Of a stretch of 64,000 bases of DNA, positions 1 through 64,000 are shown piece by piece. Below the pieces are notes generated by a model. It was not told the DNA's origin. It did not search any database and saw only the letters and a list, made by a program, of their open reading frames with translations. Position numbers and translations under genes: made by a program. The stretch comes from an uncultured SAR116 cluster alpha proteobacterium (GTDB lineage Bacteria; Pseudomonadota; Alphaproteobacteria; Puniceispirillales; Marisalimonadaceae), in NCBI GenBank assembly GCA_902615025.1, contig CACMNV010000001.1, positions 124,001-188,000 on the forward strand, given 5' to 3'. The stretch's first letter is position 1; each line of letters opens with the position of its first letter.

Positions 1-470
1 ATAAAATTTTTTTTATCATAAAAATAATATAACGGTTTTATTCCATATCTATCTCTACATAGATGTAAATTTGATTTTAAATTATCATACAACGCAAATG
101 AAAACATTCCATTAAACTTTAATAAACATTCTTCACCCCAATGTTTCCAGGCTACTAAAATAACTTCAGTATCAGAATTTGTTTTGAACTTGTATCCAAG
201 TGATAAAAGTTCTAATTTAATGTCTTTATAATTATATATTTCACCATTATAACAAATTACATATCTTTTACATGATGATATCATTGGTTGTGAAGCATCA
301 TCTGATAAGTCAATAACTGAAAGCCTTTTATGAGCAAATCCAACATCTAAATTACACCATATACCTTCACTGTCAGGTCCCCTATGACTAATTGAGTTAC
401 CCATTTCTTTTAGAGCTTCTATATTAACATAGTTGCCATCGAACCTTTTATATCCTGTTATTCCACACAT
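1..470 (-). CDS. asnB: Asparagine synthase (glutamine-hydrolysing)-like, N-terminal part, cut by window edge
   Basis: Only the first 156 codons are present; the gene runs off the left edge. The protein begins MCGITGY, so Cys2 is in place as the Ntn-type glutamine amidohydrolase nucleophile. SHRGPDSEG, HKRLSVIDLS and CYNGEIYNY follow, and RDRYGIKPLYY stands near the edge. These are hallmarks of class II glutamine amidotransferases of the AsnB family, which transfer glutamine-derived ammonia to an aspartate or another carboxylate. The C-terminal synthetase domain is outside the window. It starts 2 bp after the methyltransferase stop and is the last visible gene of a polysaccharide operon. In such loci AsnB-like enzymes often amidate uronic acids, so the substrate may be a sugar carboxylate; this is inference. 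Confidence 0.85.
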   Translation of the reverse strand, partial: MCGITGYKRFDGNYVNIEALKEMGNSISHRGPDSEGIWCNLDVGFAHKRLSVIDLSDDASQPMISSCKRYVICYNGEIYNYKDIKLELLSLGYKFKTNSDTEVILVAWKHWGEECLLKFNGMFSFALYDNLKSNLHLCRDRYGIKPLYYFYDKKNF

Positions 471-472
471 TT

Positions 473-1300
473 TTAAAGTCTTTTTACTAATATTTCATCA
501 CAGTGAGATCCAAATAGTCCAAAGAATCTATTTTTTTTGTAAAAAGTTTTAACTATTTTAAAACCTTTCTCCTTAAGTAAAAGTTGCAAATAATTAAAAT
601 CTATAGATTCATATGGATATCCTCCTAGCCAGTCATGAATATCATAATGCCACTCCATACCTCTATTTTTTTTATAATTTTTTATATATGTTATTGGATT
701 TCTAGCTTGTAGTAATAAGGCTAAAATTAATATCAACTTAAATAAACTTCTGATAAGTTTCTGAAAAATTTTTGGAGATTTGACATAAATAAGTTTCTCT
801 AATCTCCAAAGTTTACATAAAAAGGTTTTTTGATATAAGGCCACGCATAAATAACCATTTTTTTTTACTAAAGATGTAGCAATGTTTAATGCTTTAAACA
901 TATCTCCTGTATGATGAAGTACGCCCCAACTATAAACTACATCAAATTTTTTAAATGGTTTTTCAATTACATTAAAAATACTTTTATTATAAACTTTCCA
1001 ATTCTTGCTTTTAGTAAATCTCAATAAAACTTCTTTTGAAGTTTGAATACACACTGGATCAATATCTATGCCGTATACACTCTTAGCGCCAAATCTTAGC
1101 GATGTAATTAAATTAATTCCTGATCCACATCCAATATCTAAGAATGTTTTGTTCTTTATAATATTATTTAGACCTAACCTCTCAAAAGCTTTTTGAGAGT
1201 AAATTAAACTATGGTTATCAATTAAACTAGAAAAATTTTTCCAATTTAATCCAAATTCAAAATGACTATCTAATTTTTTTAATTTATTTTTATTATTCAA
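473..1300 (-). CDS. SAM-dependent class I methyltransferase
   Basis: A 275-aa protein with a Rossmann-type SAM-binding motif I, FLDIGCGSGINL, at about residues 53-64. An acidic strand end follows (VYGIDID), then VVYSWGVLHHTG, which resembles motif post-II of small-molecule methyltransferases. A hydrophobic stretch near residues 185-200 may be membrane-associated or a buried helix. It overlaps the upstream aminotransferase by 8 bp and is followed after 2 bp by the asnB-like gene, so it is translated within the polysaccharide operon. A sugar or glycan methyltransferase is the natural inference; the acceptor cannot be read from the sequence. Confidence 0.75.
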   Translation of the reverse strand: MNNKNKLKKLDSHFEFGLNWKNFSSLIDNHSLIYSQKAFERLGLNNIIKNKTFLDIGCGSGINLITSLRFGAKSVYGIDIDPVCIQTSKEVLLRFTKSKNWKVYNKSIFNVIEKPFKKFDVVYSWGVLHHTGDMFKALNIATSLVKKNGYLCVALYQKTFLCKLWRLEKLIYVKSPKIFQKLIRSLFKLILILALLLQARNPITYIKNYKKNRGMEWHYDIHDWLGGYPYESIDFNYLQLLLKEKGFKIVKTFYKKNRFFGLFGSHCDEILVKRL

Positions 1301-2459
1301 TTAACTGACTTAAATGGTTTATTATATAATTTTGTTCCTTTCTCAATAGTCCATTGTATAATGGAAGAGAAATAGTACAATGGTAAGAAGCCCAAGCATT
1401 TGGAAAGTCAGATGGTTTGAATTTATACTTATTTTTATAATATTTTAACATATGCAAAGCATGTGTTGCAGGCCTTGTTGAAATTCCATTAGTTTGTAAA
1501 ACCTCCATAATAGAATTTCTATATTTTAAAATTTTTGAAATTGAATATTTATTTAATTTTTTCTTATATAAAAAACATGGATAACTTTGATAACTATTTT
1601 GATATGTTTGATTATAAATTGGGCTGTCTAAATTTTTTAATTTAGAAAGCCCTATATCATAAAATTTTGCAATTTTTTTTCTTTCATTAATTATTTTTTT
1701 TGCTCTATCCATCTGTAATGAACCCAAAACTGCCTGTATATCTGTCATTCTAAAATTATAACCAGCATAAGGAAAATCAGGCAAAACATAGGGTTTATTA
1801 CTAACATGTCGTCTATAGTCAGATATTTCAGCTCCGTGATCTCTTAAAGATTTGAGCGCCAAAGCTAATTTTTTACTGTTGGTAGTTATCATCCCTCCTT
1901 CTCCAGTAGTAATTGCTTTCCTAGGATGAAAACTAAAACATCCAATATCTCCTAAAGTTCCAACATGTTGACTTTTATATAAAGATCCAAACCCACATGC
2001 TGCATCCTCTATTACAAATAAATTATATTTTTTTGCAATTTGGTTAATTTTGTCCATATTTGCAGGTAGACCAAAAAGATGAACCACTATTATAGCTTTT
2101 GTTTTAGGATTTATTTTTTTTTCTAATTGATTAATATCAATGTTAAATGTATCTAGTTCTATATCACACAAACAAACGTTTCCTCCCAAATGCTCAACTA
2201 CGTTAGCAGATGAAATCCAAGTAAAAGCTGGAACTATGGCTTCATCATTTTGTTTAAATCCAATACTGACTAAAGCTAATTCTAAAGCTGCAGTACATGA
2301 AGTTACAGCAATCGAATACTTCGCTTTTGTAAAATCGCACCACTTTTTTTCAAACTCCTTAACTTTAGGACCTTGCACTAACCAACCATTTTTCAAGGGT
2401 AAATTTACTGAATTAATTTCTTTTTTTGTTAATTTTACTTTAGCAATGGGTATATTCAT
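1293..2459 (-). CDS. DegT/DnrJ/EryC1/StrS family sugar aminotransferase
   Basis: A 388-aa PLP enzyme of fold type I. The Schiff-base lysine is K181 in SFHPRKAITTGEGG, preceded by VIEDAACGFGS with the PLP-contacting Asp. The family converts keto-sugar nucleotides to amino sugars. In this operon it could be the WbpE-like step that aminates the 3-keto intermediate made by the WbpB-like enzyme. However, the SFHPRK...TGEGG motif is closer to aminotransferases of the perosamine/4-amino-sugar type than to WbpE as I recall it, so a role with the neighbouring epimerase is also possible. The gene sits 4 bp downstream of the epimerase and overlaps the methyltransferase. Confidence 0.85.
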   Translation of the reverse strand: MNIPIAKVKLTKKEINSVNLPLKNGWLVQGPKVKEFEKKWCDFTKAKYSIAVTSCTAALELALVSIGFKQNDEAIVPAFTWISSANVVEHLGGNVCLCDIELDTFNIDINQLEKKINPKTKAIIVVHLFGLPANMDKINQIAKKYNLFVIEDAACGFGSLYKSQHVGTLGDIGCFSFHPRKAITTGEGGMITTNSKKLALALKSLRDHGAEISDYRRHVSNKPYVLPDFPYAGYNFRMTDIQAVLGSLQMDRAKKIINERKKIAKFYDIGLSKLKNLDSPIYNQTYQNSYQSYPCFLYKKKLNKYSISKILKYRNSIMEVLQTNGISTRPATHALHMLKYYKNKYKFKPSDFPNAWASYHCTISLPLYNGLLRKEQNYIINHLSQLIE

Positions 2460-2463
2460 TATA

Positions 2464-3441
2464 TTAAATCTTTTCTAATTCAAAAATATTTTGTTTTCTC
2501 CAATCAATAAGTCTCTGCAACCCGTCTTCAAGATTAATTGAAGAAATAAAATTAATATCATTTTGAGCTTTAATTGGACAGCCTATTCTATTTTTAACAA
2601 AAGTGTTTTGATTTCTCTTTTGATAATTTATTGAAAGATTGGCATTTGTAATTTTAAGTATCAATTCAGCTAGTTCTTTCAACGATGTTCTGATGCCAGT
2701 ACCTACATTATAATTCTCATCTGATATATTTGATTTCATAGCACAAATATTTGCCATTGCACAATCCTCAACAGCAATAAAGTCAAATGCTTCACTTCCA
2801 TCTCCTATTATTGTAGGGCTATTCCCCTTATCTATATCATCCAACATTTTCATTATTACGGCTATATAGGCTCCTTTATAATCTTGTCTAGGGCCATATA
2901 CATTCATATATCTTAAACCTACATAATCTAAATTGTAACGGTGGTGATAAGCTCTTAACATGGCTTCACATGCAATTTTGGTAGCTCCATAAAAATTTTT
3001 ATTATTAAACCTGTGGTTTTCATCCATTGGCTCATAATCAGCATCTCCATAAACAGAAGCAGATGAGGAATATACTAGTTTTTTTATATTTTGTTTTACA
3101 CACGCCTCCATTACATTAAATGTACCTTTTATGTTCACATCAAATGCACTTCGAGGGAATTCATGACATTGAAGTAACCATAAAGCAGCAAAGTGGAAAA
3201 CACCATCGTATCCTTTTAAAGCAGAATTTAAAATATCTACCTGCAATATATCACCTCCGATATCATAGATTTTTACTCTAGGGTCTTTTAAGGCATTTCT
3301 TATGTTCTCGTAATTTCCTCTTACAAAATTATCATAAATCAAAATTTCTTTAACATCCTCTTTTAATAATTTATCAATTGTATGAGAACCAATTAAACCC
3401 GCACCACCAATTACAACAAATTTTTTTCCAAAAAATTCCAT
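2464..3441 (-). CDS. NAD-dependent epimerase/dehydratase (extended SDR)
   Basis: A 325-aa protein with an N-terminal NAD-binding GGAGLIGSH motif (residues 13-21), FHFAALWLLQ in the middle, SSSASVYGD, and the catalytic YxxxK as YGATK. The C-terminal half contains RYMNVYGPRQ and VEDCAMANI, as in nucleotide-sugar epimerases. It starts directly after the acetyltransferase stop (no gap) and is followed after 4 bp by the DegT aminotransferase. It probably acts on a UDP- or GDP-linked sugar for the surface polysaccharide. Whether it epimerises at C4 or C2 or dehydrates cannot be told from these motifs. Confidence 0.85.
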   Translation of the reverse strand: MEFFGKKFVVIGGAGLIGSHTIDKLLKEDVKEILIYDNFVRGNYENIRNALKDPRVKIYDIGGDILQVDILNSALKGYDGVFHFAALWLLQCHEFPRSAFDVNIKGTFNVMEACVKQNIKKLVYSSSASVYGDADYEPMDENHRFNNKNFYGATKIACEAMLRAYHHRYNLDYVGLRYMNVYGPRQDYKGAYIAVIMKMLDDIDKGNSPTIIGDGSEAFDFIAVEDCAMANICAMKSNISDENYNVGTGIRTSLKELAELILKITNANLSINYQKRNQNTFVKNRIGCPIKAQNDINFISSINLEDGLQRLIDWRKQNIFELEKI

Positions 3442-4023
3442 TTAACTGCCAATCATTTCACAATTTCCATTCACCAATTTATAAACCATACCTGATGATT
3501 TACAAGTTGTCTTTCCATTACCGTGCAATGGCAAATCTAACTTGTATCCATCTTTACTCATCCAACCAATTTGTTTTGCAGGAGAACCAACCGCAAGCAC
3601 ATAAGGTTTTAAATCATTTACAACTACAGCACCTGCACCAATAAATGCATATTTACCAATTTTAGTTCCACATACTATTGTGCAATTGGCTCCAAGAGTT
3701 ACTCCGTCAGAAATAACTGTTTTCTTAAAGTCCTTATTTCTACTAATATGACTTCTTGGATTTAAAACATTGGTAAATACCATACTTGGCCCACAAAATA
3801 CATCATTACCGATCTCGACACCTTCATAGATACTTACATTATTTTGAATCTTACAGTTGTTTCCTATTCTCACATTATTAGCTACGTAAACATTCTGACC
3901 CAATTTACAATGATTTCCAATTATTGCTTTTTTAGAAACATGTGTCCAATGCCAAATAACAGTCCCACTTCCTATAATAGCACCTTCATCGATAATAGCA
4001 GACTTATGAATTATGTTTTTCAT
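3442..4023 (-). CDS. wbpD: Hexapeptide-repeat acyltransferase, WbpD/WlbB-like
   Basis: A 193-aa left-handed beta-helix protein. Repeats of the [LIV]GxxxxI type ([50 protein letters not shown]) cover about residues 10-150, and NPRSHISR matches the loop of WbpD-type N-acetyltransferases. WbpD acetylates UDP-2-acetamido-3-amino-glucuronate at the 3-amino group. The gene follows the WbpB-like gene with a 4-bp overlap, the classic wbpB-wbpD pairing, which makes the assignment more secure. The C-terminal tail ([19 protein letters not shown]) also looks typical of the family. Confidence 0.8.
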
Positions 4024-4985
4024 TTTATGCTTTTTAAAAAAGGATGATAATCATTTGCTAAAGAGGATATTTTACAGTCTCTAATTTTTGAAATAGTTTC
4101 TATAGTTTCAATATTGTCTTTTATGTCAAATCCATTTCCTTGAAGTATTTCTTCGTAACTTTTAATGTGAAGATTGTTAAAACCTTCTGAGAATTCCATT
4201 TCATCTCCATTAATTACTATAGACCTATGGGTTGATTGATTTTGTTTTTTAGAAACTTCAGGAAGATCATTATAATCTATAGATAAAAACCATTTAACGT
4301 TAGCTTTTTCCAATTGTAAGAAACCAGATTGTTTATTGTGTGATTTGAGATAAACTTTTACATTTATTGTTCTACCAAATAAATAATGAAGCATATCAAA
4401 AAAATGAACACCTATATTTGAAGCAATACCACCAGATTTTTCTTCATCACCCTTCCAACTTTGATTATACCAACTGCCTCTTGATGTTATATAAGTTAAT
4501 GTTATGTCAGAAATCTTAGAAGATTTAGATTTTAAAATTTGGTGTTTTAAATTTACAATCTTGCTATGATGTCTTAATTGTAAAATCGTATTAATTTTTT
4601 TTCCAGTTTTTTCTTGAAGAAGAATTAGTGGCTCCAAATTCCACAAATTTAGAACTAATGGCTTTTCACAAATTGCATGTAAGCCTGACCTCAAAGCAAA
4701 CCTAATATGACTATCATGTAAATAATTAGGGGTGCAAATTGACAAATAATCAATTTTATTTTTCATATTTGATAACTTGTGTATATGTCTATCATATCTT
4801 TCAAATTCATTAAAATATAAGGCGTCTTTAAAATATTTATCTAATATTCCAACAGAGTCGTTTGGATCAAATGACGAAATTAGTATATTATTAGTTTTTT
4901 TTATTGCCTCTAAATGCTTTGGTGCAATATAGCCAGCAATACCCATTAATGAAAATTTATTAACTTTTGATTTCATAGACTCCAA
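4020..4985 (-). CDS. wbpB: Gfo/Idh/MocA oxidoreductase, WbpB/WlbA-like
   Basis: A 321-aa protein. It opens with a variant dinucleotide-binding motif ([11 protein letters not shown]) and continues with [13 protein letters not shown] and [10 protein letters not shown], where E-K-P contains the conserved active-site lysine of the Gfo/Idh/MocA family. [19 protein letters not shown] marks the second domain. The pattern closely follows WlbA/WbpB, which oxidise the 3-OH of UDP-GlcNAcA. It overlaps the wbpA-like gene by 13 bp and the wbpD-like gene by 4 bp, so the three encode consecutive pathway steps in pathway order. Confidence 0.85.
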
Positions 4986-6259
4986 TAACGAAAACCAGAT
5001 TTGATAATTTCTTTTTTTGAGTAAGCAGATTTAATATCAACAAAAAGACCAAATTTTTTCATTTTTTTTAAAATCTTTAAAGGTTTCATTTTTAAGTAAA
5101 ATTCATGAGATACAGCAGCAATTATAACATCTTGCTGTTTAATTTTGTCCCAATCACTCAACTTGTATCCAAACTTTTTTGCTTCAACTTTATTAACTAA
5201 TGGATCATGGATTGAAATATTGCATCCAAATTCTGTTAATTCGTTAATAAGATCCATAACTTTAGAATTTCTTAAATCAGAACAATTCTCTTTGAAAGAA
5301 ATACCTAATATTAAAAGTTTTGTTTCGTGTATATTTTTTTTTAAACTTATTATTTTTTTTATTACTTCTTTACATATGAAACCAGCCATGCCGTCATTAA
5401 CACGTCTTCCAGCTAATATTAAATGTGGATGATAACCTTCTCTCTCTGCTTTGTATGTTAGATAATAAGGATCTACACCAATACAGTGCCCACCAACTAA
5501 TCCTGGCTTAAATTTTAAAAAATTCCATTTAGTAGATGCTATGTCTAGAACATCTTTGGTATCTATATTTAAATATTTGAAAGTCATGGCAAACTCGTTC
5601 ATTAAAGCTATATTTAAATCTCTTTGAGTATTTTCAATTACTTTCGCCGCCTCAGCTACTTTTATTGAACTTGCCTTGACAACTCCAGCCTCGATAATGG
5701 AACAATATAGTTCGCTGACAATTTTCATTGTTTTATTAGTATCTGCTGAAATAACTTTTGTTATCTTTGTTAATTTTCTTTCTTTATCACCAGGATTTAT
5801 TCTTTCTGGTGAATAAGCAACATTAAAATCTTTAAACCATTTTAAATTTGAAGTTTTTTCAAGAATTGGAACACAAATCTCTTCAGTCGCACCAGGAAAA
5901 ACAGTTGGTTCAAAAATCACAATAGAATCTTTTTTTAGGAATTTACCTATTAATTTACAAGAATTTTTTAATGCGGACAAATCTGGAACATTTGATTTGT
6001 CAACCGGAGTAGGAACTGAAACAATAAAAATATTAACACCCTTCAAAATTTTTTCTTCATTTGAAAATTGCACATATTTTGCTTTTTTAAATTCTAAACG
6101 TGTTACCTCATTAGCTAAATCAATATTATCTATGTAACTATTAATTTTTTCTTTTGATATATCAAAACCAAAAGTTTTATATTTTTGTCCAAATGCTAAA
6201 CATAATGGTAAACCAACATATCCAAGACCAACAATACCTAAAATATATTTATCTTTCAT
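4973..6259 (-). CDS. wbpA: UDP-N-acetyl-D-glucosamine 6-dehydrogenase, WbpA-like
   Basis: A 428-aa nucleotide-sugar dehydrogenase. It has N-terminal GIVGLGYVGLPLC (NAD binding), SVPTPVD, YSPERINPGD, and the catalytic cysteine C259 in GGHCIGVDPYYL. ISFKENCSDLRNSKV marks the C-terminal UDP-binding domain. These enzymes oxidise C6 of UDP-GlcNAc (or UDP-ManNAc) twice to the uronic acid using two NAD+. The adjacent WbpB- and WbpD-like genes favour UDP-GlcNAc as substrate, feeding UDP-2,3-diacetamido uronic acid synthesis. It overlaps its neighbours on both sides by 11-13 bp. Confidence 0.88.
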   Translation of the reverse strand: MKDKYILGIVGLGYVGLPLCLAFGQKYKTFGFDISKEKINSYIDNIDLANEVTRLEFKKAKYVQFSNEEKILKGVNIFIVSVPTPVDKSNVPDLSALKNSCKLIGKFLKKDSIVIFEPTVFPGATEEICVPILEKTSNLKWFKDFNVAYSPERINPGDKERKLTKITKVISADTNKTMKIVSELYCSIIEAGVVKASSIKVAEAAKVIENTQRDLNIALMNEFAMTFKYLNIDTKDVLDIASTKWNFLKFKPGLVGGHCIGVDPYYLTYKAEREGYHPHLILAGRRVNDGMAGFICKEVIKKIISLKKNIHETKLLILGISFKENCSDLRNSKVMDLINELTEFGCNISIHDPLVNKVEAKKFGYKLSDWDKIKQQDVIIAAVSHEFYLKMKPLKILKKMKKFGLFVDIKSAYSKKEIIKSGFRYWSL

Positions 6260-7274
6260 TATAATAATCCATATACCAGTTTACAAAATTTTTAATGCCA
6301 TATTTAATATTAGTATTAGGTTTAAATTTAGTTAAACTTTCTAATAACCTTACATCACTAAAAGTCTCTTTTATATCTCCCATTTGCATTCCTAAAAATT
6401 TTTTCTTAGCCTTTTTACCTAAACACAATTCTAATTCACTCACATAATCCATTAAGTTAGTTGGTTTTGAGTTACCAATATTAATTAGTCTCCAAGGTGC
6501 AACGTCAGATATACTATCATTAGTGACACTTTCGAATCTCTTACTAACAACATTTGGTATTTTTTCAATTAATAGTGATATACTTTTTACAATGTCACTA
6601 ACGTAAGTAAAATCTCTTTTCATATCTCCATTATTGTATATTGAAATTTCTTTATCATCTAAGATAGATTTTGTGAACTTATATAGGGCCATATCAGGAC
6701 GCCCCCAAGGGCCATAAACTGTAAAAAATCTAAATACCGTTACTGGAATTTCAAATATATATGAATACGAATGAGACATCACTTCATTTGACTTTTTTGT
6801 AGCTGCATAGAAAGACATTGGTGTATCACTTTTTTGATTTTCAGAAAAAGGCATTGTTTTATTTGAACCATACACAGATGAAGTAGACGAGATTAAAAGA
6901 TGGTCGACTTTAGATTTTTTAGACATCTCTAAAATATTAAAAGTTCCTATTAAATTTGATTTCAAGTAACTTTTTGGATTTTCAATAGAATATCTTACGC
7001 CAGCCTGTGCTGCCAGGTGGATTATTATGCTAGGATCATGTTTTTTAAAAATTTCATTTAAAAGTTTTTCATCCTCCAACATTCCTTGATAAAATTTATA
7101 ATTATTATACTCTTCAAGTATTTTGTTTCTGTCTTTTTTTAAAGAAACTTCATAATAATCTGTCATACCATCTAAGCCAACGACAATAAAACCTAAATCT
7201 AATAATAATTTAGACATATGAAAGCCAATAAAGCCTGCAGATCCTGTTAAAAATATTGTTTTATTAGAAGTCAT
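6249..7274 (-). CDS. UDP-glucuronate 4-epimerase-like NAD-dependent epimerase
   Basis: A 341-aa extended SDR protein. It has GSAGFIGFHMSKLL (NAD binding), the DGMTDYYEVSLKK region, HLAAQAGVRYSIENP, SSTSSVYGSN and the catalytic YAATK. FFTVYGPWGRPDMAL is the signature seen in CapI/LspL-type UDP-glucuronate (or UDP-GlcNAcA) 4-epimerases. In this operon it could convert a UDP-uronic acid to its galacto form. It overlaps the MarR-like regulator gene by 11 bp and wbpA by 11 bp, so it is an early gene of the operon. Confidence 0.85.
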   Translation of the reverse strand: MTSNKTIFLTGSAGFIGFHMSKLLLDLGFIVVGLDGMTDYYEVSLKKDRNKILEEYNNYKFYQGMLEDEKLLNEIFKKHDPSIIIHLAAQAGVRYSIENPKSYLKSNLIGTFNILEMSKKSKVDHLLISSTSSVYGSNKTMPFSENQKSDTPMSFYAATKKSNEVMSHSYSYIFEIPVTVFRFFTVYGPWGRPDMALYKFTKSILDDKEISIYNNGDMKRDFTYVSDIVKSISLLIEKIPNVVSKRFESVTNDSISDVAPWRLINIGNSKPTNLMDYVSELELCLGKKAKKKFLGMQMGDIKETFSDVRLLESLTKFKPNTNIKYGIKNFVNWYMDYYNER

Positions 7275-7638
7275 TTTTTGAAAAATTTATATTTTTCTTA
7301 GCCAACTCAACCTCTTGTTCTAATTCCTTAATTTCGTTACTTAATTCTTCATACTCTTGCATTTTTGTATGTAAAAATTTAGCAGTCAATATTGTCTTTT
7401 CATATATACCTCTAGGTGTCAAAAAATAAGCATATTTTGTTTTCTTTTTGTGTTTACTAAAATTTTTAAATTTTATCATACCTTTTTCTATTAAAGCATT
7501 TATACAATAATAAGCAGAACCATTTGATATACCAACAATTTCAGCTATTTTACGAGTTGTAATTTTAGGATTATTATTTAATAATCTCAAAATTCGAAGT
7601 TTAACTTCTTCTTGAAGCTGATTTCGTTTACTTGCCAT
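7264..7638 (-). CDS. MarR family EPS-associated transcriptional regulator
   Basis: I place the start at the ATG at 7638 (124 aa, MASKRNQLQEEVKLRILRLL). An in-frame ATG at 7701 exists, but starting there would place the ops-like element and an inverted repeat inside the coding sequence and add a 21-residue extension that does not look like the family. A winged helix lies at about residues 10-75 (ITTRKIAEIVGISNGSAYYC is the helix-turn-helix). A C-terminal coiled coil follows (EYEELSNEIKELEQEVELAK). Proteins of this type stand at the head of exopolysaccharide clusters. As first gene of the operon it probably controls its own transcription through the palindrome at 7711-7734 (inference). Confidence 0.82.
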   Translation of the reverse strand: MASKRNQLQEEVKLRILRLLNNNPKITTRKIAEIVGISNGSAYYCINALIEKGMIKFKNFSKHKKKTKYAYFLTPRGIYEKTILTAKFLHTKMQEYEELSNEIKELEQEVELAKKNINFSKNDF

Positions 7639-7655
7639 ATTTATATGAATGTTTA

Positions 7656-7667
7656 TTGCTACCGCAA
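7656..7667 (-). promoter_or_regulatory. ops-like RfaH recruitment element in operon leader
   Basis: The minus strand reads TTGCGGTAGCAA. It contains GCGGTAGC, the core of the E. coli ops element (GGCGGTAGCGT), and can fold into a 4-bp stem with a GGTA loop. In enterobacteria the nontemplate ops strand forms a shorter hairpin that exposes this loop to RfaH. The element lies 18 bp upstream of the first operon gene and about 140 bp from a divergent RfaH-like gene. The match is seen directly; function is inferred. Confidence 0.65.
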
Positions 7668-7680
7668 TGGAATAGTTCCA
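7668..7680. repeat. Short perfect inverted repeat TGGAA-TAG-TTCCA
   Basis: A 5-bp perfect inverted repeat with a 3-base spacer, directly abutting the ops-like element on its upstream side in the operon leader. It could be an operator half-site pair or a small RNA hairpin before the pause site. The meaning is unknown. Confidence 0.5.
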
Positions 7681-7696
7681 TTTACGTTCAAAAATG

Positions 7697-7724
7697 AGCA
7701 TACATGTAATTAACTTTTAGTCAA
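7697..7724 (-). promoter_or_regulatory. Candidate sigma-70 promoter of the polysaccharide operon
   Basis: On the minus strand, TTGACT (7719-7724) is separated by 16 bp from TATGCT (7697-7702). Transcription would start near 7690, about 23 bp before the ops-like element. The -35 box lies within the 9-bp palindrome at 7711-7734, so a repressor bound there would block it. The -10 box is weak. Confidence 0.4.
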
Positions 7725-7734
7725 TTAAAAGTTA
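7711..7734. promoter_or_regulatory. Candidate MarR-type operator (9-6-9 palindrome)
   Basis: TAACTTTTA (7711-7719) and TAAAAGTTA (7726-7734) form a perfect 9-bp inverted repeat with a 6-bp spacer in the shared intergenic region of the MarR-like and RfaH-like genes. An A-run rather than a T-run follows on the plus strand, and on the minus strand the T-run precedes it, so it is not an intrinsic terminator. Its size suits a dimeric winged-helix repressor. The binding protein is inferred. Confidence 0.45.
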
Positions 7735-7747
7735 AAAAAATATCGAA

Positions 7748-7780
7748 TTGACATAATAAAGTTAATTAATAGTATATAAA
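7748..7780 (+). promoter_or_regulatory. Candidate promoter of the RfaH-like gene
   Basis: A perfect -35 box TTGACA lies at 7748-7753. AT-rich -10 candidates follow (TATATA at 7773-7778 with a 19-bp spacer, or TATAAA at 7775-7780), 29-36 bp before the start codon at 7809. The exact -10 is uncertain because the region is all A/T. Confidence 0.4.
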
Positions 7781-7808
7781 TATTAAATTTATTGCTCAAA
7801 TTTGAATT

Positions 7809-8309
7809 ATGATCTTTAAGAAAAAATGGTACGTTGTTCAGTATAAATCAAATTCTAGAATTAAAGCAATTGTCAACCTTGAGAGACAAAATATTGAAGT
7901 ATTTTGTCCTCTTTTAGAGGTGTCAGGAATATTAAATAATAAATTTGTAAAAAAAAAAACTAACTTGTTTCCTGGGTATTTTTTTATAAGTTTTAATGAA
8001 ACTTTCCCTTGGAGAAAAATTAATTCAACCTATGGTGTTTTAAAAATTATTTGTTTTGGAAAATCACCCTCAACTATTCCTAACGTTATCATAAATAAAA
8101 TTAAAGATGAATGTACTAATGATGTCATAAAAAATAAAGTTAACATAGTCAATGGTGATAGTGTGAGAATAAAAAAAGGGCCATTTTCAAATTTTGTTGG
8201 TCAAGTACTTAAAATTGGAGCAAACAAAAGAATCTGGGTTATACTTGATTTAATGAAAACAACTAAAAACATTTCAACAAATTTAGAAAATCTAATTAAA
8301 TTAACTTAG
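7809..8309 (+). CDS. RfaH-like transcription antitermination protein (NusG family)
   Basis: A 166-aa protein with a NusG N-terminal (NGN) domain over about residues 6-105 (KKWYVVQYKSNSRIKAIVNL, then LFPGYFFISF). A C-terminal KOW domain starts near GDSVRIKKGPFSNFVGQVLK. NusG paralogs of this kind load onto RNA polymerase at ops sites and prevent Rho-dependent arrest in long surface-polysaccharide operons. It is divergent from a nine-gene polysaccharide operon whose leader carries an ops-like core, which supports a specialised RfaH-type role rather than housekeeping NusG. Its stop codon overlaps that of murQ. Confidence 0.85.
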   Translation: MIFKKKWYVVQYKSNSRIKAIVNLERQNIEVFCPLLEVSGILNNKFVKKKTNLFPGYFFISFNETFPWRKINSTYGVLKIICFGKSPSTIPNVIINKIKDECTNDVIKNKVNIVNGDSVRIKKGPFSNFVGQVLKIGANKRIWVILDLMKTTKNISTNLENLIKLT

Positions 8310-9052
8310 TTTATTGATTTATAAAAGGATTCTATTATTTCTTTTCTCTTTTTCAGTTTTTTGTTTAAAGGTTTCAAATGACTCATTAAACCATGCTTTA
8401 CAAAACCAAATTTAACCATAAGTAAAGATGAGATTATATTTAGAGTTACTTTTTGAACTGTACCAGCTTTTAACCTAGTTGAACCTGCTATAATTTCCTC
8501 TTTTGTATTTAAAATTAAGCTTAAATCTGACAATTTTTCAATTTTGCTATTTTTGTTATTACTTATACTTATAGTAAGAGCTTTTTTTTTCTTTGCCTCT
8601 TTTACAACATAACATGTAAATGGGGTGCTCCCACTGGCACTAATCCCAATTATAATGTCTTTATCTGAAATTTTAAGCTTTTTTAATTGATTTTCAGCAT
8701 CTTCAAGATTATCTTCAGAATTTTCAATAGAACTAGTCAAAGCTTTTGTTCTACCAGCAATAATAAAATTAAATCTTCTTTTAGGCCACCCGAAAGTTGG
8801 ATATAATTCTGATCCATCTTGAACTCCTATTCTACCTGAAGTACCAGCACCACAATAAATAATTCGTCCATTTGTATGCTTTTTTAGATGTTTATACATG
8901 ACTTCAATGATTTTATTAATAGTGTTTAATTCCCCATATATTAATTCTAATCCAACAATTTGCTCCTTAATCATTAATTGAATTGCTTTTGTAGTTTCTA
9001 AAAAATCAATCGGTTCTGATTTTGTAAAAGGCAATTCTGTTTTTGATATCAT
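8306..9052 (-). CDS. murQ: N-acetylmuramic acid 6-phosphate etherase (short form)
   Basis: A 248-aa SIS-domain protein. IIYCGAGTSGRIGVQDGSEL contains the conserved SIS loop and the catalytic Glu equivalent to E. coli Glu83. IENSEDNLEDAE covers the region of the second catalytic acid. GISASGSTPFTCYV and AGSTRLKAGTVQK are MurQ signatures. MurQ cleaves the D-lactyl ether of MurNAc-6-P to GlcNAc-6-P in peptidoglycan recycling. E. coli MurQ has 298 residues; here about 50 C-terminal residues are missing after the NKKL element. It is divergent from anmK, the enzyme that makes its substrate. Confidence 0.88.
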   Translation of the reverse strand: MISKTELPFTKSEPIDFLETTKAIQLMIKEQIVGLELIYGELNTINKIIEVMYKHLKKHTNGRIIYCGAGTSGRIGVQDGSELYPTFGWPKRRFNFIIAGRTKALTSSIENSEDNLEDAENQLKKLKISDKDIIIGISASGSTPFTCYVVKEAKKKKALTISISNNKNSKIEKLSDLSLILNTKEEIIAGSTRLKAGTVQKVTLNIISSLLMVKFGFVKHGLMSHLKPLNKKLKKRKEIIESFYKSIN

Positions 9053-9078
9053 TTTATTACTTATATTGTTTTAATTAA

Positions 9079-9084
9079 TATAAT
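9079..9084 (+). promoter_or_regulatory. Candidate -10 box of anmK
   Basis: A perfect TATAAT in the 50-bp gap between murQ and anmK. A transcript would begin near 9091, leaving either a leaderless mRNA (GTG at 9092) or a 12-base leader (ATG at 9104). No good -35 is visible. Confidence 0.4.
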
Positions 9085-9103
9085 AGCATAGGTGAATTTA
9101 AAT

Positions 9104-10201
9104 ATGGGAAAAAAATTTTTCAATATTATTGGTACAATGACCGGAACAAGCATGGATGGAATTGATATTAGTTTGGTATCAACTAATGGTGAAAAGTTAA
9201 CAAGAGGAAATAAAAATTATTTTTATAAATATAAAAACTCTACACGAGATTTTCTTCTCAATTTATCTAAAGAAAAACCATGGTTTATTAAAAAAAACAT
9301 TAAAGAGTTTAATGAAATAATAACCGATGAACATTATATGGCATTACAAAAATCTTCATTTCTTAATTCTGCTGAATTTGTTGGTTTTCATGGACAAACA
9401 ATACACCATAATATTAAAAATAAATTATCAATACAACTGGGATCTCCAAGACTATTAGCAAACAAAATTAATAAAAGTGTAATATCTAAATTTAGAGATA
9501 AAGACATTCGTAATGGCGGTGTTGGTGCACCCTTAGCCCCAATTTATCATAAATTTTTAATAGAAGAGATTCAATTAAAACAACCAGCAGCAATAATAAA
9601 TATTGGGGGAATTTCTAATATTACTTATGTAAATAAAAATAAATTAATTGGATTTGACACAGGGCCTGGAAATAATTTAATGGATCAATTTATGCAATTA
9701 AAAACAAATTTGTATTATGACGAAAATGGAGAGCTTGCATCAAAAGGATTAATATCAAATTTTTTTATAAATCTATTTTTGAAAAATCAATATCTTAAAA
9801 AAGATACTCCTAAATCATTAGATAAACACGATTTTTCAGTTTTTTTTAATGAAATATCAAATGCAAATTTATCAATTGAAGATATAATGGCCACATTACT
9901 AGAATGTACTGTTCTAGGTATAAAAAGTGCAATTAACAAACTACCTCAAAAACCTTATAGTATCATTGTCGTAGGCGGTGGTTATAAAAATAAATTTCTT
10001 TTAAAAAGACTGAAAAATACTTTAAAAATTAAATTAATTTCTCAAGATAAGTTAGACTTTTCTTTTGATTATGTTGAAGCTGAATTAATAGCATTTTTAA
10101 GTGCAAGAGTTATAAATAATTTGGCTACAACTTTTCCAGATACAACTGGCGTAAAAAAACCAATAATAGGTGGAAAAATTTTTTATAAAAATCCTTTTTG
10201 A
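9104..10201 (+). CDS. anmK: Anhydro-N-acetylmuramic acid kinase
   Basis: 365 aa from the ATG at 9104; an in-frame GTG at 9092 would add four residues. It has IIGTMTGTSMDGIDISLV at the N-terminus, VGFHGQTIHHN, DKDIRNGGVGAPLAPIYH, NIGGISNITY, GFDTGPGNNLMD and IVVGGGYKN, the order of motifs in AnmK of the ASKHA kinase fold. The enzyme hydrolyses the 1,6-anhydro ring and phosphorylates it, giving MurNAc-6-P for MurQ. It forms a divergent pair with murQ and overlaps the convergent PIG-L gene by 19 bp. Confidence 0.92.
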   Translation: MGKKFFNIIGTMTGTSMDGIDISLVSTNGEKLTRGNKNYFYKYKNSTRDFLLNLSKEKPWFIKKNIKEFNEIITDEHYMALQKSSFLNSAEFVGFHGQTIHHNIKNKLSIQLGSPRLLANKINKSVISKFRDKDIRNGGVGAPLAPIYHKFLIEEIQLKQPAAIINIGGISNITYVNKNKLIGFDTGPGNNLMDQFMQLKTNLYYDENGELASKGLISNFFINLFLKNQYLKKDTPKSLDKHDFSVFFNEISNANLSIEDIMATLLECTVLGIKSAINKLPQKPYSIIVVGGGYKNKFLLKRLKNTLKIKLISQDKLDFSFDYVEAELIAFLSARVINNLATTFPDTTGVKKPIIGGKIFYKNPF

Positions 10202-10872
10202 TTTTTTATGTCAAACATTCTTAATTTAGGTGCAGCTGGAAAAAATTCTTTAACATCACAAAAAGGGAAAGATCTCTCAAAATAATAAGCTTCAGCATAA
10301 CTCCCTTTTGGTGCATTACATTGAGCGGATCTATAAGAATTCATTAACTCTATTAAGTCTAAAAATCTTTTTGGCTGTTGTGTTTTATGAAATGAAACTG
10401 CTTTCTTTTTTTCTTCAAAAACTTTTGTAATATCAACATAGTGTTTTGGTTTAAAATTTACTCCCATCATTGTATCACAGTAAATCACAGGTATAAAATG
10501 CCCTGCAATTTGTGAAACAATTTTTGATAACGTTCTATGATCAGAATGATAATCTTTTTTATAATGTGTAATTATGAAATTAGGTTTAATTTTGGATATA
10601 TATTCATAGATTTTCATTTTATGATTAGTATCATTACCTAATTGACCATCTTTGAAGTTAAAAAAGTAAGGTTCGCCAATTTTATTTAGAGCTTTTTGAC
10701 TTTCTGCTTTCCTTAGATTTACTAAATTCTTGTCAGAATCGTTACCTCCAAGTGATCCATCAGTTGCTATTGCTAAAAAAATTTTATCCCCTCTTTTTTT
10801 TAATAAATATAGTAAGCCATACATGAATATTTCTATGTCGTCAGGATGTGCTCCAATTGCTAAAATTTTCAT
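10183..10872 (-). CDS. PIG-L/LmbE family deacetylase
   Basis: A 229-aa protein opening with MKILAIGAHPDDIEIFMYG; AHPDD supplies zinc ligands and the catalytic Asp. A second zinc motif, YHSDHRTL, lies near residue 120. Members remove acetyl groups from N-acetylglucosaminyl compounds. Placed between anmK and a GH84 hexosaminidase, it may deacetylate GlcNAc or a muropeptide-derived sugar (inference). No nagA appears in the window. The C-terminal region (FPAAPKLRMFDIKNQKG) overlaps the end of anmK on the other strand. Confidence 0.8.
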   Translation of the reverse strand: MKILAIGAHPDDIEIFMYGLLYLLKKRGDKIFLAIATDGSLGGNDSDKNLVNLRKAESQKALNKIGEPYFFNFKDGQLGNDTNHKMKIYEYISKIKPNFIITHYKKDYHSDHRTLSKIVSQIAGHFIPVIYCDTMMGVNFKPKHYVDITKVFEEKKKAVSFHKTQQPKRFLDLIELMNSYRSAQCNAPKGSYAEAYYFERSFPFCDVKEFFPAAPKLRMFDIKNQKGFL

Positions 10873-10908
10873 TTTTCATTATCCTTAAATCTATTATAAA
10901 CAATATAT

Positions 10909-12057
10909 ATGAAAAAACTCTATTTTAAAAAAATTAAAGGTTATATTGAAGGATTTTACGGAAAATTATATTCATGGGACGATAGAATTAATATTTTAGA
11001 TACTATGTCTCAAAATAAAATGAACTTCTACTTTTACTGCCCTAAAGAGGATCTTAAACATAGACAAGAATGGAGAGATCAATATTCAAAAGAATGGCTA
11101 AAAAATTTTCAAGAATTCAATCTTTATGCTAACAAAAAAAATATTAAAGTTATATTTGGTGTATCTCCAGGTTTAGATTTTAATTTTAAATCTTTTTTAG
11201 ATGGGGATAAAAAAGACTTAAATTTTCTTTTATCCAAATTTAATAATTTGATGGCACATGGTGCTACAAATTTTTGTATATTATTCGATGACATACCATA
11301 TAATTCAAATCTACCAAATAAGCTAGAAGGGGTTGCACATGCTAAATTGATAAACACAATTAATTTGAATTTTAATATACCTATTTTTAATGTACCAAGA
11401 ATTTATTCTGACGAATTAAATTACGAGAATCCACAATACATTAAATTTTATTTTAATAATATATTCGAGAAAAGTAATACTTTTTATTGTGGAAAAAATA
11501 TTGTTTCTAAATCTTTCAACACAAGAATAAAAATTATAAAAAACCAATTGAATCAAGATAAACTAATTTTTTGGGATAATTTTTATGCAAATGATTATTG
11601 TCCTAAAAGATTAATTATTGGTCCATGGCAAAATACTTCATTAATAAAAAAATCAATGATAAATGGAACTGGACTTTTAGAAACTGATAAACTTATAATA
11701 CAAATAGTAAACAATACTGGGGATTGTAAAAACAAATTTTTGGAATGGAAAAAAGTGTTAAAAAAAAATAATGTTCCAGATAATTTTTTTTATGTCCATA
11801 AGTTTTTTTTGTCACCTAATTTTAGTTATGAGACTAAACTCAAGAATTTAAAAACTGACAAAAATATATTTAATAATCTGGATTTTCTTTTATGGAAATG
11901 GAAGACTAATTTATCTAGAGAATGGTATCCTTATCTTTTAAATTTGAAGCATGATTTGCAAATAGTGACTGATCAATTATCTTGGAATAGAATTTTAAAA
12001 ACACAAACTAATCCATTTCAAAAAATTTTATTAAATAGGAGAAAACTTGATGATTAA
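10909..12057 (+). CDS. GH84-type beta-N-acetylglucosaminidase
   Basis: A 382-aa protein. GYIEGFYGKLYSWDDR at residues 11-26 is the opening signature of the GH84 (O-GlcNAcase/NagJ) catalytic barrel. YFYCPKEDLKHRQEWRD and FGVSPGLDF follow, then the adjacent catalytic aspartates D127-D128 in CILFDDIP. This fits the substrate-assisted mechanism on N-acetylglucosaminides. There is no signal peptide, so it should act in the cytoplasm. With AnmK, MurQ and AmpG nearby, its likely substrate is GlcNAc-anhydroMurNAc, the job usually done by GH3 NagZ; this is inference. The next gene overlaps it by 11 bp. Confidence 0.82.
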   Translation: MKKLYFKKIKGYIEGFYGKLYSWDDRINILDTMSQNKMNFYFYCPKEDLKHRQEWRDQYSKEWLKNFQEFNLYANKKNIKVIFGVSPGLDFNFKSFLDGDKKDLNFLLSKFNNLMAHGATNFCILFDDIPYNSNLPNKLEGVAHAKLINTINLNFNIPIFNVPRIYSDELNYENPQYIKFYFNNIFEKSNTFYCGKNIVSKSFNTRIKIIKNQLNQDKLIFWDNFYANDYCPKRLIIGPWQNTSLIKKSMINGTGLLETDKLIIQIVNNTGDCKNKFLEWKKVLKKNNVPDNFFYVHKFFLSPNFSYETKLKNLKTDKNIFNNLDFLLWKWKTNLSREWYPYLLNLKHDLQIVTDQLSWNRILKTQTNPFQKILLNRRKLDD

Positions 12058-12916
12058 AATTGGTTTTATAGGACTAGGAAATATGGGCAAAGGCATGTCT
12101 ATTAATCTGTCAAAAAAAAACTTGGAAATTATTGGATATGACATTAACCCAAAAAGTATTAATGAGTTAAAAAACGAAAATATTCAATTTGCAGATGACA
12201 TAAAATCTTTAACAAAAGATACAAAAATAATCATCACCATGTTGCCAGATGGAAGAGCTGTGAATACAGTATGGAGAGAGATTATAGGCCTTTCAAAACC
12301 AGGACAATATCTAATTGATTGTTCTACGATAGACGTGAAAACATCTAGATCAGTGCAAATGCTTGCTAAAGAAAAAGGCTTATTTACATTAGACGCACCT
12401 GTTTCAGGTGGCGTAATTGGTGCTGACCAAGGAACATTGACTTTCATGGTAGGAGGAAATTCAAATATATATAAAGACATGAAATTTTTATTTGAAATAA
12501 TGGGTAAAAACTCTATTTTATGTGGTGAAGAGGGTGCAGGACAAAGTGCAAAAATATGTAATAACATGCTCTTAGCTTCAACAATGATAGCTGTAGGTGA
12601 AAGTTTTAACTTAGGAAAAAACTTAGGCCTAGATTTAAATAAATTATTTGAAGTAATTTCAACTTCAACTGGATCATGTTGGGCTGTCAATTCCTATTGT
12701 CCAATCAAAGGAATTGGACCAGTTTCTCCTGCTGACAGAAACTATGCAGGTGGATTTGCAACTGCCTTAATGTACAAAGATTTAGGATTAGCAATTAACG
12801 CTGCAGCAGAGACAAAAACAAAAATTAATTGTGGGATGCAAACTTTTGAAAAATACAAACAAGTTACCAAAAATGGAAAAGGGAATTTAGATTTCTCAAA
12901 TATAATTAACGAATAA
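12047..12916 (+). CDS. mmsB: 3-hydroxyisobutyrate dehydrogenase family oxidoreductase
   Basis: A 289-aa beta-hydroxyacid dehydrogenase. [16 protein letters not shown] is the NAD(P) site, [20 protein letters not shown] the substrate-binding signature, and the catalytic lysine lies in [14 protein letters not shown]. The length and motifs fit 3-hydroxyisobutyrate dehydrogenase (valine degradation), but close relatives act on other 3-hydroxyacids. It overlaps the GH84 gene by 11 bp, so it is co-translated with a cell-wall sugar enzyme. A second, more diverged family member lies at 43855. Confidence 0.8.
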
Positions 12917-14923
12917 CTATATAAGTAATGGTGCAATTACTAAACTAACAATTGCCATTACATTGATCAAAATATTCATTGAAGGCCCTGAAGTGTCTTT
13001 AAGTGGATCCCCAACTGTATCTCCTACTACAGCAGCTTTGTGAACTTCAGATCCTTTACCACCAAAATTACCTTTTTCGACAAATTTTTTAGCATTATCC
13101 CAAGCACCACCCGCATTTGACATCATTAAAGCCATCATAACACAACATATTAAAGCACCTCCTAACATTCCACCAAGCGCTTTTGGCCCTAATATAAATC
13201 CAACCGCTACTGGAGCAAGAACAGCAAGAGAACCTGGTAAGATCATTTTTCTCAATGCAGCTTGAGTTGCTATATCAACACACTTTGCTGTATCTGGCTT
13301 TGCTTTACCTTCAAGAAGACCTGGTATTTCTTTAAATTGTCTCCTTATTTCTTTTATCATATCAAAAGCGGCATCTCCAACCGCAGTCATTGTCATTGCA
13401 CTGACCAAATATGGGAAAATTCCGCCTAAAAACATGCCACTTAATACTAGGGGATCGTTAATGGCTAAAACAAAAGTTGGGTCACTCATAGATATTTTTT
13501 CTATATAAGCACTTATTAATGCGAGAGCTGCTAAAGCTGCTGCACTGATTGCAAAACCTTTACCAATGGCTGCAGTAGTATTACCAACCTCATCTAAAGA
13601 GTCAGTAATTTTTCTTGTCTTTTTACCCATTTCAGCCATTTCTGCTATACCCCCAGCATTATCAGCGACAGGTCCATAAGCATCAATTGCCATTGTTATT
13701 CCAACAGTACTCAACATTCCAATAGCAGCAATACCTACACCATATAATCCAGCAAAATAATTAGCTGTAAAAATAATACATACTATTGTAAAAACTGGTA
13801 TAGCTACTGATTGCATCCCAGTAGCTAATCCCGAAATCATAATTGTTGCAGAACCTGTTTCTCCACCTTTAGCTATTTTCCTTACTGGTGCACCTCCGGT
13901 ATAATATTCTGTAACAAGTCCAACAATTATACCTCCAATTGAACCAACGAGGACAGCAGCCCAAACACCTATTGATACCCCTAAATATTTAACTGAAAAG
14001 AATGATGCTACAATAAATACTATTGCTGATCCAATAGTTCCAAATCTTAACGCAATTTCTGGACTTTTACTAGAAAACAATCTAACCATTAAAATGCCAA
14101 TAATTGAACATATAAGACCTAGTGAAGCTAGAGCCAGAGGCATTAATTGCAACATATATTGATCGCCACCAAGTTTTGAAATAGTCGCAGATGTCATTGA
14201 CGCTGCTAAGGCAATAGACGCAATCATTGATCCACAATATGATTCAAAAATATCTGAACCCATTCCAGCTACATCTCCTACATTGTCGCCAACATTATCT
14301 GCAATTACACCCGGATTCCTTGGATCATCCTCAGGTATTCCTGCTTCCACTTTACCAACAAGATCAGCCCCAACATCTGCACTTTTAGTAAAAATTCCAC
14401 CACCTACTCTAGAAAATAAAGCAACTGAGGAAGCTCCCATTGCAAATCCTTCAATTGAATGAATAGTTTTGACATCTCCTCCAAAATAATAAAATAAAAT
14501 ACCTACTCCAAATAAACCCATAGAAGCAACAGTCAAACCCATGATAGAGCCACCAAAAAATGCAATATTAAGAGCTTCAGAAGCACCTTTAACGTTTGCT
14601 GCAACAGCAGTTCTCACATTAGCTTTTGTAGCTGTATACATTCCTATAAATCCAGCGATACCTGAACAAGATGCTCCAACAAAAAAAGATATTGATGTTT
14701 CCCATCCCAATGAAAAATATAGTGCTATTATACAAACTATACAGAACAAGCCTAATCTTTTGTATTCGCTAGCCATAAAAACCATTGCACCTAAATGTAT
14801 CTCATCACCTATCTCTTTAACTTTACCTGTTCCCTCTGGAGCAGATTTAACTTTTAAATATACAAGATAAGCGCTTATCAGACCGAGAAGTCCTAATATT
14901 ACTGGTACAATGTTATTTATCAT
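12917..14923 (-). CDS. hppA: Membrane-bound pyrophosphatase, K+-dependent type signature
   Basis: A 668-aa polytopic membrane protein of about 16 helices. The substrate loop [18 protein letters not shown], then [30 protein letters not shown] and C-terminal [15 protein letters not shown] are the invariant pyrophosphate and Mg binding motifs. It couples PPi hydrolysis to H+ or Na+ export. The sequence [10 protein letters not shown] has Ala where K+-independent H+-PPases carry Lys (GNTTKA), so this belongs to the K+-dependent class by that criterion. The pumped ion cannot be settled by eye. It abuts the 3' end of the convergent mmsB-like gene. Confidence 0.93.
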
Positions 14924-14953
14924 ACTTTACTCCACTGAATTTACGTTAATTTA

Positions 14954-15487
14954 TCATCTTATATATATGTAATTTATCTTTTGTAAATTATTAATTATAA
15001 ATTTTAAATTATTTTTTTTTAATGCTAAACATCCAGCAGTACTTCTATTATCTTCAAATGAACAATGAATAAAAATTGCACTACCTTTATTTTTTATCGT
15101 AGGATTTTGGTTATAATTCAAATTAATTATAATATCATAAGCGTTATCAATTCTATAAAGTTTTTCAAAAGAAAAATTTGGTATTTCATTAAGATTTTTT
15201 ACTTTACATAATTTATTATAATTCAAATTATTACTGTCATCACACCAAATATCTTTTTCTGTAATCAATGATGAAAAATTTTTAATTCTTTTATTTCTAA
15301 AAAACATTTTAGTTTTGTCATGCCTTACAAAAATATGAGCAATTTTCCATTTTCCAAGAGGTGTACATTTATCGGCTTCTTTTTTTCTAAATTTAGGAAC
15401 TTTACCTTTTGAACCTAACTGACAATAAAAAACTTTATTTTTAAATAAAAATTTAGGCTTGAAAGTTGTGTTAACTATAATTTTCAT
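14954..15487 (-). CDS. L,D-transpeptidase (YkuD domain) family protein
   Basis: A 177-aa protein with CTPLGKWKIAHIFVR at residues 41-55 and the catalytic block IFIHCSFEDNRSTAGCLAL, where H141 and C153 form the YkuD active site. These enzymes make or exchange 3-3 crosslinks, or attach proteins, in peptidoglycan. No clear signal peptide is visible; close relatives in alphaproteobacteria are also short single-domain proteins. It lies between hppA and ampG, within the cell-wall recycling neighbourhood. Confidence 0.78.
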   Translation of the reverse strand: MKIIVNTTFKPKFLFKNKVFYCQLGSKGKVPKFRKKEADKCTPLGKWKIAHIFVRHDKTKMFFRNKRIKNFSSLITEKDIWCDDSNNLNYNKLCKVKNLNEIPNFSFEKLYRIDNAYDIIINLNYNQNPTIKNKGSAIFIHCSFEDNRSTAGCLALKKNNLKFIINNLQKINYIYIR

Positions 15488-15535
15488 ATTAAATAAACAT
15501 ATTAAAACCTATAAAATAAAAAAATAAATATTTAA

Positions 15536-16906
15536 ATGAATATAAATAAAAAAAATAATTTTAAATATTTTTCAGTATTTCTAGAACAACGAATGCTTAA
15601 GATTTGTTTGCTTGGTGTTATAAGTGGTTTCCCCTGGGTTATTATTGGATCAAGTTTAAGCCTTTGGCTTAAAGAAGAGGGTTTAAGCAGAAGTGCTATA
15701 GGATGGGCTGGTTTAATTTTTGGTGTTTATGCTATTAATTTTTTATGGTCACCGCTAATGGATAAGCTAAGAATACCTCTGTTAAGTAAAAAAATTGGCC
15801 AAAGAAAATCATGGATTTTATCTATGCAATTATTAATTGGAATATGTTTACTATTATGGTTTTTTCTAGATCCAAATCAAAATCTATTTTTAATAATTTT
15901 CATAGGATTACTAATCGCAATTTTTTCCTCATCACAGGACATATCAATTGACGCTTTGAGAATAGAACAGATTAATGAGAATGAAAAAAATATCATGGCA
16001 GCAGGGGCAACTATGACTGTAATTGGTTGGTGGACTGGTTTTAAAATTGGAGGATTATTCACATTAACTTTATCTGATTATTTTGATTATTTAGGTTTCC
16101 AAAATTATTGGCAAATAACTTTTATATTTTTAATTTTAATCATTACATTAATGAATTTACTTTTATTAAAAATAAAAGAAAATCCTTTAAGAGATGATGC
16201 TTCTTTAAAACATTCAAGATCGTCTAATAATTCTAATTCTTTTATAAAAATTTTGGTAAAATCAATCTTTTGGATAACATCTACTATTTCAGATCCATTA
16301 ATTAATTTTTTTAAAAAAAACGGATTATTTATTGCTGTTATGATACTTTTATTCATTTTTCTTTACAAAATTGGAGAAGCTTTTCTTGGTAGAATGTCAC
16401 TTATATTTTATAACGAAGTTGGATTTTCAAAATCAGATATAGGAATTTTTTCTAAGGGTTTAGGTTGGTTAACAACAATTTTCTTTACATTATTGGGAGG
16501 TTTTTTTTCAATAAGGTTTGGAATTATAAAATCTGTTTTTATTGCTGGTATTTTCATGGCTGTTACTAACCTTCTTTTTGCGGTTTTATTTTGGACTGGA
16601 AAAAATTATATGATTTTTGCAACTGCTGTAATATTAGATGATGTTGCTGCAGCTTTTGCAACTGTTGCTTTTGTCGCTTTTATATCCGTTTTAGTTAACA
16701 GAAAATATACTGCAACACAATATGCATTATTAGCATCTCTAGGGACATTAGGTAGAACTACTCTTGCCTCTTCTTCAGGAAGTCTTGTTGATTATCTTAA
16801 TGGAGATTGGGGATTATTTTTTGTTTTAACAACTTTAATGGTCACTCCATCATTAATTATTCTGTTATTTTTAAGAGATAAGTTATTTAAAGAGAATAAA
16901 AATTGA
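15536..16906 (+). CDS. ampG: AmpG-like muropeptide permease (MFS)
   Basis: A 456-aa membrane protein with 12 or more predicted hydrophobic segments. The N-terminal LLGVISGFPWVIIGSSLSLW and LKEEGLSRSAIGWAGL, then LWSPLMDKLRIP and SSSQDISIDALRI, match the AmpG family, which imports GlcNAc-anhydroMurNAc peptides from the periplasm. With AnmK, MurQ and a cytoplasmic hexosaminidase within 8 kb, it gives the cell an import-and-break-down route for muropeptides. Its TGA stop overlaps the TTG start of the next gene. Confidence 0.87.
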   Translation: MNINKKNNFKYFSVFLEQRMLKICLLGVISGFPWVIIGSSLSLWLKEEGLSRSAIGWAGLIFGVYAINFLWSPLMDKLRIPLLSKKIGQRKSWILSMQLLIGICLLLWFFLDPNQNLFLIIFIGLLIAIFSSSQDISIDALRIEQINENEKNIMAAGATMTVIGWWTGFKIGGLFTLTLSDYFDYLGFQNYWQITFIFLILIITLMNLLLLKIKENPLRDDASLKHSRSSNNSNSFIKILVKSIFWITSTISDPLINFFKKNGLFIAVMILLFIFLYKIGEAFLGRMSLIFYNEVGFSKSDIGIFSKGLGWLTTIFFTLLGGFFSIRFGIIKSVFIAGIFMAVTNLLFAVLFWTGKNYMIFATAVILDDVAAAFATVAFVAFISVLVNRKYTATQYALLASLGTLGRTTLASSSGSLVDYLNGDWGLFFVLTTLMVTPSLIILLFLRDKLFKENKN

Positions 16907-18195
16907 TTTTAAAATTATTTACTTTCAAAAACTTCAATTTTCAAGATGATTTTTATAATGGTGTATCTAAAATCAAATCTTTAACAAAATTTGATAAAAT
17001 TTTCACTATTTTTTGGATTCTAGGACCATTTATATATCTTATTGAGAGAGATCCTGCAGATTTATGGCTAACTTTAATTTCCATAATATTTTTAATAAAG
17101 TGTATAAAAAATAAAGATTGGAAGTGGACAGGGCAACTTTGGTTTTTATTTGCGATCATTCTATGGTTTATAGGATTGATATCTGCCTTTTTTGGGCCTT
17201 ATACTATTTTTTCATTTTTTCAAGGTCTAGCATGGATAAGGTTTCCGTTATACGTTGCTGCAGCACAAGTTTGGCTAGGAAAGGATAGAGACATTCGAAT
17301 TGTAATGTTAGCATCTATAATGGTTGGCATGTTAATAATGAGTTTAATATTAACTTTTGAATTAATATTAGAACCAAAAAGTAGGCTTATTTGGCCTTAT
17401 GGGGACAAAGTGCCTGGGAATTATCTCTCAAAAATATCTTTTTCATTGTATTGTACATGCATCGCACTTTTCTTTTATGAGTTTACTAAAAAGCATATAT
17501 TTAGCAGTTTTGTAATTTTTTATACTTTGATTATCACATTTCTAACGGGCGAAAGAATGAACTTTCTCATAAAGTTATTTGCTAGCATTTTTTCACCATT
17601 GGTATGGAAATTTAGATTATTTAGTTTAGTCAAAATATTCTTTATTAGTATGATATTAGGAGCTTCCATTATTTTTATAGTTATAAATTCAAGTCAACAC
17701 ATATATACAAAATATACTAAAGAAACTTTGCAAAGTATTCCTATATTTAATATGAACAAAGAGAACACATACTGGGGGGCGTGGAGGTCTGGATTACAAC
17801 AAGGGTTAAATAAACCTTTAATTGGCTTTGGCCCATCTAGCTCAAGAAAAATTTGTGATACAAATATCTTGAATGATTTTAAATGGTTGCCTGGAAAAAA
17901 TTATTGTGGCAATCATCCTCATAATTATTATATCCAGCTTTTTGCTGAAACTGGCTTAATTGGTTTAATTTTTGGAACATTAATGTTTTTTTCCATTTTT
18001 TTAACTTGCTATAAAGAAAGAGCAGAAAACAAAAATTGTGCATTAATTGGAACGGCATATTTAGCCCCCCTAATTTTATTTTTTCCAATTCAACAAACAG
18101 GAAGTTTTTACAGTCAATGGGGAAACCTTTTTGTTTGGTTTGCAATTGGTTATTCAATTTGCCAAGTGCAGAATTATAAATCAATTTTTAAATAA
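16903..18195 (+). CDS. O-antigen ligase/polymerase (Wzy_C) family membrane protein
   Basis: A 430-aa polytopic protein. The start is TTG at 16903, overlapping the ampG stop; no in-frame ATG occurs for over 100 codons and the early sequence already holds the first membrane segments. The large periplasmic loop is followed by GFGPSSSRKICD and CGNHPHNYYIQLFAETGLIG. The latter is the conserved H-x-HNxxLxxxxExGxxG pattern of O-antigen ligases and polymerases. It would transfer or polymerise an undecaprenyl-linked glycan at the outer face of the inner membrane. Ligase versus polymerase cannot be decided here. Confidence 0.78.
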   Translation: MILKLFTFKNFNFQDDFYNGVSKIKSLTKFDKIFTIFWILGPFIYLIERDPADLWLTLISIIFLIKCIKNKDWKWTGQLWFLFAIILWFIGLISAFFGPYTIFSFFQGLAWIRFPLYVAAAQVWLGKDRDIRIVMLASIMVGMLIMSLILTFELILEPKSRLIWPYGDKVPGNYLSKISFSLYCTCIALFFYEFTKKHIFSSFVIFYTLIITFLTGERMNFLIKLFASIFSPLVWKFRLFSLVKIFFISMILGASIIFIVINSSQHIYTKYTKETLQSIPIFNMNKENTYWGAWRSGLQQGLNKPLIGFGPSSSRKICDTNILNDFKWLPGKNYCGNHPHNYYIQLFAETGLIGLIFGTLMFFSIFLTCYKERAENKNCALIGTAYLAPLILFFPIQQTGSFYSQWGNLFVWFAIGYSICQVQNYKSIFK

Positions 18196-19275
18196 TTTTT
18201 CTCTATGTTCATCTAAATTATTAGATATGTCTATAGAATTAAAGCAAAAATGATCCCAAGATTTTTTTTGATAATCTTTTAATAATTTTTGATCTTTCAT
18301 TAATAATTCTAAACTTGATGAGATTTTATATTTGTCTATATCTTTAATTAAAATGCCATTTTTTTTTACTATTTCTTTTAATCCTCCAGAATTTGAAGCT
18401 ATTATTGCTATTCCATTAGACATGGCTTCCGCTGCTACTAAGCCAAAAGGCTCTTGCCAAATTGATGGTATTACAATTATAGATGCTCTTTGCATAATTT
18501 TATTTAATTTATCAGAATTTATAAAACCAATTATATTCGCGTTTTTACCAATATTCAAAAATTGAGTATTAATACTTTTTGAGTAGTTACTCTGACAAAG
18601 TGAACCTAACTTTGGAGAACCAATGATTTTAAAGCTCCAATTTGGATATTTTTTATATATATCTTTGACGGAATCTACAAATAAGTGAACTCCTTTTTCA
18701 TGGACAATTCTTCCAACAAAAATAACTTCTCTTCTTTTCTTAGGTAAAGTATTATTCGCCCTTTTTACCCCATTATATAATACTACAACTTTCTTATTTG
18801 TATCTATTATCCCGTTTAAAAACCTAGCTTTTATATAATTGCTTACACAATATATTTTATCTAACTTTGACACTAGGTTTCTTCTTTCTGAAACTGTTTT
18901 AGAACCTTTCATCTGCAATGGGTCATTGTGGATAAATAGTGTAAGTACATGATCAGAATTAAGTTTACTTTTTACAAAGTTAACCAAATAAGGTCTATTA
19001 TGCATTTCTATTATTTGGTTATGTCTATTTTCTTTATTAATTAATTTACACATTTCATTAGCAATATTTTTGTTTTTACTTGAAATAAAATTCCATTTTC
19101 TTTTTATGCCTACAAAGTTTTTGTCAAATATAGGATCTTCAACATCTTGACCAAACACTCTTATTTTATTTTTGAATTTTGAGAATTCTATGTTGTTTGA
19201 AACAGTAATACTTACTGAAGAGGCTTTATTTTTACTGAACTTTTCTTTAAAAGGTAATAATATATTAATAATCAT
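18181..19275 (-). CDS. Glycosyltransferase family 4 (GT-B) protein
   Basis: A 364-aa protein with the C-terminal GT-B domain in good order: REVIFVGRIVHEKGVHLFVD, then NANIIGFINSDKL and the nucleotide-sugar site IVIPSIWQEPFGLVAAEAMS (EX7E-type), then NSGGLKEIV. The N-terminal acceptor half is poorly conserved, as usual. It sits head-to-tail against the O-antigen ligase-like gene (15-bp overlap at the 3' ends) and likely builds a lipopolysaccharide or exopolysaccharide. The donor sugar is unknown. Confidence 0.85.
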   Translation of the reverse strand: MIINILLPFKEKFSKNKASSVSITVSNNIEFSKFKNKIRVFGQDVEDPIFDKNFVGIKRKWNFISSKNKNIANEMCKLINKENRHNQIIEMHNRPYLVNFVKSKLNSDHVLTLFIHNDPLQMKGSKTVSERRNLVSKLDKIYCVSNYIKARFLNGIIDTNKKVVVLYNGVKRANNTLPKKRREVIFVGRIVHEKGVHLFVDSVKDIYKKYPNWSFKIIGSPKLGSLCQSNYSKSINTQFLNIGKNANIIGFINSDKLNKIMQRASIIVIPSIWQEPFGLVAAEAMSNGIAIIASNSGGLKEIVKKNGILIKDIDKYKISSSLELLMKDQKLLKDYQKKSWDHFCFNSIDISNNLDEHREKLFKN

Positions 19276-19313
19276 ATTGAACTTTAATAAAAAATAGTAG
19301 GTATCTTTTAAAA

Positions 19314-20069
19314 TTGCAAACTATAATATGCATGAAGTGGGGTAATAGATATAATTCAAATTATGTTAATAATTTATATTCTTCTATTCAAACACATACT
19401 AAAAATAAAACTAGATTAATTTGTTTTACTGATGACAAAAAAAATATAATTAAAGATGTTATATGTAAACCTTTGCCAGATATAAAAATTCCAAAACCAT
19501 TGTCTCTAACTCCATGGAGAAAATTAAGTATATGGAGATATCCTCTTAATGGACTTGAGGGTGATGTTCTATTTTTAGATTTAGATTTAGTAATTATTAA
19601 TAATTTGGACAAATTTTTTTCTTATAAAAAAGGTACTTTTTGTGTTATTGAAAATTGGACGCAAATTGGAAAGGGTATTGGAAATACAAGTTGTTTTAGG
19701 TTTCCTGTTAAAAAACATAAATATATTTTCGATAAGTTCGAAAAAAATTCTAATTATATATGGAAAAAATATCACATTGAACAAGTTTATATAAGTAAGG
19801 TAATAAATGAACAGAATTTTTGGCCAAAAAACTGGTGTCAAAGTTTTAAACACAATTTGCTTCCAAAATGGCCTTTAAGAATATGGAAACCCGCAAAGGT
19901 AAGTCAGGAAACCAGCGTAGTAGCATTTACGGGAAAACCCGACCCTGAAGATGTTTTGCTTGAAAAATGGCCAGTACCCAAAAATAAATTTTATAAAAAA
20001 ATTTACAAGCAAGTAAAATGTCCCGATTGGTTAAAAGATAGTTGGAAAATTAATTCAAAAGATTTATAG
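19314..20069 (+). CDS. Putative glycosyltransferase (GT-A, DxD type)
   Basis: 251 aa. I keep the TTG start at 19314 because the first strand TIICMKWGNRYNSNYVNNLY begins before the first ATG (19332) and resembles related proteins. The DLDLV segment in VLFLDLDLVIINNL (about residues 89-102) looks like the DxD motif of GT-A enzymes, and the region before it (RKLSIWRYPL) fits the same fold. The C-terminus has a conserved-looking VAFTGKPDPEDV. It is probably a capsule or LPS glycosyltransferase, though the family is poorly characterised. It lies divergent from the GT4 gene. Confidence 0.6.
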   Translation: MQTIICMKWGNRYNSNYVNNLYSSIQTHTKNKTRLICFTDDKKNIIKDVICKPLPDIKIPKPLSLTPWRKLSIWRYPLNGLEGDVLFLDLDLVIINNLDKFFSYKKGTFCVIENWTQIGKGIGNTSCFRFPVKKHKYIFDKFEKNSNYIWKKYHIEQVYISKVINEQNFWPKNWCQSFKHNLLPKWPLRIWKPAKVSQETSVVAFTGKPDPEDVLLEKWPVPKNKFYKKIYKQVKCPDWLKDSWKINSKDL

Positions 20070-21009
20070 GATTACCATCAAGATAGGCTACAATTGCATA
20101 AACGTATCCTTGATGAAATTTTTCGTATGTTTCACAAGACACATACCCAAGATGTGGAGTTAATACAACATTATAATCTTTTGACAAAGACCTAAGTTCG
20201 TGTTGAACGGGCAAAGGTTCAATATCATACACATCCAATCCGACTCCAGAAATATAAAAGTTTTTAATGGAATTAATTAAATCTTTTTCATTAATAATTG
20301 GCCCCCTACTAGTATTAATTATAATGGAGCTTTTTTTCATCATTTGAATTTTTTTATTGTCTATAAAACCTCTTGTCCTATCAGATAATTTAGTATGAAT
20401 AGAAAGCACATCAGAAATTTTGAACATCTCATCTGAAGATACTAAAGTTACTTTTTCTGAATCACAAATCTCTTTTGTTAAATTATGACTCCAAGCAATT
20501 ACATTCATGCCAAAAGCATTACCAAATTTAGCCACTTGTTTGCCTTGTTTTCCTAAGCCAAAAATTCCTAATGTTTTTCCATATAATGTTCTACCTATAG
20601 ATGTTTGCCATCCACCATTATTAATATTCACAAACTCTTGAGAAATATTTCTCCAAACTAATTGTGTTAATAACCAAGAAAGTTCAGCTGTAGATTCTAT
20701 TCTGTTTTCAGTTCCACAAAAAACAATTTTTCTTTTGATAAGAGCTTCTTTGTCTACAGAAGGATTCCACATTCCAGTTGTAATAACTAATTTAAGCTTA
20801 GGTAATTGATCAATTATACTTGAACTCAATAATGTTCTTTCTCTCATTAAACATAATACATCAAAATCTGATAAATACTTCACTAATTCATTTGAATCAT
20901 CAAAATATTTATTAAAAATTTTCAAGTTAATTTTACCCTCTAATTCAGACCAATTACCAAACTTTTTTGTTACATTTTGATAATCATCTAAAACTGCTAC
21001 ATTTAACAT
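20050..21009 (-). CDS. D-2-hydroxyacid dehydrogenase (NAD-dependent)
   Basis: A 319-aa protein of the SerA/GyaR superfamily. It has the NAD site LGIFGLGKQGKQVAKFGNAF, the catalytic Arg in INTSRGPIINEKDL, Glu in VDGlike DVYDIEPLP and His in LTPHLGYVS. Substrate is unknown; the family reduces 2-keto acids such as glyoxylate, hydroxypyruvate or phosphohydroxypyruvate. It begins 1 bp after the tcuA stop, so the two form an operon. Co-expression with a tricarballylate dehydrogenase-like flavoprotein suggests organic acid metabolism. It overlaps the convergent glycosyltransferase gene by 20 bp. Confidence 0.82.
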   Translation of the reverse strand: MLNVAVLDDYQNVTKKFGNWSELEGKINLKIFNKYFDDSNELVKYLSDFDVLCLMRERTLLSSSIIDQLPKLKLVITTGMWNPSVDKEALIKRKIVFCGTENRIESTAELSWLLTQLVWRNISQEFVNINNGGWQTSIGRTLYGKTLGIFGLGKQGKQVAKFGNAFGMNVIAWSHNLTKEICDSEKVTLVSSDEMFKISDVLSIHTKLSDRTRGFIDNKKIQMMKKSSIIINTSRGPIINEKDLINSIKNFYISGVGLDVYDIEPLPVQHELRSLSKDYNVVLTPHLGYVSCETYEKFHQGYVYAIVAYLDGNPINLLN

Positions 21010-21010
21010 T

Positions 21011-22483
21011 TTACAAACCTAAAGCTGCAGCACTTCCAGCTTTTCTTCCAAACACTGCACCAGAAGTTAAGCCAGAACCACCGGGGTAACCATTTAAGAA
21101 TACGCCACCAACTAATTCTCCACAGGCATAAAGTCCTTGAATATTTTGATCATTTTGATCTAAAACATTTCCATTCTTAGAAATTTTTAATCCACCATAT
21201 GTGAATGTTATACCTCCGGTTACAGGATATGCTCGATAAGGTGGTTTATCTAACGCAAGCGCCCAATTTGATTTTGGTGTATCAAGGTCTATTGTTGTTC
21301 TTCCATCAAGAATAGTGGGATCAAAATTTCTGTTGGATTTGCAAGACTTGTTAAACTCTCTCACTGTAGACAAACATTGTTTAAAATTAACACCATCCAT
21401 TTTCTCTATTAATTCTTCTAGAGTGTTTGCTTCTACATAATGTGCATCTTCAAAAAAATACTCGTCATAAAGTAAATGTTTAACTTTTTCATCAAAAATC
21501 TGCCATGCAAAATGTCCAGGTTGTTCTAAAACCCGAGCTCCATATTGAGCATAAGTATAATTTCTAAAATTTTTTCCTTCATCTAAAAACCTTTTTCCAT
21601 CTGCATTAATCATAATCCCAAGAAAATAGCAGATCTTCCTGTATTTTTTTCTTTCGCCTGGTTCTAAATCTAAATTACCAAAATCTTTCATATGAAGATC
21701 CATTGGTGTTGCATGGCAAGAACCAAATTGTCCATTGAGAGCAGCTCCTAAATCCATAGCCATTTTCAATCCATCACCTGTATTGTTTGGTGTGCCTCTT
21801 ACTTTAGCAACACCCCAATGATCCCCTAAATACTTTGATCTCATTTCTTTATCAGCCTCAAATCCACCTGATGCTAAGATAACTGCGTCAGCAATAAAAT
21901 TATAGTCTTTAGTTTTTACACCTATTATTTTTTCTTCTTCTTTAATAAGCTCAGCGACTGGGATTTCATACTCTATCTCACCACCAAGTTTTTTAAAAGC
22001 TTCTAATTCTTGATCAAATAATCCTACACCTTCATTTTTTGATGCTAAGGTTAATCCTCCCCAAAAAATAAACTTCCCATCTTTTTCAAAACTTTGCCTA
22101 TGATATATTGGCTCAAATTTTACATCATGAGATGCTAACCATTTCATAGTGTCATAGGATTCATTAATCAAAGTTTTTTGTTCAATGGTGAGAGGTTTTC
22201 CATCATTAAAACTTAGGAGATCTTCAGAAAACTTCTCTTTTGAATATTTACCAAAATTAGTTTTTTTTAATCTTGGGTCATTTGGATCTTTTAACAATGG
22301 TTTTAATTCATCACCGTTATTGTATACAAATCTCATGGCACCTGCAGTATACTTTGTATTTCCACCAGCTAAGTTCTCATTCGCTTTTTCTAAAATTTTT
22401 ACAGTTGCTCCTTTTTCTAATGCAGAAATTCCTGCACACAAAGCAGCATTACCTGATCCTACAATGATAAGTTTTTTAGACAT
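21011..22483 (-). CDS. tcuA: FAD-dependent tricarballylate dehydrogenase-like protein
   Basis: A 490-aa flavoprotein. It has the FAD-binding N-terminus IIVGSGNAALCAGISALEKG, followed by GGNTKYTAGAMRFVYN, a segment diagnostic of TcuA as opposed to fumarate reductases. VILASGGFEAD, TPNNTGDGLKMA and the C-terminal GLYACGELVGGVFLNGYPGG complete the FAD_binding_2 fold. TcuA oxidises tricarballylate to cis-aconitate, removing an aconitase inhibitor and feeding the TCA cycle. The membrane partner TcuB and transporter TcuC are not adjacent, so the electron acceptor is unclear. Confidence 0.82.
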   Translation of the reverse strand: MSKKLIIVGSGNAALCAGISALEKGATVKILEKANENLAGGNTKYTAGAMRFVYNNGDELKPLLKDPNDPRLKKTNFGKYSKEKFSEDLLSFNDGKPLTIEQKTLINESYDTMKWLASHDVKFEPIYHRQSFEKDGKFIFWGGLTLASKNEGVGLFDQELEAFKKLGGEIEYEIPVAELIKEEEKIIGVKTKDYNFIADAVILASGGFEADKEMRSKYLGDHWGVAKVRGTPNNTGDGLKMAMDLGAALNGQFGSCHATPMDLHMKDFGNLDLEPGERKKYRKICYFLGIMINADGKRFLDEGKNFRNYTYAQYGARVLEQPGHFAWQIFDEKVKHLLYDEYFFEDAHYVEANTLEELIEKMDGVNFKQCLSTVREFNKSCKSNRNFDPTILDGRTTIDLDTPKSNWALALDKPPYRAYPVTGGITFTYGGLKISKNGNVLDQNDQNIQGLYACGELVGGVFLNGYPGGSGLTSGAVFGRKAGSAAALGL

Positions 22484-22546
22484 ATTTTTTATTTTGAATT
22501 ACTTTGTGTAAATAATAATAAAATTAAATATATATTCAAATAATTT

Positions 22547-23470
22547 ATGACAAATAATCTCCTTGGCTCTTTAATTGGTTTAGTTGGAATAGTATTAGCT
22601 CTTATCACACACATGATGGTTAAAGATTTAACTTATGATGTAGATTTTTTGATGATTTTGTTTGGTCGTTTTGTTTTTTCTTTACCTCTTTTATTTGTCT
22701 TTGCAATCATTGCTCGAAAAAATAATTTTTTACAAATTAACAATTGGTTTTACGTTTTATTAAGATCTGTTTTTGGATTAACCACTATGCTTTTAGTGTT
22801 CTTATCTCTTCAGCTTATACCAATAGGCTTAGTAACAGCACTTGCTCAAAGTTCTGCAATTTTTGTAACAATTTTAGCTCCTATTATTTTAGGAGAAAAA
22901 ATTGGCATTAAAAGATGGATAGCTGTTTTAGTAGGTTTATTGGGAGTTTACTTGATGACTAATCCCATTGGAATTATTAATGGAACAAGTAACTTATCTC
23001 CCTTAGGTTTAACTATGGCAACTATAAGTGCATTAACTCACGCGGGTCTTGCTTTAATTTTAAGAAAATTAGGTAAAACTGAACATCCTACTACTACCGC
23101 ATTAATTCATAACTGTATTACTTCTTTTTTTGTTGTTTCTGGAATAATCATATTTGGTTCAAGTATAATTGGTCAAAAAGGTATTTTTGGAACAGAAATA
23201 TTGTTTGAACCAAATTATTTGTTGTATACTTTACTTTTATTAGGTTTTATTGGATCATTTGTGCAATATTTTATGACAACAAGTTACAAATATGCAGATG
23301 CGACAATTCTCGTTACACTTAGATATATTGCTATTCCTTTAGCAGGAGTATTTGGTTATATAATTTGGAATGAAGTTCCTAGTCATAGTCAAACAATTGG
23401 AGGAATCTTTATTCTCGCATCTTGCTTATTCATTACATTAAGAGAAATGAAAATAAAAAAAATTAATTAG
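22547..23470 (+). CDS. EamA/DMT superfamily transporter
   Basis: A 307-aa protein with ten hydrophobic segments in two EamA repeats: LIGLVGIVLALITHMMV at the start, then LAQSSAIFVTILAPIILGEK ending the first repeat, and RYIAIPLAGVFGYIIWNEVP in the second. DMT proteins usually export metabolites or amino acids. The substrate is not evident. It is divergent from tcuA and abuts pyrE tail to tail. Confidence 0.82.
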   Translation: MTNNLLGSLIGLVGIVLALITHMMVKDLTYDVDFLMILFGRFVFSLPLLFVFAIIARKNNFLQINNWFYVLLRSVFGLTTMLLVFLSLQLIPIGLVTALAQSSAIFVTILAPIILGEKIGIKRWIAVLVGLLGVYLMTNPIGIINGTSNLSPLGLTMATISALTHAGLALILRKLGKTEHPTTTALIHNCITSFFVVSGIIIFGSSIIGQKGIFGTEILFEPNYLLYTLLLLGFIGSFVQYFMTTSYKYADATILVTLRYIAIPLAGVFGYIIWNEVPSHSQTIGGIFILASCLFITLREMKIKKIN

Positions 23471-24151
23471 TTATTTTCCACCATTTTCTTTAGACCAATC
23501 TTTAGGGTTGTTTAAAAAGTTTTCTACAGCTTGTAATGTTATCTGATCAAATTTATCTAATTCTTTAGCGCAGTTTAAAACATCCCACCAAGTTGCAAGA
23601 TAATGTAAATTTAATGAATTATTTTGGAGTGAAGATATAGTATCTTTAAAAATATCGTAGTAAAATATCACAAATGTGTGATTTACAATTGCACCTGTTT
23701 TTCTGATTGCATTTGCAAAATTAAGCTTGCTTCCCCCATCTGTTGTAAGATCTTCTACAAGAAGAATTCTTTGTCCCTCTTTAATATCTCCCTCAATTAA
23801 TGCATCTCTTCCAAAACCTTTAGGCTTTTTTCTTACATATTGCATTGGTAAACTTAGTCTCTCTGCTATAAATGCAGCAAAAGGAATTCCAGCAGTCTCA
23901 CCTCCTGCAACAGCATCAAATTGTTCAAAACCGACATTCTTCGCAAGTACACAAGCGCCAAAATCCATTAAAGTACTTCTTACTCTAGGATAAGAAATTA
24001 TCTTTCTACAGTCGATGTAGACGGGACTGGCAGTACCTGAAGTAAATATAAATGGCTTATCACTTCTAAAATGAACTGCATCAATTTCAAAGAGCATCTT
24101 TGCGGTCAATTCCGATATTGTTTTTTTATCAGTGAAATTTAATGTTTGCAT
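23471..24151 (-). CDS. pyrE: Orotate phosphoribosyltransferase
   Basis: A 226-aa type I phosphoribosyltransferase. The PRPP loop is [20 protein letters not shown], and the orotate end shows the N-terminal [20 protein letters not shown] and [35 protein letters not shown] supplies the flexible catalytic loop. The long form with the C-terminal [10 protein letters not shown] segment is typical of alphaproteobacteria. It catalyses orotate + PRPP to OMP in pyrimidine synthesis. It lies 19 bp downstream of ggt on the same strand. Confidence 0.93.
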
Positions 24152-24169
24152 ACATTATCTTTATATTTT

Positions 24170-25777
24170 TTAGACACCTAACGCAATACCATCTTTTCTC
24201 CAGTCGCTAGCGCCTAAAGATATACCTTTATCAATATCATTAACAATTATTTGACCACCTCCAATTGGAAGTGCAGGATAATTAATTTTATGACCTTTAT
24301 TTTTAAGTTCTGTAATTAAATCTGAGTCAAAGTTTTCTTCGATATTAAGTACTCCATTATTTGGAAAAACTCGTGGCAAATCTAGAGCACATTGTGGGCT
24401 TAAATGGAAATCTAAAATTTGGGACAAAATAAACGCATGTCCTGCTGCTTGATAATGTCCCCCCATAACACCAAATGATCCTACAACGTCATCATTTCTT
24501 CCAATCATTCCAGGGATAATTGTATGCAAGGGTCTTTTTCTTCCAGATATTTGATTTGGATGATTATCCTTTAAGGAAAAACTCTTTCCTCTACAATGTA
24601 ATAGGATCCCAGTTTGTGGAACTGTAATTCCACTTCCAAATTGATCAAACAAAGAATTTATAAATGAAATTGTCATTCCATTTTTATCTTTTACCGTTAA
24701 ATAAATTGTATCTTTATGGTCTGGAAAATCAGAAATTTCTATATCACTAGCATAATCTAAATTAATTTTGTAAGCATAATTTTTTATAGTATTCTCTTGT
24801 ATTAAATTCATCAAATCTAATTTTTGGTACTTTGGATCTCCAAGAAACTTATCTCTTAAAGAATAGGCTATTTTAACTGCTTCAACATAAATATGATAAT
24901 AATCTGATTTTGATAAGTTTTTCATATCAAATTGTTTTAATAATTCTAAAATAAAAAAAACTACAATTCCTTGACCATTCGGTGGGGCCTCATAAATTGT
25001 AAAGCCATTATAATCAAATTCAATAGGATCTTCCCAAACTGGCTCGTATTTTAAAAAATCTTCAGATATATGAAGCCCTCCCAAATCATTTAATGTACTT
25101 ACAATATTATCTGCAATCAATCCTTGATAAAAACCATGTTTACCTTCCTCAGCAATCAATTTAAATGTATTTAACAAATCATCATTTTTGAAATTGTCTA
25201 AGTGTTCATAAACTAAATGATCTTTAGTAAAGATTTTTTTCGTCTCATTATTTTCTATGAGTTTTTTTTCATTTCTTTTCCAGTCTTGAGATACTCTTTC
25301 GTTTACTAAAACACCGTCTTTGACAATATTAATTGCAATATTAAAAATATCCTTCCATTTCAATAACCCATATTTATCATGAAGTTCTTTCCAGCCAGCA
25401 ATAGCACCTGGTATCGTTACTGCATGTGATGAAAATGGGTCAATAGTTGTTATGTTTTTATCTAAAAAATACTTTAGATCATAATTTTTACCTGCATAAC
25501 CTGATGCGTTTAAAACTTTAATATCTTTCGTCTTTCCAGATTTTGATATTAATGCAAAACAATCTCCACCTATGCCTGTCATATGCGGTTCTGCAAAACA
25601 TAAAACAATTGACATGGCAATTGCAGCATCCACAGCATTTGCTCCATCTTTTAAAAAATCTAATCCTAATTGACTTGATAATGGATGTGAGCTAGCAACA
25701 ATTCCATCTTTTGAAATCGCATGAGATTTGCTTGGATAGGTAAAATTTCGAAATTTAAATTTTTGAAAAGCTTTCAT
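24170..25777 (-). CDS. ggt: Gamma-glutamyltransferase family (Ntn hydrolase), cytosolic type
   Basis: A 535-aa protein. GIVASSHPLSSQLGLDFL and AIAMSIVLCFAEPHMTGIGG are the GGT N-terminal signatures. The autoprocessing site appears as HKDTIYLTVKDKNGMTISFI, where the Thr before the small subunit is the expected nucleophile. VVGSFGVMGGHYQAAGHAF lies in the small subunit. No signal peptide precedes the mature-like sequence, in contrast to periplasmic Ggt and in agreement with YwrD-type cytosolic relatives. It may act on glutathione or gamma-glutamyl compounds, or as a related acylase. Confidence 0.82.
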   Translation of the reverse strand: MKAFQKFKFRNFTYPSKSHAISKDGIVASSHPLSSQLGLDFLKDGANAVDAAIAMSIVLCFAEPHMTGIGGDCFALISKSGKTKDIKVLNASGYAGKNYDLKYFLDKNITTIDPFSSHAVTIPGAIAGWKELHDKYGLLKWKDIFNIAINIVKDGVLVNERVSQDWKRNEKKLIENNETKKIFTKDHLVYEHLDNFKNDDLLNTFKLIAEEGKHGFYQGLIADNIVSTLNDLGGLHISEDFLKYEPVWEDPIEFDYNGFTIYEAPPNGQGIVVFFILELLKQFDMKNLSKSDYYHIYVEAVKIAYSLRDKFLGDPKYQKLDLMNLIQENTIKNYAYKINLDYASDIEISDFPDHKDTIYLTVKDKNGMTISFINSLFDQFGSGITVPQTGILLHCRGKSFSLKDNHPNQISGRKRPLHTIIPGMIGRNDDVVGSFGVMGGHYQAAGHAFILSQILDFHLSPQCALDLPRVFPNNGVLNIEENFDSDLITELKNKGHKINYPALPIGGGQIIVNDIDKGISLGASDWRKDGIALGV

Positions 25778-25836
25778 TTTAAAATTGTAACAGTTACTTG
25801 ATTATTATATCAAATCAAATTAATTTCTAATAATTA

Positions 25837-27066
25837 ATGGATACTAAAGTTTTAATTATTGGAGCAGGGCACGCAGGAATAGAAACTGCAGCAAGCTTAA
25901 GAAATTTAGGATTTTCTGGTAAAATTGAGATATTTGATCAAGAAAATACATTACCGTATCAAAAACCACCTCTCTCAAAATCATACATCAAATCATTTGA
26001 TACAAAAGAAGCTCTTATCAGAAGTAAGGAATGGTATGTTAATAACAAAATTGATTTAAAACTAAACACAAATATTAAATTCATAGATGATAAAAATAAA
26101 TCATTAAGTGATGAAAAAGATAATTTCTATCATTATGACAAATTAGTAATTGCTACTGGATCTAAAAACAATCTATTAGGAATAGATACTAAAGAGTATC
26201 AAAAAGGCAATTTTTTTTCTTTGAGAAATTTAGAAGACTCTAAGAGAATAAGAAAAAAAATTTCTGAAATTCAATTTATTACTATAATCGGTGCAGGTTT
26301 TATTGGATTAGAAATTGCCACAACTGCACTTCAATTAAATAAAGATGTTACAATAATCGAAAATAGTGAAAATGTAATGGGAAGATCTATATCTCAAGAT
26401 CTATCTAAATGGCTTATAAATTCTTATACAAAATCTGGAATAAAGTTCATATTCAATAAATCTTTTAAATCTTTTAAATCTGATGAAAAATCTGTAATTA
26501 ATGTTATTTTATCTGATGATACAAAAATAAATTCTGAAATGGTACTTATATCCGCTGGTTCTCAACCAAATGATTTATTATTTAAAAGTATTAAAGTAAA
26601 TGAATTTAATAAAATTAAAGTTAATTCATTTTTAGAAACAAGTATTAATGATATTTATGCAATTGGAGATTGTTGTTTTTTTGAATACTATTCAAAAGAA
26701 GTTAGATTAGAATCTATACAGAATGCAACAGATCAAGCAAAGACAGTTGCAAAAAATATTCTTGGCATGAAAGAAAAATATAATTTTGTGCCCTGGTTTT
26801 GGTCTGATCAGCTTAATATAAAACTGCAAATAGTAGGGCTATTAGATTTAAATTCAAATATTGAAATCAAAGTTCTAGGCTCTCAAGAAAACTCTAAATT
26901 CTCTAATTTTATATTTGCAGATAATCAACTGCAGGCAGTTGAGAGCATTAATAGTCCAGGGCACCACTTGATTATGAAAAATAATTGGGGAAAAAGGCAC
27001 CTTCTTAAAAAAGATCTTTTTACAAGTGATTTAAATTTAAAAAACTTTTTTAATTCTTCAACATAG
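25837..27066 (+). CDS. Ferredoxin/rubredoxin reductase-like FAD-NAD(P) oxidoreductase
   Basis: A 409-aa protein with two Rossmann motifs: FAD at IIGAGHAGIETAASLRNLGF and NAD(P)H at IIGAGFIGLEIATTALQL. PYQKPPLSKSYI and YAIGDCCFFEYY complete the class, and the C-terminal reductase domain follows. Such proteins pass electrons from NAD(P)H to a ferredoxin for oxygenases. No ferredoxin or oxygenase gene is adjacent, so the partner is unknown. It overlaps the convergent aminotransferase gene by 9 bp. Confidence 0.85.
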   Translation: MDTKVLIIGAGHAGIETAASLRNLGFSGKIEIFDQENTLPYQKPPLSKSYIKSFDTKEALIRSKEWYVNNKIDLKLNTNIKFIDDKNKSLSDEKDNFYHYDKLVIATGSKNNLLGIDTKEYQKGNFFSLRNLEDSKRIRKKISEIQFITIIGAGFIGLEIATTALQLNKDVTIIENSENVMGRSISQDLSKWLINSYTKSGIKFIFNKSFKSFKSDEKSVINVILSDDTKINSEMVLISAGSQPNDLLFKSIKVNEFNKIKVNSFLETSINDIYAIGDCCFFEYYSKEVRLESIQNATDQAKTVAKNILGMKEKYNFVPWFWSDQLNIKLQIVGLLDLNSNIEIKVLGSQENSKFSNFIFADNQLQAVESINSPGHHLIMKNNWGKRHLLKKDLFTSDLNLKNFFNSST

Positions 27067-28242
27067 AAGTTTCTTTATATTTTTAGCTGCTTGTCTTATT
27101 CTATGTTCATTTTCTACAAGACCAATTCTTACAAATCCCTCTCCATATTCTCCAAAAGCTATACCTGGAGCAACAGCCACACTTGCCTTTAGCATTAAAT
27201 CTTTCGAAAAGGCCAAAGATCCTTTTTTTTCATACTTTTTTGGAATTGGCGCCCAAGCAAACATACTTGCCTCTGGTTTGGGAATCTCCCACCCACTTCT
27301 TGACATAGATTGTATCAAAGTGTCTCTTCTAGACTTGTAGGTATTTCTAATATTTTCAACACAATCTTGTGGACCATTTAAAGCTGATGCAGCTGCAACC
27401 TGTACTGGAGTAAAAGCGCCATAATCTAGATAAGATTTGATTTTGGTAAGTGCGGCAATAAGGTTTTTATTTCCTACAGCAAATCCAATTCTCCAACCTG
27501 CCATAGCATATGTTTTAGACATAGATGTAAATTCTACACAAATTTTCTTAGAATTTTTTACTTGTAAAATGGATGGTGGGGGATTGTCACCAAAATAGAT
27601 TTCTGCATAAGCTAAGTCAGATAAAATAAAAGTATTATATTTCAATCCTATTTTTACAACTTCTTCATAAAAACCCAAATCAACAATCTGGGCAGTTGGA
27701 TTGGATGGAAAAGATACAATCACTGCTTTTGGACAAGGTACTGAATGTCTAATAGCTCTATCTAATTTTTCCAAAAATAATTCTTGATTAAATTGTCCAT
27801 CTTCCATTGCTGGCAAATGCCTTAATGAAGCTCCAGCAATAATAAATCCATATGGGTGAATTGGATATGATGGATTTGGTGATAAAATTATATCACCTGG
27901 AGATGTAATTGCTTGAGCAAGATTAGCTAACCCTTCTTTTGATCCAAGTGTAACAACAACTTCTTTATCTGGATCTAATTTAACACCAAATCTTCGTTCA
28001 TAATAAGAAACTTGTGCTTTCCTCAACCCTGGTATTCCTCTACTTGTAGAATATCGTCCTGTACCAGGTTTGTTGACTGTTTCTTGAAGTTTTTCACGAA
28101 TATGACTTGGTGTAGGCATATCAGGGTTACCCATGCCAAAATCAATGATATCTTTTCCTTTATGCCTCAACTTTGCTTTTAAGTCGTTGACTTCTTGAAA
28201 AACATAAGTTGGTAGTCTTTTTATTCTTTCGAATTCATTCAT
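27058..28242 (-). CDS. alaC: AlaC-like class I/II aminotransferase
   Basis: A 394-aa PLP enzyme of fold type I. IDFGMGNPDMPTPSHI and GRYSTSRGIPGLRKA open it, SPNPSYPIHPYGFIIAG is the substrate region, and the PLP lysine is in FTSMSKTYAMAGWRIGFAVG. The order and wording match AlaC (glutamate-pyruvate aminotransferase) and the related LL-diaminopimelate aminotransferase branch. Alanine synthesis is the leading candidate. It stands alone on its strand between convergent and divergent neighbours. Confidence 0.85.
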   Translation of the reverse strand: MNEFERIKRLPTYVFQEVNDLKAKLRHKGKDIIDFGMGNPDMPTPSHIREKLQETVNKPGTGRYSTSRGIPGLRKAQVSYYERRFGVKLDPDKEVVVTLGSKEGLANLAQAITSPGDIILSPNPSYPIHPYGFIIAGASLRHLPAMEDGQFNQELFLEKLDRAIRHSVPCPKAVIVSFPSNPTAQIVDLGFYEEVVKIGLKYNTFILSDLAYAEIYFGDNPPPSILQVKNSKKICVEFTSMSKTYAMAGWRIGFAVGNKNLIAALTKIKSYLDYGAFTPVQVAAASALNGPQDCVENIRNTYKSRRDTLIQSMSRSGWEIPKPEASMFAWAPIPKKYEKKGSLAFSKDLMLKASVAVAPGIAFGEYGEGFVRIGLVENEHRIRQAAKNIKKLLC

Positions 28243-28293
28243 TTCTAAAGTTTAAAATTTATTAAAATTATTTTTACACTTTATTAACCATAT

Positions 28294-28320
28294 AAAAAGA
28301 TTAAAATTAAAAATCTTTTT
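28294..28320. repeat. 9-bp inverted repeat just upstream of a membrane protein gene
   Basis: AAAAAGATT (28294-28302) and AATCTTTTT (28312-28320) pair perfectly around a 9-base loop, ending 1 bp before the ATG at 28322. A hairpin here would cover the ribosome-binding region. All-A/T repeats of this size can arise by chance in such a genome. Confidence 0.3.
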
Positions 28321-28321
28321 T

Positions 28322-29635
28322 ATGAATATAAATTTTAAATGTTTTTTTTTAATTTCTATATATGCTTTGATGCTATTATATACGCCTAAATTATTTAACA
28401 TTCTCGAAAATGATTCCCAAGGTTATATAAATTTTACTGATATAAGAACTTCATTCTATCCAATGTTATTAAAATTATGTTCTTATTTAAATACAGAATT
28501 TTATTTTGTTATTATTCTACAAGTTGGATTATATTTAATTTCTTTATTTTTTATCTTGCGAACATTATTTATTCAGAAAATCAATATTTTAATCATTTTA
28601 TCATTTTATTTTTCACTTTTTTTTAATATATATTTAAATGCATTCCATTTTACAATTCTTACTGAAAGTCTATCATTTTCATTTTTATTTCTGTTTTTAA
28701 CTTTTTTATTTTATTACATGGAATATAAAAAATATAAGTATTTATTTTTTTGTACCTTGTTCTTATCACTAATAGCTTTTTTGAGGCCGTCATCTTTAGG
28801 TTTTGTTTTTGTCTCGATAATTTTTCTAATTTTACTAAATTATATTTTTTCGGACAAAAAGTTTTACTCTTTTATGAAATATATTGTATTGCCTTTTTTA
28901 ATAATTTTTCTAATTGAAAATTATATATATTACAACAAACATAAAGAGAGAAATAGTATAGTTACCAACACACATGTTTATGGAAAATTAATAATGCTTG
29001 AGGTTTTAAAAGAAGAGAGTGAAAGATTTGAAAATCTAAATAATCATAAAAAAGAATTTATTGTAAAAAGCAAAAATTATTTAAATGAATTAATGGAGAA
29101 AAAAGAATATTGCTTATTTTTAGAAAGAGTAGGAGATTTAGAAAACTATACTTACTTTAAAATTGAACACGATAAAAACTCAAAAGCTTTTAATTTAATA
29201 TTTAAAGATTTATACTCTTTTATAAAACTAACATCGAAACACTATTTAAATTTTTTCTGCGTTGCTACTCCAGTTAATAAAAATAAACTTAACATAAATG
29301 CACCATTCATTGAAGCAGACAGATTTGGAGAAAATTATAGAGGAATGTTTATTCATATAACCTTTCTTACTCTTGGTATTTTATTTTATTTAGTAACATT
29401 TTTTTTTATTATAAAATTGTCGCTAAGCTTATTTATTAGAAATATAAAAATTGAAAAAAATGAATTTATAGAAATTTATTTTATTTCTGCATGCCATAGC
29501 TTTATGATTTTTATTTCAATTTTCTCGATATCAAGCCCAAGACATCTAATGTTTATTTTCCCAATATTAATTTTATCAATGAGTATTACTTTTTCAAACC
29601 TATATAAAAAAATTTTAAATTTTTTAAGATTTTGA
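28322..29635 (+). CDS. Large multi-pass membrane protein, possible GT-C type glycosyltransferase
   Basis: A 437-aa protein with roughly ten hydrophobic helices, a first extracytoplasmic segment containing ILENDSQGYINF, and a large hydrophilic loop between about residues 205 and 320. It ends with SISSPRHLMFIFPILILSMS. I do not recognise a named family. The topology, with an acidic residue pair after the first helix and a long late loop, resembles GT-C polyprenyl-phosphate-sugar transferases. It is next to a convergent UbiA/HAD/epimerase/SMR cluster that could supply such a donor. Function is inference only. Confidence 0.6.
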   Translation: MNINFKCFFLISIYALMLLYTPKLFNILENDSQGYINFTDIRTSFYPMLLKLCSYLNTEFYFVIILQVGLYLISLFFILRTLFIQKINILIILSFYFSLFFNIYLNAFHFTILTESLSFSFLFLFLTFLFYYMEYKKYKYLFFCTLFLSLIAFLRPSSLGFVFVSIIFLILLNYIFSDKKFYSFMKYIVLPFLIIFLIENYIYYNKHKERNSIVTNTHVYGKLIMLEVLKEESERFENLNNHKKEFIVKSKNYLNELMEKKEYCLFLERVGDLENYTYFKIEHDKNSKAFNLIFKDLYSFIKLTSKHYLNFFCVATPVNKNKLNINAPFIEADRFGENYRGMFIHITFLTLGILFYLVTFFFIIKLSLSLFIRNIKIEKNEFIEIYFISACHSFMIFISIFSISSPRHLMFIFPILILSMSITFSNLYKKILNFLRF

Positions 29636-30295
29636 GTTCAAAACCTTATAGTTAATTAATTTTTTATCTAACGTTTTTAAAATTGATTTACTAGGATTAA
29701 TGACATAATTAGATTTTGCTCTTTTAAAACAATGTAAATCTGATAAATCATTGGAAAAAAATGTTACATCTGACCAACTTATTTTATTAATCTTTAAATA
29801 ATTATTAATTTTTAAATACTTCTTATATCCTATGCAATTTGAATTTTTAATTTCTCCAGTGAATTTACCTTTTTTAAAATTTAACTCTGTTGAAATATAT
29901 AAATCAAATCCTAATTTATCTGCAAAATGTTTTACATAAACATCTAAACTACCACTTGCCAAGATAGTTATTTTTTTTAACTTTTTTGATAATGTAAAAT
30001 ACTCATAGACAGCACTATTAAATTTTTTAGGTATTCGTCTTTCAACATGATTTATAGCTTCATTTTCTATAAAATTTTGAGACTGATTACTCAATAAGAT
30101 TTTTAAAAATATTTTTTTCAAATTTGTTCTATTTTTATAATCTTTTATACAATATAGTTTTAGAAAAAAACAAACTAGATGAGGAATATAAATCCACTTT
30201 TGAGGAGACTTAATCAAAATTCTAAACAAAAATAACTTAAAATTATCACGTAAGTCTAATGTGCCATCTAGATCAAATATTGCTACTTTTTTCAT
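29624..30295 (-). CDS. HAD family (IB type, SerB-like) phosphatase
   Basis: A 223-aa protein. Motif I is FDLDGTLDLRDNF with the nucleophile and acid Asp; motif II is TILASGSLDVYVKHFA; motif III/IV is FSNDLSDLHCF. LYISTELNFKKGKFTGEI is the SerB-like substrate flap. In many bacteria an HAD domain of this kind is fused to a UbiA prenyltransferase; here the UbiA gene is a separate member of the same operon. It may dephosphorylate a polyprenyl-phosphoribose phosphate. It overlaps the upstream epimerase gene by 23 bp. Confidence 0.78.
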   Translation of the reverse strand: MKKVAIFDLDGTLDLRDNFKLFLFRILIKSPQKWIYIPHLVCFFLKLYCIKDYKNRTNLKKIFLKILLSNQSQNFIENEAINHVERRIPKKFNSAVYEYFTLSKKLKKITILASGSLDVYVKHFADKLGFDLYISTELNFKKGKFTGEIKNSNCIGYKKYLKINNYLKINKISWSDVTFFSNDLSDLHCFKRAKSNYVINPSKSILKTLDKKLINYKVLNSKS

Positions 30296-31274
30296 TTATG
30301 TAACTATCAAAAGTTATTTTTAGTAATTCAGCATCATCTATAGATGACCTCCATCCAATATCTTTATATACCTTACTAGTATCTAGAATAATATTCTGGT
30401 TCGCAATTTTATATTGCTCTATATCTAAAGGTGAAATCTTTAAAAAATTTAAAATATCTAATAATTTAATAGTAACTTTCTCTGGAAACGGTATCAAAAT
30501 CGATTTTGAATTATGGTGTTTTATTAAATCTTTGAGTATTATCCTTATTTTATATGGACTTTCTGACCCCAGATTATAAATGCCAGTTGGACACCCTAAA
30601 TCAGCCGCCATAATTGACGCAGTAGCACATTCAGTTACTGATACAAACTGAAAAAAATTTTCTCCTCGTCCTATCATTGGTACAGGCAAATTTAATCTTA
30701 TCAAATCAAATGGAATTTTTAGAATTCCCAACCTTGATGGACCTAATATTAATCTTGGCCTAAAGATAGTACAATTTATATTATATTTATTAATGGCTTC
30801 TTTTAACAAATTTTCTGCCTCAACTTTGGTTTTCCCATAATCACCAAAAGGATTTGTTTTATTATCTTCTCTTAAGTACTTTTCATCATAAAATCCATAA
30901 ACCATGTCAGTACTCCAAAAAATAATTTTTTTACAATCAAATTTTTTCATTAGGTAAATTATGTTTTTAGTCCCATATATAGTTGTTTTTGCAAAATGAT
31001 TATACCTTTGAAATCTTGGCTTATTTGGCTTAATTAAATTTGAAGCAAGATGATGAATAATGTCATTTTTAAAAAATTTGATTTTTGAAATTTCTTTTTT
31101 GTCAGATATATCACATTTTAAGATTTTAACATCGTAATCAAAGTTTTTATTAAAGTATTTGTCAATTACAAAAACATTCTTTTTTCTATGAAGTAACTCT
31201 TTTACCAAATTTTTTCCTAAAAACCCTGCACCCCCAATAATAACATGTCTAGCATTTTTAACTTTTTGCGACAA
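30273..31274 (-). CDS. NAD-dependent epimerase/dehydratase (SDR)
   Basis: A 333-aa protein with VIIGGAGFLGKNLVKELL (NAD binding), HHLASNLIKPNK, FWSTDMVYGFYD and the catalytic YGKTK. The second half has RPRLILGPSRLGILK and VSVTECATASI. It is co-encoded with UbiA-like, SMR-like and HAD proteins, overlapping the SMR gene by 17 bp. It might act on a lipid-linked or nucleotide-linked pentose in the same pathway, but the motifs do not tell the substrate. Confidence 0.8.
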   Translation of the reverse strand: MSQKVKNARHVIIGGAGFLGKNLVKELLHRKKNVFVIDKYFNKNFDYDVKILKCDISDKKEISKIKFFKNDIIHHLASNLIKPNKPRFQRYNHFAKTTIYGTKNIIYLMKKFDCKKIIFWSTDMVYGFYDEKYLREDNKTNPFGDYGKTKVEAENLLKEAINKYNINCTIFRPRLILGPSRLGILKIPFDLIRLNLPVPMIGRGENFFQFVSVTECATASIMAADLGCPTGIYNLGSESPYKIRIILKDLIKHHNSKSILIPFPEKVTIKLLDILNFLKISPLDIEQYKIANQNIILDTSKVYKDIGWRSSIDDAELLKITFDSYINEKSSNI

Positions 31275-31626
31275 ATAATGTTCCCAATATTATTAATATT
31301 AAACCAAAAATTCGTAATAGACTTAAATTTTCATCAAATAAATAAAAACTTCCAAAAAATACAATAACATAAGATATACTTATAAATGGAAAAGCAAATG
31401 ACAACTCAAATTTAGACAATGATATAATGTGTGTAATCATGCTAATTGTCATACATATTAAACCCAAAATGATATAAGGGTTCAAAACTACTTTGTCTAA
31501 ACTTTCAAAAAATAACTTTAATGTAAAATCTTTACCATAGATTAATAAGACACCTTTTTTAATTAAAAGTTGAGCACTTGCATTTAATAAAACTGTTAAA
31601 ATAATGAAATAAAAATAATTTATCAT
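31258..31626 (-). CDS. SMR/EamA-like small membrane protein (ArnE/ArnF type)
   Basis: A 122-aa protein with four hydrophobic helices: FIILTVLLNASAQLLIKKG, a second near residue 50, LSFAFPFISISYVIVFFGS, and LLRIFGLILIILGTLFVAKS at the end. The half-sized DMT architecture fits ArnE/ArnF-like putative flippases of polyprenyl-phosphate sugars. It starts 3 bp after the UbiA stop and overlaps the epimerase gene. A lipid-linked sugar flippase is a reasonable role; a drug exporter is less likely in this context. Confidence 0.7.
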   Translation of the reverse strand: MINYFYFIILTVLLNASAQLLIKKGVLLIYGKDFTLKLFFESLDKVVLNPYIILGLICMTISMITHIISLSKFELSFAFPFISISYVIVFFGSFYLFDENLSLLRIFGLILIILGTLFVAKS

Positions 31627-31629
31627 TCT

Positions 31630-32625
31630 CTAATTCCAATTCAATTTTAGATCATGATGAAATGTATGATTGACAAAAAAGTCTAAAAACTTAAAATCGA
31701 AAAAAAACAAAACTATTATTGAAATCCCAACAAAAAAACAAAATACCAAAAATTTGAAATTAAGAAAAATATTTTTGTAATTATTCTTGTCAAACTTAAC
31801 TCTCAAAGCAAAATTTGTGTACCAAATAAATAAAATACAAATAAATGGAAAAATTAAGATTAATTGAATGAAATATTTTAAAGTGAAAATTGCTAAAAAA
31901 AATATAGCCACCAAAGAACAAAAAAATGAAAATAAAATTAAATTAATCTCATTATAATGACGAAATGAAGATCTGTACGAGGAAGATAAATTTTTATTGT
32001 CAATATAATTATACTCAGCAAGTCTTTTCATAGACATTAAAAAACATCCACAAAACCAAAAACTTATTAACAAACTAAGCGGTGGAATTATAATTGGAGA
32101 TATAATAGACCATCCCAATATCAATCTGATAGGATTATTTATTGCTTCAGTTAAAACATCTAAATACGGTATTTCTTTTAATCTAATTGGTGGAATATTG
32201 TAAATTAAAGCCATCATAATAAACAATATACTAGTAAGAAAAAAAATAGGATTAAATGATAAGGATATATACAAACCAATAACTATAAATATAAAACACT
32301 GAATAGATGGATATATCAGAGGTAATTTATTTTTAACTAATGTTCTATTTTTTTTTAAAGGGTGATGTGTATCAGATTTTCTATCAAAAATCTCATTTAA
32401 TGTGTAATTTGCAGAGCTTAAGAAACCAACAGCTATTAAAGCGTAGAATAAATCAAAAAAAAAGCTAAAGGCTATTTTGTCCTCTAAAGTCAATGCTAAA
32501 AAAAATCCTGGGAGCATGAATATATTCTTTGGCCACTGATTGAATCTTCCACAGCTCAAAGTCATTTTAATATTTGAAAAAATTTTTTTTAAATAATTAG
32601 TGTTCACCATAAAAATTTGTTGCAT
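31630..32625 (-). CDS. UbiA-family polyprenyl-phosphate phosphoribosyltransferase-like protein
   Basis: A 331-aa membrane protein. CGRFNQWPKNIFMLPGFFLA opens the prenyltransferase domain, and LNEIFDRKSDTHHPLKKNR carries the metal-binding Nx(2-3)DxxxD motif followed by HP-x-K-x-x-R, which is seen in decaprenyl-phosphate 5-phosphoribosyltransferases. About nine helices follow. Such enzymes place phosphoribose on polyprenyl phosphate. The following SMR, epimerase and HAD genes fit a lipid-linked pentose pathway. The start is one of several in-frame ATGs (32625, 32610); none has a clear ribosome-binding site. Confidence 0.75.
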   Translation of the reverse strand: MQQIFMVNTNYLKKIFSNIKMTLSCGRFNQWPKNIFMLPGFFLALTLEDKIAFSFFFDLFYALIAVGFLSSANYTLNEIFDRKSDTHHPLKKNRTLVKNKLPLIYPSIQCFIFIVIGLYISLSFNPIFFLTSILFIMMALIYNIPPIRLKEIPYLDVLTEAINNPIRLILGWSIISPIIIPPLSLLISFWFCGCFLMSMKRLAEYNYIDNKNLSSSYRSSFRHYNEINLILFSFFCSLVAIFFLAIFTLKYFIQLILIFPFICILFIWYTNFALRVKFDKNNYKNIFLNFKFLVFCFFVGISIIVLFFFDFKFLDFFVNHTFHHDLKLNWN

Positions 32626-32654
32626 AGTTGAGTTCTAAAATTAAGATCATTAAG

Positions 32655-32663
32655 TGCTATACT
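32655..32663 (+). promoter_or_regulatory. Extended -10 promoter element
   Basis: TGC-TATACT forms an extended -10 motif, placing a transcript start near 32670, about 25 bp before the ATG at 32695. The -35 region is weak, as is common with extended -10 promoters. Confidence 0.45.
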
Positions 32664-32694
32664 AATTATAGTAAAAAGCTTGAAATTTACAATT

Positions 32695-33093
32695 ATGAGA
32701 TTAATTAAACAACTTTTTATTCTTTTATTATCTATCTCTTCTATAATGACTTTATTATGGTTCGGTATACCAAATTTTCAAAATTTGTTTAAAGAGGTTA
32801 AGATGGTAAATATTACCGTTAAATTAGATAATAAATGTTCACTAGACGATGACTCATTTGTTTTAGCTGTTCCAGGTACTGATATAATAGTTCCATTTAG
32901 AAATAAGATTGCAAGATTAAGATTAAAGTCAGACAGAAAACTTCAACTAAGAGCAAATCCAAAATATCCTGCCATTAGATATGATGGAATGTTTGTTGAT
33001 GTGAAAGAAAATGTTATTCTTGAAGCGGACTGCACGACTTCACCGAGACTTAAAGGAATTTTTAAATCAATGAAAGATCAATTTAAAAATTAA
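32695..33093 (+). CDS. Unknown small protein with N-terminal membrane anchor
   Basis: 132 aa from the ATG at 32695; a TTG at 32680 would add five residues. Residues 1-28 hold a hydrophobic segment (LFILLLSISSIMTLLWFGIP) that could be a signal anchor. The rest is soluble with two Cys (NKCSLDDD and LEADCTTS) that could form a disulphide in the periplasm. The spacing of hydrophobic and polar residues from NITVKLDNK to ENVILEADC suggests a small beta-domain. I do not recognise the family. It lies 12 bp upstream of an amidase gene. Confidence 0.65.
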   Translation: MRLIKQLFILLLSISSIMTLLWFGIPNFQNLFKEVKMVNITVKLDNKCSLDDDSFVLAVPGTDIIVPFRNKIARLRLKSDRKLQLRANPKYPAIRYDGMFVDVKENVILEADCTTSPRLKGIFKSMKDQFKN

Positions 33094-33099
33094 AAGGAG
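33094..33099 (+). promoter_or_regulatory. Ribosome-binding site deciding a TTG start (amidase)
   Basis: AAGGAG lies 6 bases before the TTG at 33106. The next in-frame ATG would remove 77 residues including the N-terminal helix of the amidase, so the TTG is the start. Confidence 0.75.
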
Positions 33100-33105
33100 A
33101 TATAA

Positions 33106-34509
33106 TTGTCTAACCCACCTAATGACCCACTTTTAAATATAAGTATAAATTCTTTTGCTAAAAAATTAAGAAAAGGTGAAATTAATTGTGAGCAAATTGT
33201 AACGTCTTATTTAAATAGAATAAAAGCAATAAATGATAAATTGAACGCTTTTATTTTTATAGATGAAAAAAAAGCTATTAATAACGCAATTGCTATTGAT
33301 AAATTATTAAAATCAGGAGTTGACCTAGGTCCTCTAATGGGTTTGCCAGTAGCGATTAAGGACATTTGTTCTGTAAATAACATGCCGACAACAAACGGAT
33401 CTATAGTTAATTCAGATGACATTACTGGTAAAGAAGGGAGTCTTGTAAAAAGACTTAAAGAATTAGGATGCGTTGTTATAGGAAAAACGCATACAGTCGA
33501 ATTTGCACTGGGAGCAACTGGCCTAAATAAACATAGAGGAACACCATGGAACCCTTGGGATTTAGAAACTCATAGAATTCCAGGTGGATCTAGTAGTGGC
33601 TCTGCAGTCGCAGTTGCATCTGGTTTAGTACCATTTGCAATTGGTACCGATACTGGAGGATCTGTAAGAATACCTGCATCTTTAACGGGCATAGCTGGTT
33701 TAAAAACTACAAAGGATGTTTGGCCTACTGATGGTATTTTCCCACTTTCACCAACACTTGACACTCCAGGACCATTAGCAAGGTCATTCGAAGATATTAA
33801 AACTATCTTTGAAACTTATGGATCTGGTGTAACAAAAGATTTAGGCCCCATTCATCTCAATAATCTTAAGTTGGCTAAATTATGTAAACCTTTTACAGAT
33901 GACCTGGATGAAGAAGTTCAAAATGCCTATGAAAAAATTTGCAAAAAATTAAAAGAAAAAGGGGCCACCTTAATTGAACTAGATATTCCGGAAGCTTTAG
34001 AAAGAGTTAATCTTTTCCCCCCAATAGTAGGATCAGAAATTGTCTATGCTTTTGGAGAAAAAAGATTTTTAGAGAATTGCGATAATATGGATCCTGTTAC
34101 AGCTAAAAGAGCTAAGGTTGGATTAGATGTTAAATCAGTAGACTATTTAAAATTCAAAAATAGATTAAAAGAATTAGAAATAATTGCTTCAGACTTCTTT
34201 AAGGATTATGATGCTTTGATTTCCCCAACAACAGTAATGAGAGCAATGAAGGTTGAAGATTGTGAAATAAACGGAAAACTTCATGATAGAAGTTTACTTT
34301 CTTCTGCCAACACTCAACCAGGAAACTTATTTAACTTATGTGGTATAAGCTACCCTATTCAAAAATATTGTAATGACTATAAAAGTGATACTTGCTTACC
34401 AGTAGGTCTACAGGTTTTATGTGCTAATGGGAATGATAGCAAGGCAATAGAGATAGGAATAGCACTTGAAAAAGAATTTGGACAGCCAGAGTTCCCAATA
34501 TTTAGATAA
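33106..34509 (+). CDS. Amidase signature family hydrolase
   Basis: 467 aa from a TTG start with a strong ribosome-binding site. The Ser-cisSer-Lys triad is visible: K85 in GLPVAIKDICSV, the cis-Ser in PGGSSSGSAVAV (about residue 163) and the nucleophile in GTDTGGSVRIPAS (about 186). The family hydrolyses amides, and GatA is a relative, but there is no gatC or gatB next to it, so a stand-alone amidase is preferred. Substrate unknown. It is probably co-transcribed with the small membrane-anchored protein 12 bp upstream. Confidence 0.87.
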   Translation: MSNPPNDPLLNISINSFAKKLRKGEINCEQIVTSYLNRIKAINDKLNAFIFIDEKKAINNAIAIDKLLKSGVDLGPLMGLPVAIKDICSVNNMPTTNGSIVNSDDITGKEGSLVKRLKELGCVVIGKTHTVEFALGATGLNKHRGTPWNPWDLETHRIPGGSSSGSAVAVASGLVPFAIGTDTGGSVRIPASLTGIAGLKTTKDVWPTDGIFPLSPTLDTPGPLARSFEDIKTIFETYGSGVTKDLGPIHLNNLKLAKLCKPFTDDLDEEVQNAYEKICKKLKEKGATLIELDIPEALERVNLFPPIVGSEIVYAFGEKRFLENCDNMDPVTAKRAKVGLDVKSVDYLKFKNRLKELEIIASDFFKDYDALISPTTVMRAMKVEDCEINGKLHDRSLLSSANTQPGNLFNLCGISYPIQKYCNDYKSDTCLPVGLQVLCANGNDSKAIEIGIALEKEFGQPEFPIFR

Positions 34510-34577
34510 TTTTTAATTTATTTAACTTGAAAAAAAATTAAATTTTATTAAATATTTCTTAAATCTGAACTTCCATC

Positions 34578-34582
34578 GAGGA
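34578..34582 (+). promoter_or_regulatory. Ribosome-binding site deciding a TTG start (ABC ATPase)
   Basis: GAGGA lies 4 bases before the TTG at 34587. The next ATG would fall beyond the Walker A motif, so TTG is the only workable start. Confidence 0.6.
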
Positions 34583-34586
34583 TATA

Positions 34587-35306
34587 TTGAACTTATTAGA
34601 AGCAAAAAACTTATACAAGTCATTTGGTAATATCAATGCTGTTTCAGATATTAGCATTTCACTTAATGTTGGAGAGGTGATCGGTTTTCTGGGACCAAAC
34701 GGCGCCGGTAAGTCGACAACAATGAAAATGCTAACTGGATTTCTTGAAGTTGATGCTGGATCTATTGAGATTAAAAAAATTGATCTTTCAAAAGATCCAA
34801 TCAATGCAAAATCTTATATCGGTTATCTACCAGAAGGTGCTCCATCCTATTCAGATATGACTGTTAAATCATTTTTATATTTTGTTGGTAAAATGAGAGG
34901 TTTAAAAGATGAACTTCTTGAAAAAAGATTAGAAATAATGCTTAAAGATATTAATCTTTTAGAGGTTCAAAATCAAATAATTGAAACATTATCTAAAGGG
35001 TACAAAAGAAGAGTTGGAATTGCACAAGCTTTAATTCATGATCCTGATATCTTGATATTAGATGAGCCAACGGATGGATTAGACCCAAATCAAAAATTTG
35101 AAATGAGAAAACTAATTAAATCAATCTCTAAAAATAAAGGAATTATTATTTCAACTCATATTCTCGAAGAAGTTGAAGCTGTATGTTCTAGGACTATCAT
35201 AATTTCTTCAGGGAAAGTACTCTTAAATAAAGAAACAAAAAACATATTAAAGAATAAAAAAGAAAATTTAGATTCAATATTCAGAAAAATCACCAAAACA
35301 AAATAG
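34587..35306 (+). CDS. ABC transporter ATP-binding protein of Gldg-type system
   Basis: 239 aa. Walker A is FLGPNGAGKSTTMKML, the signature motif is TLSKGYKRRVGIAQAL, Walker B is ILILDEPTDGLDPNQ, and the H-loop is IISTHILEEVEAV. It belongs to the ABC-2 ATPases like GldA, NosF and CcmA. It starts with TTG and precedes the permease gene by 7 bp. It should drive the membrane protein at 35314 together with the two following membrane-anchored proteins. Confidence 0.9.
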   Translation: MNLLEAKNLYKSFGNINAVSDISISLNVGEVIGFLGPNGAGKSTTMKMLTGFLEVDAGSIEIKKIDLSKDPINAKSYIGYLPEGAPSYSDMTVKSFLYFVGKMRGLKDELLEKRLEIMLKDINLLEVQNQIIETLSKGYKRRVGIAQALIHDPDILILDEPTDGLDPNQKFEMRKLIKSISKNKGIIISTHILEEVEAVCSRTIIISSGKVLLNKETKNILKNKKENLDSIFRKITKTK

Positions 35307-35313
35307 GAAAATC

Positions 35314-36060
35314 ATGAAACTTTATATTGAAAAATTAATGATCATTTTTAATAGAGAATTTACTGGTTATTTTAGAACACCTTTAGCTTCAATCTTTCTT
35401 CTTGTATTCTTAGCATTATCAGCAGGAATGACTTTTTTTATGGGACAATTTTTTCAGAGAGGACAAGCTGATTTAAATTCTTTTTTTGTATGGCATCCAT
35501 GGCTTTTTTTAATTCTTATGCCTGCAATTGGAATGAGACTTTGGGCGGAAGAAAGAAAATCTGGTACTATTGAATTATTAATGACATTACCAGTGACGAA
35601 CTCTCAATTAGTACTAGGTAAATTTTTAGCTAGTTGGTTTTTTACACTATTAGCTATCATAATGACAATTCCAATATGGATAACTGTAAATTATTTAGGT
35701 GAACCTGATAACGGTGTTATTTTTATTTCTTACTTAGGAAGTTGGTTAATGGCGGGATGTTTTTTATCCTTAACATCTTGTCTTTCAATGATAACAAAAA
35801 ATCAAGTAATAGCCTTTATTGTTTCAACAATCAGCTGTTTCATTATGGTTATGGCTGGATTTGGACTTGTTTTGGCTAGTGTAAGATCATGGGCGCCTTT
35901 ATGGTTGACTGAGGTTATCCAGTCTTTTTCTTTTTTATCTCATTTTAAAAGAATTCAATATGGTGTTCTAGACTTAACGACTTTTATCTTTTTTATTTCT
36001 ATGATTATGATTTGTATATCTATCAATATCTTTTTAGTTCAATTAAAAAAAGCTGATTAA
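35314..36060 (+). CDS. ABC-2 type permease of Gldg-type system
   Basis: A 248-aa membrane protein with six hydrophobic helices. IFNREFTGYFRTPLASIFL and MRLWAEERKSGTIELLMTLP form the characteristic ABC-2 elbow and EERK region, as in GldF/NosY-like permeases. The partner ATPase is directly upstream and the Gldg-like protein starts 1 bp after its stop. Substrate unknown; lipid or cell-envelope material is typical for the class. Confidence 0.87.
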   Translation: MKLYIEKLMIIFNREFTGYFRTPLASIFLLVFLALSAGMTFFMGQFFQRGQADLNSFFVWHPWLFLILMPAIGMRLWAEERKSGTIELLMTLPVTNSQLVLGKFLASWFFTLLAIIMTIPIWITVNYLGEPDNGVIFISYLGSWLMAGCFLSLTSCLSMITKNQVIAFIVSTISCFIMVMAGFGLVLASVRSWAPLWLTEVIQSFSFLSHFKRIQYGVLDLTTFIFFISMIMICISINIFLVQLKKAD

Positions 36061-36061
36061 C

Positions 36062-37897
36062 ATGAAAATTTCAAAAAATAATATCTTAAAATTATCTATA
36101 TTTTTATCTATCATTTGTTTCTTTAGTTTAAATATTTTTTCTAATAATACTTTTAACAGAATCAGTTTAGACACAACACAAAATAACCTTTATACAATAA
36201 GCTCAGGTACAGAGAAATTTCTGAAGAATATTGATGAATCAATCCATTTAAGACTATTCATGTCTAGTACACTTGTAAAGATTGCTCCTCAATTATCTAC
36301 TTACGCCAACAGAGTAGAATCTTTACTTTATTCATACGCAAACATGTCTGAGGGTAAAATTACTCTGGAAATTATTGACCCTAAACCATTTTCTGATCAA
36401 GAAGATAGAGCAGTAGGCATGGGTATTAGTCCTTTTGGAGGATCGAATAATAATGATCCACTATATTTTGGACTGGCTGCCACAAATTCGACGACTGGCC
36501 AAAAAAACATTAATGTTTTCTCTCCTGAAAGAGAACCATTTTTAGAATATGATTTAACAAGATTAATCGCTGAATTGGCACAAACAAAAAAACCAAAAAT
36601 CAGCATAATTGATAATCTTGGTTTAGAAGCTAATTCAAGAATAGGAAAGCCTGAACAGCAAGTTTTAATACAAATGAAATCACTATTTGATGTGGAATTT
36701 ATTAAAGACAATGCTTCAGAACTCCCAGAAAATACAAAGGTTTTAATGCTCATTAACCCAAAATATTACCCTGATGAAACTCTTTTTATGATAGAACAAT
36801 GGGTGTTAAGAGGTGGTTCAACATTAATATTTTTAGATCCTTATGCTGAAACAGAAATCAGTATTAATCCTGGAATGCCAGCTTTAAATCCTCGTTCTGA
36901 TTTAAAAAAATTATTAGATACTTGGGGAATTAATTTTAATAACAAAAAATCTATTGCTGATAAAAAATATGCCCTAAGAACTGTTAGGAATATTAAAGGT
37001 CGAGAAGTTGAAGTTTCAAACTATCCTTGGATACAAGTAACAGATGAGGGTCTTAACCAGAATGATGGTGTACTAGCCCAACTATCTAATATAATATTTA
37101 CAAATGCTGGTGGTTTAAACCCTAAAGATGGAATAAAATTTGATACACTTATTACGTCTAGTGAATTATCTGGTTTAGTTGATTCAGACAAAGCAGGTGA
37201 TTCAAAATCTGATCCTAGAGATTTAATAAAAGATTTAAAAATTGATAACAAGAAAATTATAATATCTGGTTGGTTAAGAGATAACCTAAATTCAGCTTTC
37301 CCAAAAGGCGTTAAAAAGAAAACTGGACTCAAAAAATCATCAGAAATGTCCAATATTCTAATAGTAAGTGATGCAGACATGTTAATGGATAGAAACTGGT
37401 TGACAAAACAAAATTTACTTGGGCAGGAAATTGTTTCTGCTTTTGCAAATAATGGTGATTTTGTTTTAAATGTGGTTGAAAACATGATTGGTGGGTCATT
37501 TTTATCTGAGATAAGAGGTAAAGGAATTTCTTGGAAACCATTTACTAAAATAGTTGAACTAGAAAAATCTGCTGAAGAAAAATTCTTAAGTAAGGAGAGA
37601 GAATTAGTATCCAAACTTGAAAAAATGGAAAATAAGATTCAAAGTCTTACTAAGAAAAATAATAATGAAAGTGATGTAATTTCTCCTGAAACAATTAAAG
37701 CAATAGATGGATTTAAATCAGAAATGATGACTACAAGAGCTGAACTTAGAAATGTTAAATTTCAATTGAGGAGTGATGTTGATAATTTAAAAACAAAAAT
37801 TATGTTCATCAATATAGGTTTGATACCAATTTTAATTGCTGGATTAGCACTTATTATTGCCATTAGAAGACCTAAACCAAAGAAGATAATACATTAA
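36062..37897 (+). CDS. Gldg family (ABC-type uncharacterised transport) protein
   Basis: A 611-aa protein with an N-terminal helix (ILKLSIFLSIICFFSLNIF) and a C-terminal helix (LIPILIAGLALIIAIRRP). Between them is a large extracytoplasmic domain resembling Gldg, with the opening LDTTQNNLYTISSGTEKFL and later YDLTRLIAELAQTKKPKISI. A coiled-coil-like region precedes the C-terminal helix (KLEKMENKIQSLTKKN). It lies between the ABC permease and the DUF4340 protein, in the conserved four-gene order. In Bacteroidetes the relatives gldF/gldG take part in gliding, but the proteobacterial system is uncharacterised. Confidence 0.85.
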   Translation: MKISKNNILKLSIFLSIICFFSLNIFSNNTFNRISLDTTQNNLYTISSGTEKFLKNIDESIHLRLFMSSTLVKIAPQLSTYANRVESLLYSYANMSEGKITLEIIDPKPFSDQEDRAVGMGISPFGGSNNNDPLYFGLAATNSTTGQKNINVFSPEREPFLEYDLTRLIAELAQTKKPKISIIDNLGLEANSRIGKPEQQVLIQMKSLFDVEFIKDNASELPENTKVLMLINPKYYPDETLFMIEQWVLRGGSTLIFLDPYAETEISINPGMPALNPRSDLKKLLDTWGINFNNKKSIADKKYALRTVRNIKGREVEVSNYPWIQVTDEGLNQNDGVLAQLSNIIFTNAGGLNPKDGIKFDTLITSSELSGLVDSDKAGDSKSDPRDLIKDLKIDNKKIIISGWLRDNLNSAFPKGVKKKTGLKKSSEMSNILIVSDADMLMDRNWLTKQNLLGQEIVSAFANNGDFVLNVVENMIGGSFLSEIRGKGISWKPFTKIVELEKSAEEKFLSKERELVSKLEKMENKIQSLTKKNNNESDVISPETIKAIDGFKSEMMTTRAELRNVKFQLRSDVDNLKTKIMFINIGLIPILIAGLALIIAIRRPKPKKIIH

Positions 37898-37917
37898 AAT
37901 TTAAGGAATTATATCTT

Positions 37918-38931
37918 ATGACAAGCAATTTTACTAAGCTATCAATTGTAACTGCAATTTTCTTGGGATTGGCATCCTATTCTGTTTTAAAAAACAAAGA
38001 CTCAAATCTTTTTTCAGAGCGAGGTAATACTTTTATTGAAAATCTTCCGTCTAAATTAAATGAAATACAAAAAATAAAGATTACAGGAAGAGACCTTGAC
38101 ATGGAATTAATTAATAAAAATAATTCATTTATTGAAACTTCTGGCTATCCTTTTAAAGCAAATGTTTGGGAAAGTTTCATAACAAGTTTATCTTTATTAA
38201 GAATTGAAGAAAAGAAAACAAACAATCCTGAAAGACATAATGAATTAAATTTGGTTGCTATTGATAAATTCAAAGAAAATGATGATGATAACGAGCCTGC
38301 AACAAAAATAACCTTTTTTACTAAAGATCAGAAGGTATTCAAATCTATTTTATTAGGTAAAATTGATAATACTTTAGGTGGAATAAGTGGTGGTCAATTT
38401 GCTCGTTATGATAAAGATAATCAAGCGTATTTATTAAAAGGGGCATTGAGAATGCCCTCAGGAAAATCAGATTGGTTTAACAGTTTATTACTTAAATTAG
38501 ATCAAGATAAACTTTCTTCAATCTCAGTTAAAAGAAAAAAAATTATTTTTGAAATTGAATCAAAAGATAAAAAACTATCATTAAAAAATAACCCAGATTT
38601 AAAAATTGACGAAGAAAAGCTAAAGCAAGTAGCTGAGGTAATTGATGCCTTTTATTTTTACGATGTTAGAAAAGTAAATAAAATTAAAAAGAATAATAAT
38701 TATATTATTTCTTATGAGTTTAAAGATGGTCTTATTTTAGAATTAAAATTCATAGAAAAATTAAAAGACTCAAAAGAATCATGGATTGAGATATCAGCTC
38801 AATCTAATAATCCTATAAGTATAAATGAGGCCAAAGATTTGAATAAGAAAACCAAGGGTTATCAATTTTTAGCAAACATAAATACTTCTGTAATCTTCAA
38901 TTGGAATATTAAAGATCTAATTAAAAAATAA
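37918..38931 (+). CDS. DUF4340 domain-containing membrane-anchored protein
   Basis: A 337-aa protein with one N-terminal helix (FTKLSIVTAIFLGLASYSVL) and a long soluble part. SKLNEIQKIKITGRDLDMEL, the TSGYPFKANVWESFITSLS segment and GRYDKDNQ-like ARYDKDNQAYLL match the layout of DUF4340 proteins that accompany Gldg-type ABC systems. The function is unknown; a periplasmic partner of the transporter is likely. Its stop abuts the convergent acyl-CoA dehydrogenase stop. Confidence 0.8.
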   Translation: MTSNFTKLSIVTAIFLGLASYSVLKNKDSNLFSERGNTFIENLPSKLNEIQKIKITGRDLDMELINKNNSFIETSGYPFKANVWESFITSLSLLRIEEKKTNNPERHNELNLVAIDKFKENDDDNEPATKITFFTKDQKVFKSILLGKIDNTLGGISGGQFARYDKDNQAYLLKGALRMPSGKSDWFNSLLLKLDQDKLSSISVKRKKIIFEIESKDKKLSLKNNPDLKIDEEKLKQVAEVIDAFYFYDVRKVNKIKKNNNYIISYEFKDGLILELKFIEKLKDSKESWIEISAQSNNPISINEAKDLNKKTKGYQFLANINTSVIFNWNIKDLIKK

Positions 38932-40125
38932 TTAGTATGATCTTTGCATCCCTAAAACATGTTCTGAAAGATATGATAGTATTAGGTTAGTTGATATTGG
39001 TGCAACTTGATATAGTCTAGCTTCTCTAAACTTCCTTTCTACATCATACTCTTCTGCAAAACCAAACCCACCGTGAGTTTGAACGCAGGCCTCCGCAGCT
39101 GCCCAAGATGCATCAGCAGCTAGAAGTTTTGCTGTGTTAGCCTCTTCTCCTATAGGTTTGCCTTCATCGTATAATTTTGCAGCATGATATACCATTAATT
39201 CTGCAGCTCTCATTTGTGCATAAGCTCTAGCTATTGGGAATTGTATTCCTTGATTTTGACCTATTGATCTTCCAAATATTTGTCTATCATTTGCGTATTT
39301 TGTTGATTTATTAGTAAACCACTTCGCATCACCAATACACTCAGCTGCAATAAGTATTCTTTCCGCATTCATGCCGGACAAAATATATCTAAAACCTTTG
39401 TTTTCTTCTCCAATCAAATTATTGGCAGGTATTCTTAAATTATCAAAAAAAACTTCAGTTGTTGAATGGTTCATCATTGTTCTTATTGGTTTAATTGTTA
39501 AACCATTATTTTTTGCTTTTTGCATATCTAATAAGAATACAGACAGGCCATCAGTCTTTTTAGAAACTTCACTTAGTGGTTTAGTTCTTGCCAAAAGTAA
39601 CATTAGATCTGAATGTTCAGCTCTACTTGTCCATATTTTTTGTCCATTAATTATATAATCATCACCATCTTTTGTCGCAGTTGTTCTTAAACTAGTTGTA
39701 TCGGTTCCACTAGTAGGCTCTGTTACACCAAATGCTTGTAATCTTAATTTTCCACTAGCTATTTCAGGTAAATAACTTTTCTTATGTTCATCGGAGCCAT
39801 GCCTTAAAACAGTTCCCATTGTATACATCTGGGCATGACATGCTGCCGCATTGCATCCTTGATGATGTATTTCTTCAAGAATGACTGATGCTGATGTTAT
39901 TCCAAGACCTGAACCACCATACAGCTCAGGTATTAAAACACTTAAAAAGCCTGAATCCGTTAGCGATTGAACAAATTCTGTAGGATAAGCTTGTTCTCTA
40001 TCTAAGTTTCTCCAATATTCTCCTTGAAAATCCTGACATAATTTAGCTACAGAAGATCTTATTTCTGAATTAGTATCATCTTGAACTAGGCTTGAAGTCT
40101 CGATTGATTTATTTTCATCTGGCAT
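38932..40125 (-). CDS. Acyl-CoA dehydrogenase family protein with atypical active site
   Basis: 397 aa from the ATG at 40125, which has AAGGAA 8 bases upstream; an earlier ATG (40164) lacks one. FAD-binding and substrate motifs are present: LQAFGVTEPTSGTDTTSLRT, NGQKIWTSRAEHSDL, and C-terminal QTHGGFGFAEEYDVERKFRE. Where most family members have L-Y-E-G-T with the catalytic Glu, this protein reads ARLYQVAPISTNL, so Glu is replaced by Gln at the aligned position. Some subfamilies place the base elsewhere. Substrate unknown. Confidence 0.85.
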   Translation of the reverse strand: MPDENKSIETSSLVQDDTNSEIRSSVAKLCQDFQGEYWRNLDREQAYPTEFVQSLTDSGFLSVLIPELYGGSGLGITSASVILEEIHHQGCNAAACHAQMYTMGTVLRHGSDEHKKSYLPEIASGKLRLQAFGVTEPTSGTDTTSLRTTATKDGDDYIINGQKIWTSRAEHSDLMLLLARTKPLSEVSKKTDGLSVFLLDMQKAKNNGLTIKPIRTMMNHSTTEVFFDNLRIPANNLIGEENKGFRYILSGMNAERILIAAECIGDAKWFTNKSTKYANDRQIFGRSIGQNQGIQFPIARAYAQMRAAELMVYHAAKLYDEGKPIGEEANTAKLLAADASWAAAEACVQTHGGFGFAEEYDVERKFREARLYQVAPISTNLILSYLSEHVLGMQRSY

Positions 40126-40133
40126 ATCAATTA

Positions 40134-40139
40134 TTCCTT
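40134..40139 (-). promoter_or_regulatory. Ribosome-binding site deciding the acyl-CoA dehydrogenase start
   Basis: AAGGAA on the minus strand, 8 bases before the ATG at 40125. It favours this start over the in-frame ATG 13 codons earlier. Confidence 0.6.
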
Positions 40140-40200
40140 TTTTTATATATATTAAATTAAACATTTTTTTTTAAATTAAAAGTATTCAACTAAATTAATT

Positions 40201-40205
40201 GGAGG
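40201..40205 (+). promoter_or_regulatory. Ribosome-binding site deciding a TTG start (VOC protein)
   Basis: GGAGG lies 5 bases before the TTG at 40211. An earlier in-frame TTG at 40199 overlaps this site and would give an atypical N-terminus. Confidence 0.7.
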
Positions 40206-40210
40206 TTCTT

Positions 40211-40633
40211 TTGAAAATTTCTTTTCATCACATAAATTTGGTATCTAAAAATCTTGAAGAACTAAATAATTTTTACAATAATATTTTAAAATTAGATTCC
40301 ATACCTGAACAACAATTTCCAAGAACTGAAGCAAACCAAAATAAAGGGTATGACGGAAAAATTAAATTTGTTACAGATGGAAATATACAATTACATTTAG
40401 CAGAAAAAGATCTTACCGTTGCTGAGAAAAATAAAAAGCATATTAATCCTGTTGAAAAAGGACATATAGCTTTTAGAACTGATGACATTGAAGAGTTTAA
40501 AACAATTTTAAATAAAAATAATATTAAATTTGCTGATTATGGGACAACTTTTGCTAAAGAATGGTATCAAATTTTCTTTTATGATCCAGAAGGGAACATT
40601 GTTGAGGTTCATCAATTTATCAATAAAAATTAA
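40211..40633 (+). CDS. VOC (glyoxalase/bleomycin resistance) family protein
   Basis: 140 aa. The opening SFHHINLVSKNLEELNNFY supplies the first metal-binding His, GHIAFRTDDIEEF supplies the second module's His, and FYDPEGNIVEVHQF ends with the metal-ligand Glu. The two beta-alpha-beta modules are typical of vicinal oxygen chelate enzymes. Substrate unknown. Its stop codon overlaps the ATG of the MFS transporter gene by 1 bp, so the two are translationally coupled. Confidence 0.8.
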   Translation: MKISFHHINLVSKNLEELNNFYNNILKLDSIPEQQFPRTEANQNKGYDGKIKFVTDGNIQLHLAEKDLTVAEKNKKHINPVEKGHIAFRTDDIEEFKTILNKNNIKFADYGTTFAKEWYQIFFYDPEGNIVEVHQFINKN

Positions 40634-41865
40634 TGCTACTCTCGTGTTTTAAAAATCAATCTTTTAGGTATTTATGGACAGCTGGATGCTTTACTGGGAT
40701 TGCAAGAGCTATGGAGTTTCTAACTCTTAGTTTATATATTTTGAATGACTTTGGATTAGCTTACCTAATTACTGTAATTTTTGCATTTAGAATGCTTCCT
40801 ATGAGCGTGCTGGGCTTAATTATTGGTTCTATTTCTGAAAAAATTTCCCCTATCTTGATTGTTAGATTTTTATATTCCTTATCTTTTTCTTTTACCTTAT
40901 TATGCGTATTTCTTAAAAATTTTGATTACTTTAACTTATTTTTTGCTCTATTATTAGCATTTATAAATGGAACCACATGGGTTATTGATTTAGCAGTTAG
41001 ACGCAGAATTATAACAGAGAATATCACTGAAAAACTTTTAAGTACTTCATTAGCTATGGAAACTTTATCTAATAATTCAACACGATTAATTGGCCCACTC
41101 TTGGCTGGCTTTTTATATATTGCAATTGATTTAGAGGGTTTATTATTAATAATATCAAGTTTATATTTTTTAGCTTTAAGCTTAATAATATGTTTTGAAA
41201 AGATTAGTATAAACTTAAATGCTTCATCAACATCAAAAAAAGATATTGTTTATGAATTTATTTCAGTTTTCAAAAGTCTAAAAACCATTATCTATGATGC
41301 CTTCAAAGATATTAATCTTAAATTATTATTAATTGTAACCTTAGTATTTAATCTTTTTGGGTTTCCTCTTATTTCTCTAATACCTGTGTATGGTAAAAAT
41401 ATTTTAAATTTAAATGAGGCAGAGATTGGATTTTTAGCATCATCAGAAGGTGTCGGCGCATTAATTGGTGCTTTGATTATTGCTAAAATTTCACCTCAAA
41501 AAAAATTATCAATTTTTTTTCTAATTGGTTGTATAGGTTTTTTTGTAGGGATGCTTTTGTTTTCTGTAAGTAGTTCATTAATTATTGGTTTTCTATTTTT
41601 ATGTTTAGGTGGAATGTGCTTATCTGGTTTTAGTACTATGCAAGGAGCTTTAACTTACAGATCTGCAGAAAAAGGTAAAAGGGGTTATAATTTTGGAGTA
41701 TTAGTAACATGTATAGGTTTAGCACCAATAGGCATGATAATCATATCTTTTATAATTAATTTAATCGGAGTTGAACAAGTTATAAGACTTAATGCAGTAA
41801 TTGCGTTAGTTTCACTTATATTTATTGCTTATTTAATAACTCAAAAGAAATTTAAAGTTTTTTAA
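40633..41865 (+). CDS. MFS transporter
   Basis: A 410-aa protein with about 12 hydrophobic segments. FRYLWTAGCFTGIARAMEFL and LAVRRRIITENITEKLLSTS (the cytoplasmic loop) fit DHA3-type MFS proteins such as enterobactin or macrolide exporters. Substrate unknown. It is coupled to the VOC gene and ends 3 bp from the convergent htpG gene. Confidence 0.8.
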   Translation: MLLSCFKNQSFRYLWTAGCFTGIARAMEFLTLSLYILNDFGLAYLITVIFAFRMLPMSVLGLIIGSISEKISPILIVRFLYSLSFSFTLLCVFLKNFDYFNLFFALLLAFINGTTWVIDLAVRRRIITENITEKLLSTSLAMETLSNNSTRLIGPLLAGFLYIAIDLEGLLLIISSLYFLALSLIICFEKISINLNASSTSKKDIVYEFISVFKSLKTIIYDAFKDINLKLLLIVTLVFNLFGFPLISLIPVYGKNILNLNEAEIGFLASSEGVGALIGALIIAKISPQKKLSIFFLIGCIGFFVGMLLFSVSSSLIIGFLFLCLGGMCLSGFSTMQGALTYRSAEKGKRGYNFGVLVTCIGLAPIGMIIISFIINLIGVEQVIRLNAVIALVSLIFIAYLITQKKFKVF

Positions 41866-41868
41866 ATT

Positions 41869-43761
41869 TTAGCTCACACCTTTTACTAGAAAATTATTCA
41901 TGATTTTAGCAAATTTAGTAGGATCACTAGGTAATTTTCCTTCCATCATTCGTGCTTGTTCAAATAAAAGAGTTCCAGCATCATCTACGAGATTATTATG
42001 TTTTTTATCGCTTAATAAATTATTCATTTTTTCAACTAATGCATGATCAGGATTAATTTCTAAAATTCTAGGTGCTCCTTGATAATTAGGATCTCTTTGT
42101 TTCATTAAATTTTCCATCGCAACATCCATATCACCTTTATCTGCAACTAAACATGCTGGGCTATCTATTAGTTTAGAAGTTAATCTAATATCTTTCACAT
42201 TTGGGCCTAATGAAGATTTTAAATGTGCAATTAAATTTGTAAATTTTTTATCTACATCGTCTTTTTTTGTATCTTTATTTTTGGGATCTTTTTTATCAGA
42301 TTTAATATTATCTAGATCAATCTCTCCTTGAGTGATTGAAACAAAATTCTTTTCTTTAAATTGCCCTGCCATAGATAACCAAAACTGATCGATAGGATCA
42401 GCCATTACCAAAACTTTAATTCCTTTAGATTTAAAACCTTCAAGGTGTGGACTAGATAATGCTTGAGATTTTGTGTCGGCTGCAATGTAGTATATATCTT
42501 TTTGATTTTTATCCATTATATTCACATAATCTTCTAAAGAAATAAGATCATCATTTTCATTATTTGAGAATCTTGCCAATTCTAACAAAGTATCTTTTCT
42601 TTCAAGATCTTCATAAAGACCTTCTTTTAATACTTGACCAAATTCATTCCAAAACTGAATATATTTAGCCTTATCTTTGTCAGCTATTTTTTTTAATTCT
42701 CTTAAAATTTTTCCAACAAGTGACTTACTAATTTTTGCAACTGCTGGATTATTTTGTAACATCTCTCTACTAACGTTTAGATCTATATCTTGTGTATCAA
42801 CAATACCTTTAACAAATCTTAAATATGCTGGTATTAAATTGTCACATTTATCAGTAATAAATACTCTATTAATATATAATTTTAAACTTGATTTTCTATC
42901 AGGATTAAACAGATCAAATGGTTTTGATGAAGGAATACAAAGTAAGTTTGTGTAACTTACCGTACCTTCCGTATTATTATGCATTGTTAATAATGGCTTA
43001 CCAAAACCAGCACCTATATGAGAGAAAAAATCTTCATATTGTTTTTCTTTAATGTCTTTTGGTGCCCTTGTCCATAAAGCTGATGCCTCATTAATAGTTT
43101 CTTCCTTGGCATCTTTTTTTGAAACCTCTAACATTTTTACTGGATAAGAAATATGATCCGAATATTTTCTAACTACAAATTGAATTCTAGTTCCTTCAAG
43201 AAACTCCTTGGCATCTTTTTTAAGATGTAAAATCAACTCAGTTCCAGAATTTGTTTTCTCGCCTTTTTCAATACTATAACCATTTTTTCCATCAGAAATC
43301 CATTTCCAACTCTTATCAGTACCAGCTTTTTTTGATAAAACTTCGACTTTATCTGCAACCATAAAAGAAGCATAGAACCCTACACCAAATTGACCAATTA
43401 AGTTTACGTCTTCTTTTTTGTCGTCTTTTGATTTATTAAATTGTTCAAGAAATGCCTTTGTTCCTGATCTGGCAATGGTGCCAAGGGAATTTATAAGATC
43501 TTCTTCATCCATCCCAATGCCATTATCAGTTATTTTTATGGTATTTTCCTTACTATTAACTTCTATCTTTATTTCAAAAGGATCTGATGTGTCATTAATA
43601 GATTTATTTGTTAAAGCTAAATATTTTTTCTTGTCAATCGCATCTGATGCATTTGAAATTAATTCTCTTACAAATATTTCTCTTTCCGAGTAAAGAGAAT
43701 TAATTACAATATCAAGAATCTTCCCAGTATCCGCCTCAAATTTTTTTTCCATATTTGACAT
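41869..43761 (-). CDS. htpG: Chaperone HtpG (Hsp90)
   Basis: 630 aa from the ATG at 43761, which has AAAGGAG 6 bases upstream; the earlier ATG at 43779 is not supported. FVRELISNASDAIDK, ITDNGIGMDEEDL, GTIARSGTKAFLEQF and LIGQFGVGFYASFMVADKV are the GHKL ATP-binding motifs. The middle domain continues with IKGIVDTQ-like VKGIVDTQDIDLNVSREMLQ. It is an ATP-dependent folding chaperone of the cytosol. Confidence 0.96.
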   Translation of the reverse strand: MSNMEKKFEADTGKILDIVINSLYSEREIFVRELISNASDAIDKKKYLALTNKSINDTSDPFEIKIEVNSKENTIKITDNGIGMDEEDLINSLGTIARSGTKAFLEQFNKSKDDKKEDVNLIGQFGVGFYASFMVADKVEVLSKKAGTDKSWKWISDGKNGYSIEKGEKTNSGTELILHLKKDAKEFLEGTRIQFVVRKYSDHISYPVKMLEVSKKDAKEETINEASALWTRAPKDIKEKQYEDFFSHIGAGFGKPLLTMHNNTEGTVSYTNLLCIPSSKPFDLFNPDRKSSLKLYINRVFITDKCDNLIPAYLRFVKGIVDTQDIDLNVSREMLQNNPAVAKISKSLVGKILRELKKIADKDKAKYIQFWNEFGQVLKEGLYEDLERKDTLLELARFSNNENDDLISLEDYVNIMDKNQKDIYYIAADTKSQALSSPHLEGFKSKGIKVLVMADPIDQFWLSMAGQFKEKNFVSITQGEIDLDNIKSDKKDPKNKDTKKDDVDKKFTNLIAHLKSSLGPNVKDIRLTSKLIDSPACLVADKGDMDVAMENLMKQRDPNYQGAPRILEINPDHALVEKMNNLLSDKKHNNLVDDAGTLLFEQARMMEGKLPSDPTKFAKIMNNFLVKGVS

Positions 43762-43767
43762 TATTTT

Positions 43768-43774
43768 CTCCTTT
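43768..43774 (-). promoter_or_regulatory. Ribosome-binding site deciding the htpG start
   Basis: AAAGGAG on the minus strand, 6 bases from the ATG at 43761, one of the clearest ribosome-binding sites in the window. Confidence 0.7.
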
Positions 43775-43854
43775 CGCATTGTAAATACATGACTAAATTG
43801 GTTATTATTATTTCAATTTCAAGACATAAAAAAAACTTTATAAAAGGAATGAAA

Positions 43855-44754
43855 ATGAAAAAAATTGGACTTTGTGGAACTGGGAAAATGGGAAAAGCTA
43901 TAGGCACAAGATTAATAGAAAAGGAATATAATCTTTCAATTTGGAATAGAACAAAATCTAATTCAGATGACCTTATTATGTCAGGTGGAAAATTTTTTAA
44001 AAAAGTTAGTGATTTAGTCAATGAGGTCGACATTATTATAGTTATATTAGGTAATGATGACGCGTTAAAAAATGTTTATGAAACAGAGACTGGATTTAAA
44101 AATTGTGATTTGAAAAATAAAACTGTTATTGAGATGAGTACTACAAGTGTAAATTACATGAAAAAGCTATCCAATTTAGTCTTAAATCAAAATGGTTCTT
44201 TTATTGAGTGCCCAGTCGGTGGATCAACTAAACCAGCAAGAGATGGACAACTTCTTGGTTTAATGGGAGGCAGGAAAAGTGAGATCGATTCTTTAAATTT
44301 CCTCTTCAGTCATTTATTTAGACGTTATGAATATTTAGGTGAAATAGGGAAGGGAACAGCCATGAAACTCGCTATAAATCTTCCTTTATTAGTTTATTGG
44401 CAATCGTTGGGAGAAGCATTAAAATTAACTTGCCAAAATGGGATTCAATTTGAAAAAGCTCTTGATATTATGATGGATACATCAGGCGCCTGCAAAGTTG
44501 CTCATTTAAAAACTGGAACTATCTTAAAAGCGTACAATGATAACTTAGATGGATCTTCAACTTTTGGTCTTGAATCATCTTTAAAAGATATGAAATTAAT
44601 GCAAGATGACGCACTTTATCATAATAATCATTTTAGTATTGTTTCTGAAGCTATTAAGTATATAGAAAAAGGATTAGATCAAAATCTTCATTATGAAGAT
44701 GCAGCCTGCACAAGTGGTTTAATACCAAAGAATTTTAATTTAAAAAGTTACTGA
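43855..44754 (+). CDS. Beta-hydroxyacid dehydrogenase family protein
   Basis: 299 aa; AAGGA at 43844-43848 sits 6 bases before the ATG at 43855, and the protein then starts directly with the NAD(P) motif KKIGLCGTGKMGKAIGTRL. ECPVGGSTKPARDGQLLGLM is the substrate signature and the catalytic Lys lies in GKGTAMKLAINLP. It is a relative of 3-hydroxyisobutyrate and tartronate semialdehyde reductases; the substrate is not defined. It overlaps the convergent class II aldolase gene by 7 bp. Confidence 0.82.
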   Translation: MKKIGLCGTGKMGKAIGTRLIEKEYNLSIWNRTKSNSDDLIMSGGKFFKKVSDLVNEVDIIIVILGNDDALKNVYETETGFKNCDLKNKTVIEMSTTSVNYMKKLSNLVLNQNGSFIECPVGGSTKPARDGQLLGLMGGRKSEIDSLNFLFSHLFRRYEYLGEIGKGTAMKLAINLPLLVYWQSLGEALKLTCQNGIQFEKALDIMMDTSGACKVAHLKTGTILKAYNDNLDGSSTFGLESSLKDMKLMQDDALYHNNHFSIVSEAIKYIEKGLDQNLHYEDAACTSGLIPKNFNLKSY

Positions 44755-45500
44755 TCAAAATCAGAATTTTCATTAGATAAAATTGTTTTGATTTCTTTTA
44801 GAAATGCTGTGCCTGCTGGATTAGGATATTCTTCATTGTTCAATTCTTCAGCAGTTTTTTTTGCAACAACTTCATCTAATATTTTTAGAGGTTTTCTAGT
44901 TTGCAAGGCTTTAACATAGACTTCTGCTGCCCTTTCAAAATAAAATAATCTATTGAAAGCTTCAGCAACATTACTACCTATTACCAATAGTCCATGATTG
45001 CCCATAATCATGGTTGTAAAACTTTCATTTTTCAACAGATTTGAACATCTTTGACCTTCTTCTTCAAACGCTAAACCACCATATTCCGTATCAATAATTT
45101 GTTTTCCAAAAAAAAGGCAAGAAATTTGATTTATAGGGGGGATAATAATATCCTCTTTTAAAGAAGCTAAGACTGTTGCGTATATAGAATGAACATGCAT
45201 GACACATCTTGCGTGTTTACAATTTTTATGTATAGCTCCATGCAATCCCCATGCAGTCGCATCTGGAGGATTTTCTTTCTGTAGAACTGACTTATCATTT
45301 GCATTTAAGAGTAATAAATCTGAAGCCTTAATACGCGAAAAATGCCACATATTAGGATTCATAAGAAATTCAGTTCCATCCTCATTTACTGCAAGGCTGA
45401 AATGGTTTGCCACTCCTTCATGTAAATTAATCCTTTCGGCCCACCTGAATGATGCCGCAAGATCTTTTCTTTCTTCATAGAAATTAATATTGGGTTTCAT
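44748..45500 (-). CDS. Class II aldolase/adducin family protein
   Basis: A 250-aa protein. Zn-binding HxH appears in ARCVMHVHSIYATV, the catalytic region in AWGLHGAIHKN, and a third His in MGNHGLLVIG. FERAAEVYVKALQTRKPL closes the domain. Members include fuculose-phosphate aldolase and decarboxylases, and many act without a phosphate. The divergent SMR gene gives no hint. The substrate is unknown. Confidence 0.82.
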   Translation of the reverse strand: MKPNINFYEERKDLAASFRWAERINLHEGVANHFSLAVNEDGTEFLMNPNMWHFSRIKASDLLLLNANDKSVLQKENPPDATAWGLHGAIHKNCKHARCVMHVHSIYATVLASLKEDIIIPPINQISCLFFGKQIIDTEYGGLAFEEEGQRCSNLLKNESFTTMIMGNHGLLVIGSNVAEAFNRLFYFERAAEVYVKALQTRKPLKILDEVVAKKTAEELNNEEYPNPAGTAFLKEIKTILSNENSDFDQ

Positions 45501-45523
45501 AATTTTATTTGTTCCAAATTTGT

Positions 45524-45529
45524 ATTATA
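45524..45529 (-). promoter_or_regulatory. Candidate -10 box of the class II aldolase gene
   Basis: TATAAT on the minus strand, giving a leader of about 17 bases before the ATG at 45500. TTGACA at 45551-45556 would leave a 21-bp spacer, too long for a standard promoter. Confidence 0.35.
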
Positions 45530-45575
45530 CTCACATAATAAATACTAAAGTGTCAACAATATCAAAGAGGAAAAT

Positions 45576-45911
45576 ATGGGATATTTTTACCTTATTATAG
45601 CCATCATAGGTGAGGTTATAGGAACATTATCACTCAAAAGTAGCAATGGATTTACTTTAATAACGCCATCTATTTTAGTCATAGTTGGTTACGGAATTGC
45701 TTTTTACTTCATGATATTGTCTATGAAAACTATACCCGTGGCAATTACTTACTCTATATGGTCAGGAGTTGGAATTGCAGCTGTAACGTTCATTGCTTCC
45801 ATGAAATTTAATGAAAAACCTGATATTTTCGCTTTGATAGGACTAAGTTTTATAATTATTGGCATTATAATTCTAGTTTCACTTAGTAAAATGGGAGCAA
45901 ATATATCTTAA
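45576..45911 (+). CDS. SMR family multidrug efflux protein
   Basis: A 111-aa protein with four helices. The essential Glu of the first helix is in YLIIAIIGEVIGTLSLKSS, and AITYSIWSGVGIAAVTFIAS is the SMR signature of EmrE/QacE-type drug-proton antiporters. AGAGG (45566-45570) lies 5 bases before the ATG. EmrE-type rather than guanidinium-type (Gdx) is suggested by YSIWSGVG, with moderate certainty. Confidence 0.83.
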   Translation: MGYFYLIIAIIGEVIGTLSLKSSNGFTLITPSILVIVGYGIAFYFMILSMKTIPVAITYSIWSGVGIAAVTFIASMKFNEKPDIFALIGLSFIIIGIIILVSLSKMGANIS

Positions 45912-47320
45912 GAATGTATTGCTTTCGAAAAGGTTGCTAAAGCTGCTTCTTTAATTGCCTCATTGACTGTAGGGTGACCATGACATATTCGTGCGACATC
46001 TTCTGAAGAAGCACCAAAGCCCATTGCAACACTTAATTCATGTATGATTGTTCCAGCTTCATGACCTATTATGTGTGCACCTAAAATTTTATCCGTTTCT
46101 TTATCTGATAAAATTTTTACAAATCCCTCTGTATGACCAATCGCTTTTGCTCTGCTGTTTGCAGTAAATGGAAAAACTCCTTTTTTATATGAAATCTCTT
46201 CTTGTTTTAGATCATCTTCCGTTTTACCTATGGATGCCACTTCAGGAGCAGTATAAATAATATTTGGTACAAGATTGTAATCGACATGACCTGCTTCTTT
46301 ATTAATTAATTCAACTAATGCTACACCGTCCTCTTCTGCTTTATGAGCAAGCATAGGACCTTTTATAACATCCCCAATAGCAAAAATATTTTCTACAGAT
46401 GTTTTAAAATTATCATCTGTTTCAACAAAACCTCTTTCATCCACTTTTACACCTATTTTATCTAAACCTAAATTATCTGTATTAGGCCTTCTTCCAACCG
46501 CAACTAATACGATATCTGCATCTATTGTATCTATTTTTGAAGTTTTAAGGTCTTTAATTTCAACATGTACTTTATCTTTGATTAAAGATGTATTTTCTAC
46601 AGAATGTTCCAATTTAAATTTTAAGCCTTGTTGCAGAAGAATTTTGTGAAATTTTTCTGATACTTCAGAATCCATACCGTTTAAAACTCTAGGCAAGAAT
46701 TCAATTACCACAACTTCTGAACCTAATCTTCTCCAAACAGTGCCTAATTCTAATCCTATTACTCCAGCTCCTATCACAATTACTTTTTTTGGAACAGACT
46801 TTAATTCCAAAGCGCCTGTGGAAGTAACAATTTTTTGTTCATCAATTTTAATATTATTTAAATTTGAAGGCTCAGAACCGGTAGCAATGATAATTTTCTC
46901 AGCAAATATTTTTTCAGTCTTACCCTTTCCATTAATCTGAATTTCATTTTTGTTAACTAGAGTTGCTTCACCTACATATTTATCAATTTTATTTTTACTA
47001 AATAGAAAGTTAATACCTTTTGTTAATTCATCAACGATAGTTGATTTTTTTTTCATTAATTGTTGAACATCAATGCTTACGTCAGATGTTTTTATTCCCC
47101 ATGATAAATTAGCATTGTTTTTTACATTATTTTCATATTGTTCTGATGCATGAAGTAAAGCTTTAGATGGAATACACCCTACATTTAGGCATGTTCCTCC
47201 TAAAGTTTCTCTCTTTTCAATATTTGCAACTTTCATTCCCTTTTGTGCTGCAACAATAGAAGCAACATATCCACCAGGACCAGCTCCAATGACAACTAAA
47301 TCATATTTTTTTTCCGACAT
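45908..47320 (-). CDS. lpdA: Dihydrolipoyl dehydrogenase (E3)
   Basis: A 470-aa flavoprotein. FAD binding is at LVVIGAGPGGYVASIVAAQKG, the redox disulphide in GGTCLNVGCIPSKALLHAS, NAD binding at VIGAGVIGLELGTVW, and the His-Glu pair in CHGHPTVNEAIKEA. It reoxidises the lipoyl group of the 2-oxoglutarate dehydrogenase complex and possibly others. It is the last gene of the sdh-suc run, 5 bp after sucB. Confidence 0.95.
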   Translation of the reverse strand: MSEKKYDLVVIGAGPGGYVASIVAAQKGMKVANIEKRETLGGTCLNVGCIPSKALLHASEQYENNVKNNANLSWGIKTSDVSIDVQQLMKKKSTIVDELTKGINFLFSKNKIDKYVGEATLVNKNEIQINGKGKTEKIFAEKIIIATGSEPSNLNNIKIDEQKIVTSTGALELKSVPKKVIVIGAGVIGLELGTVWRRLGSEVVVIEFLPRVLNGMDSEVSEKFHKILLQQGLKFKLEHSVENTSLIKDKVHVEIKDLKTSKIDTIDADIVLVAVGRRPNTDNLGLDKIGVKVDERGFVETDDNFKTSVENIFAIGDVIKGPMLAHKAEEDGVALVELINKEAGHVDYNLVPNIIYTAPEVASIGKTEDDLKQEEISYKKGVFPFTANSRAKAIGHTEGFVKILSDKETDKILGAHIIGHEAGTIIHELSVAMGFGASSEDVARICHGHPTVNEAIKEAALATFSKAIHS

Positions 47321-47325
47321 GGTTT

Positions 47326-48621
47326 TTATACTCCAATAAGCATTCGTTGAGGATCTTCAAGATTCTCTTTAACATTTACTAAGAAAGAAACAGCCTCTCT
47401 TCCATCTATAATCCTGTGGTCATAAGATAAAGCCAAATACATCATAGATCTAATTTCAACTTTATCATCTATGACAACTGCTCTTTTTTGAATATTATGC
47501 ATTCCAAGAATTCCAGATTGTGGTGGGTTAAGAATCGGTGATGATAACATCGAACCATAAACACCTCCATTAGAGATAGTAAAAGTACCATTTGACATGT
47601 CTTGAATGGTTAAATTTCCTTCTCTTGCTTGTTTTCCAAAATTTACAATTGTTTTTTCAATTTCCGGAAAATCCATATTCTCTGCATTTTTTAAAACTGG
47701 AACAACTAATCCTTCAGGAGTTCCAACTGCAACACCTATATTATAATAATTTTTATATACAATATTATTATCTCTTATTTCTGCATTAACAGCTGGATAA
47801 ACTTTTAATGCATTAATACATGCCTTTACAAAAAAACTCATATATCCAAGTTTTATTCCAAATTTTTTCTCAAAATTAGGCTGGTATGTTGATCTTATTT
47901 TCATTAATGCTGTCATATCAACTTCATTATAGGTAGTTAAAATAGCTGCTGTGTTTTGTGCTGATTTTAATCTATTAGCAATTGCTTGCCTTAATCTAGA
48001 CATTGGAACAATTTCTTCTTGGTTACTTGGTAACACAGCATCATCTTTTTTAAGATCTGTTTCTGGAGACGAAGTTTTTGTATCTTTAGTCTCTAATTGT
48101 TTTTCTTCTTTATGATTATTTTCTTTAGCCTTAGGTTTATCATCTGATGATTTTTTTCCATTTGGATCAAGAGCTCCTATATTCTGCCCAACTTCAACAG
48201 TTTCACCTTCTGCAGCAATTATAGATCCAATTAATCCTGAGATTGGCGCAGGAACTTCAAGTGTTACTTTATCAGTTTCTAATTCAACTACAGGCTCATC
48301 AACTTCAACATATTCCCCTTCATTTTTTAGCCATTTTGATACTGTAGCTTCTACTATTGACTCACCAAGTGTAGGAACAATTATATCCATTGTAGATCCC
48401 TTTCTATTTTCATTAATTTTAAAATTTTCTTCTTGATATTTGTTATCTGTTGTTTTTTTTGATGAACCATTTGATTTTAAGAATAACAAAACATCACCTT
48501 TAGTTATTCTACCATCTTTTCCAGTACCTTGCATGATATTTGCATCTATATCATTTTCTAAGATTAACTTTTTAGCTGCAGGCATAACTAAATCAAAATT
48601 TTTATCATTCATATTGTTCAT
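47326..48621 (-). CDS. sucB: 2-oxoglutarate dehydrogenase E2 with rearranged domains
   Basis: A 431-aa dihydrolipoyl succinyltransferase. Residues 12-48 ([20 protein letters not shown] then [14 protein letters not shown]) form a peripheral subunit-binding domain (PSBD). Residues 78-152 are the lipoyl domain ([19 protein letters not shown], lipoyl-Lys in [11 protein letters not shown]). A Lys/Glu-rich linker to about 198 leads into the catalytic domain, with the catalytic His in [14 protein letters not shown]. The normal order is lipoyl-PSBD-catalytic; here the PSBD is at the N-terminus and no second copy lies in the linker. An in-frame ATG at 48390 with GGGA 6 bases upstream could give a form lacking the PSBD. 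It starts 12 bp after sucA. Confidence 0.93.
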
Positions 48622-48633
48622 AAAAATTAAACT

Positions 48634-51531
48634 CTATTCAGCAGCGCGTATCTCTTTTTTGTTTGGTTTAATCAAATTTAATGATTCTTTAACAATATTA
48701 TCTTGCTCTTTTAAATGTCTAGAGAGTGAACCTGTTGCAGGTGATGCTGCTTCTGTTCTACCCACATAAATAGGCCTAGAAAACTTTGACTTTATCTTAA
48801 TTAACACATCTTCGATATTTCTATCTACAAAAAACCAGGAGCCCATGTTTTTTGGCTCTTCTTGACACCAAATTATCTTTGCATTTGGTGTTTTTTCTAA
48901 TTCCTTTTCTAATGTTTTACTTGGAAAGGGATAAATTTGTTCTAACCTTAATAACTTAACATCAGTAATATTATTTTTTTCTCTTTCCTCATAAAGATGA
49001 TAGAATATTTTACCAGAGCAAATAACTATACGATTAATATTTTTATCTTTTAGGGTTTTGTTAGGGTCTAATATAATCCTGTGAAATGATGTATTTTCTG
49101 CCATATCTGATAAATTAGAAACGCACAATTTATGTCTAAGTAGACTTTTAGGTGTCATTATAATTAATGGTTTTCTAAAGTCTCTTTTTAACTGTCTTCT
49201 AAGAGCATGAAAATAATTTGCTGGTGTACTACAGTTTAACACTTGCATATTATCTTCACCACAAAGCTGTAAATATCTCTCTAATCTAGCTGAAGAGTGC
49301 TCAGGACCTTGACCCTCATAACCATGAGGTAGCAACATAACCAAACCTGACATTCTTAGCCATTTAGCTTCTCCACTAGATATAAACTGATCAACTATTA
49401 CTTGAGCACCATTTGCAAAGTCACCGAATTGTGCTTCCCACATGACTAATGCTGCAGGTTCTGTCAGCGAATATCCATATTCAAAACCTAACACTGAAGC
49501 TTCTGACAAAGGTGAGTCAATAACTTCAAATTGAGGTTGGTTTTCTTTTAAATTGTTAAGCGGTACATATCTGTTTTCATTATTTTGATCTACAAACACA
49601 GCATGTCTTTGAGAAAAGGTGCCTCTACAACTATCTTGCCCTGACAATCTTACTGGATGACCTTCATCTAAAAGTGTGCCAAAAGCTAAATGTTCTGCAG
49701 TTGACCAATCAATGTTTTTTTCTTCATTTATTGATTTTCTTCTATTTTCAACAATTCTAACTAATTTTTTATTTAATTCATATCCTTCAGGAAGTTCTGT
49801 CATTGATAAACCAATTTCCTTTAATCTTTTTAGTTTAACTGATGTATCTCCTCTTCTTTGTTCACGATCGGGAGCTGCTTTCAACCCTGACCATTGTCCA
49901 TCTAACCAGTCAGCTTTATTTGGTTTGTAACTGATTCCAGCCTCAAATTCTTTTTCTAAAAAATCATTATGTTTTTTTAATTCTTGATCTGCATCTTGTT
50001 TAGTTATTGTGCCTTCATTAATCAATTTTTTGCTATAAATTTTACTAATACTCTCATGCTGAGCTATTTTTTTATACATTGAAGGTTGAGTAAACGCAGG
50101 TTCATCACCTTCATTATGACCGAATCTTCTATAGCAAATTACATCTAAAACTACATCACAAGAGAACTTTTGTCTAAATTCAGTTGCAATTCTTGCCACG
50201 TGAACAACTGCCTCAGGATCATCTCCATTTACATGAAAAATTGGTGCCATCACCATCTTGGCAACATCCGTACAGTATGGACTTGACCTTGAAAAATTTG
50301 GACTTGTTGTAAAGCCAATTTGGTTATTGATGATAACGTGAATAGTTCCGCCTGTTTCATAACCTCTTAAACCTGAAAAATCAAACGTTTCAGCAACTAT
50401 GCCTTGTCCTGCAAACGCAGCATCACCATGTAAAACTATCCCCAATACAGAATCTCTTTCTTCTGTGTCATTATGTTGAAGTTGTTTTGCACGAACTCTT
50501 CCAATAACTACAGGAGCAACAACTTCTAAGTGAGATGGGTTTGCTTGAAGAGACAAATGAACATTCTCATTATCAAACTCTCTATCTGCGGAAGCACCCA
50601 TATGATACTTTACATCTCCAGATCCGCCAGCTTCTTCAGGATTGGCAAGATTACCTAAAAATTCTGAAATTATTGCTCTAAATGGTTTATTTAATACATT
50701 ATATAAAACATTTAATCTTCCTCTGTGAGCCATGCCAATTACAACTTCTTTTAAACCTAATTGACTTCCTCTTTTTAAAATTTGCTCAATAGCTGGTACA
50801 ACTGATTCTGAGCCATCTAATCCAAATCTTTTTGTGCCTGCATATTTTTTATGAAGAAATTGTTCAAATGTTTCTGCACCTACTAAACGTTCGAAAATTG
50901 CTTTTTTACCATTATCTGTAAACTGAGTAGTATTTCTAATTGATTCAATTCTTTCTTGGATCCATGCTTTTTGCGCTGGATCTTGAACATGCATAAATTC
51001 GACACCAATAGATCCACAATACGTTTCTTTAAGAATATCCATAATTTGTTTTAAAGAAGCAGTCTCCATACCTAAAACATTGTCTATAAAAATTGGTCGG
51101 TCCCAATCTTCTTCTTTAAATCCATAAGTCTTAGGATCAAGCTCAGGGTGAATGTCAGGCTCATGTAATTTTAAAGGATCTAAATTAGCTAGCAGGTGGC
51201 CTCTAATTCTATAAGCTCTAATTAACATTATTGCTCTTAAAGAGTCAGTTGTTGCTGATCTTAAATCGGATGCAGAAATTTTTCCTTTTCCAGCCACTCC
51301 TTGAGCAACCGCTTTCACAGATTCCTCTACATCAACAGCACCTATCACTCTATTATTCTCTTTTGCCCAACTTGGACCTTTGTCCGCAATTTCAGATCCA
51401 ATTTCTTTAAACAAATTAGACCACTCTTCAGGAACAGATTTAGGGTCATTTTCCCACTTATTAAGTAAATCATTTATAAAAACGGAATTAGAGCCTGACA
51501 GGAATGTTTGATCTAAATTTTTATCTGACAT
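48634..51531 (-). CDS. sucA: 2-oxoglutarate dehydrogenase E1 component
   Basis: A 965-aa thiamine-diphosphate enzyme. The N-terminal LSGSNSVFINDLLNKWENDP is the E2-binding segment. GMAHRGRLNVLYNVLNKPF, HMGASADREF and the ThDP/Mg site in HGDAAFAGQGIVAETF follow. VICYRRFGHNEGDEPAFTQP and LLPHGYEGQGPEHSSARLER are further signatures. It decarboxylates 2-oxoglutarate and passes the succinyl group to the lipoyl of SucB. The size is normal for the family. It is preceded by a 77-bp gap with a candidate promoter. Confidence 0.96.
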   Translation of the reverse strand: MSDKNLDQTFLSGSNSVFINDLLNKWENDPKSVPEEWSNLFKEIGSEIADKGPSWAKENNRVIGAVDVEESVKAVAQGVAGKGKISASDLRSATTDSLRAIMLIRAYRIRGHLLANLDPLKLHEPDIHPELDPKTYGFKEEDWDRPIFIDNVLGMETASLKQIMDILKETYCGSIGVEFMHVQDPAQKAWIQERIESIRNTTQFTDNGKKAIFERLVGAETFEQFLHKKYAGTKRFGLDGSESVVPAIEQILKRGSQLGLKEVVIGMAHRGRLNVLYNVLNKPFRAIISEFLGNLANPEEAGGSGDVKYHMGASADREFDNENVHLSLQANPSHLEVVAPVVIGRVRAKQLQHNDTEERDSVLGIVLHGDAAFAGQGIVAETFDFSGLRGYETGGTIHVIINNQIGFTTSPNFSRSSPYCTDVAKMVMAPIFHVNGDDPEAVVHVARIATEFRQKFSCDVVLDVICYRRFGHNEGDEPAFTQPSMYKKIAQHESISKIYSKKLINEGTITKQDADQELKKHNDFLEKEFEAGISYKPNKADWLDGQWSGLKAAPDREQRRGDTSVKLKRLKEIGLSMTELPEGYELNKKLVRIVENRRKSINEEKNIDWSTAEHLAFGTLLDEGHPVRLSGQDSCRGTFSQRHAVFVDQNNENRYVPLNNLKENQPQFEVIDSPLSEASVLGFEYGYSLTEPAALVMWEAQFGDFANGAQVIVDQFISSGEAKWLRMSGLVMLLPHGYEGQGPEHSSARLERYLQLCGEDNMQVLNCSTPANYFHALRRQLKRDFRKPLIIMTPKSLLRHKLCVSNLSDMAENTSFHRIILDPNKTLKDKNINRIVICSGKIFYHLYEEREKNNITDVKLLRLEQIYPFPSKTLEKELEKTPNAKIIWCQEEPKNMGSWFFVDRNIEDVLIKIKSKFSRPIYVGRTEAASPATGSLSRHLKEQDNIVKESLNLIKPNKKEIRAAE

Positions 51532-51548
51532 AGAATTAACCTATATAT

Positions 51549-51592
51549 TGAGTTATATCATAAACTTTATTATACACATCAAATTTAACTCA
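51549..51592. promoter_or_regulatory. Candidate sucA promoter flanked by a 7-bp inverted repeat
   Basis: On the minus strand, TATAAT (51569-51574) would give a leader of about 30 bases before the sucA ATG. TGAGTTA (51549-51555) and TAACTCA (51586-51592) are a perfect inverted repeat spanning it. No good -35 at the usual spacing. Confidence 0.4.
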
Positions 51593-51608
51593 TAATCAAG
51601 TTAATTTA

Positions 51609-52487
51609 CTATGTTTTATCAATAGCTCTTAAAACAGCTTTACCAAGATCTGATGGTGAGTTAGCTACTTCAATATTACATTCTTTAAATTTAGAAATTT
51701 TAGAATCTGCATCTCCACTACCACCACTTACTATAGCACCTGCATGTCCCATCGTACGACCAGGAGGTGCCGTTCTTCCAGCAATGAATCCTGCAATAGG
51801 TTTTTTTATTTTATGATTTTTTAGAAATTCAGCAGCTTCTTCTTCTGCAGAACCTCCAATTTCTCCTATCATTAAAATTGCTTCAGTTTGTTCATCTGAC
51901 AAAAATAGATCTAAACAGTCAATAAAGTTTGTTCCATTTAATGGATCACCACCTATGCCAACACAAGTTGACTGTCCTAAATTCACAGCAGTTGTTTGAT
52001 CAACAGCTTCATAGGTCAATGTCCCTGATCTAGATACAATTCCTATTTTTCCTGGTTTATGAATTGACCCAGGCATAATACCAATTTTACATTCTCCAGG
52101 TGTAATTATTCCAGGACAATTTGGGCCTATTAGTCTTGAACTAGAATCCTTTAGAAAATTCTTTACTCTTATCATATCCTGAACTGGTATACCCTCTGTA
52201 ATACAAATAATTAATGGTATTTTTGCATCAATCGCTTCAATTATAGAATCGGCTGCAAATGGTGGAGGAACATAAATAACTGAAGCATCTATTTCTAAAT
52301 TAACATCAGCTTCTTTTACTGTATTAAATACTGGTAAATCTAAATGTTTAGTACCACCTTTACCTGGAGTTACGCCCCCAACCATTTTTGTTCCATAAGC
52401 AATAGCTTGTTCAGAGTGAAATGTACCTTGGCTACCGGTAAAACCTTGACAAATAACATTTGTGTTTTTGTTAACTAAAATCGACAT
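51609..52487 (-). CDS. sucD: Succinate-CoA ligase alpha subunit
   Basis: A 292-aa protein. The CoA-binding fold has [20 protein letters not shown] and [13 protein letters not shown], followed by [20 protein letters not shown]. The phosphohistidine is H248 in [13 protein letters not shown]. With SucC it makes succinate and ATP or GTP from succinyl-CoA. It starts 3 bp after the sucC stop. Confidence 0.96.
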
Positions 52488-52490
52488 CTA

Positions 52491-53654
52491 TTATCCTTTC
52501 ACAGCTTTAACTATTTTTTCAGCCGCATCATCAAGATCATCACCCGAAATAATTTGTAGATCAGATTTAGATAAAATCTCTTTTCCCTTCTCTACATTTG
52601 TTCCTGAAAGTCTTACTACAAGGGGTTTATCAAGGGCCAAATCACTAGCTGCAGCCACAACACCTTCTGCTATGATATCACATCTCATTATACCACCAAA
52701 TATATTTACTAAAATACCTTTGACAGCATCATCAGACAAAATTATTTTGAATGCCTCTTTAACTTTTTCTTTGGTGGCGCTTCCACCAACATCTAAAAAA
52801 TTAGCTGGAGATGATCCTTTAAGATTTATGATATCCATAGTTGCCATAGCTAATCCAGCGCCATTAACTAAACAACCAATCTCACCATCTAATTTTATGT
52901 ATGCTAAATCAAATTTTTTAGCTATTGTCTCAGATGGTTCTTCTTCTGTTTCATCTTTAAGTTCTAAAACTTCTGGTTGTCGAAATAAACTATTATTGTC
53001 AAAAGACATTTTTGCATCAAGTGCGATTAATTTATTTTCTTTTGTAAGAACAAGTGGATTTATTTCTACTAGGCTAGCATCTAGATCAATAAAAGTTTTA
53101 TAAATTTTAGAAAAAAAACTATAACTTTGTTTGAAAGCATCACCTGATAGTTTAAGTCCGTTAGCAATAATTCTTGCATGAAATGGCATAAATCCGCCTT
53201 TAGGATCAACCCTAACTTTAATAATTTTCTCAGGGGTTTTTTCTGCTACTTCTTCAATATTAACGCCACCTTCAGTAGATGAAATTATAGAAATACACCC
53301 AGCATTTCTATCAACTAAAATTGAAAAATAAAATTCTTTATCAATTTGACATCCATCTTCAATATATAATCTTTGAACTTTTTTTCCTTTAGAACCAGTT
53401 TGAGGTGTAACTAAAACTTTTCCTAAAATTTCTTCAGAGGCTTTTTCAACTTCTTCAATATTTTTTACAACTTTAACACCTCCAGCTTTACCTCTACCTC
53501 CTGCGTGAATTTGTGCTTTAACAACATATACGGGACCAGGAAGTTTTTTTGCATTGGTAACTGCCTCTTCAACTGTGAAAGCTGGGTATCCATCTGGTAC
53601 TGAAACACCAAATTTTCTTAGTAATCCCTTAGCTTGATGCTCGTGAATATTCAT
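52491..53654 (-). CDS. sucC: Succinate-CoA ligase (ADP-forming) beta subunit
   Basis: A 387-aa ATP-grasp protein. [20 protein letters not shown] is the N-terminus, [20 protein letters not shown] the ATP loop, [20 protein letters not shown] a metal and ATP contact, and [17 protein letters not shown] the interface with SucD. It lies 12 bp downstream of mdh and directly before sucD. Confidence 0.96.
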
Positions 53655-53666
53655 AATTTATATTAC

Positions 53667-54638
<972 letters not shown>

Positions 54639-54685
54639 TTATCAGATACAATACTTCGTTTTTAATTATAATCAAGCTATCTGAG

Positions 54686-55753
54686 TTAATTTTCTACAAC
54701 CTGAGACATTTCAAGTAATCTTGAAATCGTTCGACTAAACTCAAACTTCCATTCCGTTCCAGTATATAATTTTTTTATATCAACTTCTGATGTCGCAATT
54801 AGAAAGCATTTTCGGTCATAGAGTGCATCTATAAGCCAAATAAACCTTCTTGATTCATTATTTTGATTTTTACCTAAACTAGGAATATTATTAATTAAAA
54901 ATCCCTTAAATTTATCAGCTAACTCTACATAATCAGATGCAGCCAAAGGTTTTTCACATAAATCTTTAAAATCAAACGCTGCGATGCCACCTGCAGAATT
55001 AGGAATTCTAATTTTTCTACCTGATACTATTATTTCTTCTTCCTTAACATTAAAACCTTGAGTTAATTGGCTAAAAATTTTATTAGCAATATTTTTATTT
55101 GATGAATTTATTGGATTTAACCAAGTTTTTTTACCTATAAGTAAAGATTTCCTCCAATCTTTTCCTTCCTTGATCTGGGATACTTTCATATTAAAATTAA
55201 TTAAATCTATAAATGGTAAAAACCTGTCTCTGTGAAGTCCATTTTTATATAAATTTTCTGGAGGTTGATTAGAAGTTGTTACTAGAGTTAACCCCAATGA
55301 AAATAAACTTTTAAATAATCTATAGATAATCATTGCATCAGCAATGTCCCGGATTTCCATTTCGTCAAAACACAACAATTTTGTTTTTTCTATAAATTTT
55401 TTTGCAAAAACTTGGACTGGATCAATATTTTTATTTTTTTGACCTATAGAATATATTTTAGCATGAACTTCTTTCATAAAATCATGGAAATGTATTCTTC
55501 TTTTATTTTCTAATCTAATATTTTCAAAGAAAATATCCATTATCATTGATTTTCCTCTTCCAACTCCTCCATAAATATAAAGACCTTTAAAATCACTTAA
55601 TTTGTTAAAAAATGGAAAAGAAAATTTTTTGGACTTTTGTTCTAAATCTATTGCAAGTTTATCTAAATTGTCACTAATGGATTTTTGACCTTCATCAAGG
55701 TTTATTTTCATATTCTTTGCTATTTCAAAGATTGTATCTCTTTGACCACTCAC
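54686..55753 (-). CDS. zapE: AFG1/ZapE family ATPase
   Basis: A 355-aa AAA-type ATPase. Walker A is GLYIYGGVGRGKSMIMDIFF, Walker B is TKLLCFDEMEIRDIADAMII, and LVTTSNQPPENLYKNGLHRD is the family-typical sensor region. ZapE binds FtsZ in E. coli; mitochondrial AFG1 handles respiratory-chain assembly and protein quality control. Its position between sdhB and mdh is recurrent in alphaproteobacteria and suggests a link to respiratory enzymes (inference). Confidence 0.9.
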   Translation of the reverse strand: MSGQRDTIFEIAKNMKINLDEGQKSISDNLDKLAIDLEQKSKKFSFPFFNKLSDFKGLYIYGGVGRGKSMIMDIFFENIRLENKRRIHFHDFMKEVHAKIYSIGQKNKNIDPVQVFAKKFIEKTKLLCFDEMEIRDIADAMIIYRLFKSLFSLGLTLVTTSNQPPENLYKNGLHRDRFLPFIDLINFNMKVSQIKEGKDWRKSLLIGKKTWLNPINSSNKNIANKIFSQLTQGFNVKEEEIIVSGRKIRIPNSAGGIAAFDFKDLCEKPLAASDYVELADKFKGFLINNIPSLGKNQNNESRRFIWLIDALYDRKCFLIATSEVDIKKLYTGTEWKFEFSRTISRLLEMSQVVEN

Positions 55754-55772
55754 AAATAAACCTTAAAAAGAA

Positions 55773-56549
55773 TTAAGTTTCTAATTGAAGTTTTTTAATT
55801 TCACCAATAGCTTTTGCAGGATTTAGACCTTTAGGACACGTTTTAGTACAATTCATAATTGTATGACACCTATAGAGCTTAAAAGAATCTTCTAGTTCTT
55901 TTAGTCTTTCTTTTTTATTTTTGTCTCTGCTGTCAGCAATCCATCTATAAGCTTGCAATAAAACTGCTGGTCCAAGGTATTTATCGCCATTCCACCAATA
56001 TGAAGGACACGATGTTGAGCAAGAGAAACAGAGTACGCATTCCCATAGACCATCTAATTTTTCTCTTTCTTTGGGAGTTTGATGTCTTTCTTCACCATTT
56101 ACAGGTTTGTCGTCAGTTTGTAACCAAGGCTTAACAGATTCAAGTTGTTTATATGCATTTGTAAGGTCAGGAACTAAATCTTTTATGACTGGCATATGAG
56201 GTAAAGGATAAATATTAACTGAACCTTTAACATCATCAATTGATTTTAAACACGCAAGTGTATTTGTTCCGTCAACATTCATAGAACATGATCCACATAT
56301 TCCTTCTCTACAAGATCTTCTAAATGTAAGAGATGAATCTATTTCATCTTTTATTTTAATTAAAGCATCAAGAACCATAGGACCACAGTCATCCATGTCT
56401 AAAGTGTATGTATCAATTCTTGGATTTTCAGTGTCATCTGGAGACCATCTGTAGATGTTAAACTCTTTTTTATTTTCCGACTTTCCTTTATAAGAAAAGG
56501 ACTTGCCTTTTATTATTTTTGAGTTTTTAGGTAAACTAAACTCAGCCAT
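55773..56549 (-). CDS. sdhB: Succinate dehydrogenase iron-sulfur subunit
   Basis: A 258-aa protein. [21 protein letters not shown] holds the 2Fe-2S cluster ligands, [16 protein letters not shown] the 4Fe-4S ligands, and [17 protein letters not shown] the remaining cluster ligands. It carries electrons from SdhA FAD to the quinone site. 15 bp separates it from sdhA. Confidence 0.96.
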
Positions 56550-56564
56550 TAATTCTTCTCCTTA

Positions 56565-58355
56565 CTAATAAACTCTCGCTACTGGCGGTATAGTTGAAAC
56601 TTCATTTGACAATGTATTCAATGTTACATCTCTATACGACAATTTTGATTTTTTATCTTTATCTAACCACATGACTGTATGTTTCATCCAATCTTTATCA
56701 TCTCTATTTGGGAAATTTTCATGAGCGTGCGCACCACGTGACTCTTTTCTTTGATCAGCTGATCTCATAGTGACAATTGCTTGTTGCATCAAGTTTTCTA
56801 ACTCAAGAGATTCAATTAGATCAGTGTTGAATATTAGAGATTTATCCTTAACTCTAACATTTTTCATATCCAAACTAATTTTATCTATTTTTTGCACCCC
56901 TTCTTGAAGTGATTCGTTTGATCTGAAAACAGCTGCATGTTTTTGCATAGCATTTTGCATCGCTGATCTTACTTCACCAACAGACGTATCACCTTTTGAA
57001 AATCGAGCTTTATCTAAACGATCAATTATTTGATCTGATATTTCGTTATTAAGAGATGAGTGTTTTTGACCTTTTTTCAATGTATCATTTGCTCTCATGG
57101 CAGCGGCACGTCCAAAAACAACTATATCGAGTAAAGAGTTAGTACCTAATCGATTTGCACCATGAACAGAAACACATGCAGCCTCACCTATTGCCATTAA
57201 TCCAGGTACTACCTTATGTTGATCATCATCAGTTGGTGATAAGACTTCACCATGGAAATTTGTTGGTATTCCACCCATATTATAATGAACAGTAGGAAGC
57301 ACTGGTATTGGTTCTTTTGTAACATCAACACCACAAAATATCTTTGCTGTTTCACTTATACCCGGCAATCTCTTGTGTAAAGTTTCTGGATCAATGTGAT
57401 GCAAATGTAAATTAATATGATCTTTTTTTGGTCCAATCCCTCGACCTTCATTTATTTCGATGGTCATAGCTCTTGATACTACATCTCTACTAGCTAAATC
57501 TTTTGCGGTCGGAGCAAATCTTTCCATAAATCTTTCACCTTCTGAGTTAGTTAGATAACCACCTTCACCTCTTGCTCCTTCAGTTATTAGAACTCCTGCA
57601 CCATAAACACCTGTTGGATGAAATTGAACAAACTCCATATCTTGTAATGGAAGTCCAGCTCTTAAAACCATTGCATTTCCATCTCCAGTGCAAGTGTGAG
57701 CTGAAGTACATGAAAAGTATACTCTTCCGTAGCCTCCAGTAGCTAATACAGTTTTATGCGCTCTAAATCTGTGCAACTTTCCATCTTCTAGACTTATAGC
57801 CATTATCCCTTTACATGCACCATCTTTATCCATTAAAAGGTCAAGTGCATAATATTCTATAAAAAACTCTGCATCATGTTTTAAACATTGTTGATATAAT
57901 GTATGCAAAATGGCATGACCTGTTCTATCTGCAGCGGCACATGCACGACGTGCCATGCTTTTCCCATGCTCTAAAGTATGACCACCAAAAGGTCTTTGAT
58001 AAATTTTTCCTTCATCCGTTCTAGAAAAAGGAACACCATAATTTTCAAGTTCAATTACTGAAGGAATAGCGTTTTTACACATATATTCAATTGCATCTTG
58101 ATCACCTAACCAATCTGATCCTTTAACAGTGTCATACATATGATATTTCCAACTATCATTTTCACCCATGTTATTCAAAGCAGCACCAATCCCTCCTTGA
58201 GCAGCCACAGTGTGACTTCTTGTTGGAAAAACTTTTGTAATACAAGCTGTTTTGAAACCTTTTGTAACCATTCCAACGGTCGCTCTTAAGCCAGCCCCGC
58301 CTGCGCCTACAACGATTACGTCGTGTTCATGGTCAACTATTTCATAATTTGTCAT
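56565..58355 (-). CDS. sdhA: Succinate dehydrogenase flavoprotein subunit
   Basis: A 596-aa protein. FAD binding is at [21 protein letters not shown]. The covalent FAD His is H48 in [18 protein letters not shown]. The substrate Arg and catalytic residues lie in the [21 protein letters not shown] and [17 protein letters not shown] regions. Size and order are normal for complex II. Confidence 0.97.
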
Positions 58356-58375
58356 AATAATCCTTGGTTGTTTAT

Positions 58376-58735
58376 TTATATATATATATTAACTATCGAT
58401 CCAATTGAAATGGCAAATAATAAAAATAATCCAATTTTAGAAGACAAAATCAAAAATTTTCTTATTTTTATATCATGTATGTAATCTTCAATTACAACTT
58501 GAAGCCCTAAAGATGAATGATAAGTAACAGAACTTAACATTAATGTTATTAAAATGCAATTAATTGGTTGCTTTAGCCAATTAATATTTTCATTAAAACT
58601 ATAATCTCTTAAAGATATAATGGAAATAATAAACCATATTATTAATGGAATGTTTATCATTGCTGAAATTCTTTGAACTTTCCAATGAGAAATACCACTA
58701 TGAAATTCATTAGATTTATTCTTAGTTTCAAGCAT
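58376..58735 (-). CDS. sdhD: Succinate dehydrogenase membrane anchor subunit
   Basis: A 119-aa protein with three hydrophobic helices. [20 protein letters not shown] is the first, [20 protein letters not shown] contains the heme-ligand His and the quinone-site Tyr/Asp region, and [20 protein letters not shown] the last. It overlaps sdhC by 8 bp. Confidence 0.88.
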
Positions 58736-59114
58736 TGTTTATCAAAATAAAATACCAAATCGAACACGTAGATATTAACGAAATTATAACTACTGCTAAG
58801 CCACTTTTATACACAGTAGAAATTTCATAGCCATATCCAGCATCCCAAAATAAATGTCTCACCCCGTTGCAAAAATGATAATTCAAAGCAAAAGTAAATG
58901 AAAACATGATTAAAAGACCTAACCATGATCCTAAAAAATAAGCATAATATTTAAAAATATTTTCTCCTAAAGATAACGAAAAAATCCATCCTACCAGTAA
59001 CACCAATCCTGCACTAAGAGCCACACCCGTCATCCTATGAAAAATAGATAAAACAGATGTAACTTGAGGTTTATAAACTTGTAAATGAGGTGATAATGGT
59101 CTATTTTGGTTCAT
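58728..59114 (-). CDS. sdhC: Succinate dehydrogenase cytochrome b556 subunit
   Basis: A 128-aa protein with three helices. RPLSPHLQVYKPQVTSVLSI and HRMTGVALSAGLVLLVGWIF form the N-terminal signature (SPHLxxY and SxxHRxTG), and FCNGVRHLFWDAGYGYEIS holds the heme His ligand. It is the first gene of the sdhCDAB operon. Confidence 0.93.
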   Translation of the reverse strand: MNQNRPLSPHLQVYKPQVTSVLSIFHRMTGVALSAGLVLLVGWIFSLSLGENIFKYYAYFLGSWLGLLIMFSFTFALNYHFCNGVRHLFWDAGYGYEISTVYKSGLAVVIISLISTCSIWYFILINNA

Positions 59115-59119
59115 ATTAT

Positions 59120-59148
59120 TTTATACAATCGCAATTTCAATCATTCAA
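59120..59148 (-). promoter_or_regulatory. Candidate sdhC promoter
   Basis: On the minus strand, TTGAAT (59143-59148) and TATAAA (59120-59125) are 17 bp apart. Transcription would start near 59113, at or next to the sdhC ATG (59114), so the mRNA would be nearly leaderless. Confidence 0.5.
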
Positions 59149-59166
59149 TTAATAATTACATTAAAT

Positions 59167-60087
59167 TTAAAATTTTGCATAGATTATTAACAGTATTGAT
59201 AAAATTAACATTAAGATACCAAAAAACTCAGTTTTTTGAATCTTTTCTTTAAAGATTATTAATGAAATCAGAATGGAAAAAATTAACTCAACCTGACCTA
59301 CTGCCCTGACTTCTGCAGCAGTTGCAAGTGCAAAACCCAAAAACCATCCCGCAGTAGCACCACTTCCACATATACCTGCTGGCAAGGATTTTTTCCAAAA
59401 CTTAAAAACTAATTTAAATTCATTATGTTTATAATAAAATAGCCATATGCCCATTAAAATTGATTGGATAAATACAGCAAGCATAGACAAATAGATTGTT
59501 GCATCAAGTATTGGGCCATTAACATTGACAATTGCCATTCTATAACCAACTGTTGAACCCGCTAAAATTAAGCCTGTTAAAACTCCAACTAAAGTTGAAA
59601 AAGTAAAAAATGATTTACTAATTTTTATAAACACGTCCTTAATACTTGTAGTTTCTTTTGCAACGGATAGAAATATAACAGCAAAGACCCCCAGAAAGAT
59701 GCCTATGTTTATTATCGGTAAAAATATTATGTTTAAAAAAAATGTTTCAATTAGAGCAGCAAACAAAACTTCTGTTTTAGAGAAGGCAATACCCGCTGCA
59801 AAATTTCTATAAGAAAATATAATCATCAATAATAAAGTAAATAAAACTTGGCACAAAGCTCCTACAAAGCAATATAAAATAGCTTTTTCATTTAATTCTG
59901 GAATTAAATTATCAAGTATGTAAAACCAAAAAATAAAAATCAGGAATGTAAAAGGAAGAGCATAAATAAATCTTATGTAGGTTGCTCCAAATTTACCAAT
60001 CTCTGGTATCATTCTTTTCTGAAACGCAGACCTAAAAGTTTGCAATGCTGCTGCAAAAATTGCTACAAAAATCCACAAATAATCCAT
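59167..60087 (-). CDS. EamA/DMT superfamily transporter
   Basis: A 306-aa protein with ten hydrophobic segments. WIFVAIFAAALQTFRSAFQK is helix one, FAAGIAFSKTEVLFAALIET lies in the first EamA repeat, and GFALATAAEVRAVGQVELIF near the end of the second. The substrate is unknown. It lies 9 bp after asd on the same strand, so it may be co-transcribed with the leucine and aspartate-semialdehyde genes. Confidence 0.8.
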   Translation of the reverse strand: MDYLWIFVAIFAAALQTFRSAFQKRMIPEIGKFGATYIRFIYALPFTFLIFIFWFYILDNLIPELNEKAILYCFVGALCQVLFTLLLMIIFSYRNFAAGIAFSKTEVLFAALIETFFLNIIFLPIINIGIFLGVFAVIFLSVAKETTSIKDVFIKISKSFFTFSTLVGVLTGLILAGSTVGYRMAIVNVNGPILDATIYLSMLAVFIQSILMGIWLFYYKHNEFKLVFKFWKKSLPAGICGSGATAGWFLGFALATAAEVRAVGQVELIFSILISLIIFKEKIQKTEFFGILMLILSILLIIYAKF

Positions 60088-60096
60088 GGGTAATTT

Positions 60097-61122
60097 CTAC
60101 TTTTTTGAAACTAATTTTTTTGATATTAATAATTCAGCAATTTGAATTGCATTTAATGCAGCTCCTTTTCTTAAATTGTCTGAAACACACCAAAAAACCA
60201 AATTATTTTTATTAAAATTATTTTGTCTGATCCTACTGATATAAACATCATCTTCTCCAGCCACTTCAGCTGGGGTAACGTATCCTTCATCTGCCCTATG
60301 ATCAACTACCGTAACTCCATCAGCTTTTCTTAATATATTTCTAGCTTTTGCTTCATTAATTTCTTTTTCGCATTCAATAAATATTGCTTCACTATGTCCT
60401 ATAAAAACTGGAACTCTTACGCAGTGAGCAGTCACTTGAATATTTTTATCTAAAATTTTATTTGTCTCAACAGACATCTTCCATTCTTCTTTAGTTGAGC
60501 CGTCATCCATAAATACATCTATATGCGGAATAACATTAAATGATATTTTTTTTGTGAACTGTTCAGGCATAGATGAATCATTAACATATACGCCTTTAGT
60601 TTGATTAAATAGTTCATCCATAGCTGCTTTTCCTGCACCAGAAACAGCTTGGTACGTCGAAACAAAAACCTTTTTAATTGTAAACTCTTTATGTAAAGGA
60701 CTTAAAGCTGTTACCATTTGTATAGTGGAACAATTTGGATTGGCTATAATATTTTTCTTCTTAAAATCTGAAACATGGTGAGGATTTACTTCAGGAACAA
60801 TCAGAGGAACATCTTTATCCATTCTAAAAAATGACGAGTTATCTATAACGATACATTTTTTTTTTCCCGCAATAGGAGCAAATTTTTTTGATACATTTGA
60901 GCCAGCTGAAAATAAAGCGATATCAGCTTTACTAAAATCAAAATTTTCAAGTGCTTCTACTTTGAGTACTTTGTCTTCACCAAAAGAAACCTCTTTACCT
61001 AATGAAGATTTTGAAGCCAATGCATAAACATTTTTACAAGGGAACTTTCTATAGGAAAGAGTTTCCAACATTTCTCTTCCAACAGCACCTGTTGAACCTA
61101 CTACTGCTATATTATAACTCAT
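60097..61122 (-). CDS. asd: Aspartate-semialdehyde dehydrogenase
   Basis: A 341-aa protein. VVGSTGAVGREMLETL is the NADP site, the nucleophile is C131 in ANPNCSTIQMV, and the C-terminal CVRVPVFIGHSEAIF contains the catalytic His. It reduces aspartyl phosphate on the way to Lys, Thr, Met and diaminopimelate. It overlaps leuB by 4 bp (ATGA), indicating translational coupling. Confidence 0.95.
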   Translation of the reverse strand: MSYNIAVVGSTGAVGREMLETLSYRKFPCKNVYALASKSSLGKEVSFGEDKVLKVEALENFDFSKADIALFSAGSNVSKKFAPIAGKKKCIVIDNSSFFRMDKDVPLIVPEVNPHHVSDFKKKNIIANPNCSTIQMVTALSPLHKEFTIKKVFVSTYQAVSGAGKAAMDELFNQTKGVYVNDSSMPEQFTKKISFNVIPHIDVFMDDGSTKEEWKMSVETNKILDKNIQVTAHCVRVPVFIGHSEAIFIECEKEINEAKARNILRKADGVTVVDHRADEGYVTPAEVAGEDDVYISRIRQNNFNKNNLVFWCVSDNLRKGAALNAIQIAELLISKKLVSKK

Positions 61123-62237
61123 TTGTCAGTTAACTCAGTCAATTTATTTATAATGACATCTGTCATTTCTGAAGTACCTACAACTTTTTTATCTTTACTT
61201 GCTAAATCTTTGGTTCTGTATCCCTCGTCTAATGTTAATGAAATAGCTTTTTCAAGAAGTTCTGCTTCTTTATTTAGTTCAAAAGAATATCTTAAAAGCA
61301 TTGAAAAACTTAAAATTTGAGCTATTGGATTAACAATTCCTTTACCTGCAATGTCAGGAGCAGATCCATGAACAGGTTCATACATTGCATGTCTTTTTCC
61401 AGTTATTTCATCTTTAGATCCAAGGCTAGCAGATGGAAGCATTCCTAAAGATCCAGTAAGCATAGCAGAAGTATCTGAAAGAATATCACCAAATAAATTG
61501 TCTGTTACAATCACATCAAACTGTTTTGGATCTCTCACTAATTGCATCGCACAATTATCAGCATACATATGATTAAGAGATATTTCTTTCCCTTCATTTT
61601 GATAAAGAGAGGACATAACTTCTTTCCATAAAACTCCTGACATCATTACATTAGACTTTTCTACAGATGTAACTTTTTTATTTCTAAATTTAGCTAAATC
61701 AAATGCAACTCTTCCAATTCTTTCAATTTCTCTTGTCGTGTAAAGATTAGTATCAAAACCCTTTTTTTCACCATTAGATAAATCTTCAATACCTCTTGGT
61801 TCAGCAAAATAAATGCCGCCAGTAAGTTCTCTTACAATCAAAATATCTAAGCCTGAAACAATTTCCTTTTTTAGGGTTGATGAATTTGCTAATGCAGGAA
61901 AAACCATTGCAGGTCTTAAATTTGCAAAAAGATCCATCTCTTTTCTTAATTTAAGAAGACCATTTTCAGGTCTTTTATCAAATGAGACTTTATCATATTG
62001 TGGTCCACCTACCGAACCAAATAATATAGCATCTGCAGACATTGCATCTGCCAAGGTTTCGTCTGTTAAGGGAACTCCAAACTTATCATAAGATGCTCCT
62101 CCAACTAAACCCTCATTTAGATCAAATGATAAATTTAGATTATCTTCAAACCATTTTATTATTCTTGTTGTTTCATTTACAACTTCCGGACCTACTCCAT
62201 CACCAGCCAGTAACATTATTTTTTTATTATTTTTCAT
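61119..62237 (-). CDS. leuB: 3-isopropylmalate dehydrogenase
   Basis: A 372-aa protein. MLLAGDGVGPEVVNETTRII starts it, ADAILFGSVGGPQYDKV and RELTGGIYFAEPRG carry substrate and NAD contacts, and DNLFGDILSDTSAMLTGSLG with YEPVHGSAPDIAGKGIVNP completes the family signature. It produces 2-oxoisocaproate in leucine synthesis. It lies 9 bp after leuD. Confidence 0.96.
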   Translation of the reverse strand: MKNNKKIMLLAGDGVGPEVVNETTRIIKWFEDNLNLSFDLNEGLVGGASYDKFGVPLTDETLADAMSADAILFGSVGGPQYDKVSFDKRPENGLLKLRKEMDLFANLRPAMVFPALANSSTLKKEIVSGLDILIVRELTGGIYFAEPRGIEDLSNGEKKGFDTNLYTTREIERIGRVAFDLAKFRNKKVTSVEKSNVMMSGVLWKEVMSSLYQNEGKEISLNHMYADNCAMQLVRDPKQFDVIVTDNLFGDILSDTSAMLTGSLGMLPSASLGSKDEITGKRHAMYEPVHGSAPDIAGKGIVNPIAQILSFSMLLRYSFELNKEAELLEKAISLTLDEGYRTKDLASKDKKVVGTSEMTDVIINKLTELTDK

Positions 62238-62246
62238 GATTAAATT

Positions 62247-62852
62247 TTACAGCCAAGGATGTTTAGTACTTCGACTTTCTTCAAAAGATTTAATTTTATT
62301 TTCATGAAGTTCCGTTAGACCAATATCATCTAATCCTTCCAACAGGCATTTCTTCCTAAATGGATCAATTTTAAATTTAATCTTTCCTCCATTTGGTCTT
62401 CTGATTTCTTGATTTTCTAAGTCAATTTCTATTTCAGGGTTTTCTTTGTCTTTGGCATCTTCTAAAAGCGCATCTCTTTCATCTTTTGTCACCATGATAG
62501 GTAAAAGACCATTCTTAAAAGAATTATTGTAAAAAATATCTGCAAAAGAAGTTGATATAATACATTTTATACCAAAGTCTTTAAGCGCCCATGGCGCATG
62601 TTCTCTACTTGAACCACATCCAAAATTATCACCAGCAATCAAGATATTACTCTTGTCATATGGCCTTTGATTTAAAACAAAATTAGGATTTTCTGAACCA
62701 TCTTTTTTATATCTCATTTCGTCAAATACGTGCTTGCCTAAGCCAGTTCTTTTAATTGTTGTTAAAAACTGTTTTGGAATGATTTTATCAGTGTCAACAT
62801 TAAGAATATTAAACGGAGCTGCAATTCCTTTGAATGTGTTAAATCTTTCCAT
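62247..62852 (-). CDS. leuD: 3-isopropylmalate dehydratase small subunit
   Basis: A 201-aa protein with the swivel-domain motif [18 protein letters not shown] and the N-terminal [20 protein letters not shown]. It forms isopropylmalate isomerase with LeuC. It starts immediately after the leuC stop with no gap. Confidence 0.95.
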
Positions 62853-64000
62853 CTATGTCACATTTCTAGGGTCAGTTAATTTTCCTGTTATCGCAGAAGC
62901 AGCTGCAATTTCTGGGCTTACCAAATGTGTTCTTCCACCTTTACCTTGCCTACCTTCAAAATTTCTATTTGACGTGCTTGCACATCTGTCACCTTCATTT
63001 AATTTATCAGAATTCATGGCAAGGCACATTGAACATCCTGGCTCTCGCCATTCAAATCCAGCATGCTTAAATATAACATCAAGACCTTCTTCTTCGGCTT
63101 GTTTCTTAACAAGACCAGATCCTGGGACAACCAATGCTTTAACATTAGTAGAAACTTTTTTTCCCTTAATAATTTCAGCTGCAGACCTAATATCTTCTAT
63201 TCTTGAATTAGTACATGAACCAATAAAGACTGTATTTATTTCAACATCACTTATTTTCTGACCAGGAGTTAACCCCATATATTCAATAGATCTTTTAATT
63301 TTATTTTGTTTAACTTCATCAGAAATTTTATCTGGATTTGGTACAGTACCATCAATACTTACTATTTCTTCAGGGCTAGTGCCCCATGTAATAGTTTGTG
63401 TTACTTTAGTTGCATCAATGTCTACAATCTTATCAAACTTTGCCCCGGTGTCAGAGGGTAGAGTTTTCCACCAATTAACTGCTTTTTCCCAGTCTTGGTT
63501 TTTTGGGGCCATTGGCTTTTCATAAAGATAATTAAATGTAATATCATCTGGAGCTATCATGCCTGCTCTTGCACCTGCTTCTATAGACATATTACATATA
63601 GTCATTCTGCTTTCCATTGACATATCTCTAAGTGCATTTCCAGAGTATTCAATTACACACCCAGTTCCACCAGCTGTACCAATTTTTCCGATAATATAAA
63701 GTATCAAATCTTTGGATGTAACAATTTTATCAAGATTACCAGAAATATTAATTAGCATATTCATAGCTTTTTTCTGAATTAATGTCTGAGTAGCTAAAAC
63801 ATGCTCTACTTCAGATGTTCCAATTCCAAAAGCTAGAGAACCAAAAGCTCCGTGAGTTGCTGTATGGCTATCTCCACAAACAATTGTCATGCCTGGCTGA
63901 GTAAAGCCTTGTTCTGGTCCAATAACGTGCACAATACCTTGTCGAGTATCATTCATATTAAAATAAGGTATTTGAAACTCTTCAACATTTTTATCAAGTT
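62853..64000 (-). CDS. leuC: 3-isopropylmalate dehydratase large subunit, 5' end cut by window edge
   Basis: The reading frame continues from the stop to the right edge (382 codons plus two bases); residues before the Met at 63956 read [11 protein letters not shown], which is internal LeuC sequence, so the true start is outside. [35 protein letters not shown] and GCSMCLAMN supply the substrate site and the three 4Fe-4S cysteines. With LeuD it isomerises 2-isopropylmalate to 3-isopropylmalate. Confidence 0.95.

Follow-up and report, generated by a model that had tools for sequence, protein, structure and literature searches.

According to published surveys, how a member of the RfaH group is recruited is understood for E. 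coli RfaH alone (PMC7593976), and recruitment in the other RfaH groups remains to be studied (PMC7593976; PMC13015549). In E. coli, residues K10, H20, R23 and R73 of RfaH read G5 and T6 of the ops element, with Q24, N70, T72 and G74 nearby (PMC5995543), and RNA polymerase pauses at ops nucleotide 11 (PMC11001881). The JUMPstart stem-loop has been reported only for gammaproteobacteria (PMC2864571). Other NusG paralogs are also known; among them LoaP of Firmicutes needs an RNA hairpin in the dfn leader (PMC12691694), the RfaH cluster CL4 adjoins a helix-turn-helix regulator (Wang 2020), and for monomorphic RfaH an ops-independent recruitment in cis has been proposed (PMC13015549).

The locus described here lies in a stretch of 64,000 nucleotides (the window) from an AT-rich marine alphaproteobacterium. 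As in the RfaH/ops system of E. coli and other enterobacteria, the same octamer GCGGTAGC stands in the sense direction in the leader of a long polysaccharide operon, and the NusG paralog keeps the equivalents of K10, R23, Q24, N70, T72 and G74 and has no Rho-contact loop; unlike enterobacterial RfaH, which is a distant single gene, the factor has H20 and R73 replaced and is encoded beside or within the cluster. The stem-loop immediately upstream of ops recalls JUMPstart (RF01707), which is also found in polysaccharide operon leaders, although its stem and loop sequences are unrelated. LoaP/dfn likewise combines a NusG paralog, a long operon and a small leader RNA hairpin, but that system has no ops and its hairpin loop is of a conserved UNCG type. 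The location of the gene within or next to a long operon for the envelope or for polysaccharides is shared with the operon-encoded RfaH-like proteins (groups CL2-CL8 of Wang 2020, monomorphic RfaH, UpxY and TaA); unlike those groups, for which the literature found describes no ops, the window locus keeps a conserved and intact ops core. The open-access literature searched describes ops for RfaH of enterobacteria and other gammaproteobacteria, and a report elsewhere for further groups is possible. Our results suggest that control by ops and RfaH-like factors extends far outside the enteric bacteria.

The locus and its ops core

The features of the locus are collected in Table 1. Read along the minus strand, the leader begins with TTGACT-(16)-TATGCT, which GCTCATTTTTGAAC overlaps; next comes AATGGAACTATTCCATT, to which GCGGTAGC is joined without a gap, and the ATG of the first gene follows after 19 nt. 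The earlier note had placed an ops core in the minus-strand leader of a MarR-led operon and a NusG-family, RfaH-like gene across a 170-bp intergenic region; both are where it put them, the two genes starting at 7638 and 7809. Downstream of the regulator gene, the nucleotide-sugar genes encode an epimerase, a UDP-sugar dehydrogenase-like protein, a Gfo/Idh oxidoreductase, an acyltransferase, a second epimerase, an aminotransferase and a methyltransferase, and on the parent contig the same-strand run of polysaccharide genes covers at least 27 kb. No obvious Shine-Dalgarno sequence was seen at any of the operon genes checked, so that its absence at the first gene is uninformative.

Table 1. Positions of the features of the locus, numbered from the first letter of the window
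Feature	Position	Strand	Remarks
RfaH-like NusG paralog, 166 aa	7809-8309	+	divergent; E. coli RfaH, phmmer 1e-14; TIGR01955; PF02357
Operator-like dyad GCTCAAATTTGAAT	7794-7807	+	immediately ahead of the rfaH-like start; deviates from the operator pattern by one letter
Inferred sigma70-type promoter, TTGACT (7719-7724), 16-bp spacer, TATGCT (7697-7702)	7697-7724	-	read from sequence
Candidate MarR_EPS operator GCTCATTTTTGAAC	7686-7699	-	overlaps the inferred -10 box
RNA hairpin AATGGAA-CTA-TTCCATT	7666-7682	-	ends directly at the octamer; JUMPstart-like position
Ops core GCGGTAGC	7658-7665	-	19 nt ahead of the MarR_EPS ATG
9-mer TGCGGTAGC, octamer plus preceding T (7666)	7658-7666	-	present in nearly all alphaproteobacterial leaders
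TTGCGGTAGCAA, extended DNA stem proposed earlier	7656-7667	-	outer pairs vary in relatives
MarR_EPS family regulator (TIGR04176), first operon gene	7264-7638	-	ATG 7636-7638
Nucleotide-sugar genes downstream of MarR_EPS	473-7274	-	run extends past the window start
Amino-sugar salvage group	8306-12057		adjoins the rfaH-like gene

The form present in the window, TGCGGTAGCAAT, carries the ops core in the sense strand of the leader of a long operon; it differs from the full 12-nt enteric ops, which starts with GG and ends with GTG, by having a T before the core and no GTG after it. The octamer occurs once in the 64-kb window, where shuffled sequences average 0.05 copies. It had been argued that so GC-rich an octamer would be rare by chance in an AT-rich genome; however, the whole genome holds seven copies against five for the reversed control pattern, the remaining six copies of the octamer all being within long reading frames. 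Its rarity is thus weak evidence, and, there being no real genome-wide enrichment, octamer counts are useless without placement. What sets the window copy apart is its placement together with its conservation in relatives. The four-pair DNA stem TTGC/GCAA that had also been proposed can be drawn on paper, but relatives do not keep its outer pairs, and we rejected it as a meaningful feature; for the transcription complex, published support covers the C3:G8 pair only (PMC5995543).

Conservation of the octamer in relatives

Within the family we listed all TGCGGTAGC sites in 58 genomes, which are incomplete and related to one another, and classed them as coding or not. MarR_EPS is an accessory gene, present in 4 of the 58, and TGCGGTAGC lies just upstream of it in all four. 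An RfaH-like paralog distinct from NusG was found in 11 of the 58 genomes; these hold 38 TGCGGTAGC sites, eight of which are leader sites, spread over 8 of the 11 genomes. By comparison, the paralog-less genomes hold 106 sites, of which only 2 are intergenic (Fisher p = 0.0004, a value which is optimistic given that the genomes are related and incomplete), and one of those two exceptions, in a 62%-complete genome, heads a polysaccharide operon and has a hairpin ahead of the site. At four of the eight leader sites MarR_EPS is absent, and each of these four leads a long run of polysaccharide genes; the ops site is therefore not tied to the MarR_EPS gene. One genome (G015) has a same-strand run of about 39 kb with ops at its head and the rfaH-like gene at its tail, and in another (G021) the run downstream of ops is about 38 kb. 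A leader octamer was not found in three paralog-bearing family genomes (G004, G007 and G032), perhaps due to missing contigs.

The signal extends beyond the family. A class-level search yielded seven further true MarR_EPS loci, six of them with the octamer. A scan of named genomes using a five-member alignment returned 80 loci from alpha-, beta- and gammaproteobacteria and from a few bacteria of other groups; 33 of the 78 proteobacterial ones have the octamer no more than 130 nt upstream of MarR_EPS, where shuffles predict 0.06, and in the same upstream region neither the octamer on the other strand nor the reversed pattern was found at any of the 78. More than half of the named loci have no octamer; it is commoner near an RfaH-like gene (14/34 vs 6/43, p = 0.009). 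The divergent layout of rfaH-like gene and ops-MarR_EPS operon recurs in GC-rich Minwuia and Kordiimonadales loci, and several betaproteobacterial leaders have the enteric form GGCGGTAGCGTG.

The earlier note would have given up its reading had the octamer been absent from, or randomly placed in, related genomes. Our results clearly showed the opposite, in sense orientation only, at MarR_EPS genes and at the heads of MarR-less operons alike, and this placement supports its proposal that an AT-rich alphaproteobacterium has an RfaH/ops circuit whose factor is encoded beside the target. A chance octamer would be in line with the six meaningless copies inside genes; however, with the octamer at 4/4 family loci and 33/78 named loci, on one strand and against an expectation of 0.06, strand-specific conservation refutes this explanation, to which we give practically no credence.

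Two further observations concern variants of these leaders. Four loci with weak MarR matches (L032, L036, L038 and L039) have GCGGTAGC after hairpins of the TTCACCC type, such as GGGTGA..TCACCC. About 60 nt upstream of position 4001 at L177, a close MarR_EPS relative, the expected place is taken by ATGCGGCAGCTATG, a form of the octamer in which C replaces T6 and which may be an ops that has decayed or been altered.

The leader hairpin and the RfaH-like factor

A feature absent from the earlier note is an RNA hairpin that abuts the octamer. The 38-nt fold in the window has a predicted energy of -7.9 kcal/mol, compared with -3.1 in shuffles. A single MAFFT alignment of the leaders failed on hairpins with unequal loop lengths, and each stem was therefore tested singly against shuffles and against in-gene octamers. 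The 39 non-redundant leaders fold below their shuffles (mean z -1.16, Stouffer -7.3), and in 37 of them no more than 4 nt separate the stem end from the octamer, where 22 are expected from shuffles, giving the JUMPstart layout of a stem-loop directly upstream of ops; 29 in-gene octamers from paralog-less genomes gave no hairpin signal (mean z +0.11; stem end at that distance in 13, with 12.5 expected). The hairpin is thus conserved in position, whereas the sequence of stem and loop differs from species to species, and the Rfam model RF01707 found no match, either at E 1 (16 loci) or at E 5 (9 loci). Near relatives display paired changes, noted by eye and without a covariation statistic, such as ACGG/CCGT vs ACAG/CTGT, GGGA/TCCC vs GTGA/TCAC and CACCG/CGGTG vs CACCA/TGGTG. 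If the polymerase pauses at ops nucleotide 11 as in E. coli, the stem would end 10-12 nt behind the RNA end, and we infer that the hairpin stabilises the ops pause.

In the case of the factor, its best solved relative is E. coli RfaH. Its score against the TIGR01955 (RfaH) model, 97.2 bits, is below the curated cut-off of 144.5, and for that reason we call it RfaH-like and not RfaH; the NGN domain (PF02357) exceeds its cut-off and the KOW domain falls slightly short (20.2 vs 22.3). The same genome encodes an ordinary NusG separately, which has the Rho-contact loop IFG, and the RfaH-like factor has LMK at that place. No relative of the factor was found in viral contigs. For the earlier proposal to stand, the NGN domain needed an ops-binding surface, and modelling of that domain had been suggested: the model can be laid over the crystal structure of RfaH:ops with a deviation of 1.8 A across 95 columns. 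A plausible ops surface is present, since the equivalents listed above are retained; of the four residues that contact bases in E. coli, however, two are replaced, H20 by N and R73 by Y. Among 31 relatives Q24, T72 and G74 are invariant and K10 is nearly so, and in the alphaproteobacterial relatives position 20 is mostly N and position 73 mostly Y. RfaH is autoinhibited, with an alpha-helical KOW that switches fold. E48 of RfaH is not kept in the window factor; AlphaFold2 predicted a beta KOW for it, but did so too for L219, a protein run for comparison with the same sequences.

The hairpin and the replaced residues bear on whether the element acts as DNA or as RNA. The RfaH-like protein might bind the nascent hairpin, perhaps with the octamer RNA, instead of a non-template DNA loop; the replacement of the DNA-contact residues H20 and R73, the hairpin abutting the octamer in 37/39 leaders and the precedent of LoaP would all suit such a mode of action. 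Nevertheless, hairpin sequence and loop vary, unlike the UNCG hairpin of LoaP, and the invariant part is the octamer, a sequence that E. coli RfaH reads in the form of DNA, so that we consider binding to RNA unlikely.

It could also be that octamer and hairpin form an intrinsic pause signal, serving ribosome loading or NusG-dependent pausing, with no dedicated factor involved. The ops sequence fits the consensus pause (PMC7819879), the stem is at pause-hairpin distance (PMC11001881), and at many MarR_EPS loci with the octamer the flanking DNA examined contains no RfaH-like gene; on the other hand, leader octamers track the paralog within the family, the named loci show the association with RfaH-like genes given above, and a consensus pause, whose central region is described as variable (PMC5995543), does not require the central GGTA that is invariant here. 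A pause without a dedicated factor is thus quite improbable in our view.

Probable MarR_EPS control and a proposed sequence of events

The first gene of the operon scored 130.6 bits against TIGR04176 (cut-off 88) and thus belongs to the MarR_EPS family, for which a literature search on the family name found no study. Upstream of MarR_EPS, the palindrome GYTCA-N3..6-TGARC is present at 58 of 88 loci, with 0.23 expected (for instance L009-L018 and L176-L255), making it a strong candidate for the MarR_EPS operator, a second feature that the earlier note did not contain. As the near-copy GCTCAAATTTGAAT precedes the start of the rfaH-like gene, MarR_EPS may control both the factor and the operon.

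The octamer stands just ahead of the MarR_EPS gene and might for that reason be taken for the binding site of the regulator. It is, however, strand-specific and not a full palindrome, it is also found at operons with no MarR_EPS, and the separate palindrome is a far better operator candidate; the octamer as MarR operator was accordingly rejected, and the likelihood we leave to it is negligible.

The explanation that we favour, with a probability of about 0.8, is that the GCGGTAGC leader is an ops-type recruitment site for the neighbouring RfaH-like antiterminator, under additional MarR_EPS control through the operator. MarR_EPS would set initiation separately, by way of the GYTCA-N-TGARC operator, and RNA polymerase would start a few tens of nucleotides upstream of ops. 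While TGCGGTAGC is being copied, the RNA hairpin would fold directly behind the polymerase, which would pause; the NGN domain of the RfaH-like factor could then read the GGTA loop of the exposed non-template strand. Once loaded, the factor would presumably stay on RNA polymerase, excluding or displacing NusG, and carry it through the polysaccharide operon of at least 27 kb. Counting against the ops/RfaH-like reading are the replacement of H20 and R73, the score under the TIGR01955 cut-off, the three paralog-bearing genomes with no leader octamer and the lack of the octamer at more than half of the named loci.

A bolder version, which is possible but tentative and to which we give rather less than even odds, sees a composite signal in which a hairpin-stabilised pause is fused to ops and acted on by a factor lacking R73 and H20 (and possibly autoinhibition), encoded beside the operon or at its far end, with the same MarR_EPS repressor. 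Were this true, a two-step lock on surface polysaccharide clusters would be widespread in proteobacteria, with MarR acting at the promoter and the RfaH-like factor at ops, and the ops core would be independent of the recognition residues defined in E. coli.

The favoured recruitment reading has consequences of its own. With the ops core conserved in alpha-, beta- and some gammaproteobacteria, next to an RNA hairpin of conserved position and together with a factor that differs in its recognition residues, recruitment in these groups becomes directly testable, and the findings bear on the age of the ops signal and on the purpose of the JUMPstart hairpin. They also offer a simple rule by which long, regulated operons for surface polysaccharides can be located from sequence in uncultured marine bacteria, and supply the MarR_EPS family with a candidate operator.

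The neighbourhood of the rfaH-like gene deserves description as well. The salvage group adjoining it in the window comprises genes for a MurNAc-6-P etherase, AnmK, a deacetylase-like protein and a beta-N-acetylglucosaminidase-family protein. Several family genomes (L168, L169, L170, L173, L174 and L175) have the rfaH-like gene at one conserved place, where its neighbour is a dihydroorotase-like gene; three of these genomes also have a gene for a WecA-like glycosyltransferase beside it, and at that conserved place the rfaH-like gene is sometimes the tail of a polysaccharide cluster.
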